From contig NZ_SADE01000001.1 in NCBI RefSeq assembly GCF_004005845.1, positions 310,001-374,000 on the forward strand: DNA of 64,000 nucleotides, in the 5' to 3' direction. Origin of the DNA: Hwanghaeella grinnelliae (lineage in GTDB: Bacteria; Pseudomonadota; Alphaproteobacteria; UBA8366; Aestuariispiraceae). Below are positions 1-64,000 of this stretch, piece by piece; position 1 is the stretch's first letter; each line of letters begins with the position of its first letter. Position numbers and translations under genes: made by a program. The notes under the pieces are model-generated. The model saw nothing but the letters and a program-made list of their open reading frames with translations. It did no database searches and was not told the origin of the DNA.

Positions 1-818
1 GCGCCTTTGTCCGACGGCAACGTCTTCCAATAGGCGACCGCTGCTTCCCACTGACCCGCCTTTGGCGCCATGGGACGACCCTTGAAATATTCGAAGGTTT
101 TCTCATCCGGTGCGATCAGACCGGCACGGGCGCCGCCTTCGATCGTCATGTTACAGACGGTCATACGCCCTTCGATGCTGAGGTCACGGATCGCCTGGCC
201 GGCATATTCAATGACATGGCCGGTGCCGCCGGCAGTCCCGATCTTGCCGATCAGGGCCAGAATGAGGTCCTTGGCGGTCACGCCTGGCGGCAAGGCGCCG
301 TCGACCGTGACACGCATGTTCTTGAGCGGCTTCTGCAGCAACGTCTGGGTGGCGAGCACATGCTCTACCTCGGACGTTCCAATGCCGAAGGCGAGTGCGC
401 CGAAAGCACCATGGGTCGCCGTGTGGCTATCGCCGCAGACGATTGTCGTGCCGGGCAGGGTGAAGCCCTGTTCCGGTCCGATGATGTGAACGATGCCCTG
501 GCGGATATCCGTTGTCTCGAAATAGGGCACGCCGAATTCAGCGACGTTCTTTTCCAAAGTTTCGACCTGCAGACGGCTTTCGGGATCGGCGATCCCAGCG
601 GACCGGTCGGAGGTCGGAACATTGTGGTCCGCCACGGCCAAGGTGGCGTCCGGGCGGCGGACCTTCCGCCCGGACATGCGCAGCCCTTCGAAGGCTTGTG
701 GGCTTGTCACTTCGTGAACCAAATGCCGATCGATATAAATAAGGCAGGTGCCGTCATCCTGTTGATCCACCAGATGACTTTCCCAGATCTTGTCGAATAG
801 CGTTTTCGGTTCTGACAT
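1..818 (-). CDS. leuC: 3-isopropylmalate dehydratase large subunit, 3' part missing at window edge
   Basis: LeuC with LeuD isomerises 2-isopropylmalate to 3-isopropylmalate in leucine biosynthesis, using a 4Fe-4S cluster as in aconitase. About 272 N-terminal residues are visible, starting [17 protein letters not shown]. Family marks include HNVPTSD, the [15 protein letters not shown] stretch and the signature [18 protein letters not shown]. The cluster cysteines lie further on, outside the window. The ATG at 818 is preceded by GGAGGG, which supports this start. The gene is downstream of rplS on the same strand but separated from it by a terminator, so it probably has its own promoter. Confidence 0.95.
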
Positions 819-844
819 TCCCGGTTCCCTCCAAAACAATCAGA

Positions 845-869
845 CCTTCCCCGCCCGTTGCGGGGAAGG
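845..869 (-). terminator. intrinsic terminator after rplS
   Basis: A perfect 10-bp stem, CCTTCCCCGC and GCGGGGAAGG on the minus strand, encloses a 5-nt loop. It is followed on that strand by a T-rich run, TCTGATTGTTTT. It lies 16 bp beyond the rplS stop and before leuC, so it would end the ffh-to-rplS transcript. Confidence 0.75.
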
Positions 870-885
870 GTATGCGACGCCGAGA

Positions 886-1362
886 CTATTCCTCGGTCTT
901 GATTTCCGCTTCGGTCGCTTCGACCGGCGGTGCAGCTTGTGCCTGCAGTTCCGCGTCGCTCATCGCGGCCGCTGAAGCGGCAGCAGCCTTGCCACGGACG
1001 ACGCCGCGGGTGCGCTCGGAAATACGGGCCGACTTACCGGTCCGGCCACGCAGGTAGTAGAGCTTGGCGCGGCGGACTTTACCACGGCGCACCAGTTCGA
1101 CCCCGTCGATCCGCGGGCTGTACAGCGGGAACACACGTTCCACGCCTTCGCCGTAGGAAAGCTTGCGCACGGTGAAGGAGCTGTTCAGGCCGGCATTCTT
1201 GCGGGCGATGCAGACGCCTTCATAAGCCTGCACACGTTCGCGGTTGCCTTCGACAACCTTCACCAGAACACGCACGGTGTCGCCGGGACGGAAGTCGGGA
1301 ATGTTCTTCCCTTCCGTCAGCTTCCCGAGCTGTTCGCTTTCAAGCTGCTCGATAATGTTCAT
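886..1362 (-). CDS. rplS: 50S ribosomal protein L19 with acidic C-terminal tail
   Basis: L19 sits at the 30S-50S interface. The 158-residue product opens [12 protein letters not shown] and has the L19 core, including [20 protein letters not shown] and [20 protein letters not shown]. Bacterial L19 is usually about 115 to 130 residues; the extra length is an Ala/Glu-rich tail from roughly residue 125. The start at 1362 is chosen because AGAAAGGA lies just upstream and the core family begins there; an upstream in-frame start at 1446 would overlap trmD. It is the last gene of the ffh-rpsP-rimM-trmD-rplS run. Confidence 0.96.
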
Positions 1363-1435
1363 CGGTCCGATCCTTTCTTTCAAAATCCTATACCTCCGTC
1401 CGAACCAATTAGGCGGAGGCGGGGTTCTTCGTGTT

Positions 1436-2182
1436 TTAACTTGCACTCATCCTGACACCGCCTGAGCGAACCTCACCGGAACCTTTGCCCGCGCGATAGC
1501 GCGTCCATAGGTCCGGCCGTCGGGTGCGGGTCGTCCGCTCCGCTTCGGCCAAGCGCCAGGCCTTGATATTTTCGTGATGGCCGGAAAGCAGAACTTCCGG
1601 CACATCCAAACCGTCCCAAGTGGCAGGCCTGGTGAAATGGGGATATTCCAGCAACCCTTCGGAAAAACTCTCTTCCTCCAGGGAGGCTTCGGCCCCCATG
1701 TAACCCGGCAACAGACGAAGGCTTGCATCCAGCAAGGCCATCGCCGCCAATTCTCCGCCGGACAGAACGAAATCGCCCAGGCTGACTTCGCGGATTTCCC
1801 GCTTGTCCAGCACGCGTTGGTCGATCCCTTCATACCGTCCGCACAACAGCGTCACACCGCCACCGGCCGCCAGATCAGCCGCCATCGCCTGGTCAAACAC
1901 CTCGCCGCGAGGGCTGAGATAAAGGACCGGGCCAGGTTGATCTTCGACGGAAGCCAAAGCCGCATCCACAACATCAGGCCGCATCACCATGCCGGGACCC
2001 CCGCCAAACGGCGTGTCGTCCACGGTATTGTGCTTGTCGGCGGCAAAGTCGCGAATATTCACCGTCTTCAACGACCAGAGTCCGGAATTCAGCGCCTTTC
2101 CCGACAGGGACAGGCCCAGAGGTCCCGGAAACATCTCAGGAAACAGCGTCAAAACCGTCGCCGCCCAGGGAGTTTGCGTCAT
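1436..2182 (-). CDS. trmD: tRNA (guanine-37-N1)-methyltransferase
   Basis: TrmD places the m1G37 mark in tRNAs that read codons beginning with C, using S-adenosylmethionine, and prevents +1 frameshifts. The 248-residue protein has the SPOUT trefoil-knot marks: [12 protein letters not shown] near the N-terminus, [33 protein letters not shown], and the SAM-binding [11 protein letters not shown] followed by [15 protein letters not shown]. Length matches the family. Its ATG shares one base with the rimM stop (TAATG), which points to translational coupling. Confidence 0.97.
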
Positions 2183-2772
2183 TATGCGTCCTCCCCTTGA
2201 GCATCGGGTTCATCTGCCCCTTCGACTTCCACCGCATCAACTTCAGTCGGCGGAATAACCGTTGCGGTACCGGCAACAAGGTCGATCGTCGGAACCACTT
2301 CCCGGGTGAAGGGAAGGTAGGTCATTCCGGCATCGTCCAGCGCAACCTCAAGCAGGTCGCCGGCACCGAAATCATAGACCGCCTTGATCAGACCGTGCGG
2401 ACTACCATCGGCCAACACCGTGCGCAGGCCGATCAGGTCCGCATGGTAGAACTCGTCTTCCTCCGTTTCCGGCAATGCGGAGCGGTGGATGAAGAGTTTT
2501 TGACCTTTCAGGTCTTCCGCCGCGTTGCGGTCGGCAATGCCGTCCATGCGGACGATCAACTGACCCTTGGCCTCACCGACGATATCCATCTGGAAGGTCT
2601 TGCGGCCGGTCTGGTCGCTCAACAGTCCATAGGCAACCATATCCGACGGTTCCTCGGTGAAGCTCTTCACCTTGACCAAACCACGCACCCCGTGTGGCGC
2701 GGTGACAACACCGACCAGCACCAGGTCTGAGGCCTGTTTGGTTCCGTCTTTCATGATCGATCCGTCCGGCAT
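2182..2772 (-). CDS. rimM: 16S rRNA processing protein RimM
   Basis: RimM binds ribosomal protein S19 and helps mature the 30S head. The 196-residue reading contains the N-terminal barrel ([20 protein letters not shown]) and the PRC-barrel region with [10 protein letters not shown] and [20 protein letters not shown]. The last 25 residues are acidic. Two starts are possible: ATG 2772, or ATG 2754, which has GGACGGA upstream. The sequence does not decide; the conserved fold begins after both. It lies between rpsP and trmD as in most proteobacteria. Confidence 0.93.
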
Positions 2773-2852
2773 CGTGCGATCCGACTATCCCGTTAGGTTG
2801 ACGACCGAGAGAATTGGGCCGGGCTTTCGCCCTGCCTTGCATCCCCAGCGGC

Positions 2853-3284
2853 TTACGCCTCGGTCGTTTCTTCCGCGGGGGGTTCCTCGGCGGCAGCTTC
2901 CTCGACAGGGGCTTCCTCAGCTGGGGCGGCGGCGGCTTCTTCAGCGGCCTTAGCCTTTTCCTGCTTCGCTTCCAGGCGTTCCTTGGCTTTTTCGCCCGGC
3001 GCGCTCTTCTGCGGCTGTTCGTTGAAGGTCCGCTTCACGACACCGGCGTCGTCAAGGAACCGCGCGATGCGGTCAGACGGCTTGGCGCCTTGTTCCATCC
3101 AATGCTTCACGCGGTCCAGGTCGATCACGACCCGGTCCGGGTGTCCTTTGGGGACCATCGGGTTGTGGTGGCCGATCTTTTCGATGAAGCGGCCGTCCCG
3201 GGGCATGCGGCTGTCTGCGACAACGATGCGGTAGAACGGGCGCTTCTTGGCCCCACCACGGGCCATACGGATTTTGAGGGACAT
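2853..3284 (-). CDS. rpsP: 30S ribosomal protein S16 with long Ala/Glu-rich tail
   Basis: S16 is an early 30S assembly protein. The first 80 or so of 143 residues form the S16 fold ([20 protein letters not shown] at the N-terminus, then [13 protein letters not shown]). Residues from about 90 to the end are low-complexity Ala, Glu and Lys, longer than the usual S16 of 80 to 90 residues; such tails are known in alphaproteobacteria. It is 88 bp downstream of ffh on the same strand. Confidence 0.96.
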
Positions 3285-3372
3285 GTTGTCTTTCTCTCCA
3301 GTTGCACCAATAAAATTTCAAACCAATCGCGCGTCCTTGCGGACCCGCTACTCAACCATTCGACGGCCGCGC

Positions 3373-4794
3373 TCAGCGCATGCCGCCAGGCGGCATCAGA
3401 CCGGGCGGTAAACCGCCACCCTTGCCCATCATGCCACCCATGGATCTCATCAGGCCCTTCTGGCCCAGTTTCCCCATCTTCTTCATCATCTTCGCCATGG
3501 TCTGGTGCTGCTTCAGCAGCTTGTTGACCTCCTGCACGGAAGTCCCCGATCCATTCGCGATGCGTTGCTTGCGCGACGCGTGAATAACCTTCGGATTGCG
3601 CCGTTCCTTCGCCGTCATCGACGAGATGATCGCTTCCTGGCGCTTCAGCAGCCCTTCGTCCAGGTTGGCGTTCTTCATCTGATCTTTCATCTTGCCGATG
3701 CCCGGCAACATCCCCATCAGACCTTGAAGACCGCCCATCTTGCGCATCTGCTTCAACTGATCGGCCAAATCGTTCAGGTCGAATTCGCCTTTCTGGATCT
3801 TCTTTGCCAGACGTTCGGCGTCTTCTTCCTGGATCGTCTCGCGCGCTTTTTCGACCAGGCTGACGACGTCGCCCATACCCAGGATGCGGCCGGCGATACG
3901 GTCGGCGTGGAACTCTTCCAACTCGTCCAGCTTTTCGCCGACACCCAGCAGTTTGATCGGGCATTGCGTGACAGCGCGCATTGAAAGTGCCGCACCGCCA
4001 CGGGCGTCACCGTCGACGCGGGTCAACATGATTCCGGTCAGACCGACGCGTTTGTTGAAGCTGTCGGCGACGTTCACCGCGTCCTGACCGGTCATGGCGT
4101 CGGCGACCAACATGACTTCAGACGGGTTCGTCGCGGTCTTTACCGCGGCGACTTCCGCCATCAGGCCTTCGTCCACATGCAATCGGCCAGCGGTATCAAG
4201 CATGACGACGTCATAGCCGCCGAACCGTCCCGCCTGCATGGCGCGCTTGGCGATATCGACAGGTTGCTGACCGGCAACGATCGGCAGGGTGGATACCTCG
4301 GCCTGCTCACCCAAAATTTTCAACTGTTCCTGCGCGGCGGGGCGGTAGACGTCCAACGACGCCATCAGAACCTTCTTTTTGTCGCGCTGCTGCAGGCGGC
4401 GGGCGATCTTCGCGGTGGACGTCGTCTTACCGGAACCCTGCAAGCCAACCATCAGGAACGCGACCGGCGGCTCACCCAGCAGGTTCAGCCCTTCCGGGGC
4501 AGGCGGCGTGCCGTCCTCGCTGGGGGCGGCGCCGCCCAGCATTTCGACCAGTCCGTCATGGACGATCTTGACGACCATCTGGCCAGGAGTGACCGATTTC
4601 AAGACTTCCTGACCGACGGCACGTTCTTTCACCTGGGCGATGAAATCGCGGACGACTGGCAGGGCGACATCGGCTTCGAGTAAGGCGAGACGCACGTCGC
4701 GCATGGCCTGGTCGACGTCGGACTCCTTCAGCGCACCCCGGCGCCTTAAGCCGTCCAGGACGGATCCAAGCTTATCGCTTAGTGAGTCAAACAT
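3373..4794 (-). CDS. ffh: signal recognition particle protein Ffh
   Basis: Ffh binds 4.5S RNA and signal sequences of nascent membrane proteins and hands them to FtsY. The 473-residue protein has an N domain, a GTPase domain with GLQGSGKTT at about residues 117-125, DTAGR at 200-204 and a TRVDGD specificity motif, then a Met-rich M domain ending GLPPGLMPPGGMR. The start ATG at 4794 (MFDSLSDKLGSVLDGL) matches the family; the frame stays open upstream but without Ffh-like sequence. The partner gene ftsY lies 2.4 kb away on the opposite strand. Confidence 0.97.
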   Translation of the reverse strand: MFDSLSDKLGSVLDGLRRRGALKESDVDQAMRDVRLALLEADVALPVVRDFIAQVKERAVGQEVLKSVTPGQMVVKIVHDGLVEMLGGAAPSEDGTPPAPEGLNLLGEPPVAFLMVGLQGSGKTTSTAKIARRLQQRDKKKVLMASLDVYRPAAQEQLKILGEQAEVSTLPIVAGQQPVDIAKRAMQAGRFGGYDVVMLDTAGRLHVDEGLMAEVAAVKTATNPSEVMLVADAMTGQDAVNVADSFNKRVGLTGIMLTRVDGDARGGAALSMRAVTQCPIKLLGVGEKLDELEEFHADRIAGRILGMGDVVSLVEKARETIQEEDAERLAKKIQKGEFDLNDLADQLKQMRKMGGLQGLMGMLPGIGKMKDQMKNANLDEGLLKRQEAIISSMTAKERRNPKVIHASRKQRIANGSGTSVQEVNKLLKQHQTMAKMMKKMGKLGQKGLMRSMGGMMGKGGGLPPGLMPPGGMR

Positions 4795-5107
4795 GCTCAG
4801 CCTAGCCTTTCTTCTAGCCCAAAATTCCCATCCAACCCGCCGTCGATTCACATTGCCAAACGCGCAACGCAAAACGCGCCAGTGCGCGAAACTCGCGGAC
4901 TGGCGTGACCCCGTGGGACCTGAAAGCCGACGGATTGGTCTTGAATGCGGCGGGTTGTAAGGGTTTGCGCGTCCCGCGTCAACCCACACCGGACTGCGCC
5001 GCCTTAGTGTAGTCTGAGGTACCATCGTTGCCAAATAGCCGGTGCTCGCCATATAAGGCGGGCGAAGAGTCCTTAATTAAGGGCGCAAACACGTTTGGAA
5101 CGGCGGC
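4795..5107. other. intergenic region between divergent ffh and dapF, with a 12-bp palindrome
   Basis: This 313-bp stretch separates two divergent operons and should hold both promoters. No convincing gene is present. A perfect palindrome, CCTTAATTAAGG at 5071-5082, lies 25 bp before the dapF ATG. A G/C-rich stretch of alternating CGCGC blocks runs at about 4858-4895 on the ffh side. No clear -10/-35 pair could be assigned. Confidence 0.4.
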
Positions 5108-5923
5108 ATGATCCCCTTCGTGAAGATGCATGGCTTGGGCAACGATTTCGTCATCGTGGACGACCGCGATGGCGCGTTCGCGCTCGACCGGGCGACGCGG
5201 CAGGCGATGGCCGACCGGCGCCGGGGGATCGGCTGTGACCAACTGTTAGTCCTGGAAAAGCCGAACAACGGGCACGGGGACGTCTTTATGCGGGTCTACA
5301 ATCCGGACGGTGGCGAGGTCGAGGCCTGCGGCAACGGCACGCGCTGCGTAGCGGCCTTGGTGATGGATGAAGGCACTAAGGACGCCCTGGGTGTGGAGAC
5401 GGTTGCCGGTATCCTGGCCAGTACGCGCAATCCGGATGATACAGTTTCCGTCGATATGGGTGAGCCGCGCCTGCGCTGGGATCAGATTCCCCTGGCGCGG
5501 GAAATGGACACGCTTTCCGTCGACATGACCTATATCCCCTATTCCGATCCGGTGGCGGTCAATATGGGCAACCCGCACATCGTCTTCTTTGTGGACGACG
5601 CGGAAGCGGTCCCGTTGGAGGAATGCGGCCCGGTACTGGAGAACGATCCGCTGTTGCCGGAACGCGCGAATATCGAATTCGTCTCAAAGAATCCGGATGG
5701 AAGTCTGCGCATGCGGGTTTGGGAGCGCACTGCCGGGATTACCCAGGCCTGCGGCTCCGGAGCCTGCGCGGTTGTCGTCGCGGCGACGCGCCGTGGGCTC
5801 GTCGACCGGAAGGCGCGCATTCATCTGGACGGCGGGGCGCTGGATCTGGAATGGCGCGAGGACGGCCATGTCATCATGACCGGACCCACCGCGTTCAGTT
5901 TCAGGGGCGAGTGGATGCAATGA
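5108..5923 (+). CDS. dapF: diaminopimelate epimerase
   Basis: DapF interconverts LL- and meso-diaminopimelate for lysine and peptidoglycan synthesis, without a cofactor, using two cysteines as acid and base. Both are visible in the 271-residue protein: C74 in EACGNGTRC and C215 in TQACGSGAC. The N-terminus MIPFVKMHGLGNDFVIVDDR is typical. A purine-rich GGAACGGCGGC precedes the ATG. The stop overlaps the start of mtaB (ATGA), so the two are translationally coupled. Confidence 0.97.
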   Translation: MIPFVKMHGLGNDFVIVDDRDGAFALDRATRQAMADRRRGIGCDQLLVLEKPNNGHGDVFMRVYNPDGGEVEACGNGTRCVAALVMDEGTKDALGVETVAGILASTRNPDDTVSVDMGEPRLRWDQIPLAREMDTLSVDMTYIPYSDPVAVNMGNPHIVFFVDDAEAVPLEECGPVLENDPLLPERANIEFVSKNPDGSLRMRVWERTAGITQACGSGACAVVVAATRRGLVDRKARIHLDGGALDLEWREDGHVIMTGPTAFSFRGEWMQ

Positions 5924-7191
5924 CCCAACCGCGCCCCAACATTCCTCAGGTCGTCACGTTTGGCTGCCGGCTGAATGCCTACGAGTCCGAGGTCATGCGG
6001 AATAACGCATTGGCGGCGGGCCTGGGAAACGCCATCGTCTTCAACACCTGCGCCGTAACGGCGGAGGCCGAACGGCAGGCGCGCCAGGCGATCCGCAAGG
6101 CGCGGCGCGAAAATCCGGATGCCCGCATCATCGTCACCGGCTGCGCCGCCCAGGTGAATCCTGAGCGTTATGCCGGGATGGCCGAGGTCGATCAGGTTCT
6201 GGGAAATGAAGAAAAGCTCAGGCCGGAAAGTTTCCTAGCCGAGACGACGGAACGCGTCCTCGTCAATGACATCATGTCGGTGACCGAGACAGCGGGGCAT
6301 CTGGTTGATGGTTTGACTGACCGGGCCCGTGCCTTTGTCCAGGTCCAGAATGGCTGCGATCATCGCTGCACCTTCTGCATTATCCCTTATGGCCGGGGTA
6401 ACAGCCGGTCCGTTCCCATGGGTGAAGTGGTTCGCCAAGTCCGCGCCCTGGTGGAGAACGGTTACAAGGAAGTCGTCCTGACCGGTGTCGATATCACGTC
6501 TTACGGTCCCGACCTGCCGGGCGCGCCGAGTTTGGGACAGATGGTCCGGCGGCTACTTGCCCTGGTGCCCGATCTTCCGCGGCTTCGGATTTCCTCGATC
6601 GATTGCATCGAGATGGATGACGACTTGTTTCGCCTGATTGCGGAAGAACCGCGCTTGATGCCGCACCTGCACCTATCCCTGCAGGCGGGTGACGACATGA
6701 TTCTAAAGCGGATGAAGCGTCGGCATATGCGGGCGGAGGCAATCGCGCTTACCAACCGCCTCCGCGCGGTCCGTCCCGACATCGTCTTCGGCGCCGACCT
6801 GATTGCAGGCTTCCCGACCGAGACGGAAGAGATGTTCCGCAATACGCTCGGTATCGTCGAGGAATGCGGCCTGACCTATCTTCACGTCTTTCCTTATTCG
6901 GAACGGGAAGGGACCCCTGCAGCGCGTATTCCGAACCAGGTGCCCAAGGCGGAACGCAAGGACCGAGCCCGCCGTTTGCGTGAATTGGGCGAAGAGCGCT
7001 TTGCTGCCTATCTGAACAGCCGGGTTGGCGCGACCGAACGCGTCCTGGTCGAAAAGGACGGTGAGGGACGGACCGAAGGGTTCGCGCCTGTCGCCGTTGC
7101 CGGCAAGCCCGGCGATCTTTTGGATGTCATCATTACAGGGACCGACGGGCATGCCCTCACCGCCCGTCCATTGGCGGAGTGTGCTGCCTGA
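5920..7191 (+). CDS. mtaB: tRNA t6A methylthiotransferase MtaB
   Basis: MtaB is a radical-SAM enzyme that turns t6A37 into ms2t6A37 in tRNAs. The 423-residue protein has an N-terminal UPF0004 domain with three cluster cysteines (C16, C44, C75), the radical-SAM CxxxCxxC motif at C146, C150 and C153 within QNGCDHRCTFCIIPYGRG, and a C-terminal TRAM-like region. MtaB rather than MiaB is inferred from the TFGCRLNAYESEVM opening. The start at 5920 overlaps the dapF stop by 4 bp; a longer in-frame opening at 5623 lies inside dapF and is not used. Confidence 0.92.
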   Translation: MTQPRPNIPQVVTFGCRLNAYESEVMRNNALAAGLGNAIVFNTCAVTAEAERQARQAIRKARRENPDARIIVTGCAAQVNPERYAGMAEVDQVLGNEEKLRPESFLAETTERVLVNDIMSVTETAGHLVDGLTDRARAFVQVQNGCDHRCTFCIIPYGRGNSRSVPMGEVVRQVRALVENGYKEVVLTGVDITSYGPDLPGAPSLGQMVRRLLALVPDLPRLRISSIDCIEMDDDLFRLIAEEPRLMPHLHLSLQAGDDMILKRMKRRHMRAEAIALTNRLRAVRPDIVFGADLIAGFPTETEEMFRNTLGIVEECGLTYLHVFPYSEREGTPAARIPNQVPKAERKDRARRLRELGEERFAAYLNSRVGATERVLVEKDGEGRTEGFAPVAVAGKPGDLLDVIITGTDGHALTARPLAECAA

Positions 7192-7192
7192 C

Positions 7193-8110
7193 ATGTCCTG
7201 GTTTCAGCGTATCAAAGAAGGCTTGCGGAAATCCTCTTCGCGACTCGCGTCGGGGATTACCGATATTTTCACCAAACGGAAGTTGGACGCCGCCGCGGTA
7301 GAGGAACTCGAGGATCTGCTGGTCATGGCGGACCTTGGTCCGGCGACCGCGGCGAAACTGGCGGCTGCGATCTCCAAGGAACGTTTCGACAAGGAAGTCG
7401 ATCCCGATGAGATACGCGGTGCGCTTGCCGACGAGGTGGCGGCGATCCTGGAACCCGTTGCCAAGCCGCTTACTACCGACAGCGGCGCAAAGCCGCATGT
7501 GGTGCTGGTCGCCGGGGTCAACGGCAGTGGCAAAACAACCACGATCGGCAAATTCGCGAAACATCTGCAGGCCGAAGGCAAGACCGTAATGCTCGCCGCC
7601 GGTGATACATTTCGTGCAGCGGCCATCGAACAGTTGAAGGTGTGGGGTGATCGGACGGGGGCGACCGTTGTCGCGAAGGAACAAGGGGCGGATGCCGCAG
7701 GTCTGGCCTTCGACGCGATCGAGCGCGCCCGCCGTGAAGGGGTCGATGTTCTCTTGATCGATACGGCCGGGCGATTGCACAACAAATCCGGCCTGATGGA
7801 AGAGTTGAAGAAGATCGTGCGCGTTATCCGCAAAATGGATGAAACCGCGCCACACGATGTTCTGTTGGTTCTGGACGCCACCACCGGGCAGAACGCGATC
7901 GCACAGGTTGAGACCTTCAAGGAAATGGTCAATGTGACAGGGCTGGTGGTCACCAAACTGGACGGGACGGCGAAGGGCGGTGTGCTGGTTGCGCTCGCCG
8001 AACGTTTTGCCTTGCCGGTCCATGCCATCGGTGTTGGCGAGCAGGCAGACGATCTGCGGCCCTTCGCGGCGCGGGACTTTGCCCGGGGCCTTATGGGATT
8101 GGAAGACTAG
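7193..8110 (+). CDS. ftsY: signal recognition particle receptor FtsY
   Basis: FtsY is the membrane-bound GTPase that receives Ffh-ribosome complexes. The 305-residue protein begins MSWFQRIKEGLRKSSSRL, a basic amphipathic start, and has GVNGSGKTT at about residues 108-116, DTAGRLHNKSGLM and TKLDGTAKGG. It lacks the long acidic A domain of E. coli FtsY, as in most alphaproteobacteria. It starts one base after the mtaB stop, so dapF, mtaB and ftsY form one operon. Confidence 0.96.
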   Translation: MSWFQRIKEGLRKSSSRLASGITDIFTKRKLDAAAVEELEDLLVMADLGPATAAKLAAAISKERFDKEVDPDEIRGALADEVAAILEPVAKPLTTDSGAKPHVVLVAGVNGSGKTTTIGKFAKHLQAEGKTVMLAAGDTFRAAAIEQLKVWGDRTGATVVAKEQGADAAGLAFDAIERARREGVDVLLIDTAGRLHNKSGLMEELKKIVRVIRKMDETAPHDVLLVLDATTGQNAIAQVETFKEMVNVTGLVVTKLDGTAKGGVLVALAERFALPVHAIGVGEQADDLRPFAARDFARGLMGLED

Positions 8111-8257
8111 GGCGGTCTGGACGGCGCTGAGCCGCGCTTTCAAAATGCCTTATGTAATTCTGCAGAGTGCGGCTGCCAGTAACAGCCTCGCAAACCGCAT
8201 CGCCCATAGGGCTGCTCACATAAGGAAATAAACGGATCAGCTTCACCAATTCCGGTA

Positions 8258-9328
8258 TCAGGAATCGGCGAATTTCTTTTTCGCTTCCGCGAGGCTTTGA
8301 AGCAGTTGCCGGCCTGTATCCCCGCCGTCCCCGGCCACCTTCTGATTGATCACGACTTTGACAAGGTCGATATGCGAGTCGATCAAGTCCAGCAATTGGG
8401 GCGTGACCGTCGCATGTTCCTTGGTGATGTCGTAGAGGGACTTGCCGATTTGGGAAATCAGCGGGTAGCCGAAAATGCCACCCTGGCCGCGGAGTTCCAA
8501 CGCCATCGTGTGGATGACCGCGAACTGTTCCGTCGCCTGATCCGGGTCCTCCACAGCGCGGTGATGGGCCTGCTGCAGCTCCTCGATCGACTCTTTGACC
8601 CAATCCGCGTAATCGGTCGACATGTTTTGGATTTTCTCTTCCGCAGCCTTCAGCAAGCTTGCGTCGAACGGGGGATCGTCGGAATCCTTGACGCCGGTCG
8701 AAAGCTTTTGCTTAAGCGATTTTGGCAGTTTGAAGAGCCAGACACGTTTCTTCGTGTTCTTCATTTTCGACATGTCTTTGCCGGAATAGAGCGTCTCTAT
8801 ATCGTCTTTCGTGGTCTTGCGCCGCTCCTCCTCGAAAGGCTTGTCCTGACGTCTGCGTTCCGGGCCGAAATAGGTCGGGCAATATATATAGGGGCGCGGA
8901 TGTTCGATGACGGCGGTCATGCGTTTTGCCAGCGCTTCCGCGGAAAAAGGCTTCGCCATGAACTCGTCCACGCCGGCGTCCCGGCAGGCAAACAGTACTT
9001 CCTTGTCCGCCGCGGCGGAAACCATCAGGAAAGGCATGAAACGGTCGGGGGATTTGCCCGCAAGGCGGATCCATCGCAACAGCATTCCGCCGTCCACGAC
9101 AGGCATGACATAATCGCTGATGATCATGTCCACGCCGGTCTTCCCCACCATGCTTTCACCTTGGATTGCGGCGGTGGGGGCCATGAATTGTATCGCTTCC
9201 TGCCCGTTTTCAGCCGTCATCACACGCTCGACACCCAATGCGCGCAACGTGGTTACCAACAGACTGCGCATGAAGCGCGAGTCTTCGACGACAAGAACGG
9301 AAAGACGGGAAAAATCGTATCGTGCCAT
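8258..9328 (-). CDS. receiver-domain protein with Hpt-like C-terminal domain
   Basis: The first 130 or so of 356 residues form a CheY-like receiver: D16 in VVEDSRF, the phosphoacceptor D72 in MIISDYVMPVVDG and K116 in AKPFSAEA. A linker with YFGPERRRQ follows. The last 110 residues are helical and resemble a histidine phosphotransfer domain, with LELRGQGGIFGYPL in the place of the Hpt core. The position where Hpt proteins carry the phosphorylated histidine appears to be leucine; the nearest His is about five residues upstream in IHTMALEL. There is no output DNA-binding domain, so it probably acts by protein contact. The start at 9328 (MARYDFSRLSV) is preferred to 9385. No kinase gene is nearby. 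Confidence 0.8.
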   Translation of the reverse strand: MARYDFSRLSVLVVEDSRFMRSLLVTTLRALGVERVMTAENGQEAIQFMAPTAAIQGESMVGKTGVDMIISDYVMPVVDGGMLLRWIRLAGKSPDRFMPFLMVSAAADKEVLFACRDAGVDEFMAKPFSAEALAKRMTAVIEHPRPYIYCPTYFGPERRRQDKPFEEERRKTTKDDIETLYSGKDMSKMKNTKKRVWLFKLPKSLKQKLSTGVKDSDDPPFDASLLKAAEEKIQNMSTDYADWVKESIEELQQAHHRAVEDPDQATEQFAVIHTMALELRGQGGIFGYPLISQIGKSLYDITKEHATVTPQLLDLIDSHIDLVKVVINQKVAGDGGDTGRQLLQSLAEAKKKFADS

Positions 9329-9436
9329 GGGCTGTTCAACCGGTCCTACAAAAAACAGGACGACCGCGGCCCGCTTGTCGCACACAGTCGATTTGAACCG
9401 TGACGGTCATCGTCCCCTCCCTATGGGTTCGAAAAC

Positions 9437-9697
9437 TTAGACTAATACGTTCAGATAGTAACCCCGGCTGGGGATACCTTGTTTAGGACCTGCGCTTCCG
9501 TCCAACCGAAGCAGTCGCTTTAGCCGGCCGAACGCGGTCTGTAGATCATATGGATCGCGCCCAGGCCGTCCCCGTTGTTGCCGCGAAACGCCAAGGCTTG
9601 TGGTAGCTGGAGATGTTACTCCGCTCGGCCTGCCGAGGTTGTTACCACCGACCCGCCGATCACCAGATCCGCCAATACCATTATTTCCTATTGCCAT
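9437..9697 (-). CDS. small Gly/Arg-rich protein with RGxxxNVLV C-terminus
   Basis: A possible 86-residue protein, basic and Gly-rich at the N-terminus, that ends PSRGYYLNVLV. A second small gene at 12223-12561 ends LPRGSLVNILV, and this shared tail is the main reason to think the frame is real. No Shine-Dalgarno sequence precedes the ATG at 9697, which lies inside an inverted repeat, so the true start may differ. It lies 108 bp upstream of the receiver gene on the same strand. Function unknown; no domain recognised. Confidence 0.4.
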   Translation of the reverse strand: MAIGNNGIGGSGDRRVGGNNLGRPSGVTSPATTSLGVSRQQRGRPGRDPYDLQTAFGRLKRLLRLDGSAGPKQGIPSRGYYLNVLV

Positions 9698-9706
9698 ATT
9701 AGGAAA
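9684..9706. promoter_or_regulatory. inverted repeat TTTCCTA-N9-TAGGAAA
   Basis: Perfect 7-bp arms at 9684-9690 and 9700-9706 with a 9-bp spacer, in an AT-rich patch. It overlaps the proposed start of the small minus-strand gene and lies about 135 bp upstream of the yciB start on the plus strand. The form suits a dimeric repressor site; the binding protein is unknown. Confidence 0.4.
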
Positions 9707-9838
9707 CTATGGCGAATCGCAAGAATCAGCAAGTTTGAAACGGCACAACACGCTGCTGATAAAGGGTTCTCTAATAGTATCGACGATAGACGACAAGTAC
9801 GCTTGGTCTGTGGAGCAAGCACGGCTATAACCCCGGCC

Positions 9839-10453
9839 ATGACTTCGGATCGACAGACTGATCGGCGTTCACCGCCTTGGCTTGCGCCCGCATGCGAATA
9901 CGGGCCGTTGGTGGTGTTTTTCATCACCTACCTGCTCGGTGACCTCTACGAGGCGACCGCCGCGGTAATGATTGCGACTGTAATAGCGCTCGCCGTCTCC
10001 TACATCCTATCCAGAAAACTGCCGAAACTGCCACTTGTGACCGCGCCCATTCTGTTGGTGCTGGGTGGTCTGACGCTCTATTTGGGCGACGATACTTTCA
10101 TCAAGATCCGCCCAACCCTGGTGAATGCGTTATTCAGCATCACATTGCTGGCGAGCGCGGCGCTGGGGCGGCAGCCGTTGAAATTCGTGGTCGGGCACGC
10201 CCTTCGTCTGGACCAAGCCGGCTGGCGTAAATTGACCATCCGTTTCGGACTGTTCTTCGCGTTCCTTGCCTGTATGAACGAGGCGGTCTGGCGCACGCAG
10301 TCGGACGATTTCTGGGTGACGTATAAGGTGTTCGGTGCGATGGGCCTGACGCTGCTGTTCATGTTGACCCAGGCGCCGATGATCAACCGACATCTTGAAA
10401 CGGCGGAAGAGGGCGCAGAGCAGACGTCGAAGACCGACGGGAAAGACAGTTGA
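9839..10453 (+). CDS. yciB: YciB family inner-membrane septation protein
   Basis: YciB/IspZ is a polytopic inner-membrane protein linked to cell-envelope synthesis and division. The 204-residue protein has about five hydrophobic segments and family marks such as EYGPLVVFFITYLLG, RKLPKLPLVTAPILLVLGG, FIKIRPTLVNALF and NEAVWRTQSDDFWVTYK. The start at 9839 (MTSDRQTDRRSPPW) fits the family; a longer opening at 9575 covers unrelated sequence. In related bacteria this gene often follows ftsY directly; here the receiver gene and the small gene lie between them on the other strand. Confidence 0.92.
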   Translation: MTSDRQTDRRSPPWLAPACEYGPLVVFFITYLLGDLYEATAAVMIATVIALAVSYILSRKLPKLPLVTAPILLVLGGLTLYLGDDTFIKIRPTLVNALFSITLLASAALGRQPLKFVVGHALRLDQAGWRKLTIRFGLFFAFLACMNEAVWRTQSDDFWVTYKVFGAMGLTLLFMLTQAPMINRHLETAEEGAEQTSKTDGKDS

Positions 10454-10480
10454 TTTCCATCTAACCCGTCACTGGCGCGC

Positions 10481-11065
10481 CTATCGGGTCATATCGCCGA
10501 AATCGCCGGGCGGATTTCCGAAGGGCGGATGACTGCCGGCCTCCCGGACTTCGTCGAAATGGCCGAGCGCCCAATGGACGGATGGGAAGGCGAGGTCGTC
10601 CCACGGGATATCCTGCCAATCAAAAAATGCTACTTCCTGGCTTTCCGGGCCGGCGGCAACATCCGGCGTTGCGAGCTTCCCGTGGTAGATTATCTGCACT
10701 TGGCTGATGCGCGGTATGTTGTAGATCGCGAGGACACGCAGTTCTGCCAGATCGGCATTGGCCTCTTCCATTGCCTCCCGTCGCGCGCCCGTTTCGGTCG
10801 TCTCGTTCAGTTCCATATAGCCGGCAGGGATGGTCCAGTACCCTTTACGCGGCGGAATGTTGCGACGGCACAGTAAGATCCGGCCTTCCCATGTGGCGAC
10901 GGTGCCGACGACGATTTTTGGGTTTTCGTAGTTCACGAAACCGCAATCCGGGCAAACCAGCCGTTCGACATTGTCGCCTTCCGGAATGGTGCGAATCCGG
11001 GGGCCACCGTCTTCAACGGTCGTGATCGGCGGGGTGCCGGGTGAGGGGGCTTTCGTGTCGGTCAT
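10481..11065 (-). CDS. Nudix hydrolase with half of an N-terminal zinc ribbon
   Basis: Nudix enzymes cleave nucleoside diphosphate derivatives. The 194-residue protein has a full Nudix box, [20 protein letters not shown], at about residues 81-100, preceded by [19 protein letters not shown], the start of the Nudix_N zinc-ribbon type. The partner CxxC pair that usually lies about 20 residues earlier is missing; only one CPDC is present, so zinc binding is doubtful. The substrate cannot be told from sequence. It is convergent with yciB. Confidence 0.88.
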
Positions 11066-11205
11066 GGAAGGATAGTGGGGCCGCGATCCGCTGACGGCAA
11101 CCCGATGACATAATTCGATGGGCGGGACGGGTCGACTTAAGGCGTGCAGGCGGTATGATGCGCCGCCCGCAGGGTTTCCGATACGTTTTCAGGGTAGCTC
11201 ACACG

Positions 11206-12201
11206 ATGACCTCTTCCATCGACAAACTCTATGAAGAGGCCGACCGCCTCTACTACGACAACAAGCTAGATAAAGCGGCGGTGCTTTATAAAAAGATACT
11301 TGAGGAAGACCCTGAGCATCAGGCGGCGCTCCATTCGCTCGGGATCATCCACTATGACGAAGACGATTACGGTCCGGCCGTCGAATACATGTTGAAAGCC
11401 TTGGCGCAGGATCCGGAGGACATTTATGTCCATTCCAACCTGGGCAAGTCGCTCTACGGTATGGTGCATATGGGGCAAAAGAAGACCGCCAAGCGGATTG
11501 CCCGTCAATGGGCGGAAGATTATCCGGACAACCGTATTGCACTACACATGGCGGCAGCTGTCACCGGTGACGAGGTGCCCGACCGGGCGAATGACGACTA
11601 TGTCGCTCAAACGTTCGACGAGTTTGCTGATACATTCGATTCCAAACTTGAGGAATTGAGCTACAAGGCACCCGAACTTTTGGGCGAAGCCCTGACACGG
11701 CATGTCAACGCATCGGACCTTCGTATTCTGGACGCTGGATGTGGGACCGGGCTGTGTGGGCCGTATTTGCGGCCGCTGGCACGGAAACTGGAAGGCATCG
11801 ACCTGTCGGAAGAGATGCTGGCCCTTGCGAAAAAGCGGAAGCTTTATGATCGGCTCGACAAGGCTGAACTGACGGAGGCTCTGCAAACCCGCAGTAAGCG
11901 GTACGACGTCGCGGTGGCCGCCGACGTTCTATGCTATTTCGGCGATCTTTCGGCTATTTTCGGAGCGATGGCGTCGTCCTTGCGGCCCGGAGGACTGTTT
12001 GCCTTCACGTTGGAAACGCATGGCAAGGCCAAGGACTACGACCTGGGGATCAGTGGCCGGTACACTCATTCCGCCAAATATGTCCACAAGTCCTTGGCGG
12101 GGGCGGGCTTTGACCTGATTGAAGGGGAACAAGGGCAATTGCGGACGGAATATGCGGTTCCCGTCACGGGTTTGGTCATCGTGGCCCGTAAGGGCGACTG
12201 A
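11206..12201 (+). CDS. TPR-containing SAM-dependent methyltransferase
   Basis: This 331-residue protein joins about three tetratricopeptide repeats (residues 1 to 120, for example LYYDNKLDKAAVLYKKIL) to a class I methyltransferase. The SAM-binding motif is ILDAGCGTGLCGPYLRPLA, followed by LEGIDLSEEMLALAKKR. TPR-methyltransferases of this kind are common in alphaproteobacteria, with unknown substrates; the TPR part presumably recruits a protein partner. The start at 11206 has AGGG upstream and gives the clean TPR start MTSSIDKLYEEADR; 11155 is an in-frame alternative. Confidence 0.88.
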   Translation: MTSSIDKLYEEADRLYYDNKLDKAAVLYKKILEEDPEHQAALHSLGIIHYDEDDYGPAVEYMLKALAQDPEDIYVHSNLGKSLYGMVHMGQKKTAKRIARQWAEDYPDNRIALHMAAAVTGDEVPDRANDDYVAQTFDEFADTFDSKLEELSYKAPELLGEALTRHVNASDLRILDAGCGTGLCGPYLRPLARKLEGIDLSEEMLALAKKRKLYDRLDKAELTEALQTRSKRYDVAVAADVLCYFGDLSAIFGAMASSLRPGGLFAFTLETHGKAKDYDLGISGRYTHSAKYVHKSLAGAGFDLIEGEQGQLRTEYAVPVTGLVIVARKGD

Positions 12202-12222
12202 CCGCCCTACCGGCAATCAGAC

Positions 12223-12561
12223 TTAAACCAATATGTTCACCAAGCTACCGCGTGGCAGGGGATTGTCGCGATTTTGAGTGTCCGCGGCCGAAATAGCCCG
12301 GTTCGCGCGTTGTGTCGTGCGGGACGTATTTGGTTCAGCGGCTGCCTGAGTTGTCTCGGCGGCGCCGGTTTCTTGAAGCGTGCGAAGGAAATTGCGGCTG
12401 CTGGCCGGTTGCTGACCGGTCCGGTCGACAGGCGCGGCTTGAGATTGTCCAGCCTGGGTTGGTCCAGCCTGGTTTGGTCCAGCCTGGGGTTGCCCGACTT
12501 GAGTACGCGTCGTCAGTAATTGGCGGCTGCCCAATGGGCCGCCTGCACCGATGACGTCCAT
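12223..12561 (-). CDS. small Gln/Pro/Ala-rich protein with RGSLVNILV C-terminus
   Basis: A 112-residue protein beginning MDVIGAGGPLGSRQLL, with a middle low-complexity run of repeated QAG units and an Arg/Asn-rich second half, ending PLPRGSLVNILV. AGGAG lies 10 nt before the ATG, which supports translation. The end resembles that of the small gene at 9437-9697 (RGYYLNVLV). The short hydrophobic C-terminal tail could be a docking or sorting tag. No known domain recognised; it is convergent with the TPR-methyltransferase gene. Confidence 0.6.
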   Translation of the reverse strand: MDVIGAGGPLGSRQLLTTRTQVGQPQAGPNQAGPTQAGQSQAAPVDRTGQQPASSRNFLRTLQETGAAETTQAAAEPNTSRTTQRANRAISAADTQNRDNPLPRGSLVNILV

Positions 12562-12619
12562 ATTTTATTGCTCCTGCCGAGCCCCTCAGCCTGCAGGTTA
12601 TCGCGAATTGATTAAAAGA

Positions 12620-12639
12620 ATGTAAATAAAATTTTACAT
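12620..12639. promoter_or_regulatory. AT-rich inverted repeat upstream of the small gene
   Basis: Perfect 7-bp arms, ATGTAAA at 12620-12626 and TTTACAT at 12633-12639, with a 6-bp spacer. It lies about 60 bp upstream of the small-gene ATG at 12561 and downstream of the pgk terminator, so it is in the right place to be an operator. Confidence 0.4.
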
Positions 12640-12666
12640 AAATTTTTGCCGACGGCGGAAACGAAA

Positions 12667-12698
12667 GCGGCGGACTTCCCCGTTGGGAAGCCCGCCGC
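12667..12698 (-). terminator. intrinsic terminator after pgk
   Basis: A 14-bp stem with a 4-nt loop. On the minus strand all pairs form, counting one G-U; on the plus strand the same position is an A-C mismatch. This fits use on the minus strand, downstream of pgk, and the hairpin is followed there by TTTCGTTT. Confidence 0.75.
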
Positions 12699-12720
12699 AG
12701 AATCCGTTCTGTTGATTTCT

Positions 12721-13923
12721 CTAGTTGGCGGCAGCAGCCTCCAAGGCTGCGACGCCCGGCAATTCACGGCCTTCCATCCATTCCAGGAAAGCGCCGCCTG
12801 CCGTCGAGACATAGGTGAAATCGTCGACGACCCCGGCATGGTTCAGCGCCGCGACCGTGTCGCCACCGCCGGCGATTGAAACCAGTGACCCGGCCTTGGT
12901 CAGGCGGGCGGCCGTTTGAGCAAGCGCCACTGTACCCTGGTCGAAGGGCTTGATTTCGAACGCGCCCATCGGCCCGTTCCAAACGAGTGTCCTGCAGCTT
13001 TCGAGCTTGGCCGAGAGTTCCACGGCGCTCGCCGGGCCAACATCCAGGATCATCTGATCTTCCGGTACGGCATCGATGGGGACGACTTCGGCATCGTCCG
13101 TCGGCGCGAATTCTGGGGCGATCGAGGCGTCCGTCGGCAACGCGATCGTGCAGCCGGCTGCTTCTGCGCGGACGATGATTTCCCGCGCCGTCTGGGCAAG
13201 GTCGGCCTCGCACAAGCTTTTTCCGACCGAAACGCCCTTTGCCAGCAGGAACGTGTTCGCCATGCCGCCACCGATAATCAGTACATCGACGCGGCTGACC
13301 AGGTTTTCCAGGACCTTCAGTTTTGAGGAGACTTTTGCGCCGCCGACGATCGCGGCGACGGGCCGCTGCGGGCTGCCGAGGGCCGCGTCCAGCGCTTCCA
13401 GTTCCGCCTGCATGTTCCGGCCTGCTGCCGCCGGCAGAAGTTTCGCCAGTGCGTGGGTGGAGGCATGGGCCCTGTGCGCAGCTGAGAATGCGTCGTTCAC
13501 GTAGACGTCGCCAAGGGCTGCCAGTTGTTTGGCAAAGCCTGTGTCGTCCTCTTCCTCACCCGGATGGAACCGTAAATTTTCCAGCAATGTGACACCACCG
13601 GGCCCCGCCTTTGCGATTGCCTCGGACGCAGACTCCCCGACGCAATCCTCCGCGAATGTAACATCGCGGCCCAGGATCGACTGCAAGGCCTCGGTCACGG
13701 GGCGAAGGGACATGGACCCGACCTTCTTGCCTTTCGGTCGCCCAAAGTGAGACATCAGGACAACCGACGCACCTTTTTCCAGAAGGTCCCGCACTGTCGG
13801 CACCAGCCGATCGATGCGTGTCGTATCGGAAACCTTGTTCCCGTCCATGGGAACATTGAGGTCGCCGCGGACCAGAACCACTTTTCCGCTGACCGATAGA
13901 TCGTCCAAGGTTTTGAAAGCCAT
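12721..13923 (-). CDS. pgk: phosphoglycerate kinase
   Basis: Pgk transfers phosphate between 1,3-bisphosphoglycerate and ADP in glycolysis and the reverse in gluconeogenesis. The 400-residue protein has the N-terminal signature [14 protein letters not shown], substrate-binding [22 protein letters not shown], and the nucleotide-binding [16 protein letters not shown] and [11 protein letters not shown]. Length is normal. It is a single-gene unit ended by the hairpin at 12667-12698. Confidence 0.97.
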
Positions 13924-14069
13924 GCGAACTCCATTGGTTTGGCAAATCGAATTTCAGTGCCGGGACCGCAAATCGCTTCCGACGGCGTTCGCATAGCCGA
14001 AGACAGCCTGTTCTTCCAGCACTACATATGCCGTTCGCGTCCGGCGCCCTTACTATCCATATACTATTC

Positions 14070-14094
14070 ATTTGCCCCACTGTTGGGGCGAAAT
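14070..14094. promoter_or_regulatory. dyad symmetry upstream of gmd
   Basis: GCCCCA at 14074-14079 and TGGGGC at 14084-14089 form 6-bp arms around a 4-bp spacer, with flanking ATTT and AAAT that extend the symmetry. It lies about 75 bp before the gmd ATG and 5 bp after a TATACT that could be a -10 box, so it could be an operator or a 5' leader hairpin. Confidence 0.35.
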
Positions 14095-14167
14095 GTTGGC
14101 GTGCCGCTTGCTTGACCCGGTAGGCGGCCCAGCGTAACACCAGCCGACACCATGCAATGAGGGTGAT

Positions 14168-15208
14168 ATGAAGCGCGCGTTGATCACCGGCGTTACCGGT
14201 CAGGACGGATCTTATCTGGCCGAATTCCTGTTATCCAAGGGCTATGAGGTTCATGGTCTGATCCGGCGCGCATCGACCTTCAATACCGACAGGATCGACC
14301 ATCTTTATCAAGATCCGCACGAATCGGATGCTCGGCTGTTCCTGCATTATGGGGACCTGTCCGACTCAACCGGTATACGGCGGGTGATCGGGAAGGTGCA
14401 GCCGGACGAGGTGTATAACCTCGGTGCGCAAAGCCATGTGCGCGTCAGCTTCGATCAGCCGGAATATACCGCCGACATCGTGGCGACGGGGACCCTTCGC
14501 CTGCTGGATGCGATCCGCGATTACATCAAGGAAAAGGATGCCCAGGTGCGCGTCTACCAGGCGGGCAGTTCGGAAATGTTCGGCGCCGCGCCTGCGCCGC
14601 AATCGGAAGCAACGCCCTTCTACCCGCGCAGCCCGTACGCCGTAGGGAAGGTTGCCGCCCATTGGTATGGCGTGAACTATCGGGAAGCCTACGGAATGTT
14701 CGTTTCGAACGGCATTCTGTTCAACCATGAAAGCCCCCGCCGCGGCGAGACTTTCGTGACGCGTAAAATTACTCGGGCGCTGGGCCGCATCAAGCATGGC
14801 CTGCAAGACAAACTGTTTCTCGGCAACTTGGATGCGAAACGCGACTGGGGCTTTGCCGGCGACTATGTCGAGGCGATGTGGTTGATGTTGCAGGCGGACG
14901 CGCCGGACGACTTTGTCGTTGCGACCGGCGAAACCTATTCCGTGCGCGACTTCCTGCAGACGGCGTTCTCCTATGCCGGGCTCGACTGGGAAAGCCATGT
15001 TGAGTTCGATGCTCGTTACCTGCGGCCTACCGAGGTCGACCTTCTGCTCGGCGATGCCTCCAAGGCGCAACAACGGCTCGATTGGAAGCCGAAAGTCTCC
15101 TTCCAGCAACTGGTTGAGATGATGGTGGACTACGATATGGATCTCGCCGCCCAGGAACGCACATTGTCCGATGCGGGACACAAGGTTCCCTCCCGGAAAT
15201 TCGGTTGA
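14168..15208 (+). CDS. gmd: GDP-mannose 4,6-dehydratase
   Basis: Gmd turns GDP-D-mannose into GDP-4-keto-6-deoxy-D-mannose, the first step to GDP-fucose and other deoxysugars of surface glycans. The 346-residue SDR protein has the NAD(P)-binding [36 protein letters not shown], and the catalytic set in AGSSEMFG and [25 protein letters not shown] and [11 protein letters not shown] are also typical. Its end overlaps or abuts fcl, the next enzyme of the path. Confidence 0.96.
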
Positions 15209-15216
15209 TCGGTCGG

Positions 15217-16164
15217 ATGGAAAAGGACGCGCGTATATATGTCGCGGGTCACCGCGGCCTGGTCGGGGGGGCAATCCTACGCCGGCTGAGACAGGAAGGG
15301 TTCCAGAATCTGATCACGCGGACCCACGGCGAACTGGACCTGACACGTCAGGATGGGGTGGAAGCCTTTTTCGTGGATCAGACGCCGGATTATGTCTTCC
15401 TTGCCGCGGCCAAGGTCGGTGGGATCGTCGCCAATGACAGCTATTCGGGCGAGTTTATCCGTGACAATCTGCTGATTCAGACGAATGTCATCGACGCGGC
15501 TTACCGCAACGGTGTCCGCAAGCTGGTCTTTTTGGGGTCGACATGCATCTACCCGAAATTCGCGGAACAGCCGATGCGCGAAGACGCGCTGCTGACCGGG
15601 AAGTTGGAACCGACGAATAGTGCCTATGCTGTCGCCAAAATCGCCGGCATCGAGATGTGCCAGGCCTATGCGAAACAATATGGCTTCAACAGTCTGTGCC
15701 TGATGCCGACGAACTTATATGGTCCCGGCGACAACTTTGACTTGGAAAAAAGCCACGTCATCCCGGCGCTGATGCGAAAAGCGCATGAGGCGAAAATCCT
15801 GGGTGACGCCTCCATGACGGTGTGGGGCACGGGAACCCCTCGGCGGGAATTCCTGCATGTCGACGACATGGCGGACGCCACTCTCTATTGCATGCAGAAC
15901 GTCGATGGATCGACAGGCGAGTTGTTGAATGTGGGGGTCGGTCAGGAATTGACCATCCGCGAGCTGGTGGAAACCGTATGCGATGTGGTCGGTTTCGAAG
16001 GGGAATTGATTTTCGATTCCAGCAAGCCGGACGGTACGCCACGCAAACTGGTGGATGTCAGCCTACTCCGCGATCGTGGTTGGACGGCCCGTATCCCTTT
16101 TCGCGACGGTCTGGCGGAAACCTACCGCTGGTATGTCGAAGAGGGCGGCGCGCTCAGGGCCTGA
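15217..16164 (+). CDS. fcl: GDP-L-fucose synthase
   Basis: Fcl epimerises and reduces the Gmd product to GDP-L-fucose with NADPH. The 315-residue protein has AGHRGLVGGAILRRL, FLAAAKVGGI, the catalytic Ser in LGSTCIYPKFAEQPM, and Tyr and Lys in NSAYAVAKIAG. The ATG at 15217 gives MEKDARIYVAGHRG, matching family N-termini; a TTG at 15205 overlapping the gmd stop is an alternative. gmd and fcl form a two-gene unit; no glycosyltransferase is adjacent. Confidence 0.95.
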   Translation: MEKDARIYVAGHRGLVGGAILRRLRQEGFQNLITRTHGELDLTRQDGVEAFFVDQTPDYVFLAAAKVGGIVANDSYSGEFIRDNLLIQTNVIDAAYRNGVRKLVFLGSTCIYPKFAEQPMREDALLTGKLEPTNSAYAVAKIAGIEMCQAYAKQYGFNSLCLMPTNLYGPGDNFDLEKSHVIPALMRKAHEAKILGDASMTVWGTGTPRREFLHVDDMADATLYCMQNVDGSTGELLNVGVGQELTIRELVETVCDVVGFEGELIFDSSKPDGTPRKLVDVSLLRDRGWTARIPFRDGLAETYRWYVEEGGALRA

Positions 16165-16175
16165 CCCGAAACGGA

Positions 16176-17129
16176 TCAGGCCTTCGAGCGGCGTTTGATC
16201 ATCCCTACTATTTCTTCCCAGAACACTTCCGCGGCAACACACCCGGTAACGGCCAGAATGGCGAGGCCTTGGGCGAGGGTGATCGGCTCGTTTAGAATCC
16301 AGACTGCCAGAATTGCGGCGATAACGGGCTTCAGGAAGAACATGTAATTCGCGCGTCCGGTATCGGGCACAAGCGCCAGTCCGCCCAGCCAAAGCACGAA
16401 ACCAATAGTGGTATTCCACACGCCCAGCGTGATGATCGCAAGCGCGTTGTCCATGGGGCGATCGAACAAAGTCGCCGGGTCGACCCAGATGCCCCAAACC
16501 AGACCGACAAAGGGCCACAGGACGAAAAAGCCCAGGGCAAAGGTATAGGTCGTCATGCGGATCGCGCCGTATTTCACGAAGAACGGTTTGGACAAAACGA
16601 TATAGATCGCGCCCAACGCGCCGCAGCTCAATGCCAGGAACATGCCGATCACCGAAGCATCGGCAAGAACTTGGCTTAGGTAGCCGTCGGTGATCAGGAA
16701 TATCACACCGGCCAGCGCACCCAGACCACTGATCAATTTCGGGGTCGAAATCGGGACCTTGTTCACGATGCGGTTCACGACGACAACGATGATCGGCATG
16801 GTCGTAACCAGTGTCGCTACTTGAATGACCGTGGCGTAGTCGAGTGCCCAGTGGAACAGCAATTGCGCCGCCGTCATACCCAGGATCGAAAGCGCTATGA
16901 TGGGAACTCCATCCTTACGCAGAGGTTCCAAAAGATTACGGGAAGACGGCCAGATCAGGGACACCGTTACCAATCCCATGCCGCCGATCATAAAGCGCCA
17001 AACCGTCAATTCCGGGCCGACGACGCCGGTCAGCTTGGCGACAAATTCGCTGGAGGCATGGCCGCAGACACCCGCCAAGAGCATGAGATACGCCCAATAG
17101 AGTGCTGATCGTTTCATAGGCTCGTTCAC
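16176..17129 (-). CDS. EamA/DMT family transporter
   Basis: A 317-residue membrane protein with about ten hydrophobic segments in two repeats, the layout of drug/metabolite transporters (EamA). The first half carries GVVGPELTVWRFMIGGMGLV and the second ALVPDTGRANYMFFLKPVIAAI followed by WILNEPITLAQG, both typical EamA features. It is probably an exporter or importer of a small metabolite; the substrate is not readable. It is convergent with fcl. Confidence 0.88.
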   Translation of the reverse strand: MNEPMKRSALYWAYLMLLAGVCGHASSEFVAKLTGVVGPELTVWRFMIGGMGLVTVSLIWPSSRNLLEPLRKDGVPIIALSILGMTAAQLLFHWALDYATVIQVATLVTTMPIIVVVVNRIVNKVPISTPKLISGLGALAGVIFLITDGYLSQVLADASVIGMFLALSCGALGAIYIVLSKPFFVKYGAIRMTTYTFALGFFVLWPFVGLVWGIWVDPATLFDRPMDNALAIITLGVWNTTIGFVLWLGGLALVPDTGRANYMFFLKPVIAAILAVWILNEPITLAQGLAILAVTGCVAAEVFWEEIVGMIKRRSKA

Positions 17130-17227
17130 GGCGTGCTCCCCGGGGGTGAGTTTATTGTGGACATGGAAAAGCCACGTCCTTCTTATCGTTGAAACCTATC
17201 CTTTAGGACGTCAACGTGCGAACGGGG

Positions 17228-18232
17228 TTACAGGGAAATAGTGATTTTCCCGAAATGCCCGGCCCGTTCCATGTGGTGAAAGGCTTCCCGGGCTTCGTTG
17301 AGTGGGAATGTCCTGTCTATCACCGGGCGGATTTCATGTGCTTCGAATGCGCGAAGCATGGAACGGAACATCTGCCGCGAGCCGACATAGATCCCTGTCA
17401 TGCGGACGGATTTTCGCATCAGTAGTGTCGGGTCGATCCGATCCATCGTCAGAATACCGATCAAGGCAATATGTCCACCGACGCGCACCGCACCTGCCGA
17501 ACGGGCCAATGTGCCGCCGCCGCCGACCTCGACTACATGGTCGGCGCCGATGCCGCCGGTGATTTCCATGACGGCGTCCTGCCACTCGGGCGTCTCGCGG
17601 TAGTTGATGCAATGGTCTGCGCCCATCGACCGAACGCGTGCCAGTTTCTCGTCGCTGCTGGAAGTTTGGATCACGGTCGCGCCATGCATCTTGGCAATCT
17701 GTAAAGCGAAGATGGATACGCCGCCGGTTCCCAACAGCAGCACCGTCTCACCGGCGCGGAGTTTCCCTTCCTCAACCAAGGACCGCCAGGCGGTGAGGGC
17801 CGCGCAGGGCAAAGTGGCGGCTTCCTCGAAGCTCATATAATCCGGTATCGCTACCAGACCGCGTTCGGGGAGGACGACTTCCTCTGCAAGGACGCCGTCT
17901 GTGGCGCCGCCAAGCGCGCTTGCCATCACGGCAGCACTGATGCCGCCGCTGTCCCAATTCCGGAAGAAAGTGCTGGCGACACGGTCGCCCGTTTTCCATT
18001 CGGTAACGCCTGGTCCGGTTGCGATCACTTCGCCGGCCCCATCCGAATTGGGAATACGGGGATAGGGGATACCGCGCGGTTCAGGGTCCAGGATTGTCGA
18101 GAGGTCACGGAAGTTGATGCTATTGGCGCGCATCCGTACCAGAACTTCACCCGGCCCGGGTTCTGGTGTGGGCCGGTCGGCCAGGTTCAACGCGTCGATG
18201 CCGTCGGGACTGACAATCTCAAAAGCCTTCAT
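17228..18232 (-). CDS. zinc-type medium-chain alcohol dehydrogenase family protein
   Basis: A 334-residue MDR protein with a GroES-like N-terminal domain (GEVLVRMRANSINFRDLSTI) and a nucleotide-binding domain (LLLGTGGVSIFALQIAK). It lacks the catalytic zinc Cys/His pair and the structural four-cysteine lobe of true alcohol dehydrogenases, so it is more like a quinone oxidoreductase or enoyl reductase. The start at 18232 (MKAFEIVSPDGID) has GGTGGTGA upstream; 18262 is in frame but less family-like. Confidence 0.85.
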   Translation of the reverse strand: MKAFEIVSPDGIDALNLADRPTPEPGPGEVLVRMRANSINFRDLSTILDPEPRGIPYPRIPNSDGAGEVIATGPGVTEWKTGDRVASTFFRNWDSGGISAAVMASALGGATDGVLAEEVVLPERGLVAIPDYMSFEEAATLPCAALTAWRSLVEEGKLRAGETVLLLGTGGVSIFALQIAKMHGATVIQTSSSDEKLARVRSMGADHCINYRETPEWQDAVMEITGGIGADHVVEVGGGGTLARSAGAVRVGGHIALIGILTMDRIDPTLLMRKSVRMTGIYVGSRQMFRSMLRAFEAHEIRPVIDRTFPLNEAREAFHHMERAGHFGKITISL

Positions 18233-18346
18233 GTCTATCACCACCCAATTCCATGTTTCCAAGTTTGCCGGGATAATGAAGGGACAATGGGTCTTTGACC
18301 ACTGCTGATCGGGGTGAGGTCGAGGCCGCTCAGGGTGGGTTTCCGT

Positions 18347-18847
18347 TTAACTCTTCGCCCACCAATCGTATCGCAGACCGGTGACCGGGGTGCCGTAGGT
18401 GTTGTCGGCGGCAAGCGTCTCGGTCAGACGATAGCCATGTTTTTCATAGAGCCGGCAGGCGGAGTCCAACCCTTTGAAAGTGAACAGATAGACACGCCTG
18501 TGCCCAGCTCCGCGGACAAAATCCATGGCCCGCGATAACAGGCCGTTGCCGATGCCTTGGCCGTGAACAGTCGGGTCCAGTATGAACCAGCGCAGTTGGG
18601 CGTCTTCTGTTCCGCTGCCGTCGATGCAGACCGATCCGACAATTCTTCCTTCCCGTTTGGCGACAAGGAATAAGTCCTTTTCCGGGTTTATCCGGGCCGC
18701 GAACTCCCCCAATCCGTCCTCAAGGTATTTCTTGAAGGCGGGTCCGAATTGCCAATTGGGACCGTAGTAGTTCATGTGCAACGCGATGATGCGTTCGACC
18801 GCACCGGGCTCGAAACCCGAATATTCCGTTTCCTCCAACATGATCAT
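18347..18847 (-). CDS. GNAT family N-acetyltransferase
   Basis: A 166-residue acetyl-CoA-dependent acyltransferase. The acetyl-CoA loop is LDPTVHGQGIGNGLLSRAMDF, matching the R/Q-x-x-G-x-G/A motif, followed by the late fold YLFTFKGLDSACRLYEKHGYRLTET. The substrate is unknown. Its ATG overlaps the TetR stop by 4 bp (ATGA) with GAGG just upstream, so it is translated with and probably controlled by that regulator. Confidence 0.87.
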   Translation of the reverse strand: MIMLEETEYSGFEPGAVERIIALHMNYYGPNWQFGPAFKKYLEDGLGEFAARINPEKDLFLVAKREGRIVGSVCIDGSGTEDAQLRWFILDPTVHGQGIGNGLLSRAMDFVRGAGHRRVYLFTFKGLDSACRLYEKHGYRLTETLAADNTYGTPVTGLRYDWWAKS

Positions 18848-19464
18848 GATGCCTCTAGATCGGGTGTTCTTGGTGTTTGGGTTGGTTCCGCGGATGCGGC
18901 GGCAACGAGGTTGGCCGCTAGCCCTTCGGCAAACGCTCCGTCCAAGGGGGCATGGCCGGCCAAAAGCCGCATCCAGATTGCGCCGATCAACATGTCCGAC
19001 AGAAGGTCAATATCCGCGCTTAGAGGGATTTCACCCCGGTTGCGTGCTCGGTCGAACAAGTCGGTCGTTATGATCCGGCGTTCATCAAAGAACACGGCGC
19101 GAAAATCCATGACGGATTCGTCGCTGCCCTGGGCTTCTACGATCAGGCCGCTCAGCAATGCTGCGGCGGGCCCAGACGTGTAGGCGGTGAACAAACTGCG
19201 AAGCATCGCGGCTATGTCGGATTGGAGGGCCCCTGTGTTCGGCGCGATTTTGCTGCTGGGAGCAAGTTGTTCATAAATCGCGGCGGCAAGGTGCGATTTG
19301 GTTGGCCACCAGCGATAAACAGTCTGTTTCCCCACACCGGCCGCTTTGGCGATCGCTTCGATGCTGGTCCTTGAATACCCATTGGTTCCAAATAGCCGCT
19401 CGGCCGCTGCCAAGACGGCTTGGGTGCTGGCTTCCGACCTTGGTCGGCCGCGGACGATGTTCAT
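18844..19464 (-). CDS. TetR/AcrR family regulator
   Basis: A DNA-binding repressor-type protein of 206 residues. The helix-turn-helix is at the N-terminus: YSRTSIEAIAKAAGVGKQTVYRWW with KSHLAAAIYEQL after it. The C-terminal ligand domain is not diagnostic. GGAGG lies 6 nt before the ATG at 19464, which is why this start is chosen over 19497. It is the first gene of a two-gene unit with the acetyltransferase. A dyad at 19520-19539 is a likely operator. Confidence 0.88.
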   Translation of the reverse strand: MNIVRGRPRSEASTQAVLAAAERLFGTNGYSRTSIEAIAKAAGVGKQTVYRWWPTKSHLAAAIYEQLAPSSKIAPNTGALQSDIAAMLRSLFTAYTSGPAAALLSGLIVEAQGSDESVMDFRAVFFDERRIITTDLFDRARNRGEIPLSADIDLLSDMLIGAIWMRLLAGHAPLDGAFAEGLAANLVAAASAEPTQTPRTPDLEAS

Positions 19465-19519
19465 CATTTCCCTCCGCATCTTGTGCTTTTGGATCATTCA
19501 AAGGCACGGCATATATTTA

Positions 19520-19539
19520 AATACGAGACGAACCGTATT
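19520..19539. promoter_or_regulatory. likely TetR operator, AATACG-N8-CGTATT
   Basis: Perfect 6-bp arms around an 8-bp spacer, 55 bp upstream of the TetR start and 155 bp upstream of the divergent usp gene. The symmetry and place fit autorepression by the adjacent TetR protein; no other family is implied. Confidence 0.55.
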
Positions 19540-19560
19540 ATAAAAAATAGTTTTTTGCCG

Positions 19561-19574
19561 TTGATGCAAGTCAA
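19561..19574. promoter_or_regulatory. FNR/FixK-like box upstream of usp
   Basis: TTGATGCAAGTCAA differs from the FNR/FixK consensus TTGAT-N4-ATCAA at one base. A possible -10, TAGGGT, lies at 19597-19602; its predicted transcription start is about 41 bp from the box centre, the spacing of a class II activated promoter. Universal stress proteins are known FNR-type targets. Confidence 0.5.
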
Positions 19575-19694
19575 ATGTGTAACCACCTTTTAAGCCTAGG
19601 GTAGTGACAACGATAAAGGGGGCTGCACGCATCGGAATATCGGAATTTCGTACGGCGCGCGCAGACCCGGGGCAGATAGAAACGGAGACCGTCC

Positions 19695-20522
19695 ATGAAC
19701 CTCACCTCAATCTTGGTATATGTTGACAATACGTCGAGGTCGGAACGAAGCCTCGCCGTTGCTGCGAAACTTGCGCAGGAGCATGACGCTCACCTGATCG
19801 GCTTGGCTGTTCGCCCGCCGGTCGCCATCCCGACCTATGCGTCGGTGCATGTGCCCCAGGAAGTTTTCGAGATGTATGAAAAGGACCTGGATGAGCAGAT
19901 GTCAGCGGCGAAGGCCCAGTTCGAGCATGCCGTTGAATTGGCAGGCTGGCAGTCCCGTTCCGAATGGGCGACCGCGCGGGGCGATATCGGTGTCGCATTG
20001 TGCACCGAAGGGCGCGCCGTCGACTTGATCATCATGGGTCAGGAAAACGAAGACGATGACCCGCTGCAATATCGTGGCGTGCCGGATTACGTCATTCTGG
20101 AAGCGGGTCGCCCTGTTCTTTTGGTCCCGTATGTCGGCCGTGTCGAGAATTTTGGAAAGCGTGTTGTTGTTGGCTGGAATGCAAGCCGGGAATCCGCGCG
20201 GGCTTTGAAAGACGCGCTGCCGTTCCTGAACAAGGCGAGTGACGTCGAGATCATTTGTGTAAATCCGCCGGAAGACGAGGAATTGTTCGGGTCGGATGCA
20301 GCGCGTTTTCTTGCACAGCACGGAATCAACGCTCGCGTGTCGCGTGAGATCGCAAAGGATATCACGCCGGAAGACGTAATTTTGAATTCCGTCGCCGATA
20401 GCGATGCGGATCTTCTCGTGCTGGGCGCCTATGGCCATTCCCGGATTCGGGAATTAATCCTTGGCGGCGTTTCGAATCATATCCTGAAACGGATGACAGC
20501 GACCGTTCTGATGTCACACTAA
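19695..20522 (+). CDS. tandem universal stress protein
   Basis: A 275-residue protein of two UspA domains. The first (residues 1 to about 145) opens MNLTSILVYVDNTSRSERS and lacks a clear ATP loop. The second (about 155 to 275) opens GKRVVVGWNASRESARAL and keeps the ATP-binding G-2x-G-9x-G(S/T) type motif in LGAYGHSRIRELILGGVS. Such tandem Usp proteins act in stress and low-oxygen survival. The upstream FNR-like box supports oxygen control. Confidence 0.93.
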   Translation: MNLTSILVYVDNTSRSERSLAVAAKLAQEHDAHLIGLAVRPPVAIPTYASVHVPQEVFEMYEKDLDEQMSAAKAQFEHAVELAGWQSRSEWATARGDIGVALCTEGRAVDLIIMGQENEDDDPLQYRGVPDYVILEAGRPVLLVPYVGRVENFGKRVVVGWNASRESARALKDALPFLNKASDVEIICVNPPEDEELFGSDAARFLAQHGINARVSREIAKDITPEDVILNSVADSDADLLVLGAYGHSRIRELILGGVSNHILKRMTATVLMSH

Positions 20523-20530
20523 TCTGGCGG

Positions 20531-20549
20531 CGCGGCGCAGGGCGCCGTG
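20531..20549. terminator. hairpin between convergent usp and M48 genes
   Basis: CGGCGC and GCGCCG enclose a 3-nt loop, extended by a few more pairs on each side. It fills the 27-bp gap between two converging genes and could serve both, but no T-run follows on either strand, so its strength is doubtful. Confidence 0.35.
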
Positions 20550-22037
20550 CTAAGCAGCGATGATCTTCAGCAATTGGCCCGGCGACAAATTGTCGTTTGG
20601 GCCAAGGTCGTTAAGGACCCGGAACGCGCGCTCATTAAATTTGCCGAACGGCATGGTTTGGGCCAGCGCGGCGGCGGAATCGCCGGGTTGGGCCGGGGCC
20701 ACGACTAACCGACGACCATGGATCGCGGATGCTTCCGACGGCGAAAGGCGACGAAAGCTATAGGTCGTTCGCCGGAATCCCTCGCTGAACCGCGAAGATG
20801 CCCCGGCGGGACTTACAAACAGGAACCTGAATACGGTTTCACCATCCCCCCGGATAGCCACCGGGCGTATGTCGACCTGACCGCCATTGCCGTTGCCTTG
20901 GGTCAGGGCAGTCGCTGCGTCGGCGCCGTCTATCCGCAGTTTCTCGGCATCGCTGAATCGTGCCTGCGGTGCCCAAACATTTCGGATATAGGACAGCATG
21001 GATCTGTTGCGGTCGGTCTTGGCCATGTCGAACAGAATGATCGCGCCTTGCTGGTGGGTCGCTGCGATCCGTGTCGGGCTGTTTCGCAAAAGGAAATCAT
21101 CGGGAACTGTGAATTCGAAGCGCAACGGGCCATGGACGAAGGTATTGCCGTCGATAATACCTTGTTCCGGATCGTCGCCGTACAGCATGCCATTGATCGC
21201 ACCGAGATGCGGGTCGCGGCCAATGATTGCATTGGAGACGTTTACCTCGGCGGCATGCTGCTGCGCCAAGCGAACCCGCTCAACGGTTCTGGGGTGGGTG
21301 GCCATGATGTTGAATTCATCGACCGATCCCGGCGGCAGGCCGTTCATCTCCGCTTCCAGCATGGAATGTTCGCGCAGCGTAGCAAGGAAGCTTACGGAGC
21401 CGTCCGGATCGTATCCGGCGCGGGACATGTATCGAATGCCAAGGGTATCGGCTTCCAGTTCCTGATCCCGGGAATGACCCTGAATGGCTAGGCCGGCAAC
21501 TTGGCCCAAGGCGTTGGTGACGGCGGTGTTGCCAAGCGCCAGCCCCAACACGCCAATGCCCAGTTGCGCCAACTGGGATTGGCTGATGCGTTCGGCTGTA
21601 TGGCGCGCATTCACATGGCCCAACTCATGCGCCAGAACCCCGGCAACCTCAGCTTCGTTCGACGCCAAGGAAAGCAGGCCGCGGGACAGATAGACAAAGC
21701 CGCCGGGCAAGGCGAAAGCGTTGATGATCGGGGAGTTCACGATGGTGAACTTATAGGGGAACTGATACTCAGTGAATTGGGCGGCTTTGAATCCGATCTG
21801 CTCGACATAGCGTTGCAATCGCGGATCGTCATATTCTCCGCCAAATTGTTTCACTAATTTGGGATGTTCTTGGCGACCAAGCGCGATGTCATCCTCGATT
21901 GAGTAGAAGCCTGTGAAGGTGTTGCGGCCCGTTGCTCTGTTGGTCGAAAGGCAACCGGTCAACGAGGCAGCACACGCACAGCCGCCGCCCAATAGAAAAT
22001 GCCGACGGCTTAGTCGCGGTTGTTGCATATTTTCCAT
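20550..22037 (-). CDS. M48 family metalloprotease, predicted Tat-exported lipoprotein
   Basis: A 495-residue zinc protease related to BepA/YfgC, which clears misassembled outer-membrane proteins. The N-terminus has a twin-arginine motif (SRRHFLLGG) and then a lipobox (SLTGC), so it should be folded before export and anchored as a lipoprotein. The active site is AHELGHVNARHT (HExxH), with the third ligand in RDQELEADTLGIRYM. A C-terminal LysM-like end (NLSPGQLLKI) follows a long region of unknown fold. GAGG lies about 9 nt before the ATG. The OmpA-family lipoprotein gene is divergent. Confidence 0.9.
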   Translation of the reverse strand: MENMQQPRLSRRHFLLGGGCACAASLTGCLSTNRATGRNTFTGFYSIEDDIALGRQEHPKLVKQFGGEYDDPRLQRYVEQIGFKAAQFTEYQFPYKFTIVNSPIINAFALPGGFVYLSRGLLSLASNEAEVAGVLAHELGHVNARHTAERISQSQLAQLGIGVLGLALGNTAVTNALGQVAGLAIQGHSRDQELEADTLGIRYMSRAGYDPDGSVSFLATLREHSMLEAEMNGLPPGSVDEFNIMATHPRTVERVRLAQQHAAEVNVSNAIIGRDPHLGAINGMLYGDDPEQGIIDGNTFVHGPLRFEFTVPDDFLLRNSPTRIAATHQQGAIILFDMAKTDRNRSMLSYIRNVWAPQARFSDAEKLRIDGADAATALTQGNGNGGQVDIRPVAIRGDGETVFRFLFVSPAGASSRFSEGFRRTTYSFRRLSPSEASAIHGRRLVVAPAQPGDSAAALAQTMPFGKFNERAFRVLNDLGPNDNLSPGQLLKIIAA

Positions 22038-22444
22038 CTCAGCCCGCCTCGTTATGACCTGTGTGTCTTTTCATTTAATTGCCGCGTCAGGAAATCAAAA
22101 GGGACGATGTGGACCGATTTCAAGGCTTTCCCAAAACGCAAATTGCAATGGTCGACTATATTTGCAATTTGCAAATCATATCGCGAAAAAGTGTTACCGA
22201 TTGGTACGTAGTCCGTCCAATAGTTTAATCTCACTAAATTAGAATGATATGTCCGACATTATTCTAAGAGGCTGTTTTAAAATGAATTTCCCATTTTCTG
22301 GGCCATCGGATTCAAAACCGGCACAGTCTGGCACAAAACTTGTTCGTTGAGAGGGTAACAAAGACGGTGTTTGTATGGTCGGGTAGCACGTCGTTCGGTT
22401 AGAGCGACCATCTTAATACAGCCACAAATAGAACAGGAAGTGTC
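22038..22444. promoter_or_regulatory. 407-bp divergent intergenic region with an 11-bp inverted repeat
   Basis: No gene seen. It contains GCAAATTGCAA at 22138-22148 and its exact reverse complement TTGCAATTTGC at 22162-22172, 13 bp apart. The second arm is itself inside a perfect 17-bp palindrome, ATTTGCA-ATT-TGCAAAT at 22160-22176. The repeated GCAAAT(T)GC half-sites look like a multi-site operator for one or both flanking envelope genes. The rest, 22180 to 22444, is AT-richer and should hold the promoter of the OmpA-family gene. Confidence 0.45.
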
Positions 22445-23317
22445 ATGAAAAGCTATCTGAAGAGCACCACTGCACTCGCTTTTGCCGCCGCGTTGCTTAC
22501 AGGCTGCGCGGTCAGCAGCTTACCTGATATCAAGGCTTCAACCCCGTCGGGTAGCGCATTCGACGTCGCCTTGCACAAGGAATATGTGAAGCTTGCCGAA
22601 ATGGAAGCTGCCGAATACGACTGGGCCGATGCTGATACGTTCACGGTTCGGGCTCGGTCGGTCCTGGAAGGCAACTCGCCGCAGCCGGAAGAGATTTCCG
22701 CGCGCGATCTTCCGGAAAAATCCATTCGGGTGTTGACGGCATCCCGTGAACGCTTGATGGCCGCGCTGGCCGCTGGGGGCCGTGAAGCCTCGCCGGAACA
22801 CGCTGCCGGGGCGCAAGGCGGTTTCGATTGCTGGATGCAGGAGCAGGAAGAAGACCTGCAGCCGGATGATATCGAAGCTTGCAAGAAGGCGTTCATTTTC
22901 CATATCGAAAAGCTTGAAGCTGCCCTGCAGCCAGAAGTCGCCGCTGCCGCGCCGCCGAAGCCGGTCGCGCCGCCGCCGCCGCTTCCGAAGCCGGTCACTA
23001 TCCTCTTCGACTTCGACAGCGCCGAACTGACGCCGTCCGAATCCGCGAAGATCGACCAGGCGATCGCAGCGTTCGACAAGGGACAGGCCGTTGTTCTGCG
23101 TCTTGCCGGACACACAGATACCCGTGGCGATGCCGAGTATAACCAGAAGCTTTCCGAAGCGCGTGTGGACGCTGTGTTCGCGGCGTTGGCTGCGAAGGGC
23201 TTCAATCTTTCGAAAATCCGGACGACGGCTTTGGGTGAAGACCTCCCGGCCGTACCGACCGGCGACAATGTGAAGGAACAGAATAACCGTCGCGTTGTTA
23301 TCAGTTTCGGGCGGTAA
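22445..23317 (+). CDS. OmpA-family peptidoglycan-binding lipoprotein
   Basis: A 290-residue outer-membrane lipoprotein: signal peptide with lipobox LLTGC (Cys21), a middle helical domain of unknown fold to about residue 160, a Pro-rich hinge of PPKPVAPPPPLPKP type, then an OmpA/Pal domain. That domain has ILFDFDSAELTPSESAKID and LAGHTDTRGDAEYNQKLSEA, the latter being the diaminopimelate-binding region, and ends NNRRVVISFGR. It probably links the outer membrane to the cell wall. The 3' flank holds an unusual chain of hairpins. Confidence 0.92.
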   Translation: MKSYLKSTTALAFAAALLTGCAVSSLPDIKASTPSGSAFDVALHKEYVKLAEMEAAEYDWADADTFTVRARSVLEGNSPQPEEISARDLPEKSIRVLTASRERLMAALAAGGREASPEHAAGAQGGFDCWMQEQEEDLQPDDIEACKKAFIFHIEKLEAALQPEVAAAAPPKPVAPPPPLPKPVTILFDFDSAELTPSESAKIDQAIAAFDKGQAVVLRLAGHTDTRGDAEYNQKLSEARVDAVFAALAAKGFNLSKIRTTALGEDLPAVPTGDNVKEQNNRRVVISFGR

Positions 23318-23332
23318 CGTCCGAGAAGAGCT

Positions 23333-23562
23333 TCGAGCGGTTTCCGCTCGAGGGCTTGGTCCCCACGGCGCTCACGCCTCCCGTACCCCCCAGTGGTCGC
23401 CGTGGGGATCCATACCTAGCAGACCGGCTGGAAACAGCCGACGATGGCATCGTCCCCGTGGCACTTCACGCCTCCCGTACCCCCCCAGTGAGTGTCATGG
23501 GGACGATCCATACCTCCCTACAAAATAGGCGTTTGATCTGCGGTCCCTTGGGGCCGCATTTT
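23333..23562 (+). ncRNA. candidate structured small RNA or 3' UTR with five hairpins
   Basis: Five hairpins follow the lipoprotein stop: TCGAGCGG/CCGCTCGA (23333-23351); a 13-bp stem at 23358-23370/23398-23410 with a 27-nt loop; CGGCTG-GAAA-CAGCCG (23425-23440) with a GNRA tetraloop; a 16-bp stem at 23449-23464/23492-23507 with a 27-nt loop; and an intrinsic terminator. The two 27-nt loops are nearly identical and carry CACGCCTCCCGTACC, while their stems differ but pair; the few odd pairs are G-U on the plus strand and would be C-A mismatches on the minus strand. This strand bias supports a plus-strand RNA. A third CCTCCC lies at 23514-23519. It may be released from the mRNA 3' end. Confidence 0.5.
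23539..23562 (+). terminator. intrinsic terminator, TGCGGTCCC stem and TTTT
   Basis: A 9-bp stem (one G-U on the plus strand) at 23539-23547 and 23550-23558, with a very short loop, followed by TTTT at 23559-23562. It ends the transcript of the OmpA-family gene and the hairpin chain. Confidence 0.7.
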
Positions 23563-23647
23563 CATGCCCGGGTCTGTCGCTTTTTTGCGAAGCGCTTTAC
23601 GATGCCGTGATGTTGGGCCTTCAGGCCGTTGCGAAGGAGAGAATCCA

Positions 23648-23851
23648 ATGATCCGACTGTTAATCGCCCTTATCCTGCCTTGGCTAACCTTCTTCACCAT
23701 CGGCAAGCCGTTCCAGGGAATCATTTGCCTTATCCTCCAGCTCACCGTGATCGGATGGGTCCCCGCGGCGATTTGGGCGGTGTATGCGCTCAGCCAATAC
23801 AATACCGATAAAAAAATCCGCGAAGCTGGGATGGGATCTCTCGATCAGTAG
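23648..23851 (+). CDS. Pmp3/YqaE-like small membrane protein
   Basis: A 67-residue protein with two hydrophobic segments (LLIALILPWLTFFTIG and GIICLILQLTVIGWVPAAIW), the size and layout of the Pmp3/YqaE family, then a short polar tail with KKIREAG. Pmp3-type proteins are linked to membrane potential and stress. GAAGGAGA 8 nt before the ATG supports this start rather than 23564. Family assignment is by layout and the WVPAAIWAVYAL stretch, so it is tentative. Confidence 0.75.
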   Translation: MIRLLIALILPWLTFFTIGKPFQGIICLILQLTVIGWVPAAIWAVYALSQYNTDKKIREAGMGSLDQ

Positions 23852-23911
23852 GCGTGGCGGTATGGTTGGCCGCGTGTCGGACGCGTGCCCGGCCACTCAA
23901 GATGGTTTGGT

Positions 23912-25042
23912 TTAGGACGCCGTCTCCCGGTCTTGCGCCGAGGCGTTCAGAAATGCGTGGAGCATTTCTTCGACCGGTTGTTTCGATATCGACCGCGTTA
24001 TCATCACGATCTTCGATGTGTGATCGTCCGTCGCCCATCCAGGCAGGACGGCCGGCGGATGGAAGACGTGTTGCACACCATGGATGGCAACGGGGCCGTC
24101 GGCCTGGACGACGTTCAAGATGCCCTTGATCCGGAGCAGGTTGCCGCCATGCACCGAAATCAATGCTTCGATCCATTCCACGAAAGCGTCCCAGTCGATG
24201 GGTTTTCCATAAGAGATGCAGAAACTGCGGATCTGGTCGTCGTGTCGGTTCACGTCGTGATGATGGTCATGCCCGCCATCGTGATGATGATCCCCGTGGT
24301 GATGGTGCCCGTGGTGATGGTGCCCCTGATGGTCTTCCGCATAGGCTTCTTCCTTTAACCAGCGTTCGACATCGGGCGTTTTGGTCGCCGGGTCGTACAG
24401 CCCGGCATCGAACAGGACCTGAGGGTCCACGTCCCCGTGGCTGACGGCTAGGATACGCGCCGCGGGGTTTAAGGCACGTAGGCGTTCATCCAGCCGGTCC
24501 GGATTTGGTCCCTGCATCATGTCTGTTTTCGTAAGCAGAATGCGGTCGGCGACGGCGGCCTGTTTTACCGATTCAGGGTTGGTGTCCAATTGCAGCGCAC
24601 CGTTGACGGCGTCTACCGTCGTGATCACGCCGTCCAACCGATAGCGCGTGGAAATCACAGGGTCGGTCATCAAGGTGTGCAATATGGGGGCGGGATCTGC
24701 CAGGCCCGTGGTCTCGATGACCAACCGTTTGAATGGGGGAATTTCGCCCTTCCAGCGGCGCCGGATCAGATTCCGTAAAGTTTCGATCAAGTCGCCACGG
24801 ATCGTGCAGCACAGGCAACCGGAATCCATGACGACCATGTCTTCGGAACTTTGCTCGACCAATAAATGGTCAAGGCCGACTTCACCGAATTCGTTAATGA
24901 CGACTGCCGTTTCATCCATGTCGGGGTGCTTAAGAAGCGCTTTCAACAAAGTCGTCTTACCGCTTCCGAGGAACCCCGTGAGGACGCTGACCGGTAGGCG
25001 CTCCTGCCCGTCGTCGGTTGTGGTTTGTTGCGTGTCCGTCAT
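23912..25042 (-). CDS. CobW/COG0523 GTP-binding metallochaperone with His-rich segment
   Basis: A 376-residue G3E GTPase: Walker A in LTGFLGSGKTTLLKALL, the metal-binding CxCC in SGCLCCTIRGDL, and ETTGLADPAPI, then a C-terminal CobW domain. Between the domains (about 24241-24340) is a run with 17 histidines mixed with Asp and Gly, a metal-binding linker. Proteins of this form deliver zinc to client enzymes under zinc shortage, though cobalt and other metals occur. The start at 25042 has GAGGG upstream. No Zur-box was recognised in the gap to the divergent amidase gene. Confidence 0.92.
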   Translation of the reverse strand: MTDTQQTTTDDGQERLPVSVLTGFLGSGKTTLLKALLKHPDMDETAVVINEFGEVGLDHLLVEQSSEDMVVMDSGCLCCTIRGDLIETLRNLIRRRWKGEIPPFKRLVIETTGLADPAPILHTLMTDPVISTRYRLDGVITTVDAVNGALQLDTNPESVKQAAVADRILLTKTDMMQGPNPDRLDERLRALNPAARILAVSHGDVDPQVLFDAGLYDPATKTPDVERWLKEEAYAEDHQGHHHHGHHHHGDHHHDGGHDHHHDVNRHDDQIRSFCISYGKPIDWDAFVEWIEALISVHGGNLLRIKGILNVVQADGPVAIHGVQHVFHPPAVLPGWATDDHTSKIVMITRSISKQPVEEMLHAFLNASAQDRETAS

Positions 25043-25173
25043 CCTACCCTCGGCTTTGCCTTGATCCTTTTCCCTAAACCAGGATATCGGTTGGACCAAG
25101 GTCTTCGATGGCCCCATTGTACGAAAGCAATAAACAATCGCAGAACAGATGTCTTTTGCCGGGAGGGCGTACC

Positions 25174-26568
25174 GTGACCGATCTGATTTCCATGACTGCC
25201 GTAGAGGCTATGCAGAGCCTCAACAAGGGCGAGACGAAACCGGCCGATTTCGTAGACGCGGCCTATGACCGGATCGCCAGGGTCGATGGGCCGGTCAACG
25301 CCATGGTCACCCTTTGTCCGGACCGCGCCAAAGCGGCGGCGAATAAGCCGGGCCTGAAGGCCACGCTGCTTGGTGGGCTGCCCGTGGCGGTAAAGGACCT
25401 GAACGATGTGGAAGGGGTGCGGACCACCTATGGCTCCCCGATCTTCGCCGACCATGTACCGGACCGGTCTGACATCATGGTGGAGCGGATCGAAGAACGC
25501 GGCGGGATAACGATCGGAAAATCCAACACGCCGGAATTCGGCGCCGGCGCGAACACGTTCAATGAGGTCTTCGGAAAAACTAGAAACCCTTGGAACACGG
25601 CCATGACCTGCGGCGGCTCCTCCGGTGGGTCTGCCGTCGCCCTTGCAACCGGCATGACATGGCTTGCGACGGGGTCTGATCTGGGTGGCTCCCTGCGCAC
25701 GCCCGCCAGCTTTTGCAACGTGGTCGGTTTCCGGCCCAGCCCCGGGACGGTGGCGCGGTCTTCATCGACGATGCCATTTGACTGTCTCAGCGTTCAGGGA
25801 CCGATGGCGCGCACGGTGGAGGATGTCGCCCTGTTCTTGGATGTGATGACAGGTAATCATATTGAAGATCCGATTTCGCGACCGGCGCCGGCAACAAGTT
25901 ACTTGGAGCAGGTTCGCAAACCGCGTGGGCCGAAGCGCGTGGCGCTTTCCCCCAATCTCGGCTTCCTGAAGGTCGACCCTCGGGTTACCGACGTGATTTC
26001 CGGCGCGGCCGGGGTTTTTGCCGATATGGGGGCGACGGTCGAGGAAGCCTGTCCCGACCTGACCGACACGCCTGATATTTTCCAGACCATGCGGGCCGAG
26101 TTTTTCGTTGCCGGACATGCATCCGATCTGGACGAACACCGGGACCAATTGAAGTCGGATGTGATCTGGAACATCGAAAAAGGCATGGCGCTGACCGCCG
26201 ATGAGATCGGCAGGGCGGAGCGCGCACGCGCCGCCTTGTATGCGCGGGTTGCCGCCTTTTTCGGGGAATACGACCTGTTGGCATGTGCGACGGCGATCGT
26301 GCCGCCATTCGATGTGGATCAACGCTATGTCGAAGAGGTGGACGGTCATCGATTCGACAATTACATCGATTGGCTGGCGATGTGCTATGCAATCACATGC
26401 ACCTCCTGTCCGGCGATTTCCGTGCCTTGTGGCTTCACTGATGACGGACTTCCGATCGGTATTCAACTGGTCGGGCGTCCGCGTGGCGACGGGGAACTGC
26501 TTGGGATGGCACATCTTTTCCAGCAGGCGTCCGGCATCTCGACCAAGCCGATCGATCCGAAGGGCTGA
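25174..26568 (+). CDS. amidase-signature family amidase
   Basis: A 464-residue hydrolase of the amidase-signature family, which uses a Ser-cisSer-Lys triad. The Lys is in LPVAVKDLNDVEGVRT; the serines are in TCGGSSGGSAVALATGM and the following DLGGSLRTPASF. The specific amide is not readable; relatives include GatA and aliphatic or aryl amidases. A GTG at 25174 with GGGAGGG about 7 nt upstream is the likely start; an ATG at 25108 is in frame but its first residues are unlike the family. It is divergent from the CobW gene. Confidence 0.9.
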   Translation: MTDLISMTAVEAMQSLNKGETKPADFVDAAYDRIARVDGPVNAMVTLCPDRAKAAANKPGLKATLLGGLPVAVKDLNDVEGVRTTYGSPIFADHVPDRSDIMVERIEERGGITIGKSNTPEFGAGANTFNEVFGKTRNPWNTAMTCGGSSGGSAVALATGMTWLATGSDLGGSLRTPASFCNVVGFRPSPGTVARSSSTMPFDCLSVQGPMARTVEDVALFLDVMTGNHIEDPISRPAPATSYLEQVRKPRGPKRVALSPNLGFLKVDPRVTDVISGAAGVFADMGATVEEACPDLTDTPDIFQTMRAEFFVAGHASDLDEHRDQLKSDVIWNIEKGMALTADEIGRAERARAALYARVAAFFGEYDLLACATAIVPPFDVDQRYVEEVDGHRFDNYIDWLAMCYAITCTSCPAISVPCGFTDDGLPIGIQLVGRPRGDGELLGMAHLFQQASGISTKPIDPKG

Positions 26569-26740
26569 ACGTGGCCATTTCGTCTGCTGCGCTACTTTGC
26601 TGCGGCTGCGAAGGCTGCTTGCCTGCCTAAGGCGTGGCGGCTATCGTCACGGCCGGCCGAAGCGCCGGGATACCAACGACAGAATGGTGGCATGGGCCGC
26701 CGATAGGGCGGGAAAAGCTCGTAAAAAGGAGTGGGAATTC

Positions 26741-27199
26741 ATGGACAGCGCAAGGCTGCATGAAGATCTGAACGGATATTTTTTCGAAGATCTTAGTGTT
26801 GGAATGTCCGCCGTTTTTGCGAAGACGATTACCGAAGCTGATATCGTTCTGTTTTCCGGCGTTACCGGCGATATGAACCCGGTCCATGTGAACCAGGAAT
26901 TCGCCGAGGGAACCATCTTCAAGGGCCGTATTGCCCATGGTATGTTGACGGCCAGCCTGATCTCGACCGTTTTGGGAACCAAGATGCCCGGTCCCGGCTG
27001 CATCTATCTTAGCCAGGACCTTCGCTTCCTGGCGCCGGTTCGCGCCGGCGATACGGTGGAGGCGCGCGCGGTTATCACAGAATTGGTCCCGGAAAAGAAA
27101 CGTCTGATCTGCAAAACTACTGCGCGTGTCGGCGATACCATCGTCTGTGACGGGCAGGCCAAGATGATGGTTCGTGCCCGGGCGGAGCTTCGGACGTAG
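26741..27199 (+). CDS. MaoC-like (R)-specific enoyl-CoA hydratase
   Basis: A 152-residue single hot-dog protein. The hydratase-2 motif with catalytic Asp and His is FSGVTGDMNPVHVNQEFA, followed by GRIAHGMLTASLIS. Single-domain enzymes of this kind (PhaJ-like) hydrate trans-2-enoyl-CoA to (R)-3-hydroxyacyl-CoA, feeding polyhydroxyalkanoate or lipid synthesis. AAAAAGGAG precedes the ATG at 26741, which decides the start. ribF follows 39 bp later and may be co-transcribed. Confidence 0.9.
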   Translation: MDSARLHEDLNGYFFEDLSVGMSAVFAKTITEADIVLFSGVTGDMNPVHVNQEFAEGTIFKGRIAHGMLTASLISTVLGTKMPGPGCIYLSQDLRFLAPVRAGDTVEARAVITELVPEKKRLICKTTARVGDTIVCDGQAKMMVRARAELRT

Positions 27200-27238
27200 C
27201 CCGACCCAGAGTCGAACGCTGCATTCCGGCACAACATC

Positions 27239-28189
27239 ATGCGCATCCTTCACCACGTTTCCGAAACACCGGACGATCTGAAGTCCGGCGTCGTCGTTCT
27301 GGGCAATTTCGACGGTGTTCACCGTGGCCATCAGGATGTGATCGGTCGTGCTGCGGAAGTTGCGCAGGCGGCCAACGCACCGTTGTTGGTGATGACCTTC
27401 GAACCCCATCCCCGCCGTTATTTCGCGCCGGGTGAACCACCCTTCCGGCTCACGGACCTGCGAAACAAAGCGCACCATTTGGCGGCACTGGGGGTCGATG
27501 CGCTGGTCGTACTCAGCTTCAATGCGGATCTGGCCAGCATGACGGCGGATGCCTTCGTCGATGACATTCTGGTTGGTGGACTGGGGGCCAGACATATCGT
27601 TGTGGGCTACGACTTTTGCTTCGGCAAAGGCCGGGCGGGTACCCCCGATCTGATCCGCGACCGTGGCGGCATTACCGTCACCACGATCGATCCTCGGGCG
27701 ACGCATGACGGGATCATCTATTCATCGACCCGGATCCGCGATCTGCTGCGCCGGGGCAATCCGGGTCAGGCTGCTGCGCTGCTGGGCCGGCCTTTCGAGA
27801 TCGAAGGAAGGGTCGAAAAAGGCCAGCAATTGGGCCGGACGATAGGCTTTCCGACAGCGAACCTGGACCTTGGCGAGTACGTTCGTCCGGCGGTCGGTAT
27901 CTACGCCGTGCGTTGCGGCGTCGAAACGCAGGATCAATCCGCGGTTACCTGGTATGACGGGGCGGGCTATTACGGGAACCGTCCGACCGTGGATGGGACG
28001 GGTGAACTTTTCGAAGCCTTCCTATTCGACTTCAAAGGCGATCTCTACGGCCATTATCTGCGGGTCGCGCTGATAGAGTTCATCCGACCCGACAGGAAGT
28101 TCGACGGTTTGGATGGTTTGCAAAAGCAAATTCAGCACGATTGCGCCGTGGCGAGGCGCATCCTTCAAACCCGCGCCGCCGGGGGGTAG
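27239..28189 (+). CDS. ribF: bifunctional riboflavin kinase/FAD synthetase
   Basis: RibF makes FMN from riboflavin and then FAD. The 316-residue protein has an N-terminal FAD synthetase domain with VLGNFDGVHRGHQDVI and the STRIRDLLRRG stretch, and a C-terminal kinase domain with GRTIGFPTANLDLGEYVRP and GYYGNRPTVDG. Length is normal for the family. It lies in the same direction as the MaoC gene upstream. Confidence 0.96.
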   Translation: MRILHHVSETPDDLKSGVVVLGNFDGVHRGHQDVIGRAAEVAQAANAPLLVMTFEPHPRRYFAPGEPPFRLTDLRNKAHHLAALGVDALVVLSFNADLASMTADAFVDDILVGGLGARHIVVGYDFCFGKGRAGTPDLIRDRGGITVTTIDPRATHDGIIYSSTRIRDLLRRGNPGQAAALLGRPFEIEGRVEKGQQLGRTIGFPTANLDLGEYVRPAVGIYAVRCGVETQDQSAVTWYDGAGYYGNRPTVDGTGELFEAFLFDFKGDLYGHYLRVALIEFIRPDRKFDGLDGLQKQIQHDCAVARRILQTRAAGG

Positions 28190-28214
28190 GCGCTACGATC
28201 CCCGACGCCTTTGC

Positions 28215-28823
28215 CTACTTGAACGGCGGGCCCACTATCCAGGTGACCAGCGCGCAACGTGTGCCCTTGGTCACGGGTGTCACCCGGTGAATATGGTTGG
28301 CTGGGAACATCACCAGGGTGCCGCGTTCCTTCGGCGCAGTTACTGGAATACCGGTCATATTGATTTCCAGATCACCCCCTTCATACTCGTTCGGGTGGCT
28401 CATCTGGAACGTGATGGCCAGCTTGCGTCGAGGTCTGTCGGGGGCATTCGCGTCAATATGCCAATTGTAATGGCCCTTTTCATTGCCTTCGTAGGTCACG
28501 TGGTACAGGGGTTCGTCGATACCGGTAATGTCGAACTGGAAATGGCGCGCGTTTAGCTCCGAAATGACATCCAGAATCCGCTGATAGGCCCACTGCATCT
28601 CTTTGTTGGGGGGAAGGTGACGCACAAAGCTGAGGTTGCCATCGGGGTCAACCTTGTTGTCGAGACCGACAACCACTCGGCGGGACTCGCGATGCAAGGC
28701 CGCTTGCTGAATGCGATCCATCTCTTCATCGGAAAATAAACCCTGGCGGCTGACAAAGGCTTCGGGCAAGCGGCCTGGAATCGGCGGGGTCGGTGGAATC
28801 GGGATGATGTATAAAGGGCGCAT
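28215..28823 (-). CDS. 2-oxoglutarate/Fe(II) oxygenase, prolyl-hydroxylase type
   Basis: A 202-residue oxygenase with a double-stranded beta-helix core. The iron ligands are in YNWHIDANAP (HxD) and, distally, NHIHRVTPVTKGTRCAL, whose Arg would bind 2-oxoglutarate. The layout (KLAITFQMSHPNEYEGGDLEI) matches the P4H/PKHD group that hydroxylates protein side chains. GGAG lies 8 nt before the ATG at 28823; the upstream ATG at 28829 abuts it and is less likely. The substrate is unknown. It is convergent with ribF. Confidence 0.87.
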   Translation of the reverse strand: MRPLYIIPIPPTPPIPGRLPEAFVSRQGLFSDEEMDRIQQAALHRESRRVVVGLDNKVDPDGNLSFVRHLPPNKEMQWAYQRILDVISELNARHFQFDITGIDEPLYHVTYEGNEKGHYNWHIDANAPDRPRRKLAITFQMSHPNEYEGGDLEINMTGIPVTAPKERGTLVMFPANHIHRVTPVTKGTRCALVTWIVGPPFK

Positions 28824-29192
28824 AGGCATCTCCAGAATCGCTTTGCTCTTGCTGACACGAGCGGTTCTAACCTTCGCCTTCCGGCCTGTCTACAACCGGC
28901 CGGGTGCGGCTTTGCCTTTTAGGCGTTCCGCGCTTGACCCCGTATGGTGTGAAAACTAGGATCGCGCGCCACGAAACAAGGCTGATACAATGCTGCCCAT
29001 GTTGCCGACAGCAAATCGGATCATTCGTCGAATTATCGGCCCGGCCCTGACGATATGACAGGAGCCGGGACAGGCGCGTTGCAACTGCGACTGTGACGAA
29101 AGCGGGGCCATGGGCCCCTACGAACAAGATCGAACATTATCCATTGTGACTGGAGAAGGGCTTGCCGAAAGCCCACTCAGGACGGAACTGGA
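28824..29192. other. 369-bp gap upstream of ileS
   Basis: No credible gene is seen; the open frame at 28867-29127 on the minus strand has no ribosome site or family resemblance. The gap holds the putative ileS promoter at 28934-28962 and then a leader of about 220 nt. The leader contains a GC palindrome, GGGGCCATGGGCCCC, at about 29103-29117. No T-box features were found. Confidence 0.5.
28934..28962 (+). promoter_or_regulatory. putative sigma70-type promoter for ileS
   Basis: TTGACC at 28934-28939 and TAGGAT at 28957-28962 are separated by exactly 17 bp. Transcription would start near 28969, leaving a leader of about 220 nt before the ileS ATG. Confidence 0.45.
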
Positions 29193-32069
29193 ATGACTGA
29201 AAACACTTCTTCCGCGCCCGACTACCGGGACACCATCGCGCTGCCGAAAACCGATTTTCCGATGCGAGGCGGGTTGCCGACCAAGGAACCCGAACTGCTG
29301 GAACGCTGGGCGCGCATCGATTTGTGGCGGCAACTCCGCGAAAGCTCGAAGGGCCGTGAAAAATTCATCCTGCATGACGGCCCTCCCTATGCGAACGGGC
29401 ATCTTCATATCGGCCACGCGCTGAACAAGATCCTAAAGGACATCATCAACAAGTCGCAGCAGATGCTGGGTAAGGACGCGAACTATGTCCCCGGCTGGGA
29501 CTGCCATGGCCTGCCCATTGAATGGAAGATCGAAGAACAGTATCGCGCCGCCGGGCAGGATAAAGACGATGTTCCGATCGTCGAGTTCCGGAAGGAATGT
29601 CGCGAATTCGCCGACAAGTGGATCGACATCCAGCGGTCTGAGTTCAAGCGTTTGGGCGTGCTGGGCGATTGGGATAACCCCTACACCACCATGGCCTATG
29701 GGGCGGAAGCGCAGATCGTCTCCGAACTGGGCAAGTTCCTGATGAATGGCGCGCTCTATAAAGGCTCCAAGCCGGTCTTGTGGTCGGTGGTTGAAAAGAC
29801 TGCCCTGGCCGAGGCCGAGGTCGAATACCAGGAACACAAGTCGACGATGATCTGGGTGAAATTCCCGGTCGTTGCCGCGGCCGTGCCTGAATTGGAAGGG
29901 GCAACGGTTGTCATCTGGACGACCACGCCATGGACGATTCCGGGCAACCGCGCCGTCGCCGCGCATCGTGACTTTGATTATGTGGTTATGGAAGTCACCG
30001 ACATTGCCGAGAACTCCAAGGCGGTCGTTGGCGAACGCCTGGTGGTCGCCAAGGCGCTTCAGGAAGCGGTCTGCGAAAAGGCGGGCATCATCGGCAATAC
30101 CGTTGTCGCGACCCTGAAGGGTGAGCAAGTGATCGGTACGAAATGCGCCCATCCCTGGCGTGGTTATGCGGATGCGAACGGTGGGTTCGAATACGACTGC
30201 CCGGTCCTGGATGCGGAATTCGTCACCGACGATGCCGGTACCGGCTTCGTCCATATCGCGCCGGGTCATGGTGCCGATGACTGGGCGCTCGGCATGGCGA
30301 ACGAATTGGAAATCCCGCAGACGGTGGGCGAGGACGGTGTGTTCTACGACCATGTTCCGCTGCTGGCGGGCAAGGCGGTGCTGACGTCGGAAGGCAAGGA
30401 AGGCGATGCCAACGCGACAGTACTTCGGAATCTGGCCATCGCCGGCAAGCTTCTGGCCAAGGGGAATCTGAAGCACTCCTATCCACATTCCTGGCGGTCG
30501 AAGGCGCCGCTGATTTTCCGGAATACGGCGCAATGGTTCATCTCCATGAAGACGAACGATCTGCGGACGAAAGCGTTGCAGGCGATCGAAGATACGGCTT
30601 TCTACCCGAAAGGGGGCAAGAACCGGCTCTACTCGATGATCGAGAACCGGCCGGATTGGGTCATCTCCCGCCAGCGCGCCTGGGGCGTGCCGATTCCGGT
30701 TTTCGTTTCCAAGGAAACGGGCGAACCCCTGCGTGATCAGCAGGTGGTAGATCGTATCGTGGAGGCATTCCGGGAAGAGGGCGCGGATGCGTGGTTCAGC
30801 TCCGACCCTTCCCGTTTCTTGGGGAACACGCATAATCCGGACGATTTCGAGCAGGTGATGGATGTTGTCGACGTTTGGTTCGACAGCGGCTCCACCCATG
30901 CCTTCGTGCTGGAACAGCGGGAAGACCTGCAATGGCCGGCCTCTCTCTACCTTGAGGGGACCGATCAGCATCGCGGATGGTTCCACTCGTCACTTCTCGA
31001 ATCCTGCGGAACGCGCGGCCGTGCGCCCTATGAGGCGGTGCTGACACACGGTTTCATCATGGCCGAGGACGGAACCAAAATGTCCAAGTCCAAGGGCAAC
31101 CAGGTCGTGCCGCAGGAAGTGAACGACAAATACGGTGCGGATATCCTGCGCCTGTGGGTGGTGTTTGAAGATTACTACAACGATCTGCGCGTCGGCGAAG
31201 GCACGTTGAAGCAGTTGACCGACTACTACCGTCGCTTCCGGAACACGTTGCGCTGGCTGCTCGGAAACCTGTCCGGTCACGATCCGTCGGAACGGATGCC
31301 GTTGGATCAGATGCCTGAACTGGAACGGCTGATGCTGCACCGGCTTTGGGAATTGGACGGGATCGTCCGAAAATCCGTTGCGGCGTACGACTTCCACCGT
31401 GCGTTCCGTGAGTTGCATGATTTCTGCGCCATCGACCTCAGCGCATTCTATTTCGATATCCGCAAGGACAGCCTGTATTGCGACCCTGCAGACGATGTGA
31501 AACGGCGTGCAAGTCTTGTCGTGCTTGAGGAGTTGTTCTCCTGCCTAACCGCATGGCTTGCGCCGATTTTGAGCTTCACGGCAGAGGAAGCCTGGCTGTC
31601 CCGCACCGGGGATGCTGACGACAATTCCGTACATCTGCGCGTCTTTCCGGACGTTCCCGCAGAATGGTCGGCGCCGGCGGTGGCGGAGAAATGGGCTTCG
31701 GTCCGGCAGATTCGTCGCGCCGTTCTCGGCGCGCTGGAAATCGAACGGGCGGAAAAGCGCATCGGGGCGAGCTTGCAGTCGGCCCCGTTGGTGACGATTC
31801 CAGCGGATATGTTGGCCCAGGTATCGGATGTTGATTTGGCTGAGGTCTGCATTACTTCCGGGTTGACGGTTCAAGCCGGTGAAATCCCGGACGGCGCCTT
31901 CACCTTGGTAGAGGTTCCCGGAATCGGTGTTTCCCCGCAATTGGCGGATGGCCAGAAGTGCGAACGCTGCTGGCGCGTGCTGCCGGATGTTGGCAAGCAT
32001 GACAATGCGCCAGGGACATGCGGCAGATGCGCGGACGCTGTGCGCAATCTTCCGACGGCGGCCGAATGA
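29193..32069 (+). CDS. ileS: isoleucyl-tRNA synthetase
   Basis: IleRS charges tRNA-Ile and edits valine. The 958-residue class I enzyme has HIGH at residues 72-75 (NGHLHIGHALNKILKD) and KMSKS at 629-633. The editing domain lies between (VVIWTTTPWTIPGNRA). The C-terminus has two zinc-type CxxC pairs, KCERCWRVL and CGRCADAV, typical of the bacterial form. lspA overlaps its stop, the common proteobacterial pair. Confidence 0.98.
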   Translation: MTENTSSAPDYRDTIALPKTDFPMRGGLPTKEPELLERWARIDLWRQLRESSKGREKFILHDGPPYANGHLHIGHALNKILKDIINKSQQMLGKDANYVPGWDCHGLPIEWKIEEQYRAAGQDKDDVPIVEFRKECREFADKWIDIQRSEFKRLGVLGDWDNPYTTMAYGAEAQIVSELGKFLMNGALYKGSKPVLWSVVEKTALAEAEVEYQEHKSTMIWVKFPVVAAAVPELEGATVVIWTTTPWTIPGNRAVAAHRDFDYVVMEVTDIAENSKAVVGERLVVAKALQEAVCEKAGIIGNTVVATLKGEQVIGTKCAHPWRGYADANGGFEYDCPVLDAEFVTDDAGTGFVHIAPGHGADDWALGMANELEIPQTVGEDGVFYDHVPLLAGKAVLTSEGKEGDANATVLRNLAIAGKLLAKGNLKHSYPHSWRSKAPLIFRNTAQWFISMKTNDLRTKALQAIEDTAFYPKGGKNRLYSMIENRPDWVISRQRAWGVPIPVFVSKETGEPLRDQQVVDRIVEAFREEGADAWFSSDPSRFLGNTHNPDDFEQVMDVVDVWFDSGSTHAFVLEQREDLQWPASLYLEGTDQHRGWFHSSLLESCGTRGRAPYEAVLTHGFIMAEDGTKMSKSKGNQVVPQEVNDKYGADILRLWVVFEDYYNDLRVGEGTLKQLTDYYRRFRNTLRWLLGNLSGHDPSERMPLDQMPELERLMLHRLWELDGIVRKSVAAYDFHRAFRELHDFCAIDLSAFYFDIRKDSLYCDPADDVKRRASLVVLEELFSCLTAWLAPILSFTAEEAWLSRTGDADDNSVHLRVFPDVPAEWSAPAVAEKWASVRQIRRAVLGALEIERAEKRIGASLQSAPLVTIPADMLAQVSDVDLAEVCITSGLTVQAGEIPDGAFTLVEVPGIGVSPQLADGQKCERCWRVLPDVGKHDNAPGTCGRCADAVRNLPTAAE

Positions 32070-32581
32070 CGCGAACCGACATGCCTGAAACAGCCGCTGG
32101 CAGCCGGTCCTTGGTCGGCCTCGGATTGGTAATCTGCGGCGTTACGATCATTCTGGATCAGATCAGCAAATGGGTGTTTCTGGACATCGTGCAGTCCGCC
32201 AACGGGACGATTGAGGTTACCGGTTTCTTCAACCTAGTCATGGTCTGGAACCGCGGGGTCAGCTTTGGGATGTTCTCCGACCACGCGGAACTGGGGCGAT
32301 GGGGCCTGTCCGGTTTGGCCTTGGCGATCACGATCGGTCTATTCTTTTGGCTCCGCAAGGTGGGGCACTGGATGCTGGCCATGGCACTTGGCCTCGTCAT
32401 GGGCGGCGCGGTTGGAAATGTTATCGACCGTGTCCGGTTCGGCGCGGTGTTCGATTTCCTCGATTTGCATGCAGCCGGGTACCATTGGCCCGCTTTCAAC
32501 GTGGCGGATTCCGCCATTGTCGTTGGGGTTGGATTGATCCTGCTGGATGGTTTATTAAATAACACGGACAAAGCGGCGTAG
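32066..32581 (+). CDS. lspA: lipoprotein signal peptidase
   Basis: LspA cuts the signal peptide of diacylglyceryl prolipoproteins at the inner membrane. The 171-residue protein has four hydrophobic segments and the conserved NRGVSFGMF, GGAVGNVIDRV and FNVADSAI motifs; the catalytic aspartates are D121 and D148. The ATG overlaps the ileS stop (ATGA), so the two are coupled; 32018 is an in-frame opening inside ileS and is not used. Its substrates here would include the BamF-like, OmpA-family and M48 lipoproteins. Confidence 0.96.
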   Translation: MTRTDMPETAAGSRSLVGLGLVICGVTIILDQISKWVFLDIVQSANGTIEVTGFFNLVMVWNRGVSFGMFSDHAELGRWGLSGLALAITIGLFFWLRKVGHWMLAMALGLVMGGAVGNVIDRVRFGAVFDFLDLHAAGYHWPAFNVADSAIVVGVGLILLDGLLNNTDKAA

Positions 32582-32617
32582 TATCCGCTGCAACGGCGTC
32601 GGGACGAAGACAAACCT

Positions 32618-33211
32618 ATGGTTCGAATTTCCAGGAAGATTGGCGTTTGTGCTGTGATCGCGGCATCTGTGCTTTTGGCCGGGTGTGAGTCCAATCTGGG
32701 AAACCTTTTCGGATACCAGCGCGGCGGCCCCGACGAATTCTCTGTCGTGAAACGCGCGCCCTTGACCCTGCCGCCGGATTTCGGCCTTCGGGCGCCCGAT
32801 CCCAATGCGGATGAATTGAACCGGGTCACACCGCGGGCTACGGCCCGGGCTTCCCTGATCGGCAATGATTTGACGCCTCGGCAGCAGCAACGCTTGGTGC
32901 GTGAGAAAGTCGCCCAGGGCAGCAGCCCCGGTGAAATCGCCTTGCTGGCGAAGGCGAACGCTTTGAATGCCGATCCGGAAATCCGGCAAATAGTGGATGA
33001 CGAAAGCGCGTCGCTTGCCCGTGAAAACGAAAGCTTCGTGGATGATCTGCTGTTCTGGAAGGAAGACAAGCTTCCGGGCGATGTCGTCGATCCGGAGGGT
33101 GAATCCAAGCGTTTGCAGGAAAACTCCAGCCTTGGTCGCCCGGTGACGGAAGGCCAAACGCCGACGATCACCACGCAGACGGAAGAACCGCTCTTCAAGT
33201 GGCCGTTCTAG
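32618..33211 (+). CDS. DUF3035 (BamF-type) lipoprotein
   Basis: A 197-residue lipoprotein: basic N-terminus, hydrophobic core and lipobox LLAGC (Cys23). After it come FSVVKRAPLTLPPDFGLRAP and a charged, largely disordered rest. The VxRRAPLxLPPDFxLPxP motif is the hallmark of DUF3035, called BamF in Caulobacter, where it belongs to the outer-membrane protein assembly complex. It follows lspA by 36 bp and precedes two M16 peptidases, a usual alphaproteobacterial order. Confidence 0.88.
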   Translation: MVRISRKIGVCAVIAASVLLAGCESNLGNLFGYQRGGPDEFSVVKRAPLTLPPDFGLRAPDPNADELNRVTPRATARASLIGNDLTPRQQQRLVREKVAQGSSPGEIALLAKANALNADPEIRQIVDDESASLARENESFVDDLLFWKEDKLPGDVVDPEGESKRLQENSSLGRPVTEGQTPTITTQTEEPLFKWPF

Positions 33212-33331
33212 GTCCAGGCCACGTCGGGAAGCCGCTTTCCTCTTCCGAACCAAAACTTTTCTTATTCCTTAGCGCTTCGGTTCTGCCTCACCCTCCCTAT
33301 ATAGGAAGGGGTGCCACCGAACGAGGAAGAT

Positions 33332-34720
33332 GTGATCCGAATGCGAATCCCTGTCTATCTGGCCGCCTTCACGGCGCTATTGGTGCTTTCCATCACGGTT
33401 CGAGATGCCGACGCCCGCGTTTTCGACCCTGAAACGGCGACCCTCTCAAACGGCATGCAGGTCGTGGTCGTTTCCAAGCGCAGTGCCCCGGTTATCACGC
33501 ATATGGTCTGGTACAAGGTCGGTGCGATGGACGAACCGCAGGGTAAGTCGGGTTTGGCGCATTTTTTCGAACATTTGATGTTCAAGGGAACTGAGAAGGT
33601 TCCAGCCGGTCAGTTCTCTGAAATCGTCGCTAAAAACGGCGGCCAGGACAACGCTTTTACCAGTTCCGACTACACGGCCTATTATCAGGCGATTGCCGCG
33701 GATCGGCTGGAATTGGTGATGAAACTTGAATCCGACCGGATGAGGAACCTCAAACTCGATCCGAAGGAGATCGAGACCGAGCGCCAGGTTATCTTGGAAG
33801 AGCGTCGATCGAGAACCGAAAATCGCCCAGGGGCTCGTTTGGCGGAACAGGCGGATGCCGCCTTCTTTATGAACCACCCCTATGGCCGGCCGGTCATCGG
33901 CTGGGCGCATGAAATTCGCGACCTGACGCATGACGATATCAAGGGTTTCTACGACCGTTGGTACGCGCCCAATAACGCGGTTCTGGTCGTGGTCGGCGAT
34001 GTTGATATGGCCGATGTCCTGCCGCTGGCAGAAAAATACTACGGCAGTCTGCCGGTTCGGGACGTTCCCGACCCGGTTGCTTGGCGTGAGCCCCCACATC
34101 AGGCGGATGGGACGGTGGTGCTCCACGACCGTGATGTGACTCAGCCGTCATGGAGCAAACGTTACTTGGCGCCCAGCTACCTCTATGGTGCGACGGAATA
34201 TGCCTATCCGTTGCAGGTCCTTGCCGAGGTCTTGAGCGGCGGCTCGACAAGCCGCCTCTACAGTTCGCTGGTCGTACAGGACAAAGTCGCGGCTTCGGCC
34301 GGGGCCTGGTACTCGGCGGATAGCCGGGGTCCCGCGACGCTGGGTTTTTATGTCTCTCCGGCGCCGGGTAAGTCGTTGGACGACGCTGCGTCGGCCATGG
34401 AGGCCAAGATCGCCGACATCCTAAGTGACGGTGTGACGGAAGATGAGGTTGAACGCGCCATCGTCCGTCTGACCGATGCGGCTGAATTGGCGAAAGACAG
34501 TTTTCAGGGCATCGCGCGCACTTTGGGTGCCGCCGTCACTATTGGGCGTAGCGCCCAGGATGTGGAAGCCTGGCCTGACCGTATCGCCGCGGTGACGATA
34601 GATCAGGTGAATGAAGCGATGCGCCATGTTTTGACGGACCAGGGCGCCCTGGTTTCCAAACTGTTGCCGGCGGAAACGTCGACACAGGAAGGCGAGACAA
34701 CGGGTAAGGGGAAATCTTGA
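33332..34720 (+). CDS. M16 family zinc peptidase, catalytic subunit
   Basis: A 462-residue secreted peptidase. After a signal peptide (about residues 1-28), the inverted zinc motif HFFEH is at about 77-81, with the third ligand expected in ELVMKLESDRM. A second M16 domain follows with GGSTSRLYSSLVVQDKVAA. The GTG at 33332 is chosen because GAGG is 5 nt upstream; ATG 33341 and GTG 33311 are alternatives. It overlaps the next gene by one base, and the two products should pair, one supplying zinc and the other substrate contacts. Confidence 0.9.
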   Translation: MIRMRIPVYLAAFTALLVLSITVRDADARVFDPETATLSNGMQVVVVSKRSAPVITHMVWYKVGAMDEPQGKSGLAHFFEHLMFKGTEKVPAGQFSEIVAKNGGQDNAFTSSDYTAYYQAIAADRLELVMKLESDRMRNLKLDPKEIETERQVILEERRSRTENRPGARLAEQADAAFFMNHPYGRPVIGWAHEIRDLTHDDIKGFYDRWYAPNNAVLVVVGDVDMADVLPLAEKYYGSLPVRDVPDPVAWREPPHQADGTVVLHDRDVTQPSWSKRYLAPSYLYGATEYAYPLQVLAEVLSGGSTSRLYSSLVVQDKVAASAGAWYSADSRGPATLGFYVSPAPGKSLDDAASAMEAKIADILSDGVTEDEVERAIVRLTDAAELAKDSFQGIARTLGAAVTIGRSAQDVEAWPDRIAAVTIDQVNEAMRHVLTDQGALVSKLLPAETSTQEGETTGKGKS

Positions 34721-36069
34721 TGCGCCGTCTTTCTGCCTATGGTTTGGCACTTGTCAGCGTCCTCTTCCTATGGACCGCACCGGCCAAGGCCATCGACATC
34801 CAGGAAGTCGTCAGTCCCGGCGGCATAGCGGCTTGGCTTGTGGAAGACGAAACGGCCGATCTCGTTTCGATGGATTTCCTGTTTCGAGGAGGCGAGTCCC
34901 TCGACCCTGCGGGGAAAGAAGGACTGGCTGAACTGGTCTCAAGCGTGTTGGACGAGGGCGCCGGGGATCTCGATAGCCAAGCGTTCCAACGCATATTGAA
35001 CGATAAATCCATCAATATAAGCTTTGGCGCTGGTCGGGATTCCTTTTCCGGTAGCTTCATGACTTTGAACCGATATCGTGACGAAGCGGTCCGGCTTTTG
35101 AAATTGGCGTTGACCGCGCCGCGTTTCGATGAAGATGCGGTGGAACGGATTCGTGGGCAGATATTGATCAACCTGAAGCGTCGGGAAACCAGCCCGAACG
35201 CGAAAGCCGGAAAAGCCTTGGTCAAAGCCCTCTATGGCGACGACCCCTATGGCCGTCCGGGCGGCGGCACGATTGATGGTGTCCAGGCGGTCACGATTTC
35301 GGATATGCGGAATTTCGTCACCAAGACATTGACCCGGGACCGGCTGGTCGTCGGCGTGGTCGGGAAGATCACGGCGGAAGAACTGAGGCCGATGCTGGAT
35401 GAAGTCTTCGGCGGCTTGCCGGAAAAGGGCGACGTGCCGGTTCTGCCGCCGGTGGCGGCTTCGTCGGAAGGCGGCGTCATCGTGATTGAGCAGGATGTGC
35501 CCCAAAGCGTCGTTGCCATGGCTCAGCCCGTCGAAATCGATCGCCATGACCCGGACTATTACGCGGCCTATTTGGTCACCCATATTCTGGGTGGCGGCGG
35601 TTTCTCATCCCGGTTGACGGAAGAGGTGCGCGAAAAGCGCGGGTTGGCCTATTCAACCTATGCGTCTTTACATGACACAAAGCGGTCCTCGCTTCTTATG
35701 GCAGGCGTTTCCACGCGAAACGATGCGGTGGCGGAATCCGTGGAAATCATCCAGCGCGAATGGGCCAAGATCCGGGATGAGGGCGTAACGGCTGAAGAGT
35801 TGGAAAACGCGAAAACCTATCTGACCGGGTCCTATCCTTTGCGTTTTACGACGACCGGGCAAATCGCCGGAGCGCTGACGGGTATTCAGTATTACGACCT
35901 GGGTATCGACTATATCGACAAGCGGAACGGTTATCTGGAAGCCGTGACTTTGGATCAGGCCAATCGGGTTGCGAAAGAATTGTTCGATCCGGCGGCCTTG
36001 ACGATTGTTGTCGTTGGGAAACCCGCGAACCTTGCCGCTACGCGCCCTGCACCGGATATCGGCGGCTAA
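34720..36069 (+). CDS. M16 family peptidase partner without HxxEH
   Basis: A 449-residue secreted M16 protein with signal peptide (LALVSVLFLWTAPAKA). In the place of the zinc motif it has GLAELVSSVLDEGAG, so it should not bind zinc. It keeps the R/Y contact region in RLTEEVREKRGLAYSTY, the feature of the substrate-binding half. Such active-plus-inactive pairs form heterodimers in the periplasm. The ATG shares a base with the previous stop (TGATG). Confidence 0.9.
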   Translation: MRRLSAYGLALVSVLFLWTAPAKAIDIQEVVSPGGIAAWLVEDETADLVSMDFLFRGGESLDPAGKEGLAELVSSVLDEGAGDLDSQAFQRILNDKSINISFGAGRDSFSGSFMTLNRYRDEAVRLLKLALTAPRFDEDAVERIRGQILINLKRRETSPNAKAGKALVKALYGDDPYGRPGGGTIDGVQAVTISDMRNFVTKTLTRDRLVVGVVGKITAEELRPMLDEVFGGLPEKGDVPVLPPVAASSEGGVIVIEQDVPQSVVAMAQPVEIDRHDPDYYAAYLVTHILGGGGFSSRLTEEVREKRGLAYSTYASLHDTKRSSLLMAGVSTRNDAVAESVEIIQREWAKIRDEGVTAEELENAKTYLTGSYPLRFTTTGQIAGALTGIQYYDLGIDYIDKRNGYLEAVTLDQANRVAKELFDPAALTIVVVGKPANLAATRPAPDIGG

Positions 36070-36198
36070 ATCTCAACCTTCAGTGTGATGACGGCTACTT
36101 GAACGGCCTAGTCAGGTGGGCAAGAATGCGCTTGGCCGATGTCCGTGCCGTCAGCGAACAGACTATTTCTTTGATCATTTGGTGAGCCAATAACGACG

Positions 36199-37521
36199 AT
36201 GCCGTATAAACAAGATACAGAAGCCTGCATGGCGGGCCGGATCGGTCCGAAGGGACTCACCCAGGAACAGCTCGAAGGCTATGCCCCCGGGCTCGTCGCG
36301 GGCATCGAAGCCGTTCGGCAAAAGAAGGAAAGCGGTGAACTACCGCTGTTGCGCCTGCCGGAGCGGCGGGACGACTTGCCAGAAATCGAACAGGTCGCCG
36401 ACCGGTATCGCAATTTCTTCGAAGATGTCGTGGTACTGGGGACCGGTGGGTCCAGTTTGGGCGGGCGTGCCCTTTACACGATGGCGGACCCTGACAAACG
36501 GGGATTGGCACCGCGACTGCATATCGTCACCAATGTCGATCCATTTGGCTTCAACCGCGTCATCCGGCATCTTGACCGGCGCAAGACCGGCTGGATCGTC
36601 ATCTCAAAATCCGGTGGTACCGCGGAAACGCTGATGCAGTTCCTGAGTGTCCTGCCGCTGTTGCGGGCGACCCTGGGCGATTCACGGGTCAAGGATCACG
36701 TCACCATCATCACGGAACCGGGCGACAATCCGCTGCGCAAACTGGCCAAGGAATTCGATCTGCCGGTACTGGATCACGACCCCAAGGTCGGCGGCCGCTA
36801 TTCGGTCCTGTCCGTCGTCGGTTTACTGCCGACCTTGATCGCCGGTCTGGACGCCAAGGCGGTACGCGAAGGGGCCGCGGACATCCTGAACCGGACCCTC
36901 TCCGCGAAAGATCCGCTGAGCGCCGATGCTGCGTTGGGTGCAGCGGTCAATGTCGGGCTGAACAAGAATTCCGGGATCATGGCGCATGTCATGTTGGCCT
37001 ATAGCGACCGACTTGGGTCGCTTGCCCGTTGGTATCGTCAGCTTTGGGCGGAAAGCCTGGGCAAGGAAGGCGAGGGCACGACGCCGATATACGGGACCGG
37101 TCCGGTCGATCAGCATAGCCAGCTTCAGCTTTGGCTGGACGGGCCAGCAGACAAGATGTTCACCGTGTTGTCGGGACCGCTTGAGGAAGACACTGAAAAT
37201 GTTGGCCCCGGCACGGTCGATCCGGTCGATGCCGACCTCGCGAAACTGACCGGCATGGACTATCTAGCCGGTCGGACGCTGGCGGAGCTGATGGATGCAT
37301 CGCGCCGCGGCACGTCGGAAACATTGATCGAACATGGCAAGCCCGTGCGCCGAATTCATTTCGATGCGATCAATGAATACGCGCTGGGCGGAATCATGAT
37401 GCATTTCATGTTGGAGACGATCTTGTCCGCGCATTTGCTAAATGTCGATCCATTCGATCAGCCTGCGGTGGAGCACGGCAAGAAACTGACGCGTCAGTAT
37501 CTCTACGACTTGCAGAACTAG
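36199..37521 (+). CDS. pgi: glucose-6-phosphate isomerase
   Basis: Pgi interconverts glucose-6-phosphate and fructose-6-phosphate. The 440-residue protein is of the shorter bacterial type: [33 protein letters not shown] (sugar-phosphate binding), [13 protein letters not shown], and a catalytic Lys near the end in [13 protein letters not shown]. It stands alone between the M16 pair and mutL. Confidence 0.93.
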
Positions 37522-37585
37522 GGCACGCTGTAGCACCAGTTCTAACATCAGCACCAATACTGGGGAGGGGGGTACCTCCGGGCCC

Positions 37586-39469
37586 ATGGCCATCCGTCGA
37601 CTACCAGAGACGATCGTGAACCGCATCGCCGCGGGCGAGGTGGTGGAACGCCCTGCCTCGGCCGTGAAGGAACTGGCTGAAAACAGCCTGGATGCCGGCG
37701 CGCACCGGGTTGAGGTTGCCATCCGCGAGGGGGGACGCAGCCTTATCGCCATCACCGATGACGGTTGCGGCATGGGGCCTGACGAATTGATGCTGGCAAT
37801 CGAACGCCACGCCACGTCCAAACTGCCCGATGAAGATTTGTTCAACATTGCGACGCTGGGCTTCCGCGGGGAAGCCCTGCCGTCGATCGCATCGGTCAGC
37901 CGCATGTCGATCACCAGCCGCCCGGCTGGCGACGAGAATGCCTGGGCGCTGGCGATTGAAGGCGGAAAGGTCGGGTCGGTCGCGCCGGCCTCCGGTCCGC
38001 CTGGTACACGGATTGAGGTTCGAGATCTGTTTTATGCCACACCGGCCCGTCTTAAATTCCTGCGGAGCGAGCGGGCGGAAACCTCCGCCGTGATTGAGGT
38101 GCTGAACCGGCTGGCGATGGCGCATCCGGAAGTTTCCTTTTCGCTTCACGACGGCAATAGGGAACGCATTCGGCTGCGGGCGGAGCAAGGCGAATTGCTT
38201 GACGCGCGTCTGGCCCGCCTCGGCGCCATCATGGGGCGGGAGTTCATGGACAATGCGTTACCGATTTCGGCGGAACGCGATGGTGCGACGTTGACCGGTT
38301 TTGCGGGGCTACCGACATTCAACCGCGGCACCGCCTCGATGCAGTTTTTATTCGTCAACGGCAGACCGGTGAAGGACAAGCAATTGACCGGCGCGGTCCG
38401 CGCAGCCTATGCGGATTTTCTGGCGCGTGACCGGCATCCCCTGCTGACCTTGTTCCTTGAAATGGAACCTCGCATCGTCGACGTGAACGTCCATCCCGCC
38501 AAGGCGGAAGTCCGGTTCCGCGATCCCGGATCTGTCCGTGGCCTCGTCGTGGGGGCGTTGAAACACGCCTTGGCTGAAGCCGGGCACCGGGCGTCGACCA
38601 CGGTGTCGGCGGCGGCTTTGGGGTCAATACGGCCACAAGGGGGGCATCAGCTTTCCTTCACGGGCCGGTCGCCTTCGGGGGCCATGCGAATGCCGCTCGG
38701 CGGAAGCCATACTCCCGGTTATGGTCCCAATTATGTGGCACCGGTTTACAATCCGTCTTCGGGCGTTGCGGAGGCGGCGAATTCTTTTTACTCCCCCTTG
38801 GACGGACAGGAAATCCCGCCTCAGGATTATGGGTTCGTCCCGGCGGCGCGGTCGGACGGGCATGAAATGGAAGCGCCCGGTTCCGCGGACCATCCGTTGG
38901 GGGCGGCGCGGGCGCAACTGCACGAGACCTATGTTGTGGCCCAGACCAGTGATGGCATTGTGATCGTTGATCAACATGCCGCGCATGAACGCCTCGTCTA
39001 TGAGAAAATGAAACAGGCTTTGGGTGAACGCGGGGTCCCGCGGCAAGGTCTTTTGATTCCGGAAATCGTCGAATTGGATGATGAGGACGCGGCCCGGCTG
39101 ATTGCCCGTGCTGACGAGCTGGCCGAATTGGGCCTTGTCCTGGAAGGGTTTGGTCCCGGCGCCGTCGCGGTCCGGGAGACACCGTCCCTGTTGGGTGAAC
39201 TTGACGTACAGGGGCTGGTGCGGGATTTGGCCGACGAACTCGGCGATTTGGGCGATGCCTTTACCTTGAAGGAAAAGCTCGAAGAAGTCTGTGGGACCAT
39301 GGCCTGCCATGGCTCGGTCCGGTCGGGACGGCGGCTCAACACCGAGGAAATGAACGCTCTGTTGCGGCAGATGGAAGCAACCCCGCATTCAGGGCAATGC
39401 AATCATGGCCGGCCGACCTATGTGGAGCTGAAGCTGGCGGATATCGAAAAGTTATTCGGAAGGCGCTGA
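37586..39469 (+). CDS. mutL: DNA mismatch repair protein MutL, endonuclease type
   Basis: MutL couples mismatch recognition by MutS to strand cutting. The 627-residue protein has the GHKL ATPase N-terminus ([43 protein letters not shown]), a variable linker of about residues 340 to 440, and a C-terminal domain with the endonuclease metal motif [15 protein letters not shown] (DQHA-x2-E-x4-E) and a late CNHGRPT. The nuclease motif implies methyl-independent repair, as in bacteria without MutH. Confidence 0.96.
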
Positions 39470-39568
39470 TCGCCACCTGCCACTGATTCTCTTCATGGGC
39501 CCCGACCCTCTCCAGGGGCTTTGACTTTGCGGGTTCCGCCCGGTACTTCGGCAGGGTCTTTCATCATT

Positions 39569-40786
39569 GTGCCGGAACCGTCCTTGTCCAACGACTCCCC
39601 CATAAGTGAATCCAATTTCAAGGCGTTGATCCCGCTTGCCGCCGCGACTTGCGTCAACATCATCGGCTTGGGCATCGTCATTCCGCTGCTGCCGTTCGCG
39701 GTCAAGGAAGCGGGTGGGGGCGATTTCGAGGCGGCGGCGATCTTCTCCGTTTTTTCGGCCTGTTCTCTGTTGAGCGCACCGCTCTGGGGCCGTCTGTCAG
39801 ACCGGATCGGTCGAAAACCCGTTATGATCATTTCGGTGCTGGCTACCGTCATCAGCTACCTTTGGCTTGCGAATGCGGATACGCAACTGGCGATATTCTT
39901 AAGCCGTGCTTTTGCCGGCTTTACGGCGGGTTGGCTGGCGACAAGCCAGGCGTTCGTCGCCGATGTTACGACCTCGGAAGACCGTGCCAAGGGCATGGGC
40001 ATGCTGGGGGCGGCATTCGGTATCGGGTTCACCATTGGTCCTGCGATCGGTGCAACGGCGGTCGGCGGGGATCATCCGGACTTTGCCTTTCCCAGCTATA
40101 TTTCCGCCGGCTGTGCCGTCGTCGGACTGTTGATCACCAGCCTGTTGGTGAAGGAACCGGCCCGCCATCGCGTTCATCAGGCGGATATGGCGGAAAAAGC
40201 GCTGAAGGTGGCGAAAGAACCCTGGTTGTTGCGCCTTTTGGTGCCGTTTTTTCTGGTTTCCCTGGTTTTCACCGGCGTCGAGGGAACGCTGGCCCTGTGG
40301 GGTGCCCATGTATTGGATATAGGGCCGCGGGATATCGGCTATTTCCTAGCCTTCGCCGGGGTTATCAATGCCATCGTCCAAGGCGGCCTCGTCGGTCGAA
40401 TGAGCAAGAAAATCGGTGAGGCGCGGGTGGCTTTCATCGGTGCGCTCGCTTTGATGCTGTCCGTCATCTCCTTAAGCTTCGTTACGCAGTATTACTGGCT
40501 CGCATTGCCAATGGCGCTGCTGGCTATCGCCATGGGGTTCCACAATCCCGCCATGCAAAGCCTGATGAGCCGTCAGGCGCCGGAAGGCTTAAAGGGCACC
40601 GTCATGGGAACGGCGCAATCGACGTCCAGCCTTGCGCGAATTGCGGGGCCTGCCTTGGCCGGGCTGGCCCTGGAACATATCGATGTGTCGGCACAATTCT
40701 GGATCGGCTTCGTCATCCTGATCCCGGTGCTGTTCATGATCCTCGCGCTCGGCCGCAATAGGGCCACAGCCGAACAGCGCGGATAA
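39569..40786 (+). CDS. MFS transporter
   Basis: A roughly 405-residue membrane protein with about 12 hydrophobic segments. The loop 2-3 signature is WGRLSDRIGRKPVMI; other features, including LSRAFAGFTAGWLATSQAFVADVT and FGIGFTIGPAIGA, resemble TetA-like proton-coupled drug exporters. The start is uncertain: GTG 39569 lies after a possible weak terminator hairpin for mutL (39499-39520), while TTG 39521 and 39527 extend the frame. The substrate is not readable. It is convergent with rsmD. Confidence 0.85.
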   Translation: MPEPSLSNDSPISESNFKALIPLAAATCVNIIGLGIVIPLLPFAVKEAGGGDFEAAAIFSVFSACSLLSAPLWGRLSDRIGRKPVMIISVLATVISYLWLANADTQLAIFLSRAFAGFTAGWLATSQAFVADVTTSEDRAKGMGMLGAAFGIGFTIGPAIGATAVGGDHPDFAFPSYISAGCAVVGLLITSLLVKEPARHRVHQADMAEKALKVAKEPWLLRLLVPFFLVSLVFTGVEGTLALWGAHVLDIGPRDIGYFLAFAGVINAIVQGGLVGRMSKKIGEARVAFIGALALMLSVISLSFVTQYYWLALPMALLAIAMGFHNPAMQSLMSRQAPEGLKGTVMGTAQSTSSLARIAGPALAGLALEHIDVSAQFWIGFVILIPVLFMILALGRNRATAEQRG

Positions 40787-40789
40787 AGA

Positions 40790-41341
40790 TCAGTCTCTCA
40801 TCAGAAAGAGAAACCGGGCCGCGCCGTAGCGACGGTCGTCCAATTGCGCGAACCCATCCGGCAAAGTCCAAGCGGTTTTAGGATCGAGCTGGGCAATGAC
40901 AAGTGTTTCGGGCCCGACCGCTCCCGCGTCCATAGCGGTTCGTATCGCCTGTTCGACGGCACCGTCCTTGTAGGGCGGGTCGAGCAGCAGAATGTCACAA
41001 GGCTGTGATTGTCGGCTCAGGTGGAAAGCGTCCGAGGTGTCGACCTTGCTGCGGTCTTCGGCCCTGCATTTCGCGATATTGGCGCGCAACGCCGCCAAGG
41101 CGGGTTTTCCTGTTTCGACGAAAGTGCAATGGCTCGCGCCTCGGCTAAGCGCTTCCAGGCCCAATGCACCGGTGCCTGCGAAAAGCTCCAATACACGACC
41201 GCCACGTAGCTTTTCCGCATGCTCGCCGTGGCCCAGAATGTTGAACAGGTTCTCCCGCGCCCTATCAGAGGTGGGGCGCGTGGCGGATCCATCCGGGGCG
41301 TCCAAGCGGACGCCCTTATGCTTTCCCGCGACGATCCGCAT
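40790..41341 (-). CDS. rsmD: 16S rRNA m2G966 methyltransferase
   Basis: RsmD methylates N2 of G966 in 16S rRNA. The 183-residue protein opens MRIVAGKHKGVRLDAP, has TRPTSDRARENLFNIL, the SAM motif VLELFAGTGALGLEALSRGA, and the catalytic LLLDPPYKDG (DPPY type). Its first 26 bp overlap the end of the RluB-type gene on the same strand, so the two are probably co-translated. Confidence 0.95.
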   Translation of the reverse strand: MRIVAGKHKGVRLDAPDGSATRPTSDRARENLFNILGHGEHAEKLRGGRVLELFAGTGALGLEALSRGASHCTFVETGKPALAALRANIAKCRAEDRSKVDTSDAFHLSRQSQPCDILLLDPPYKDGAVEQAIRTAMDAGAVGPETLVIAQLDPKTAWTLPDGFAQLDDRRYGAARFLFLMRD

Positions 41342-42164
41342 CGGCAGGTTTCCGGCCGCGGGCCTTCGCGGCGGCGGCTGTACGTTTATACCCCGGTTTG
41401 ACGGGCTTGGGTTTGGCCTTGGCGCCCTTATGCCTTTCGCCCAGCAGTTTCTTGACGACTCCGGCTGGGACTTCCTCTATGGCGCTGCGCGGCATGTCGC
41501 CGAGTGCGATCATGCCGTAACCCGTGCGGATCAGACGGTTTACCCGGTAACCCAGATGTTCCATGACGCGGCGAACCTCGCGGTTCTTGCCTTCGCGCAG
41601 GATGACCGTGATCCAGGCATTGCTGGTCTGCTGCCGTTCCAGTTCGGCGTAGATCGGGCCGTATTTCACCCCGTCGACGGTCACGCCCCGGTCAATGCTT
41701 TCCAGTTTTGCCGGGTCGACGACGCCGTAGACACGGATGCGGTATTTGCGTGGCAGACCCGTTAATGGATGTTCCAGTTTACGGGCCAGTTCCCCGTCAT
41801 TGGTGAACAGCAGCAGGCCTTCCGAGTTCAGGTCGAGCCGCCCGACGCTGATCAAGCGCGGCAGGTCGCGCGGCAGGTCGTTGAAGACGGTGGGGCGGCC
41901 ATGCGGATCGTTTGAGGTGGTCAGTAGGCCGGCTGGCTTATGGTAGCGCCACAGGCGGACACGATCGGCGGTGGGAAGGGGTTTGCCGTCGACCGTGATC
42001 TGGTTTTCAGCCGTCACCGTTATTGCGGGGGTGGTGATCACTTCGCCGTCGATGGTGACGCGCCCCTCGGCGATCCAGCGTTCGGCTTCCCGGCGGGAGC
42101 ACAGGCCGGCGCGGGCCATGACCTTTGCGATGCGCTGGCCGTCGGTTTCCTGTTGATTGTCCAT
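41316..42164 (-). CDS. RluB/RsuA-family rRNA pseudouridine synthase
   Basis: A 282-residue enzyme with an N-terminal S4 RNA-binding domain (RIAKVMARAGLCSRREAERWI) and a synthase domain with the catalytic Asp in SVGRLDLNSEGLLLFTNDG. It is closer to RluB (23S Psi2605) than RsuA by length and by the basic Lys/Pro tail of about 35 residues. AAGGAAACG before the ATG at 42164 decides the start. It is divergent from tadA. Confidence 0.92.
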   Translation of the reverse strand: MDNQQETDGQRIAKVMARAGLCSRREAERWIAEGRVTIDGEVITTPAITVTAENQITVDGKPLPTADRVRLWRYHKPAGLLTTSNDPHGRPTVFNDLPRDLPRLISVGRLDLNSEGLLLFTNDGELARKLEHPLTGLPRKYRIRVYGVVDPAKLESIDRGVTVDGVKYGPIYAELERQQTSNAWITVILREGKNREVRRVMEHLGYRVNRLIRTGYGMIALGDMPRSAIEEVPAGVVKKLLGERHKGAKAKPKPVKPGYKRTAAAAKARGRKPADADRRGKA

Positions 42165-42272
42165 ATCGGCGTTTCCTTGTCGTCGGCGTTTGGCGCAATC
42201 GCTGCGCGGATTCGTTCTACCCGTATCTGTACCCTTGTGACCGGGCGGCGCGCACCATACGCTTCGCCCGCC

Positions 42273-42731
42273 ATGCAGGAAAGACGCAACCCATATATGA
42301 TCCGGGCGCTGGAACAAGCCAACCAAGCCGCCGAACGCGGTGAGTCGCCGATTGGTGCGGTCATTGTCGACCGGGCGACGGGGGAGGTGCTGGCGGAAGA
42401 CGGCAACCGCGTCGAGGAATTGAAGGACCCGACCGCGCATGCGGAAATGCTCGTGATCCGCAGGGCCGCCGCCGCCAAGGGATCACCCAGGCTGATCGGT
42501 TGCGACCTGTATGTGACCCTGGAGCCCTGTCCGATGTGCGCCGGTGGGATATCCCATGCGCGGATCGAAAAGCTCGTTTACGGGGCTTACGATCCCAAGG
42601 GCGGCGGTGTCGATCATGGGGCCAGGGTCTTCGACCGGCCGACCTGCAATCATAAGCCCGATGTGATCAGTGGTGTCGCGGAAGAAGAATGCGCCGCGCT
42701 TCTAAAATCTTTTTTTCAGCGAAAGCGTTAG
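42273..42731 (+). CDS. tadA: tRNA(adenine34) deaminase
   Basis: TadA deaminates A34 to inosine in tRNA-Arg(ACG). The 152-residue protein has the zinc site of the cytidine deaminase fold: the His-Ala-Glu of PTAHAEMLVIRRA and the cysteines of EPCPMCAGGISHARI. The ATG at 42273 lies in a short gap to the divergent pseudouridine synthase; ATG 42297 is a second option, and the core begins just after either. It is convergent with the DUF1289 gene. Confidence 0.94.
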   Translation: MQERRNPYMIRALEQANQAAERGESPIGAVIVDRATGEVLAEDGNRVEELKDPTAHAEMLVIRRAAAAKGSPRLIGCDLYVTLEPCPMCAGGISHARIEKLVYGAYDPKGGGVDHGARVFDRPTCNHKPDVISGVAEEECAALLKSFFQRKR

Positions 42732-42734
42732 GCC

Positions 42735-43001
42735 CTAACCGTCGTTCTTGTCAGGGCTTTTGGTTCGTCGTGCCCGGCGGCGAGGGCGCTGGTCTGCCGC
42801 ACTGGTGCGCCCGGCGGCACGACGGCGTTCCTTTAATTCGTTTAGAATAGCCAAGCGTTCCTCGTTGCTGGCGCGCGGCCAAATGCCGATCTCCTCAATG
42901 CTACGCAAACACCCGACGCAGTGACCTGAAACCGGGTTTACCGCGCAGACACCGACGCAGGGGGAGGGAATGTCGGGAAGGGGAATGCGGCTTTCGGTCA
43001 C
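42735..43001 (-). CDS. DUF1289 family small Cys-rich protein
   Basis: An 88-residue protein with the DUF1289 pattern SPCVGVCAVNPVSGHCVGCLR followed by SIEEIGIW: four cysteines likely to bind a metal or cluster. The C-terminal third is Arg-rich. The function is not established; the family is often fused to or next to ferredoxin-like proteins. No ATG is available; a GTG at 43001 gives a family-like start, with TTG codons at 43043 and 43070 as alternatives. Confidence 0.8.
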   Translation of the reverse strand: MTESRIPLPDIPSPCVGVCAVNPVSGHCVGCLRSIEEIGIWPRASNEERLAILNELKERRRAAGRTSAADQRPRRRARRTKSPDKNDG

Positions 43002-43092
43002 GGGGTGCCGGTCCGATCGATTGGTTGTTTTCCGGATATTCAAGATGGAACGGCCGGTCGAGGGCTTCAAGCACCGAGCCTGCTAAATCATT

Positions 43093-43112
43093 ATTTCGAT
43101 AATACTAGAAAT
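43093..43112. promoter_or_regulatory. ArsR-type operator upstream of arsR
   Basis: ATTTC and GAAAT form inverted 5-bp ends of a 20-bp AT-rich element, with GATAATACTA between. It lies directly before the -35 box of arsR. A 17-of-18-base copy occurs at 43594-43611 inside the next gene but one. Confidence 0.6.
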
Positions 43113-43116
43113 ACGG

Positions 43117-43144
43117 TTGACTAAGGTTCTTGCAATGATATGGT
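43117..43144 (+). promoter_or_regulatory. putative arsR promoter giving a leaderless mRNA
   Basis: TTGACT at 43117-43122 and TATGGT at 43139-43144 are 16 bp apart. The expected start of transcription, about 7 bp beyond the -10, falls on the A of the arsR ATG at 43151. No Shine-Dalgarno sequence precedes that ATG, which fits leaderless translation. Confidence 0.45.
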
Positions 43145-43150
43145 TGCGGT

Positions 43151-43495
43151 ATGAGCAATCTTGAGAAGACCGCAGACCGGCTTAATGCCTTGGGCAACCC
43201 GACACGCTTGCAGATCTACCGTCTGCTTGTCCGAGCAGGGGCTGAGGGCATGAGTGTCGGCCGTATCCAGGAAGTCGTGTCCATCCCGGGATCGACCCTC
43301 AGCCATCACATGAAGCTGTTGGAAACAGTGGATCTTGTGGCCAAGGAGAAGCAGGGGACGACCCTGATTTGCCGGGCACGATACGATGTCATGGATGCGG
43401 TGATCGGGTATCTGGCAGATGAATGCTGTGCGGATTCCAGTGACGGTCGTTCCGACCGCGGTGTGCAGTGGCGCAGGGTTGCTGCAAATACTTGA
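43151..43495 (+). CDS. arsR: ArsR/SmtB family repressor with vicinal cysteines
   Basis: A 114-residue winged-helix repressor: LGNPTRLQIYRLLVRAG, the recognition helix region VSIPGSTLSHHMKLLETVDLV, and a wing GTTLICRARYD. A Cys pair (C92, C93 in LADECCADSS) near the C-terminus and C74 resemble the As(III)- or methylarsenite-sensing site of ArsR proteins that use C-terminal vicinal cysteines rather than the CxC in helix 3. It is followed after 62 bp by an ArsP-like permease, so it probably senses an arsenical and represses both genes. Confidence 0.87.
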   Translation: MSNLEKTADRLNALGNPTRLQIYRLLVRAGAEGMSVGRIQEVVSIPGSTLSHHMKLLETVDLVAKEKQGTTLICRARYDVMDAVIGYLADECCADSSDGRSDRGVQWRRVAANT

Positions 43496-43557
43496 TCCCA
43501 TGGACCTTGGGGAGGCGGCTCGGGGAGAGCCCCTGAGTGTCCCGAAAGAGAGACGCA

Positions 43558-44622
43558 ATGAGCGACGCAATACAACAAACCGACCCAAAATCCTTCGATA
43601 ATTCTAGAAATTTCGCAGGATGGCTGCGGCAGAAAACCGGTAAAATCGACCGCGTATTCCTGACCGCGGTCGGCATTGCGATCCTATGGTTTTTGCTGGA
43701 TTTGGGCGCCGCGCAAGTAGGTCTCGTGAAAGCCGGAAACAGTCTGCTGGGTATAGCACCCTTCATTATTCTGTCCGTTCTATTGGCGGCCTATCTGAAG
43801 GCTACCGGCGCGGATGGGCTGATCGCGAAGGCGTTCGCCGGGAACATTCTCCAGGCGACGTTCCTGGCCGCGATTGTCGGCGCGTTGTCACCGTTCTGTT
43901 CATGTGGCGTGGTTCCTTTGATTGCCGCGCTTCTGGCATCGGGCGTGCCACTGGCCCCAGTCATGGCTTTCTGGTTGGCGTCGCCGATCATGGACCCCGA
44001 AATGTTTGTCGTGACCGCAGCGGTTCTGGGAACGGAATTCACCGTCATCAAGACGGTGGCAGCCGTCAGTATCGGATTGATGGGCGGTTTCACCGTCTTG
44101 CTTCTGGGGGGATCTAAACTGTTGCGCGATCCGTTGATAGGAACGGCGTCCACTTGTGGTACGGCCGCGTATACCCGTGGGAATAAGCCTGTCTGGCGGT
44201 TTTGGAGGGAAGAAAACCGCAAGACCGTCTTCACAAAAGAAGCCAAGCGGTCGGGCTGGTTCCTGACGAAATGGTTGAGCCTCGCCTTCCTGCTTGAAGC
44301 GGTCATGCTCGCCTATGCACCTATGCAGCAGGTCGGCGAATGGTTGAGTGGCGCCGGTTTCTTGGCCATTCCCGCGGCTGCGATGATCGGCGTGCCGGCC
44401 TATCTGAACGGCTATGCGGCGATCCCCTTGACCAGCGGCTTGATGGAAATGGGGCTTACCGCGCCAGCCGCCCTTACCTTTATGGTCGCCGGCGCGGTTA
44501 CCAGCATTCCGGCCGCAATCGCGGTGAAGGCATTGGTGCGGCTGCCGGTATTTCTGCTCTATCTGGGGATCGCGTTGAGCGGGTCCATTGTCATCGGATT
44601 GACTTACGCCCTGGCCGCTTAA
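43558..44622 (+). CDS. ArsP-like (DUF318) permease
   Basis: A 354-residue membrane protein with about eight hydrophobic segments. It has the family motif LSPFCSCGVVPLIAALLASG and ASPIMDPEMFVVTAAVLG. In ArsP, which exports trivalent organoarsenicals, the paired cysteines of this motif are needed for function. The neighbouring vicinal-Cys ArsR supports an arsenical role, but other DUF318 permeases have unknown substrates. The ATG at 43558 has an AGAGAG upstream; GTG 43537 is an alternative. A second ArsR-type operator lies in its codons 12-18. Confidence 0.85.
   Translation: MSDAIQQTDPKSFDNSRNFAGWLRQKTGKIDRVFLTAVGIAILWFLLDLGAAQVGLVKAGNSLLGIAPFIILSVLLAAYLKATGADGLIAKAFAGNILQATFLAAIVGALSPFCSCGVVPLIAALLASGVPLAPVMAFWLASPIMDPEMFVVTAAVLGTEFTVIKTVAAVSIGLMGGFTVLLLGGSKLLRDPLIGTASTCGTAAYTRGNKPVWRFWREENRKTVFTKEAKRSGWFLTKWLSLAFLLEAVMLAYAPMQQVGEWLSGAGFLAIPAAAMIGVPAYLNGYAAIPLTSGLMEMGLTAPAALTFMVAGAVTSIPAAIAVKALVRLPVFLLYLGIALSGSIVIGLTYALAA
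43592..43611. promoter_or_regulatory. second ArsR-type operator inside the permease coding region
   Basis: TTCGATAATTCTAGAAAT at 43594-43611 matches the upstream element at 43095-43112 at 17 of 18 bases. It is read as codons for FDNSRN, using TCT, AGA and AAT codons that are rare in this GC-rich window. This suggests selection on the DNA rather than on the protein. Confidence 0.55.
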
Positions 44623-46874
44623 CCCGCCTGCAGTGCTCGCCAGACCTTTTCCGGTGTGGCGGGCATTTCAACGGTGTCGGTTCCCATGGCGTCGTAGAGC
44701 GCCAACATGAAAGGTGCCAGACCGCCATTCGTCCCCAACTCACCCACGCCTTTCATGCCAAGGTGATTGATCTTCGTCTCCATGCTGCCGTCGACCAAGG
44801 TGAACATCGGTAGATCGCTTGCACGCGGCAGGCAGTAATCCATGAAGGACCCGGTCAGAAGCTGCCCGCTGTCATCCTCGTAAACCGTATGTTCCAGCCA
44901 GGCCTGACCGATGCCTTGGGCGATGCCCCCGTGGACCTGACCTTCGGCGATCATCGGGTTCAGCTTAACGCCGAGATCGTCGGCGGAGACATATTGCTGG
45001 ATTGTGACATGTCCGGTCTCCGGATCCAATTCGACCTCGCAGACATGCGCGCTGTTCGGAACGGTCTGATGATTCCCTTCGAAGGCTGCACCACCGGCAC
45101 AACCAGGTAGGCCGCGTTCCTCCAGTTTCTGGGTCAGCTCAAACAGTCCGACGCGCCGGTCCGTCCCGACGACGGTGAAAGCACCGTCGGCATAGGTGAT
45201 GTCCGTCGCCGCAGCTTCTAGGATTTCCGCTGCGCCTTCCATGCCGTTCTGGATAAGGTTGGTTGTTGCCCGGTCGATTGTCGTTGCCGCGATTGGAAGC
45301 GAGGACGAACCGCCGGTCCCACCGCCAATTTTGACCCGGTCGCTGTCGCCTTCGACGACAACAACCTTCTCCATTGGGATTTCAAGGCGTTGCGCCACAA
45401 GTTGCGCAAACGCTGTTTCATGGCCCTGGCCCGATGCTTGAACACCTGTCTTCACTAGAACTTCACCGGCGGCTGTGACCTCCAATTCGCTTGCCTCGTT
45501 CGGTGTGCCGCCGGTGAGGTGAAGGGTGGGGCAGATCGAGATGCCGCGCTTCAATCCCTTCGCTTCGCTGGCTGCGCGCCGAGCGTCAAAACCCGCCCAG
45601 TCGGACGCTTCCAAGGCAAGGTCGTAGACATGGGCGAAATTCCCGCTGTCGAAAACAAACCCGGTTGCCGCCTTGTATGGCATGGCCGTTTCCGGAACCA
45701 GATTGCGGCGGCGCAACGCCGCCCGATCCATGCCCAGTTCCCGGGCGGCCTTTTCCACAAGCCGTTCGACAAGGTAGATGACCTCTGGCTTTCCGGCGCC
45801 GCGATAGGCATCTGTCGGTGCGGTGTTCGTATAAACGCCGACACTGCGGACGGTTATTGCCGGAATTGAGTAGTTGTGACCTGCCACTTTGGCAAAACCC
45901 GGTCCGATGATCGAAGGGCCAAGGGCAGACGCATAAGCACCAAGCGCGCCTTTTGTTTCAACCTTCAATCCTAGAAAATTGCCTTCATTGTCCAGCGCTA
46001 AATCGGCGCGGCTGACTTGGTCACGACCGTGGGCATCGCTAAGGCATGCTTCGCCCCGTGTAGAAACCCATCGGACAGGCCGCCCCAATACCTTCGCAGC
46101 ATGAAGGACCAGGGTTTGTTCCGGATAGTTCATCAGTTTGGCGGCGAAACTGCCCCCGACATCAGGAGTGATGACATGCAGGTTCGCTTCGTCAATGTTC
46201 AAGGTTTCCGCTACGAGCCGGCGGATCAGGTGTACACCCTGGCTTTGCGTGAATAAAGTGTACCGTCCAGAGCTGCTATCGAACTCTCCCAGATAGGAAC
46301 GTGTCTCGATCGGACTCACAATGACCCGATTGTTGACGACGCCTTCGATGCTGACGACATGCGAGGCCCGCGCCATTGCTTGGTCGACACTGTCGGTGTC
46401 GCCCGCAATGCAATCGAATGCGGTATCGTTGGCAGATGCCGTATCCGTGTGGGCGGACAGGTCGTCATAGTCGATATCGATCAGTTCGGCGGCGTCCCTG
46501 GCCAGCTCTTCCGTTTCCGCGACAACCATGACCACGGCTTCGCCAACATGACGCACCGTTTCCGCGGGAAGCGCGTGACGAGGCGGGGATCGGAACGGGG
46601 TTCCGTCGGAAGAGTTCTGGGGCGTGATGCAGGGCAGGGGATTTAGACCGGCTGCCTGAATGTCGGCACCTGTCAGGACGGCAAGCACGCCCGGGGCAGA
46701 TTTTGCGGCGTCCACATCCACGTTGCGTAGTTTCGCATGCGCAACGGGGCTGCGGACCATGACTGCGTGGGCGATGCCATCCTTGTGCAAATCTTCAACG
46801 AAGCGGCCGTGCCCGGTGAGAAGCCGGGCATCCTCCAGCCTCGGCACGGAGCGACCGATTCCGGAATCCTGCAT
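44619..46874 (-). CDS. xanthine dehydrogenase-family molybdopterin-binding subunit
   Basis: A 751-residue large subunit of a molybdenum hydroxylase. It has the typical GxGRFVEDL-type start (LTGHGRFVEDL), DAYRGAGKPEVIYLVERLV near the middle, GGGTGGSSSLPIAATTI, and the conserved catalytic Glu in GMKGVGELGTNGGLAP. The active-site loop is AYRGAG, as in hydroxylases, and not the Cys-bearing loop of CO dehydrogenase. The FAD and 2Fe-2S subunits that normally accompany it are not adjacent, so it must use partners from elsewhere or be an orphan. It is divergent from a TetR gene. Confidence 0.9.
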   Translation of the reverse strand: MQDSGIGRSVPRLEDARLLTGHGRFVEDLHKDGIAHAVMVRSPVAHAKLRNVDVDAAKSAPGVLAVLTGADIQAAGLNPLPCITPQNSSDGTPFRSPPRHALPAETVRHVGEAVVMVVAETEELARDAAELIDIDYDDLSAHTDTASANDTAFDCIAGDTDSVDQAMARASHVVSIEGVVNNRVIVSPIETRSYLGEFDSSSGRYTLFTQSQGVHLIRRLVAETLNIDEANLHVITPDVGGSFAAKLMNYPEQTLVLHAAKVLGRPVRWVSTRGEACLSDAHGRDQVSRADLALDNEGNFLGLKVETKGALGAYASALGPSIIGPGFAKVAGHNYSIPAITVRSVGVYTNTAPTDAYRGAGKPEVIYLVERLVEKAARELGMDRAALRRRNLVPETAMPYKAATGFVFDSGNFAHVYDLALEASDWAGFDARRAASEAKGLKRGISICPTLHLTGGTPNEASELEVTAAGEVLVKTGVQASGQGHETAFAQLVAQRLEIPMEKVVVVEGDSDRVKIGGGTGGSSSLPIAATTIDRATTNLIQNGMEGAAEILEAAATDITYADGAFTVVGTDRRVGLFELTQKLEERGLPGCAGGAAFEGNHQTVPNSAHVCEVELDPETGHVTIQQYVSADDLGVKLNPMIAEGQVHGGIAQGIGQAWLEHTVYEDDSGQLLTGSFMDYCLPRASDLPMFTLVDGSMETKINHLGMKGVGELGTNGGLAPFMLALYDAMGTDTVEMPATPEKVWRALQAG

Positions 46875-46979
46875 GACGTAATTTCCCTATGGAACTGAGG
46901 TTCGTGACAAGTGCCGCGAGACTAGCAATTGCGCCGCACCGCGAAAAGCACAGCGGCAAAATTATTGATCTGCTCGGTG

Positions 46980-47006
46980 TTTGATACCATGTTGTAATGT
47001 ATCAAA
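46980..47006. promoter_or_regulatory. likely TetR operator, TTTGATAC-N11-GTATCAAA
   Basis: Perfect 8-bp arms at 46980-46987 and 46999-47006 in the 150-bp gap between the divergent hydroxylase subunit (start 46874) and TetR gene (start 47025). Its place suits control of both genes by this TetR protein. Confidence 0.65.
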
Positions 47007-47024
47007 AATGGCAGATGCACCGTA

Positions 47025-47630
47025 ATGGCGAGATCAAAAGCGTTCAGTCCCGAAGACGTTCTGGAATCGGCCCTGCAGCTTTTCTGGACGAAAGGCTATG
47101 AGCAGACCTCGATGCAGGACCTGGTGGATGCGATGGGCATTAACCGGGGCAGCCTCTACGACACCTTCGGGGACAAGCGGCAACTCTACCGTAAGGCAAT
47201 GGAACGTTACCTGGATTGGTACACGTTGCGGGACCTGCGTTTGGCCATGAAATCGGCCGATTACAGCCCGGCGGAGCAACTGAAACTGCTTTTCGACCGA
47301 TTGGCTGAGGAAGGCGAAGGGGTCAATAAGCGGCGCGGTTGCCTTCTGACCAACACCATTACCGAACTTGGCCATCGTGACCCGGAAATCACCGAACAGG
47401 TCGCCGCCGGAATCAAGCGCGTAGAGGATACGCTCGCCGAACTGATCCAAAAAGGTCAGGAACGCGGTGAATTTACGTCAACCGAAGATGCGCGGGCCTT
47501 GGCACAGTTCCTGACCAACACCATCCAGGGAATGCGTGTTCTAACCCGTGTCTATGGTGACCGGGAGCGTTTGGCGGAAATCAGCCGCGTCGCCCTCTCG
47601 ACGCTGACACCCAGGGCGGGTATTCACTGA
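47025..47630 (+). CDS. TetR/AcrR family regulator
   Basis: A 201-residue regulator with helix-turn-helix YEQTSMQDLVDAMGINRGSLYDTF and KRQLYRKAMERYLDWY after it. The C-terminal half (KRRGCLLTNTITELGHRDPEI) is of the TetR_C_16-like form common in regulators of redox-active drug or aldehyde response; the GCLL Cys is conserved in several. The operator-like dyad 18 bp before the ATG suggests autoregulation and control of the divergent molybdenum enzyme gene. Confidence 0.9.
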   Translation: MARSKAFSPEDVLESALQLFWTKGYEQTSMQDLVDAMGINRGSLYDTFGDKRQLYRKAMERYLDWYTLRDLRLAMKSADYSPAEQLKLLFDRLAEEGEGVNKRRGCLLTNTITELGHRDPEITEQVAAGIKRVEDTLAELIQKGQERGEFTSTEDARALAQFLTNTIQGMRVLTRVYGDRERLAEISRVALSTLTPRAGIH

Positions 47631-47785
47631 TTTTACCGGTTTCTCGGCAATCGCTGGGATGAGATAGGCCGCATTTTATTAAAGCCAATCCAATAGTTTC
47701 TATTAAAGTCAAACGGTTAATGTAGCGTCTTGGTGCAGTTTTCGCTTATCTCAGGTCGTTTGGGATAGGGTGATTGGCGCCTAAG

Positions 47786-49249
47786 ATGCACCGCTTACTG
47801 CACAAGATGGATGTACTGGCTTCGGCCTTTCTGCGTAGCCGCCGTGGCGGCGTGATGCAGTTGTTTGCGTTCGCGCTATTGCCCGTGATGGCCGCCAGCG
47901 GATTGGCCGTTGACGGCACGCGGTTGTTTCTGGTCCGGGATTCCGTTCAGCGTGCGGTGGATGCCGCCGGCCTGGCCGCCGGTCATACCCTTCTGGTCGA
48001 TGACATGGAGTCTGATGCACGCAGTTTCTTCGATGCGAATTTCACGAATATCGAAGATGTCGCGACACTGACCGACTTCACGATGGTTACAAATGCGGAC
48101 AACTCGGTCATCGATGTCTCTGCGACGGTTTCCGTGGATACGACTTTCATGGCATTGTTCGGATTTGATGAGGTCACTTTCACGCGGACGGCACAGATCA
48201 CGCGAGAAACCCGCGGCATGGAACTGGCCCTGGTCATGGATAATACCGGTTCGATGCGCAGCAGCGGCAAGATGTCCGCGGCGATCACGGCCGCCCACAA
48301 TTTGATCGAGGCGGTCTTCGGTTCCGAAGACGTCAACCCGAACCTTTGGGTATCCCTGGTCCCTTATACGGCAACCGTCAATATCGGCACACAGCATACG
48401 GAATGGCTGACGCTGCAAGGCCAGGCGGATGTCGGCGTCGGCGGAAACTACGAGCCGACGTCATGGATTGGATGTGTTAATGCGCGCAGCGGCGGTTTGG
48501 ATGAAACCGACGACACACCGGACCTCGCCGCCTTCACGCCCTACCTTTACGCGGACAATGTCGACAACAACTGGATCCTGACCGATGCGGGTGGGAATAT
48601 AACCGGTTTCGACCTGGACGAGCGGAATATCGCACAGAACAACGGCCGCGGTCCGAACCTTGGATGTGGTCCGCCGATCACGCCCTTGGTCGCGTCCAAG
48701 ACCGTACTCAACACCGCGATCGATGCGATGCAGCCTTGGCACCGTGGCGGAACGGCGGGGAACCTGGGCCTGGTATGGGGGTGGCGCGCCCTCTCACCCT
48801 CTTGGCGCGGATTTTGGGAGGGCACAGCCAATGCAACCCTGCCACTCGATTACGAAGAGCCGTTCATGGACAAGGTGGTTGTCGTGATGACCGACGGCAC
48901 GAACGAGTTCTTTGACTTTACCGACCATGAGCCGGATGACGGGGAAGGACCGGACGGTTCTGACCATACCGCCTACGGGCGGCTGGGCGAGTTCGGATTT
49001 TCATCCAAAAACGCTGGACGGGCTGAGATCGACGCCCGGTTCTCAAGAACATGTGAAGCCATGAAGGCTGAAGGCATCATCATCTATGCCATCACTTTCG
49101 GGTCGACACCAACGTCCAGCACGCAAGACATGTTCCGAAACTGTGCGACGAAGACCAGCTTCTTTTTCCATGCACCTAGTAATTCAGAGTTGGAGGATGT
49201 GTTCACCACGATCGGACGCCAATTATCGAATTTGAGGATTTCTCAATGA
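47786..49249 (+). CDS. TadG-like protein with von Willebrand A domain
   Basis: A 487-residue protein with an N-terminal TadE/G-type segment (RRGGVMQLFAFALLPVMAAS) that anchors it in the inner membrane, a pilin-like helix, and a large vWA domain. The MIDAS metal site is LVMDNTGSM, with VVVMTDGTNEFF later. Such proteins accompany Tad pili or secreted adhesins. Start: ATG 47786; TTG 47774 is in frame. It overlaps the next gene by 4 bp (ATGA). No tadABC, cpaB or prepilin peptidase genes are nearby. Confidence 0.87.
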   Translation: MHRLLHKMDVLASAFLRSRRGGVMQLFAFALLPVMAASGLAVDGTRLFLVRDSVQRAVDAAGLAAGHTLLVDDMESDARSFFDANFTNIEDVATLTDFTMVTNADNSVIDVSATVSVDTTFMALFGFDEVTFTRTAQITRETRGMELALVMDNTGSMRSSGKMSAAITAAHNLIEAVFGSEDVNPNLWVSLVPYTATVNIGTQHTEWLTLQGQADVGVGGNYEPTSWIGCVNARSGGLDETDDTPDLAAFTPYLYADNVDNNWILTDAGGNITGFDLDERNIAQNNGRGPNLGCGPPITPLVASKTVLNTAIDAMQPWHRGGTAGNLGLVWGWRALSPSWRGFWEGTANATLPLDYEEPFMDKVVVVMTDGTNEFFDFTDHEPDDGEGPDGSDHTAYGRLGEFGFSSKNAGRAEIDARFSRTCEAMKAEGIIIYAITFGSTPTSSTQDMFRNCATKTSFFFHAPSNSELEDVFTTIGRQLSNLRISQ

Positions 49250-49800
49250 TCCGGCGCCTCGCAAAGTTCTTCAAGGATCGGCGCGGTGTTTCTACGATCG
49301 AATTCGCGATTCTGGGGCCGTTTACCATCACCTTGCTGGTCGCCATATTGGAGTTGGGGATGGTATTCCTGGTCAGCGGATCCCTGGAAAACGCTGTTCT
49401 GGCAAGTTCCCGCTTCGGGATCACCGGCAATGCTCCGGACGGTGTCACCCGCGAAGACATTATTCGCGATCTGATTGACAAAAACACTTTTGGCTTGGTC
49501 GACCAGGAAGAAGTGCAGATAGAGACGATCGTTTACGACAATTTTTCAGACATCGGCCGGCCCGAACCGTTTGCGGATAGCAACGGCGACGGCCAGTGGA
49601 ACGAAGGAGAGTCCTTTACCGATGTTAATGGCAACGGCCAATACGACACTGATGTCGGTTTAGCGGGACTCGGCGGGGCCGGGGACATCGTACTCTACAA
49701 GATCAATTACCGGATCAATACGATGACTGCCATGTTTGATCCTTTCTTCCGCACGATCGATCATTCCGCCGCTGTCGCGGTTCGGAATGAGCCGTTTTGA
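49246..49800 (+). CDS. TadE-like pseudopilin with calcium-loop pair
   Basis: A 184-residue protein: basic start, then GVSTIEFAILGPFTITLLVAIL, the TadE membrane segment with its conserved Glu. At about residues 111-136 (nt 49576-49653) it has two Asp/Asn/Gly-rich loops, DSNGDGQWNEGE and DVNGNGQYDTDV, resembling EF-hand or dockerin-type calcium sites. It belongs to a three-gene unit with the TadG-like gene before it and a second TadE-like gene after it. Confidence 0.87.
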   Translation: MIRRLAKFFKDRRGVSTIEFAILGPFTITLLVAILELGMVFLVSGSLENAVLASSRFGITGNAPDGVTREDIIRDLIDKNTFGLVDQEEVQIETIVYDNFSDIGRPEPFADSNGDGQWNEGESFTDVNGNGQYDTDVGLAGLGGAGDIVLYKINYRINTMTAMFDPFFRTIDHSAAVAVRNEPF

Positions 49801-49808
49801 GGGGTGTG

Positions 49809-50381
49809 ATGAAACGCATCAGGCGATTCCTGAAAAAGTTCAGCCGATCACGCGGCGGAGTCACCAGCGTAGAGTTCGCCTTGACCGCTCCGATCCTGGT
49901 GCTGCTTTTTACCTCTCTCGCTGAAACGGGTATTTATCTGCTGCTGCATGTGAAACTGCAGCATGCCACGGTTTCAGTCGCCGACCTGATAACCCGGGAT
50001 GAAAGCGTCCGTGAGTCTACCGTCGCCGACCTTTTCGAAGCCGTGCCGCAAATTCTCAAGCCTTTCAGTATTGGCGAGGACGGTGTTGTCGTTGTCAGTG
50101 CCGTCGGTCGATCAGGGAACAATCCGACCCGCGTGCTATGGCAGCGCCGTGGCGGCGGTCCCTTGGTGCGTGACAGTGACATTGGCGCGGAAGGAGACGT
50201 AGTGTCCGATCCAGAGGGCATACCGGTTGGTCCGGACGAAACCGTCGTGGTGGCGGAGCTGTTCTATAACTATACGCCGATCGTGTTGCCGATTTTCGGG
50301 CCGCGGGAAATCGTGAAACACGCCTTCTACCGACCGCGGTTGGGCGCATTGCAGGAAATTGACCCGGATCCTCCCTCCTGA
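49809..50381 (+). CDS. TadE-like pseudopilin
   Basis: A 190-residue protein with a very basic start (MKRIRRFLKKFSRSRGG) and the TadE segment VTSVEFALTAPILVLLFTSLAETGIY. The rest is a periplasmic domain with several glycines and no recognised motif, ending in Pro-rich sequence. GAGGGG lies just before the ATG at 49809; GTG 49806 and TTG 49797 are in frame. It is the last gene of the small Tad-like unit. Confidence 0.85.
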   Translation: MKRIRRFLKKFSRSRGGVTSVEFALTAPILVLLFTSLAETGIYLLLHVKLQHATVSVADLITRDESVRESTVADLFEAVPQILKPFSIGEDGVVVVSAVGRSGNNPTRVLWQRRGGGPLVRDSDIGAEGDVVSDPEGIPVGPDETVVVAELFYNYTPIVLPIFGPREIVKHAFYRPRLGALQEIDPDPPS

Positions 50382-50423
50382 CGTTTTTCTGCGAATTCCA
50401 CACAGCGAAGAAGCCAGGGTGCT

Positions 50424-51344
50424 TTAGGGCACCCCGTTTTCGTAAGGCAGAAGGGATAGATAGAGCGTGCGATGGATCGGGGTCGGCACGCCGAGTTCTT
50501 TGCCGAGCTTGTAGACCGTTCCTGACAGGCTTCCCACTTCCAGCCGCCCGCCGCGGGCCAGGTCGTGATACATGGACGCATACATGTCGTCCGGGAAGGT
50601 ATCCAGTAAACCCATTGCCCGTTCGATGGCGCCCTCATCGACATTGACGCCCTTGGCGCGGCCCACGGCAACGACTTCGGCCATCGCGTCGCGGGCCAGA
50701 TCCCGGATCTCCTGATTTCTGTAGAGTGGTCCGCAAGGCTGCCGGAAGGCGGTGGTAATGGCCGCATTGGTCGACAGCAAGACGAATTTGGACCACAGCT
50801 TGGCTTCGATGTCGTCCGCGACGAGGGCTGTAAAACCGGCCTTGTTGCATCGTTCCGCGAAAGCGTTCAGGCGCGGAGAATGCCCACCACCGACCTCTCC
50901 GATTTCCATTGTGGACATATCGCTTGTGTATCGGACCACGCCCGGTTCAGCGATCTTTGCGGACATGAATGCGTTGCCGACGCAGACGCGGTTCTTACCC
51001 AGGATCGGTCCCAAGCGCTCAGCCGCCTCCACACCATTCTGCAGGCTTATGACATAGCCGTTCTCGGAAAGCGCCGGCGCCAGCTCCCTGCCGACCTCTT
51101 CCGTGTCGTAGAGCTTTACGCAAAACAACGCGACATCAATGGGGCCAAGATCGACAAGTTTGTCGCTAGCGATGACGTCCGTCAGTCGAATTTCACCTTT
51201 CGGGCCAACGAGTGAAAGACCCTTTTTCTGCATTGCGGACAGGTGTGTTCCACGCGCGAGGAAGGTCACGTCGCCGCCGGCATCGGCCAACTTTATACCG
51301 AAAAAGCCACCAACCCCGCCTGTGCCGATGACGGCGATTCGCAT
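50424..51344 (-). CDS. ketopantoate reductase-family NADPH oxidoreductase
   Basis: A 306-residue ApbA/PanE-type enzyme that would reduce 2-dehydropantoate or a related 2-oxo acid with NADPH. It opens MRIAVIGTGGVGGFFGIKLA, has VKLYDTEEVGREL, LQNGVEAAERL, and the family catalytic Lys in DIEAKLWSKFVLLSTNAA. Paralogs outside pantothenate operons often act on other substrates. GAGGGG just before the ATG at 51344 supports the start. It is divergent from the iron-type dehydrogenase gene. Confidence 0.88.
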   Translation of the reverse strand: MRIAVIGTGGVGGFFGIKLADAGGDVTFLARGTHLSAMQKKGLSLVGPKGEIRLTDVIASDKLVDLGPIDVALFCVKLYDTEEVGRELAPALSENGYVISLQNGVEAAERLGPILGKNRVCVGNAFMSAKIAEPGVVRYTSDMSTMEIGEVGGGHSPRLNAFAERCNKAGFTALVADDIEAKLWSKFVLLSTNAAITTAFRQPCGPLYRNQEIRDLARDAMAEVVAVGRAKGVNVDEGAIERAMGLLDTFPDDMYASMYHDLARGGRLEVGSLSGTVYKLGKELGVPTPIHRTLYLSLLPYENGVP

Positions 51345-51501
51345 ATTGCCCCTCACTGTTCGCTTCGTCTTCGTTTGTTGGTCGAAACAGTATCCGATCG
51401 GCTTGAATGAACAACCTCTTGATAATCGCCATCTGATCCCCGACCTTATGTGCAAATCATACCGTCGAGTATGTGCTGATTATCGAGAACGGGGGAATTC
51501 A

Positions 51502-52806
51502 ATGTCGCTGTCGTCCTACTTCACACCATCGCCGGGTGGCGATACCGCCTTCACTGTCGAAGCGCCCAAGATAAAGTTCGGAATCGGCTCCCTGAAGGAA
51601 GTGGGATTGGATGCGAAGGGCCTGGGCATGACCAGGGCAGCGCTGTTCGTTGATCCCAAGATCATGGGAACAGCGCCCTTCAACCAGGTGACCGAGGGCC
51701 TTCAATCGGCCGGGGTCGATTTTACGGTCTATGACGCGATTGAGGTTGAACCGACCGATACCTCCTTCAAGGCCGCGACGGCCTTCGCGTCGGAAGGGAA
51801 TTTCGACGGTTTCATCTCGCTTGGTGGCGGGTCGACGATGGATACCTGCAAGGCCGCGAATCTCTATTCGACATATCCGGATGATTTCCTCGCCTATGTG
51901 AACGCGCCGGTCGGCCAAGCGAAACAACCGCCGGGCCCGTTGAAGCCGCATATTGCCTGCCCAACCACCTTCGGCACGGCGTCAGAATGTACCGGCATCG
52001 CGATCTTCGACTTCGTTGAGATGGAATTGAAGACCGGAATCGCCAGCGCGCGCCTGCGGCCGGCGCTTGGCGTGCTGGACCCACAGGTGTTGAAAACCTT
52101 GCCGGCCATGGTCGTGGCCGCGAATGGGTTCGACGTCTTCTCCCACGCCTTTGAAAGTCTGACGGCGCGGCCCTACACCCACCGGGAAGCACCGGCGGAC
52201 CCGTCCAAGCGCCCGCTCAGCCAGGGCGCAAACCCCTATAGCGATCTGGCCTGTCTGCAAGCGATCAAACTGGTCGGCGGCAATCTGGTCCAGGCGGTCA
52301 ACGACCCGACGGATGAAAACTACGAAGCCTTGATGTTCGCCGGCATGTTGGCGGGGATTGGCTTCGGTAATGCGGGCTGCCATTTGCCGCACGGTATGTC
52401 CTACGCGGTCGCGGGCTTGGTGCAGGACTATACGGCGCAAGGTTGGGCGTCGAACCATCCGCTGGTGCCCCACGGCATTTCCGTGATCGTCAATGCTCCC
52501 GCCGTCTTCCGCTTCACCGGCGACGCCTGTCCTGAGCGACACCTGCAAGGCGCGGAGGCCATGGGCGCCGACATTTCCGACGCCAAGCCGGAGGACGCCG
52601 GTGCCCTGCTGGCGGACCGTATCATTGAGATGATGAAGGCGACCGGCATTCCCAACGGCCTCAACGGCGTCGGCTATTCGGAAGAAGACCTGGACAAACT
52701 GGTCGACAAGGCCTGGCCCCAGCAACGCCTGCTGGTCAATGCCCCGAAGTCGGTGAGCAAGGACGATTTGCGCGGCATCTTCGTTGATGCGATGCGGTAT
52801 TGGTAG
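51502..52806 (+). CDS. iron-type alcohol dehydrogenase, hydroxyacid-oxoacid transhydrogenase-like
   Basis: A 434-residue group III (iron-containing) dehydrogenase. It has FISLGGGSTMDTCKAANLY (nucleotide side), and metal-ligand regions ANGFDVFSHAFES and GCHLPHGMSYAVAG. The opening FTPSPGGDTAFTVEAPKIKF and overall form match hydroxyacid-oxoacid transhydrogenase (ADHFE1-like), which couples 4-hydroxybutyrate oxidation to 2-oxoglutarate reduction. This role is inferred. A GGGGGAATTCA before the ATG decides the start; 51139 is only an open extension. Confidence 0.87.
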   Translation: MSLSSYFTPSPGGDTAFTVEAPKIKFGIGSLKEVGLDAKGLGMTRAALFVDPKIMGTAPFNQVTEGLQSAGVDFTVYDAIEVEPTDTSFKAATAFASEGNFDGFISLGGGSTMDTCKAANLYSTYPDDFLAYVNAPVGQAKQPPGPLKPHIACPTTFGTASECTGIAIFDFVEMELKTGIASARLRPALGVLDPQVLKTLPAMVVAANGFDVFSHAFESLTARPYTHREAPADPSKRPLSQGANPYSDLACLQAIKLVGGNLVQAVNDPTDENYEALMFAGMLAGIGFGNAGCHLPHGMSYAVAGLVQDYTAQGWASNHPLVPHGISVIVNAPAVFRFTGDACPERHLQGAEAMGADISDAKPEDAGALLADRIIEMMKATGIPNGLNGVGYSEEDLDKLVDKAWPQQRLLVNAPKSVSKDDLRGIFVDAMRYW

Positions 52807-52822
52807 CGCGTTTACAGACAGG

Positions 52823-53674
52823 TTACGCCGCAATCGGCGTTTCGCCTTCGAAGGTGGTTCGGTAGAGCAGGCGTCGGTATCCGTCATAGTCGTTGACGGC
52901 GAAATGCATGGTGGCCCGGTTGTCCCAGATGACCAGATCGCCGGGGCGCCAACGGTGGCGGCACTGGAATTCGGGGCGGGTCATATGGGCGTAGATGCGC
53001 TCCAGGATCGGGGCGCTTTCTTCCTCGCTCATGCCTTCCAGACGCGTCGTATAGGTCGGGTTCACGAATAGGGCGGCCTTGCCGCTGACCGGATGGCGGC
53101 GCACGACGGGTAGGGCGCGTTCCTTGTCCGCTTCCGGGTCACCGCGCTGCATTTTCACCGATGTGCTGGTGGCGACTTTGGGGCGGTGTTTCACGCCATA
53201 GGGTTTCCCCGACTGGATTGCGTTGCGGCCATCCACATGGGCACGCAGATCGGCGGGGAGGGTTTCCCACGCCGTCACCCCGTCGGCCCAGAGCGTGTCG
53301 CCGCCGGTGGGCGGCAGGTCCACAGCCTGTAGCAGCGATCCCCCCGGCGGGCGTTCCAGGTAAGAAAAGTCGGAATGCCAATTACCGCCGAAGACATAGA
53401 TGTTGCGTTCCTCCGCCTCCTTCAGCACCGCGATGACGTCCGGGTCTTCTTTCATCGGCTCGACATAGGGCAGGCGCACCAGGGGACCGAAAACCTGTGT
53501 CGCGCGTTTCAGCGCGGGGATGTCCAAATACTGTTCGGGCAGGACCAGGACGAGCCGGTCGGCGAGCAAGGTCACCAAGTCGGCTGCGAGGGCAGGGGAT
53601 ATCGGCTGTTTCAGGTCCAGGCCTGTCACGCGCGTGCCCATGCGCGGCGTGATGTGGTCTTGCACGAGCGGCAC
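52823..53674 (-). CDS. TauD/TfdA-family Fe(II)/2OG dioxygenase
   Basis: A 283-residue dioxygenase. The iron ligands are in NWHSDFSYLERPP (HxD) and ATMHFAVNDYDGYRR, the latter also holding the 2-oxoglutarate Arg. FVNPTYTTRLEGMSEEES and CRHRWRPGDLVIWDN are typical. The substrate may be taurine-like, an alkyl sulfate or a carboxylate; not decidable. A GTG at 53674 with AAGGA 7 nt upstream is the likely start; the ATG at 53707 overlaps the gene before it. It follows the next-listed dehydrogenase on the same strand. Confidence 0.88.
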   Translation of the reverse strand: MPLVQDHITPRMGTRVTGLDLKQPISPALAADLVTLLADRLVLVLPEQYLDIPALKRATQVFGPLVRLPYVEPMKEDPDVIAVLKEAEERNIYVFGGNWHSDFSYLERPPGGSLLQAVDLPPTGGDTLWADGVTAWETLPADLRAHVDGRNAIQSGKPYGVKHRPKVATSTSVKMQRGDPEADKERALPVVRRHPVSGKAALFVNPTYTTRLEGMSEEESAPILERIYAHMTRPEFQCRHRWRPGDLVIWDNRATMHFAVNDYDGYRRLLYRTTFEGETPIAA

Positions 53675-53684
53675 TGTACAATCC

Positions 53685-54581
53685 TTATTTCCAGGGGAGC
53701 GTTTCATCGCCGTAGAGTTTATAGATCGCCGTTACATCCTCATCCGCGTGGCCCCGGGCCGTCATCATGCGGTGCAACTGGGCGGCGGTCGCGGTCATGG
53801 GCATTGGCGTGCGGGTGCTTTTGGCAAGTGCCAGAACAGCGTCCAGATCCTTTTCGATGGTGCTGATCGCGCCACCCGGCGGGAACTTGCCTTCCAGCAT
53901 GACGTTGAACCATTCCTGCAACAATCTGGAGTCCGCGCGTCCACCTTGCAGGGCCGCCGGGATTCGGTCCGCCTCAATGCCTGCATTCGTGGCAAGTTTC
54001 GCCGCTTCCGCAAGCACAGCGAGGAGATTGCCGACGAAGGTTTGGTTGATCAATTTCGTTGCCTGGCCCGCGCCGTTCGGCCCCATCAGTGTTAGTCGGC
54101 CGGCAAGGTTTTCCTCGATCACGCCACGGACCTTTTCGAAGTCCTCCTCCGCACCGCCGGCCATGATCACAAGTGTTCCCGTTTCCGCACTGGGCGGGCC
54201 GCCGGAAACCGGGGCGTCAATCATGCCGGTGCCGTGGTTTGCCTTCAGGCGCGCGGCGAATGCCTTGGACGGTTCGGGGTCGGCGGTGGAAAAATCGACC
54301 AGCATCTTGCCTTCGGACAAGCCGTCGACGAGGCGACCCTCGCCGAAAAGCAGATCTTCAAGCGCGGCGGTGTTGAAAACACATGTGAAAATGACATCGC
54401 AGTCGCGGGCAAGTTCGGCGGGGGTGGCCGCTTCGGTCGCGCCGGCCGCTAAGAATGGCGGCAATCGGTCCTTGTTTCGTGCCCAGACGGTCAGCGGAAG
54501 GCCTTGTTTCAGCAGACGATGCGCCATTGCGCCGCCCATATGTCCAAGGCCGATGAAGCCCAGTCGCTGTGAGTTTGTCAT
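53685..54581 (-). CDS. 3-hydroxyisobutyrate dehydrogenase-family oxidoreductase
   Basis: A 298-residue NAD(P)-dependent beta-hydroxyacid dehydrogenase. The Rossmann start is LGFIGLGHMGGAMAHRLL, the substrate loop DAPVSGGPPSAETGTLVIM, and the catalytic Lys is in GAGQATKLINQ. Members act on 3-hydroxyisobutyrate, tartronate semialdehyde or succinate semialdehyde. GGAAGGCG before the ATG at 54581 supports the start. It is upstream of the TauD-type gene by 10 bp, so they form a unit. Confidence 0.9.
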   Translation of the reverse strand: MTNSQRLGFIGLGHMGGAMAHRLLKQGLPLTVWARNKDRLPPFLAAGATEAATPAELARDCDVIFTCVFNTAALEDLLFGEGRLVDGLSEGKMLVDFSTADPEPSKAFAARLKANHGTGMIDAPVSGGPPSAETGTLVIMAGGAEEDFEKVRGVIEENLAGRLTLMGPNGAGQATKLINQTFVGNLLAVLAEAAKLATNAGIEADRIPAALQGGRADSRLLQEWFNVMLEGKFPPGGAISTIEKDLDAVLALAKSTRTPMPMTATAAQLHRMMTARGHADEDVTAIYKLYGDETLPWK

Positions 54582-54711
54582 TGTCGCCTTCCGTGAAGTT
54601 TCAACGAAGGTAGAGGCGTTTTCGCCAGGTCGGCAAGCGACTGCCAGTAAACGCGCTTGTGACAGCACGGCGATGTTTACCTTATGCCCCGCTGCCCGCC
54701 TTCCAAAAGAG

Positions 54712-54741
54712 AAAGGGCGGCGCCTTTCGGTGCCGCCCTTT
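54712..54741 (-). terminator. intrinsic terminator after groEL
   Basis: A long GC stem with a 4-nt loop, 30 bp beyond the groEL stop. On the minus strand it is followed by TCTCTTTT. There is one A-C mismatch on the minus strand, a G-U on the plus strand, but the T-run is only on the minus side. Confidence 0.65.
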
Positions 54742-54770
54742 CGGGAAACGCAGTACTGAACGCGGGCTGC

Positions 54771-56414
<1,644 letters not shown>

Positions 56415-56480
56415 TTATGCTGTCTCCTCGAAATATACGGTTCTCTAAATGTTCGGCGGAATTGCGTGTTGAGGCGCCCG

Positions 56481-56795
56481 TTAGGCGGCCTTCTTAGCCT
56501 TCGCCTTCACATCGAGAATGCCCATGATGTCGGACTCTTTCATGATCAGCAGGTCTTCACCGTCGATCTTCACTTCGGTGCCGGACCATTTTCCGAACAG
56601 GACGAAGTCGCCAGCCTTGACGTCAAGCGGAGTGATATCGCCCTTTTCGTTCCGCGAACCGGAACCGACGGAAACGACTTCACCCTGCATGGGCTTTTCC
56701 TTTGCGGAGTCGGGAATGATGATTCCACCCGCCGTCTTCTCGTCCTCAGTAGTGCGACGAACCAGAACACGATCGTGCAAAGGTCTGAATTTCAT
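56481..56795 (-). CDS. groS: 10-kDa co-chaperonin GroES
   Basis: GroES is the seven-fold lid of GroEL. The 104-residue product begins [20 protein letters not shown], with the mobile loop [17 protein letters not shown] and [12 protein letters not shown]. The ATG at 56795 is preceded by GAGGAGGATTTCA. Residues after about 95 (KAKAKKAA) form a short extra basic tail. Confidence 0.97.
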
Positions 56796-56851
56796 TGAAA
56801 TCCTCCTCAGTGAGACACTCATTGGTCTGTAAATAGGGGTTCGAGCTGCTG

Positions 56852-56878
56852 TTGGCACTCTCTTTCGACGAGTGCTAA
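56852..56878. promoter_or_regulatory. CIRCE element (HrcA operator)
   Basis: TTGGCACTC, a 9-bp spacer and GAGTGCTAA match the consensus TTAGCACTC-N9-GAGTGCTAA with a single change. It lies 57 bp upstream of the groES ATG. HrcA would bind here and release on heat shock. Confidence 0.93.
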
Positions 56879-57052
56879 CAACACTCGCAACGGGATGTAG
56901 GGAGCGGGGAGATTTTCTTCAAGGAGAAAATGAGGCGCCGGTGCTTGAAAGCGGCCCTATTTGCGATAAACCCGGCTTTATTGCGGGAAAGCCTGTTTTC
57001 GCTTGGCCGGTCCGGCTTGACCGACCCCGATCCCAGACCACACATATGAAGC

Positions 57053-57538
57053 GTGACCACAAGGGACAAGGTCGAATTGCTTACTGTTTCGATACCGGAC
57101 GACGATGACGCGCTCGAGCTTTATTCGGAAAAGCTCGTGGGGTTGTGTGCGACCGTTGCCACCCCGCGCCGGTTGGACCACCCGGATGGCTCGGCGCATT
57201 TACGCAGCAGGCTGTGCGGCAGCACGGTGACAATCGACGTCGCCTTGGACGGTGAGAACAGAATCGCCGACCTGGGCTTCGAGGTGAAGGCCTGTTCGCT
57301 GGGCTCCGCAGCGACGGCGATCCTGGCCCGCCATGCCAAAGGCGCGGACGGCGAGACGCTGGGCAAGGTGCGTGATGCGGTTCAGTCCATGCTGTCGGGC
57401 GCTGAAACGATAGACCTGCCCGACGGATGGGAGGAGATCACCGTTCTCGCCCCCGCCCGTGACGTCCGCTCCCGCCACTCCGCGATCATGATCGTTTTCG
57501 ACGCTGCCAATGAGGCTATCGCCAAAGCCGAGGCCTGA
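57053..57538 (+). CDS. IscU/NifU-N-like iron-sulfur scaffold protein
   Basis: A 161-residue protein resembling the scaffold domain that assembles Fe-S clusters. It has RLCGSTVTIDVALDGENRIA and FEVKACSLGSAATAILA, the first two cluster-ligand Cys positions. The third, usually near the end in an xxRxxC context, is here RSRHSAIMIVF, with Ser, so cluster binding may be altered. A GTG at 57053 is used as the start; a TTG at 57077 with AAGG upstream is possible. It is divergent from groES and convergent with the phosphate transporter gene. Confidence 0.75.
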   Translation: MTTRDKVELLTVSIPDDDDALELYSEKLVGLCATVATPRRLDHPDGSAHLRSRLCGSTVTIDVALDGENRIADLGFEVKACSLGSAATAILARHAKGADGETLGKVRDAVQSMLSGAETIDLPDGWEEITVLAPARDVRSRHSAIMIVFDAANEAIAKAEA

Positions 57539-57556
57539 CCTGGCCCTTTGTTTGGT

Positions 57557-59254
57557 TTACTTGGTCGTCGGCTGCATCCTGATCGGACGGGGGCGTGCAT
57601 CAGTGTTCTCTTCCTTGCCGTCCATCAGGCGACTGTCCGCCAGTTCGCCCGCGCGCTCCAGAATGGGATACGCGACAGACGTCAGGTGACTATTGATCCG
57701 CTTCAGGTCACGCAGGACATCCAGGTGCAGGGAACTGGACGCAATGCTTTCGGGACGCCCTTCCCCGATCCGGGCGAAATGATTGTCGGTGAAGCGCTGT
57801 TCCACATGACGGATTTCTGACTTTTCCCGGATCAGTTGACGGGCAAGGTTCAGGTCGCCGGACATGAAGACCGACATGGCGAGGTCCAGATTGGCGATGA
57901 TGCGTTGGTGAAATTCGTCGATTTCCCGGGCGCCGTCCGTTGAAAACAGCGTCTGGCCTTTGATCTTCTTTGCGGCCAGTTCCATCAGATTCTTGTCGAT
58001 GATGTCGCCGATATGTTCCAGATTCGTGGTGAAACTCAGTATTTCGACACAACGTTTGCTTTCCGGTGCGTCCATTTCCTGTTGTGACAGGCTGGTCAGG
58101 TAAAGCTTGATCGCTTCGTGCAGGCGGTCGACCAAGTCGTCTGACCGCTCCACTTCTTTCCTCAAGGTGTCGTCGTTGGTGACGAAGACCTGCAATGTCG
58201 ATTGCAGCATTTCCCGGACTTCATCGCCCATCCGCAGCGTTTCCCGCGCCGCGCAGCTCAAGGCGACGGTGGGGGACTCCAGAGCCCCGGAATCCAAATA
58301 TTTCGGGGATTGCAGATCGTCGCGGTCGGGCCGTTCGGGAACCAGCCGGCGCACGAGGGGATCGACCAGTGACAGAAGCGGCAGGAAGGCCACGGCCAGC
58401 GCCAGATTGAACATCAAATGGAAGTTTGCGACGGCGCGGACATGGTCCCCGCCCATCATAGCGACATACGGCATGGCGTAAGGAATCAACGGTAGGGCCG
58501 CCAGCACGCCGCACCCCCGCATGAAAAGGTTGCCGGTGGTAACCCGGCGGCTTGCGACAGGGCTTTGCAACGTCATTACGAAGGCTGTGAAAGCGCCGCC
58601 TAGATTGGCGCCCAGGACCATCACGAAGGCGGCTTGGGTGCTGATCACTTGCGACGCAGCGAACGTGGCGATCAGCAGTACGATCGCGACGCTTGAATGT
58701 GAGAACCAGGTGAGCAGGGCGACGACAAGGATCGCCAAGAGCGGTTCCGCGCTAAGCGGCTGTAGAAGAAGGGAGACGGTCTCGGTTTCGCGCAACGGCG
58801 CGGAGGAAAGCACGATCTGCTTCAGGGCGAGCAGAACCAGCCCGAAACCGAGCGCGATGCGCCCCAAATTCTTATGTCGAGCCTTTTCGCTGGCCAGGAA
58901 GGTGAAAACACCGAGCGCCAGGAACAGCGGGGAAATCCATTTGATGTCGAAGGAAAGCAGTTGAACAACGATGGTAGTGCCCACATCCGCGCCCAGAACA
59001 ATGGCAAGCGCGGCGACACCGCCGATCAACCCTTGTCCGGCAAAAGAAGAAACGATCATGGCGGTCGCGGTCGAACTTTGGACCGCCGCAGCCGCGGCCA
59101 AGCCGGTCAGGAAACCCGTAACCCTGTTTTTGGCCGATAGAGACAGCACACGGCGCAATTCCGCGCCGAAGGACCGGGTCACCCCGGTCCTCACCATGCG
59201 GATTCCCCAAAGCAGCAGCGCAACGCTGCCGACAATATTTATAATCGTTTCCAT
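57557..59254 (-). CDS. Na+/phosphate cotransporter with PhoU-like domain
   Basis: A 565-residue NptA/YjbB-type protein. The N-terminal membrane part has about nine segments and two inverted repeats with QSS-type motifs (AAVQSSTATAM and FSHSSVAIVLL). From about residue 330 a cytoplasmic PhoU-like helical domain follows (NLEHIGDIIDKNLMELA). In relatives it moves phosphate with sodium. The upstream direct repeats at 59308-59337 look like a Pho box, linking it to phosphate limitation. Confidence 0.88.
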   Translation of the reverse strand: METIINIVGSVALLLWGIRMVRTGVTRSFGAELRRVLSLSAKNRVTGFLTGLAAAAAVQSSTATAMIVSSFAGQGLIGGVAALAIVLGADVGTTIVVQLLSFDIKWISPLFLALGVFTFLASEKARHKNLGRIALGFGLVLLALKQIVLSSAPLRETETVSLLLQPLSAEPLLAILVVALLTWFSHSSVAIVLLIATFAASQVISTQAAFVMVLGANLGGAFTAFVMTLQSPVASRRVTTGNLFMRGCGVLAALPLIPYAMPYVAMMGGDHVRAVANFHLMFNLALAVAFLPLLSLVDPLVRRLVPERPDRDDLQSPKYLDSGALESPTVALSCAARETLRMGDEVREMLQSTLQVFVTNDDTLRKEVERSDDLVDRLHEAIKLYLTSLSQQEMDAPESKRCVEILSFTTNLEHIGDIIDKNLMELAAKKIKGQTLFSTDGAREIDEFHQRIIANLDLAMSVFMSGDLNLARQLIREKSEIRHVEQRFTDNHFARIGEGRPESIASSSLHLDVLRDLKRINSHLTSVAYPILERAGELADSRLMDGKEENTDARPRPIRMQPTTK

Positions 59255-59307
59255 AGAGACACCGAATAAAGGTCAAGCAATCGTAATAATACCAACGACT
59301 CAATGAC

Positions 59308-59337
59308 TTGTCATCTGGATGTAACAAAACTGTAACA
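59308..59337. promoter_or_regulatory. Pho-box-like array of three half-sites
   Basis: TGTCAT at 59309, TGTAAC at 59320 and TGTAAC at 59331 lie exactly 11 bp apart, the period of PhoB half-sites, with A-rich spacers. On the minus strand the last two read TGTTACA. A possible -10, TATTAT, lies at 59286-59291 on the minus strand, toward the cotransporter gene. Confidence 0.5.
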
Positions 59338-59457
59338 AAACTCTGTGTCCGGGCACGAAATGTGGATCAAATCCGCACCGAGCGCGACTTTTGGACCGCC
59401 ACAATGGCAGGAAATGCGCTGCCTTACCGTATCAAGGTATGTTCTTGGGAAAGGAAT

Positions 59458-59531
59458 TGGAGCGGGTGAGGAGAATCGAACTCCCGTATGCAGCTTGGGA
59501 AGCTGCCGTTCTACCATTGAACTACACCCGC
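59458..59531 (-). tRNA. tRNA-Gly, anticodon CCC
   Basis: On the minus strand the sequence folds as a cloverleaf: acceptor GCGGGTG/CACCCGC, D-arm GTTCAATGGTAGAAC, anticodon stem GCAGC/GCTGC with loop TTCCCAA, and T-arm with TTCGATT. The anticodon CCC is at 59497-59499. U73 fits glycine identity, and the CCA end is encoded at 59458-59460. Confidence 0.95.
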
Positions 59532-59623
59532 GTCCCTGGCGGCGGAAAACGCGCAGACACCGCTCTATATAGAAATGTTGTCCGCTGATCAATTGTGATT
59601 GGCGCGAACCCGTTGTCGGTGTG

Positions 59624-60532
59624 TCAAGACGCCGTCTCGGCGCCCTTCGGTGCGACGGTCTGGCTGCAGATCTGTTTCAAATCCGCCCATTCCTGATCGC
59701 TCAGGGCCAGGTTCTCGCCGGTCTTGGGGGCGTTAAGGACATAGTCCATGCGGTCCTTGGTGGCCGGATGGGTCGCGAACAGCGCTGGTTGGTTGGCATT
59801 GTTGCCGTGTTTTTGAAGCAGCGTTGCGAAGAAACCGGCGAAGGCGGTGCTGTCCCAACCGGCCTTTTGCATCAGGTCCAGCGCTATGACGTCCGCGCGG
59901 TGTTCCATCTCACGCGTGTTTGCGGCGATCAGCAGTTTCTGGCTGATCAAATCGTCCATCTTATTGCTGATCTTTTCGCCGACCAAAAGGCGAAGCAGAA
60001 TCGTGCCGCTGCCCCGTTCAACCAGGGCGCGGATCGGATCGCGGGAAATGACGTGTCCCAGTTCATGGGCGATCACGCCGGCCAGTGCGTTCGGATGGTC
60101 GGTCATCTCGAACAGCTTTGAGAAGATCAGGATACGGTCGCCCGGCATCGCCATGGCATTGGCGAAATCCGCGTCCATCACGGTGACGCGCAGGGTGATG
60201 TCGTCCGGAAGACCTTTGTTCAACCCCTCGAAGATCTTCCCGAGGGCGGCGAGACCCGGGGGATAACTGCAGACACGGATACCGTTAGGCATCTTCCCCG
60301 TTTCCAGCAGTTTGTGCACGATTTCCCCTTCGACGCGGCGGCCCAGCGGGATTTCGGCCGATCGCGGCAACCAACGGATCGTCGCCTCCGCGGCCAAGGG
60401 CAGGATCACAGCTGTGATGAGCGCAATGAATCCACCCAGCATGACGAGCCACAGCAACAGCCGCTTCAGCACTTGTCCTTTTGTCCCCGTCGAGGCGGCT
60501 GGACCGGATTTTGAATTGCCTGTTGAGGTCAC
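59624..60532 (-). CDS. M48 family membrane-anchored metalloprotease
   Basis: A 302-residue zinc protease with one N-terminal membrane segment (about residues 24-48) and the active site in IAHELGHVISRDP, with the third ligand in REMEHRADVIALDLM. It is shorter than HtpX (which has more membrane segments) and has an Oma1/YcaL-like layout, so it probably acts in periplasmic quality control. A GTG at 60532 with AGGAGGGG just upstream is the start. It is 8 bp downstream of the acetyltransferase gene. Confidence 0.88.
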   Translation of the reverse strand: MTSTGNSKSGPAASTGTKGQVLKRLLLWLVMLGGFIALITAVILPLAAEATIRWLPRSAEIPLGRRVEGEIVHKLLETGKMPNGIRVCSYPPGLAALGKIFEGLNKGLPDDITLRVTVMDADFANAMAMPGDRILIFSKLFEMTDHPNALAGVIAHELGHVISRDPIRALVERGSGTILLRLLVGEKISNKMDDLISQKLLIAANTREMEHRADVIALDLMQKAGWDSTAFAGFFATLLQKHGNNANQPALFATHPATKDRMDYVLNAPKTGENLALSDQEWADLKQICSQTVAPKGAETAS

Positions 60533-60540
60533 GCCCCCTC

Positions 60541-61059
60541 CTAAACCGACTGTTCCGCTGTCTCGCGGAACGGCAACACCATGCCGGATAACCGGGACAG
60601 GCTGGCTTCTTCGAATTCCAAGCCCATGAAGGTCAGCGGGGCCACAGAGCCTGGGAGTTCCAAATTGGCGACTTTCTCCTCCCGGAAGCCGAATGGCGCA
60701 TAGTAGCCACGATCGCCGACGATAAGTACACCCCCGTAACCAGCTGCACGTGTGCCTGCAATCCCATGGGCGACCAGCGCCTTGCCGATGCCTTGGCCCC
60801 GCAGATCGGGCAGCACCGCGAGTGGACCGAGCATAACGCCTTGCCCGCCGTCGGGCATCAGGACCGGCCAGAAGCGGATCGAGCCCAGCATGTCGCCATC
60901 ATTCGACAGGGCGACGTAACACAGGTTGGTGGCCGGCGGGATACCGTCCCGGAACTGATAGACGGTGCGGGTCTTCCGTGCCGGTCCGAACGCGGTATCG
61001 ACGAGGGATTCGATTGCGGCCGCGTGTTCCACGGCCTCATCAGAAAGAGTGAAATTCAT
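60541..61059 (-). CDS. GNAT family N-acetyltransferase
   Basis: A 172-residue acyltransferase. The acetyl-CoA loop is VLPDLRGQGIGKALVAHG, with LGPLAVLPDL before it and RGYYAPFGFREE after it; this is the YhbS-like form. The start MNFTLSDEAVEHAAAIESLV at 61059 fits the family. It is followed closely by the M48 gene and may be co-transcribed. The substrate is unknown. Confidence 0.88.
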   Translation of the reverse strand: MNFTLSDEAVEHAAAIESLVDTAFGPARKTRTVYQFRDGIPPATNLCYVALSNDGDMLGSIRFWPVLMPDGGQGVMLGPLAVLPDLRGQGIGKALVAHGIAGTRAAGYGGVLIVGDRGYYAPFGFREEKVANLELPGSVAPLTFMGLEFEEASLSRLSGMVLPFRETAEQSV

Positions 61060-61451
61060 AGCTGAAACTCCGGGTGCGGTCGTTTGACCGCGTTTTGAAA
61101 CGCAATGGGATCGAGATGTCGTTCAGTCCCATGGGTGGGCACCGCACCGACGCAAGGCATAACGCCCGGCTCCATCGAACCGGGTCCTGCCTATCTTCGT
61201 CGTCGCAGGCACACCTGCATGCGCGTTTCTCCCGTTGTTTCCCCGACATGTTTTTCGGGGCACCGATTGCCAATAGGACAAAACGATCACGAGGTCAAAA
61301 CTTGATGTAAAGAAAATGTGTCCGCAGCGTGTGCGTTCTATGGCACGCGTTGGGCTGACAGGGCCTGACCCAGCCGGTATCGTTCCGGCGGAAATCCCGG
61401 TCCCGCCGCAGCCTGCGGGACCAATCCGACACAAAATCGAGGTAATTGAAC
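61060..61451. other. 392-bp divergent gap with leader hairpins before the ynjB-like gene
   Basis: No gene seen. Near the plus-strand gene are two perfect hairpins: GCCGG/CCGGC at 61373-61389 and a stronger GGTCCCGC/GCGGGACC with an 8-nt loop at 61399-61422. They end 29 bp before the ATG, leaving room for the ribosome site GAGGTAATTG. They could be a leader structure or an operator; no known riboswitch consensus was matched. Confidence 0.4.
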
Positions 61452-62654
61452 ATGCGACGCCTTTTGGCCGTCTTCGGAACCTTATCGATGCTCTTCTGCG
61501 GCTCGGCCGCGGCGCAACAACCTGAACCGCAATGGCAGACGGTGTTGGACAAAGCGCGCGGCCAGGAAGTGTTCTGGAACGCGTGGGGCGGGGGCGACGT
61601 CTATAACAACTACATCGACTGGGTCGCCGGGCGTGTGGCCGAAGAATACGGTGTTACGTTGCGGCACGTGAAGTTGGGCGATACAGCAGAAGCCGTACGG
61701 AAAGTCCTGGCCGAGCGGTCTGCCGGCCGTTCCACGGATGGAGCTGTCGACCTTATCTGGATCAATGGCGAGAACTTCAAGACCATGAAGGACAGCGCCC
61801 TTCTCTATGGCCCTTTCACCGACAGGCTACCGAACTTCAAACTTGTCGATACCGACGAAAAACCGACCACAGTGCTCGATTTCACCGTGCCGACGGACGG
61901 ACTGGAATCGCCTTGGGGCATGGCGAAACTGGTGTTCGTTCACGATACGGCGGTGTTGTCGGACCCGCCGAAGTCGATCGCGGCGATCCTGGAGCATGCC
62001 AAGGCGAATCCCGGCCGAATAACCTATCCCGCGCCGCCGGACTTCACCGGCACGACCTTCCTGAAGCAGGCCTTGTACGAATTGGTCGAGAACCCTGTAG
62101 ATCTCCTGAGCCCGGCCGGCGAAAATTTCGATGCGGTCACCGCGCCGCTCTGGAATTATCTGGATGCGCTATCGCCGCTGATGTGGCGCGAAGGCCGTGA
62201 TTTTCCAAAAACCGGCACGGCCCAACGGCAATTGCTGAGCGATGGGGCGGTGGATCTCTCCTATTCGTTCAATATCGGGGAAGCCTCCTCGGCGATTGCC
62301 GAAGGATTGCTGCCCGATACGGCGCGCACTTATGTCCTGGATGGGGGAACGATTGGAAACACCCATTTCGTGGCCATTCCGTTCAATGCGGCACATAAGG
62401 ACGGTGCCATGGTTGTGGCGAATTTCCTGCTGTCGCCCGAAGCCCAGGCCCGGAAAGCGCATCCCGATATCTGGGGCGAACAGACGGTCCTGTCCATGGA
62501 CCGTTTATCCGATGACGACCGGGCTTTGTTCGAAAACTTGCCACGCGGCGTCGCCACCCTGAGCGAAACGGATTTGGGCAAAACCCTGCCGGAACCGCAT
62601 CCGAGTTGGATGGTGCGGATTGAGGAGGCTTGGCTCAAACGGTACGGCAGTTGA
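61452..62654 (+). CDS. ABC transporter substrate-binding protein, YnjB-like
   Basis: A 400-residue periplasmic binding protein. Signal peptide: MRRLLAVFGTLSMLFCGSAAA. The mature part starts WQTVLDKARGQEVFWNAWGG and includes VDLIWINGENFKTMKDS and SPWGMAKLVFVHDTA, which match the YnjB (COG4134) family. The substrate is unknown. A GAGG lies 9 nt before the ATG at 61452. The permease gene follows 40 bp later. Confidence 0.87.
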   Translation: MRRLLAVFGTLSMLFCGSAAAQQPEPQWQTVLDKARGQEVFWNAWGGGDVYNNYIDWVAGRVAEEYGVTLRHVKLGDTAEAVRKVLAERSAGRSTDGAVDLIWINGENFKTMKDSALLYGPFTDRLPNFKLVDTDEKPTTVLDFTVPTDGLESPWGMAKLVFVHDTAVLSDPPKSIAAILEHAKANPGRITYPAPPDFTGTTFLKQALYELVENPVDLLSPAGENFDAVTAPLWNYLDALSPLMWREGRDFPKTGTAQRQLLSDGAVDLSYSFNIGEASSAIAEGLLPDTARTYVLDGGTIGNTHFVAIPFNAAHKDGAMVVANFLLSPEAQARKAHPDIWGEQTVLSMDRLSDDDRALFENLPRGVATLSETDLGKTLPEPHPSWMVRIEEAWLKRYGS

Positions 62655-62694
62655 GGCATCGTGCCGGCAGCGTTGCGCCGTCAGGGTTGCAGCC

Positions 62695-64000
62695 GTGACC
62701 TTCCTGCCCGCCGCGCCATGGGTCACGTTGGCCGTCTTCTTGCTTCCGGTATTGGCCGGTTTGGCGGGCGCCGTACTGCCGGCCTTCGGTTATCTGCCGG
62801 CTCTTGACGGGACCGATGCCTCTTTAGATCCGTGGCGGCGGTTGCTCGATTATCCGGGCTTCGCAGGATCCCTGTGGATGAGCTTGTGGACTGGCTTTGC
62901 GGCGACCATGATTTCCTTTGCCTTGGCCATCGGCTTCGCGGCGGCGTGGCGGGGAACCCGCGTCTTCCGAAGTTTGCAGCGTCTTATCGCACCGTTGCTG
63001 TCGGTACCGCATGCCGCCGTCGCGCTGGGTATGCTCTTTCTGCTGGCGCCCAGCGGCTGGCTGCTGCGCGCCGGCTCCCCCTGGGCCACGGGCTTCGTTC
63101 GTCCTCCGGATTGGGCGACGGCACCCGACCCGTACGGCATCGTTTTCATACTGGCGTTGGTGGTGAAGGAAACGCCTTTCCTCTTCCTGATGACCGTTGC
63201 GGCCCTGAACCAGGTGCGGGAACGAGAAATCGTGACCACCGCCCGGACATTGGGGTATGGGCCGGCGACGGCTTGGTTGAAATGCGTCCTGCCGTTGGTT
63301 TATCCGCAATTGCGTTTGCCGGTCTACGCGGTCCTGGCATTCTCCCTGTCGGTCATCGATGTCGCCCTGGTTCTAGCGCCTGCCACAAACCCGCCGCTTG
63401 GCGTGTTGATCCTGCGTTGGTTCAACGACCCGGATTTGGGATACCAATTCGTGGCCGCCGCCGGGGCCGTGACGCAATTGGCGGTCGTTGCCGCAGGCAT
63501 CGTGGTTTGGTGGGGGGTCGAGCGCCTTGTAGGCGCGATGGGCCGTCGATGGGCTTCTGCCGGGGACCGGGCCGTTCTGGACCGGCCTGTGGCGGTTTTC
63601 TCCCTGGCGGGAACGGGTGTTCTTTGGTTTCTCGGCGCGGGGAGCCTGTTGGGCATGGCGGTTTGGTCGATGGCGCGCCAGTGGCGCTTTCCCGATACCT
63701 TGCCCAGCGAATGGTCGCTGATGAATTGGATGCGGCGGGGGGAAACACTGATCGGGTTGGGTGGCACGACCGTAACGGTCGGTTTGATCAGCGCGGGAAT
63801 CGCGTTGGTCCTGGCCGTTGCTTGCTTGGAACATGAAAAGCGGGACGGTTTGAAGCCGACGGCCCGCGCCCTCTGGCTGCTCTATATCCCCTTGCTTGTG
63901 CCGCAAGTCGCCTTCCTGTTCGGGGCGCAGGTGCTGCTGGTGACGGCGGGAATCGACGGTGGCTGGACTGCTTTGATATGGGCGCATCTGCTGTTCGTTC
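62695..64000 (+). CDS. ABC transporter permease, YnjC-like, cut by window end
   Basis: About 435 residues are visible of a multi-spanning permease, open at the window edge. It reads from a GTG at 62695 preceded by AGGG. The binding-protein-dependent permease loop is VTTARTLGYGPATAWLKCVLP, matching the EAA motif. A second permease half begins near 63760, so the protein is the fused double-permease form seen in YnjC. An ATPase gene (ynjD-like) would be expected next. Confidence 0.83.
   Translation, partial: MTFLPAAPWVTLAVFLLPVLAGLAGAVLPAFGYLPALDGTDASLDPWRRLLDYPGFAGSLWMSLWTGFAATMISFALAIGFAAAWRGTRVFRSLQRLIAPLLSVPHAAVALGMLFLLAPSGWLLRAGSPWATGFVRPPDWATAPDPYGIVFILALVVKETPFLFLMTVAALNQVREREIVTTARTLGYGPATAWLKCVLPLVYPQLRLPVYAVLAFSLSVIDVALVLAPATNPPLGVLILRWFNDPDLGYQFVAAAGAVTQLAVVAAGIVVWWGVERLVGAMGRRWASAGDRAVLDRPVAVFSLAGTGVLWFLGAGSLLGMAVWSMARQWRFPDTLPSEWSLMNWMRRGETLIGLGGTTVTVGLISAGIALVLAVACLEHEKRDGLKPTARALWLLYIPLLVPQVAFLFGAQVLLVTAGIDGGWTALIWAHLLFV

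Follow-up and report, generated by a model that had tools for sequence, protein, structure and literature searches.

Among RNAs that present hairpin loops to a partner, the Csr/Rsm decoys titrate CsrA by repeating one loop motif, with its GGA, on many hairpins of a single RNA. In alphaproteobacteria, AbcR1 and AbcR2 expose C-rich anti-Shine-Dalgarno (anti-SD) loops; these are two different loops, and both RNAs have promoters of their own. A tandem design is found in the cuckoo RNAs CcsR1-4 (RSs0680a, CIN1 locus) of Rhodobacter and its relatives, which, as described in citing papers, have their stem-loops lined up one after another in the 3' UTR of a protein gene, with one loop repeated on divergent stems, CCUCCC in the loop and a terminator at the end. 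Processing of the 3' UTR of ccaF1 yields CcsR1-4 (PMC8625941), and the loop CCUCCUCCC of cuckoo/CcsR and alpha-r14 RNAs blocks ribosome-binding sites. Cleavage by RNase E out of a precursor induced by stress is a further mark of the cuckoo/CcsR RNAs. The rhizobial alpha-r14 RNAs (NfeR1; SmelA075, SmelA099) have three or four hairpins with an ultraconserved loop, carrying the CCUCCUCCC motif, on highly different stems, and are encoded by an intergenic gene with its own promoter. For NfeR1, with three hairpins of identical loops and differing stems, the anti-SD pairing of the loop has been proven (PMC10746234).

Here we describe an array in the ompA-pmp3 gap (window positions 23318-23562) of a marine alphaproteobacterium, Hwanghaeella grinnelliae (GTDB lineage Bacteria; Pseudomonadota; Alphaproteobacteria; UBA8366; Aestuariispiraceae). 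The window is the whole stretch of DNA analysed, 64,000 nt long, namely positions 310,001-374,000 of the forward strand of NZ_SADE01000001.1 in the RefSeq assembly GCF_004005845.1. The parts of the locus are as follows.

22445..23317, plus strand: OmpA-family lipoprotein gene (290-aa ORF, lipobox-like LLTGC, Pfam OmpA E 7.8e-16), the presumed source of the transcript
23306..23325, plus strand: small hairpin of the minimum-energy fold across the ompA stop codon, like one in the genome G001 introduced below
23333..23351, plus strand: small hairpin ahead of loop hairpin 1, followed by GAGGGCTTGG
23358..23410, plus strand: loop hairpin 1, with the invariant 19-nt loop CGCCUCCCGUACCCCCCAG at 23375-23393
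23425..23440, plus strand: small hairpin GGCUG-GAAA-CAGCC ahead of loop hairpin 2
23449..23507, plus strand: loop hairpin 2, with the 20-nt loop CGCCUCCCGUACCCCCCCAG (extra C) at 23469-23488
23514..23519, plus strand: additional CCTCCC, within a repeated 3' flank GATCCATACC(T/TCCC)
23539..23562, plus strand: terminator-like stem (23539-23558; 8 bp, 6 of them G-C) and a short T run
23648..23851, plus strand: Pmp3 (proteolipid membrane potential modulator) gene (Pfam Pmp3 E 6.7e-8), the conserved downstream neighbour

Like the cuckoo and alpha-r14 RNAs, the array repeats one loop on a series of hairpins whose stems diverge, and the comparison with tandem cuckoo/CcsR RNAs, drawn earlier in a sequence-only reading of this DNA, is apt as an analogy. 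However, the loop is not CCUCCUCCC, since all eight loops compared below read CGCCUCCCGUACCCCC(C)CAG, with 19 nt invariant; the host gene encodes an OmpA-type lipoprotein and not DUF1127, which has seven matches in the host's own genome and none in the window; and the array is confined to one family of Rhodospirillales. Lacking both a CCUCCUCCC loop and a DUF1127 neighbour, the array is not filed here as a cuckoo member, and in design it looks like a lineage-specific cousin of these RNAs. From alpha-r14/NfeR1 it differs also in lying in a 3' UTR, and no sequence homology between the two was seen; the window has no Rfam match to AbcR1 or AbcR2, and the conserved loop is without the GGA of the Csr/Rsm RNAs. 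A better candidate for a genuine cuckoo/CIN1 RNA than the array is a hairpin, CGCCCCGCAGCCCGCCGAATTCCTCCCTCGGCATGGTTGCGGGGCG, with UUCCUCCCUC in apical position and T-rich sequence after it, located downstream of a DUF1127 gene at about 1690-1745 of L091 (G000:C3:64182-67280).

The fold of 23318-23570 reaches -124.7 kcal/mol, against -89.95 +/- 5.0 for 200 dinucleotide shuffles, none of which did as well (z -6.9). All five hairpins listed in the sequence-only reading are present in the minimum-energy fold, the four at 23333-23351, 23358-23410, 23425-23440 (GAAA) and 23449-23507 as described there, and a sixth small one at 23306-23325 joins them. As to the fifth, which was called a terminator, the fold does contain the stem with its short T run, but a scan for terminator-like sites found 2 against 2.8 expected from shuffles; there being no excess, the terminator is plausible, not proven. 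The long hairpins had been assigned loops of 27 nt, which the comparative alignment reduces to 19 nt for the first copy and 20 nt for the second, and the stretch reported as common to both loops does recur, as TCACGCCTCCCGTACCCCCC, in each copy.

A search with the OmpA protein led to orthologous loci in two other genomes: G001, a Hwanghaeella MAG and thus of the same genus (GTDB contig JANQIT010000221.1, locus L052), and G007, from another genus of the family (loci L058/L060), with ompA orthologues at the equivalent position of 72% and 53% identity, respectively. The order ompA, array, pmp3 is common to all three genomes, with cobW next in the window and G001. Across these three genomes and two genera, the gap holds two loop copies in the window, four in G001 (at 1979, 2115, 2251 and 2387; L052 1979-2404) and two in G007, 212 nt apart, and the eight loops are identical except for the second C run, which has 5 to 7 Cs. 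The four G001 copies are spaced exactly 136 nt apart despite repeat units that are only 34-49% alike. A hairpin resembling that at 23333..23351 occurs in G007, followed by GAGGGTTTGG, and at copy 2 of G001, followed by GAGGGTTGG; that at 23425..23440 has a counterpart, GGCUG-GCAA-CAGCC, ahead of copy 4 of G001. The CCTCCC in its 3'-flank context was not seen in G001 or G007.

When the eight homologous hairpins of these three genomes, one of them a fragmented MAG, were aligned, 14 of 19 stem pairs had double-sided changes and 94% of cells were paired, which agrees with the earlier observation that the stems differ and still pair. The covariation score was 0.69 versus 0.30 for shuffles and was reached by 0 of 500 shuffles, pairing fell to 41-52% with the partner shifted by 1-3 columns, and RNAalifold arrived unprompted at the same helix. 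The odd pairs had been described as G-U only on the plus strand; in the 17 innermost pairs of the eight hairpins, one bulged base of window copy 2 being left out, we counted 112 Watson-Crick pairs, 21 G-U, no A-C and 3 other mismatches. With 21 G-U against no A-C, selection acts on a plus-strand RNA, not on a DNA cruciform and not on the minus strand. A protein-coding reading was rejected, since the loop copies do not share a reading frame and their C run varies in length by 1; the array is hence non-coding. The structure and its strand are established, as are the conserved loop and synteny and the varying copy number. The orthologous loci and the covariation strongly support the proposal of a structured plus-strand RNA with repeated identical loops 3' of an ompA-like gene, and the relatives, in which a loss of pairing was to speak against it, have kept the pairing. 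Judged by such comparison, the array is very probably a real, undescribed plus-strand RNA.

Regarding its spread, 3 of the 14 genomes of the family carry the array, and these come from 2 of 7 genera. Two further genomes of the family, G002 and G004, have an ordinary stem after ompA and, in place of the array, a gene for a 92-aa DUF6460 membrane protein (L012 2427-2702, L013 2420-2695); with this gene at the array site in two other genera, either the gene was lost or the array was gained. No further copy was detected by DNA similarity in the host's own genome. A covariance-model search of relatives, recommended in the sequence-only reading, recovered the two orthologous loci: across the 43 order genomes, model R1 was significant only at these and at its own locus, and in the same 43 genomes the exact 15-mer of the loop occurs at the array loci only. 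In 385 genomes of the class the model gave its own locus and chance-level matches; the best weak match (0.0013, in 1 of 385 genomes, L075) is a hairpin of terminator-like form whose loop is partly similar, as expected by chance. Both the order and the class search score first-look candidates only and may therefore miss remote relatives. The exact 18-mer of the loop, searched in 84,980 species, was found at the array loci and at nine unrelated sites, none of which has the stem, while four loop matches in viral contigs were likewise without the stem, and the plasmid and phage searches gave no match. The Rfam scan suggested earlier assigned the array to no family in Rfam 15, either at the gathering threshold or with E up to 10, the best chance matches having E 1.2 and above. 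Given the narrow spread in the order, class, species, viral, plasmid and phage searches, the RNA family is young or very narrow, single-locus and non-mobile.

The first hairpin lies just 15 nt past the ompA stop, a scan of 22000-23900 revealed no sigma-70-like promoter (those of alphaproteobacteria may escape it), and the array of the window ends in a terminator-like stem; a 3'UTR-derived RNA is thus the simplest reading. The explanation that we favour, with somewhat better than even confidence, is a plus-strand, 3'UTR-derived multi-hairpin RNA that acts as a multivalent antisense regulator pairing in trans through its loops. The RNA would be transcribed together with the ompA-like lipoprotein gene from the ompA promoter, end at the terminator-like stem and likely be processed between units. 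Each long, near-perfect stem would present one fixed 19-nt C-rich loop CGCCUCCCGUACCCCCCAG, two to four of them in tandem, and the loops, as the active part, may pair with G-rich segments of other RNAs, purine-rich sites of translation initiation probably among them, following the pattern of alpha-r14/NfeR1 and CcsR.

The earlier claim of anti-SD loops finds weak support: CCUCCC is present in the loop, but CCUCCUCCC is absent and the preference for gene starts is marginal. For 336 long ORFs in 464 kb of the host's own genome, the 21 nt before starts were compared with gene interiors, a crude test in which the first ATG is the start codon; the whole loop preferred starts by 0.72 score units, against 0.04 +/- 0.43 for shuffled loops, with 9 of 150 at least as high. 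This preference sits in the 5' half of the loop (CGCCUCCCGU, 0.76), the equally frozen 3' half UACCCCCCAG giving 0.22, and the cuckoo motif reached 2.34 in the identical test. In the three genomes, 15-nt complements of the loop, with at most 2 mismatches allowed, were rarer than those of a reversed control pattern, and no near-full complement was found at a convincing shared start. Two start-site patterns were searched, ACGGGAGG...ATG and GGGAGGCG...ATG; sites of the former precede genuine genes in each of the three genomes, several of them for periplasmic solute-binding proteins, and none offers a loop-complementary ribosome-binding site common to orthologous genes. A generic anti-SD action is weakly supported. 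As the start preference is marginal and no orthologous site pair was found, pairing of the loops in trans is rated as likely and no higher. Recognition of the entire loop by an RNA or a protein partner stays a live alternative.

A point against the antisense reading is that 19 invariant nucleotides exceed the need of a short anti-SD seed. It is conceivable, and we propose it tentatively, that a new RNA family was born in one Rhodospirillales branch, at the site where relatives have DUF6460, and that its unchanging loop of 19 nt is recognised in full by a single specific partner, be it an RNA-binding protein or one defined RNA, and not by way of a generic anti-SD seed. Less likely is a protein-binding decoy, whose hairpins would be repeated docking sites for a protein that recognises the 19-nt loop whatever the sequence of the stem below it. 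This would explain why the entire loop is invariant, including the 3' half without start preference, and why stem sequence is indifferent and double-strandedness alone matters; repeats in variable number would also suit titration. However, a GGA of the CsrA type is missing from the loop, the analysis yielded no candidate protein, and we know of no bacterial regulator that reads such a C-rich loop. We think it rather improbable that the array is a cis element of the ompA mRNA 3' end, for protection or processing (RNase III/RNase E, read-through control of pmp3) with no trans partner. Its place right after the stop codon and ahead of a co-oriented gene in 3 of 3 genomes fits this reading, as do the long perfect stems, typical substrates of double-strand nucleases, but a protective or terminating stem needs no identical 19-nt loop, and a frozen loop on fast-changing stems points the opposite way.

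Two other readings are very improbable. In favour of a repeat that acts at the DNA level or is mobile, such as a REP-like palindrome or a site of recombination or binding, one could cite the tandem copies and the exact 136-nt spacing of the four G001 copies; it is largely refuted by the single array locus per genome, by the lack of any hairpin form in plasmids, phages and viral contigs, and by the pair types, G-U being kept and A-C absent although G-U is a mismatch in a DNA hairpin. The loop might instead pair with helix 14 of 16S rRNA (UACGGGAGGC) and act on the ribosome or its precursor. It is complementary, over 10 bases in a row (GCCUCCCGUA), to a conserved part of the 16S rRNA of E. coli; the host's own 16S was not found by search. 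Yet shuffled loops reach at least 10 in about 2.5% of cases for 16S and about 7% for all rRNA, before counting other hypotheses, which places 10 nt within chance after correction, and the helix 14 site is already paired in the mature 30S.

With an identical loop, fully rewritten stems and variable copy number, the locus is a clean comparative case of multivalent hairpin RNAs that arise away from DUF1127 and the cuckoo RNAs, and it seems in this instance to ride on the mRNA of an outer-membrane lipoprotein. If expressed, the array would suggest that alphaproteobacteria invented the multi-hairpin architecture more than once, and it would allow one to test directly if arrays of this kind work via anti-SD pairing or via a loop offered to a protein.

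Some further observations concern single genes and sites. Several genes with ACGGGAGG, an 8-nt loop match, before the start (L162, L171 and L224 in G000, L172 in G001) look exported or solute-binding, which is the same target class as that of AbcR/NfeR1. Near the array and the Pmp3 gene, a CobW gene (23912-25117, minus strand) encodes a COG0523-type GTPase, likely metal-handling, with a long histidine-rich loop (HHHHGHHHHGDHHH) in the window region 24280-24340. On the minus strand at 4869-4919, the window has an Rfam match to RF01793, 'ffh sRNA', barely over threshold (38.9 vs 35 bits).
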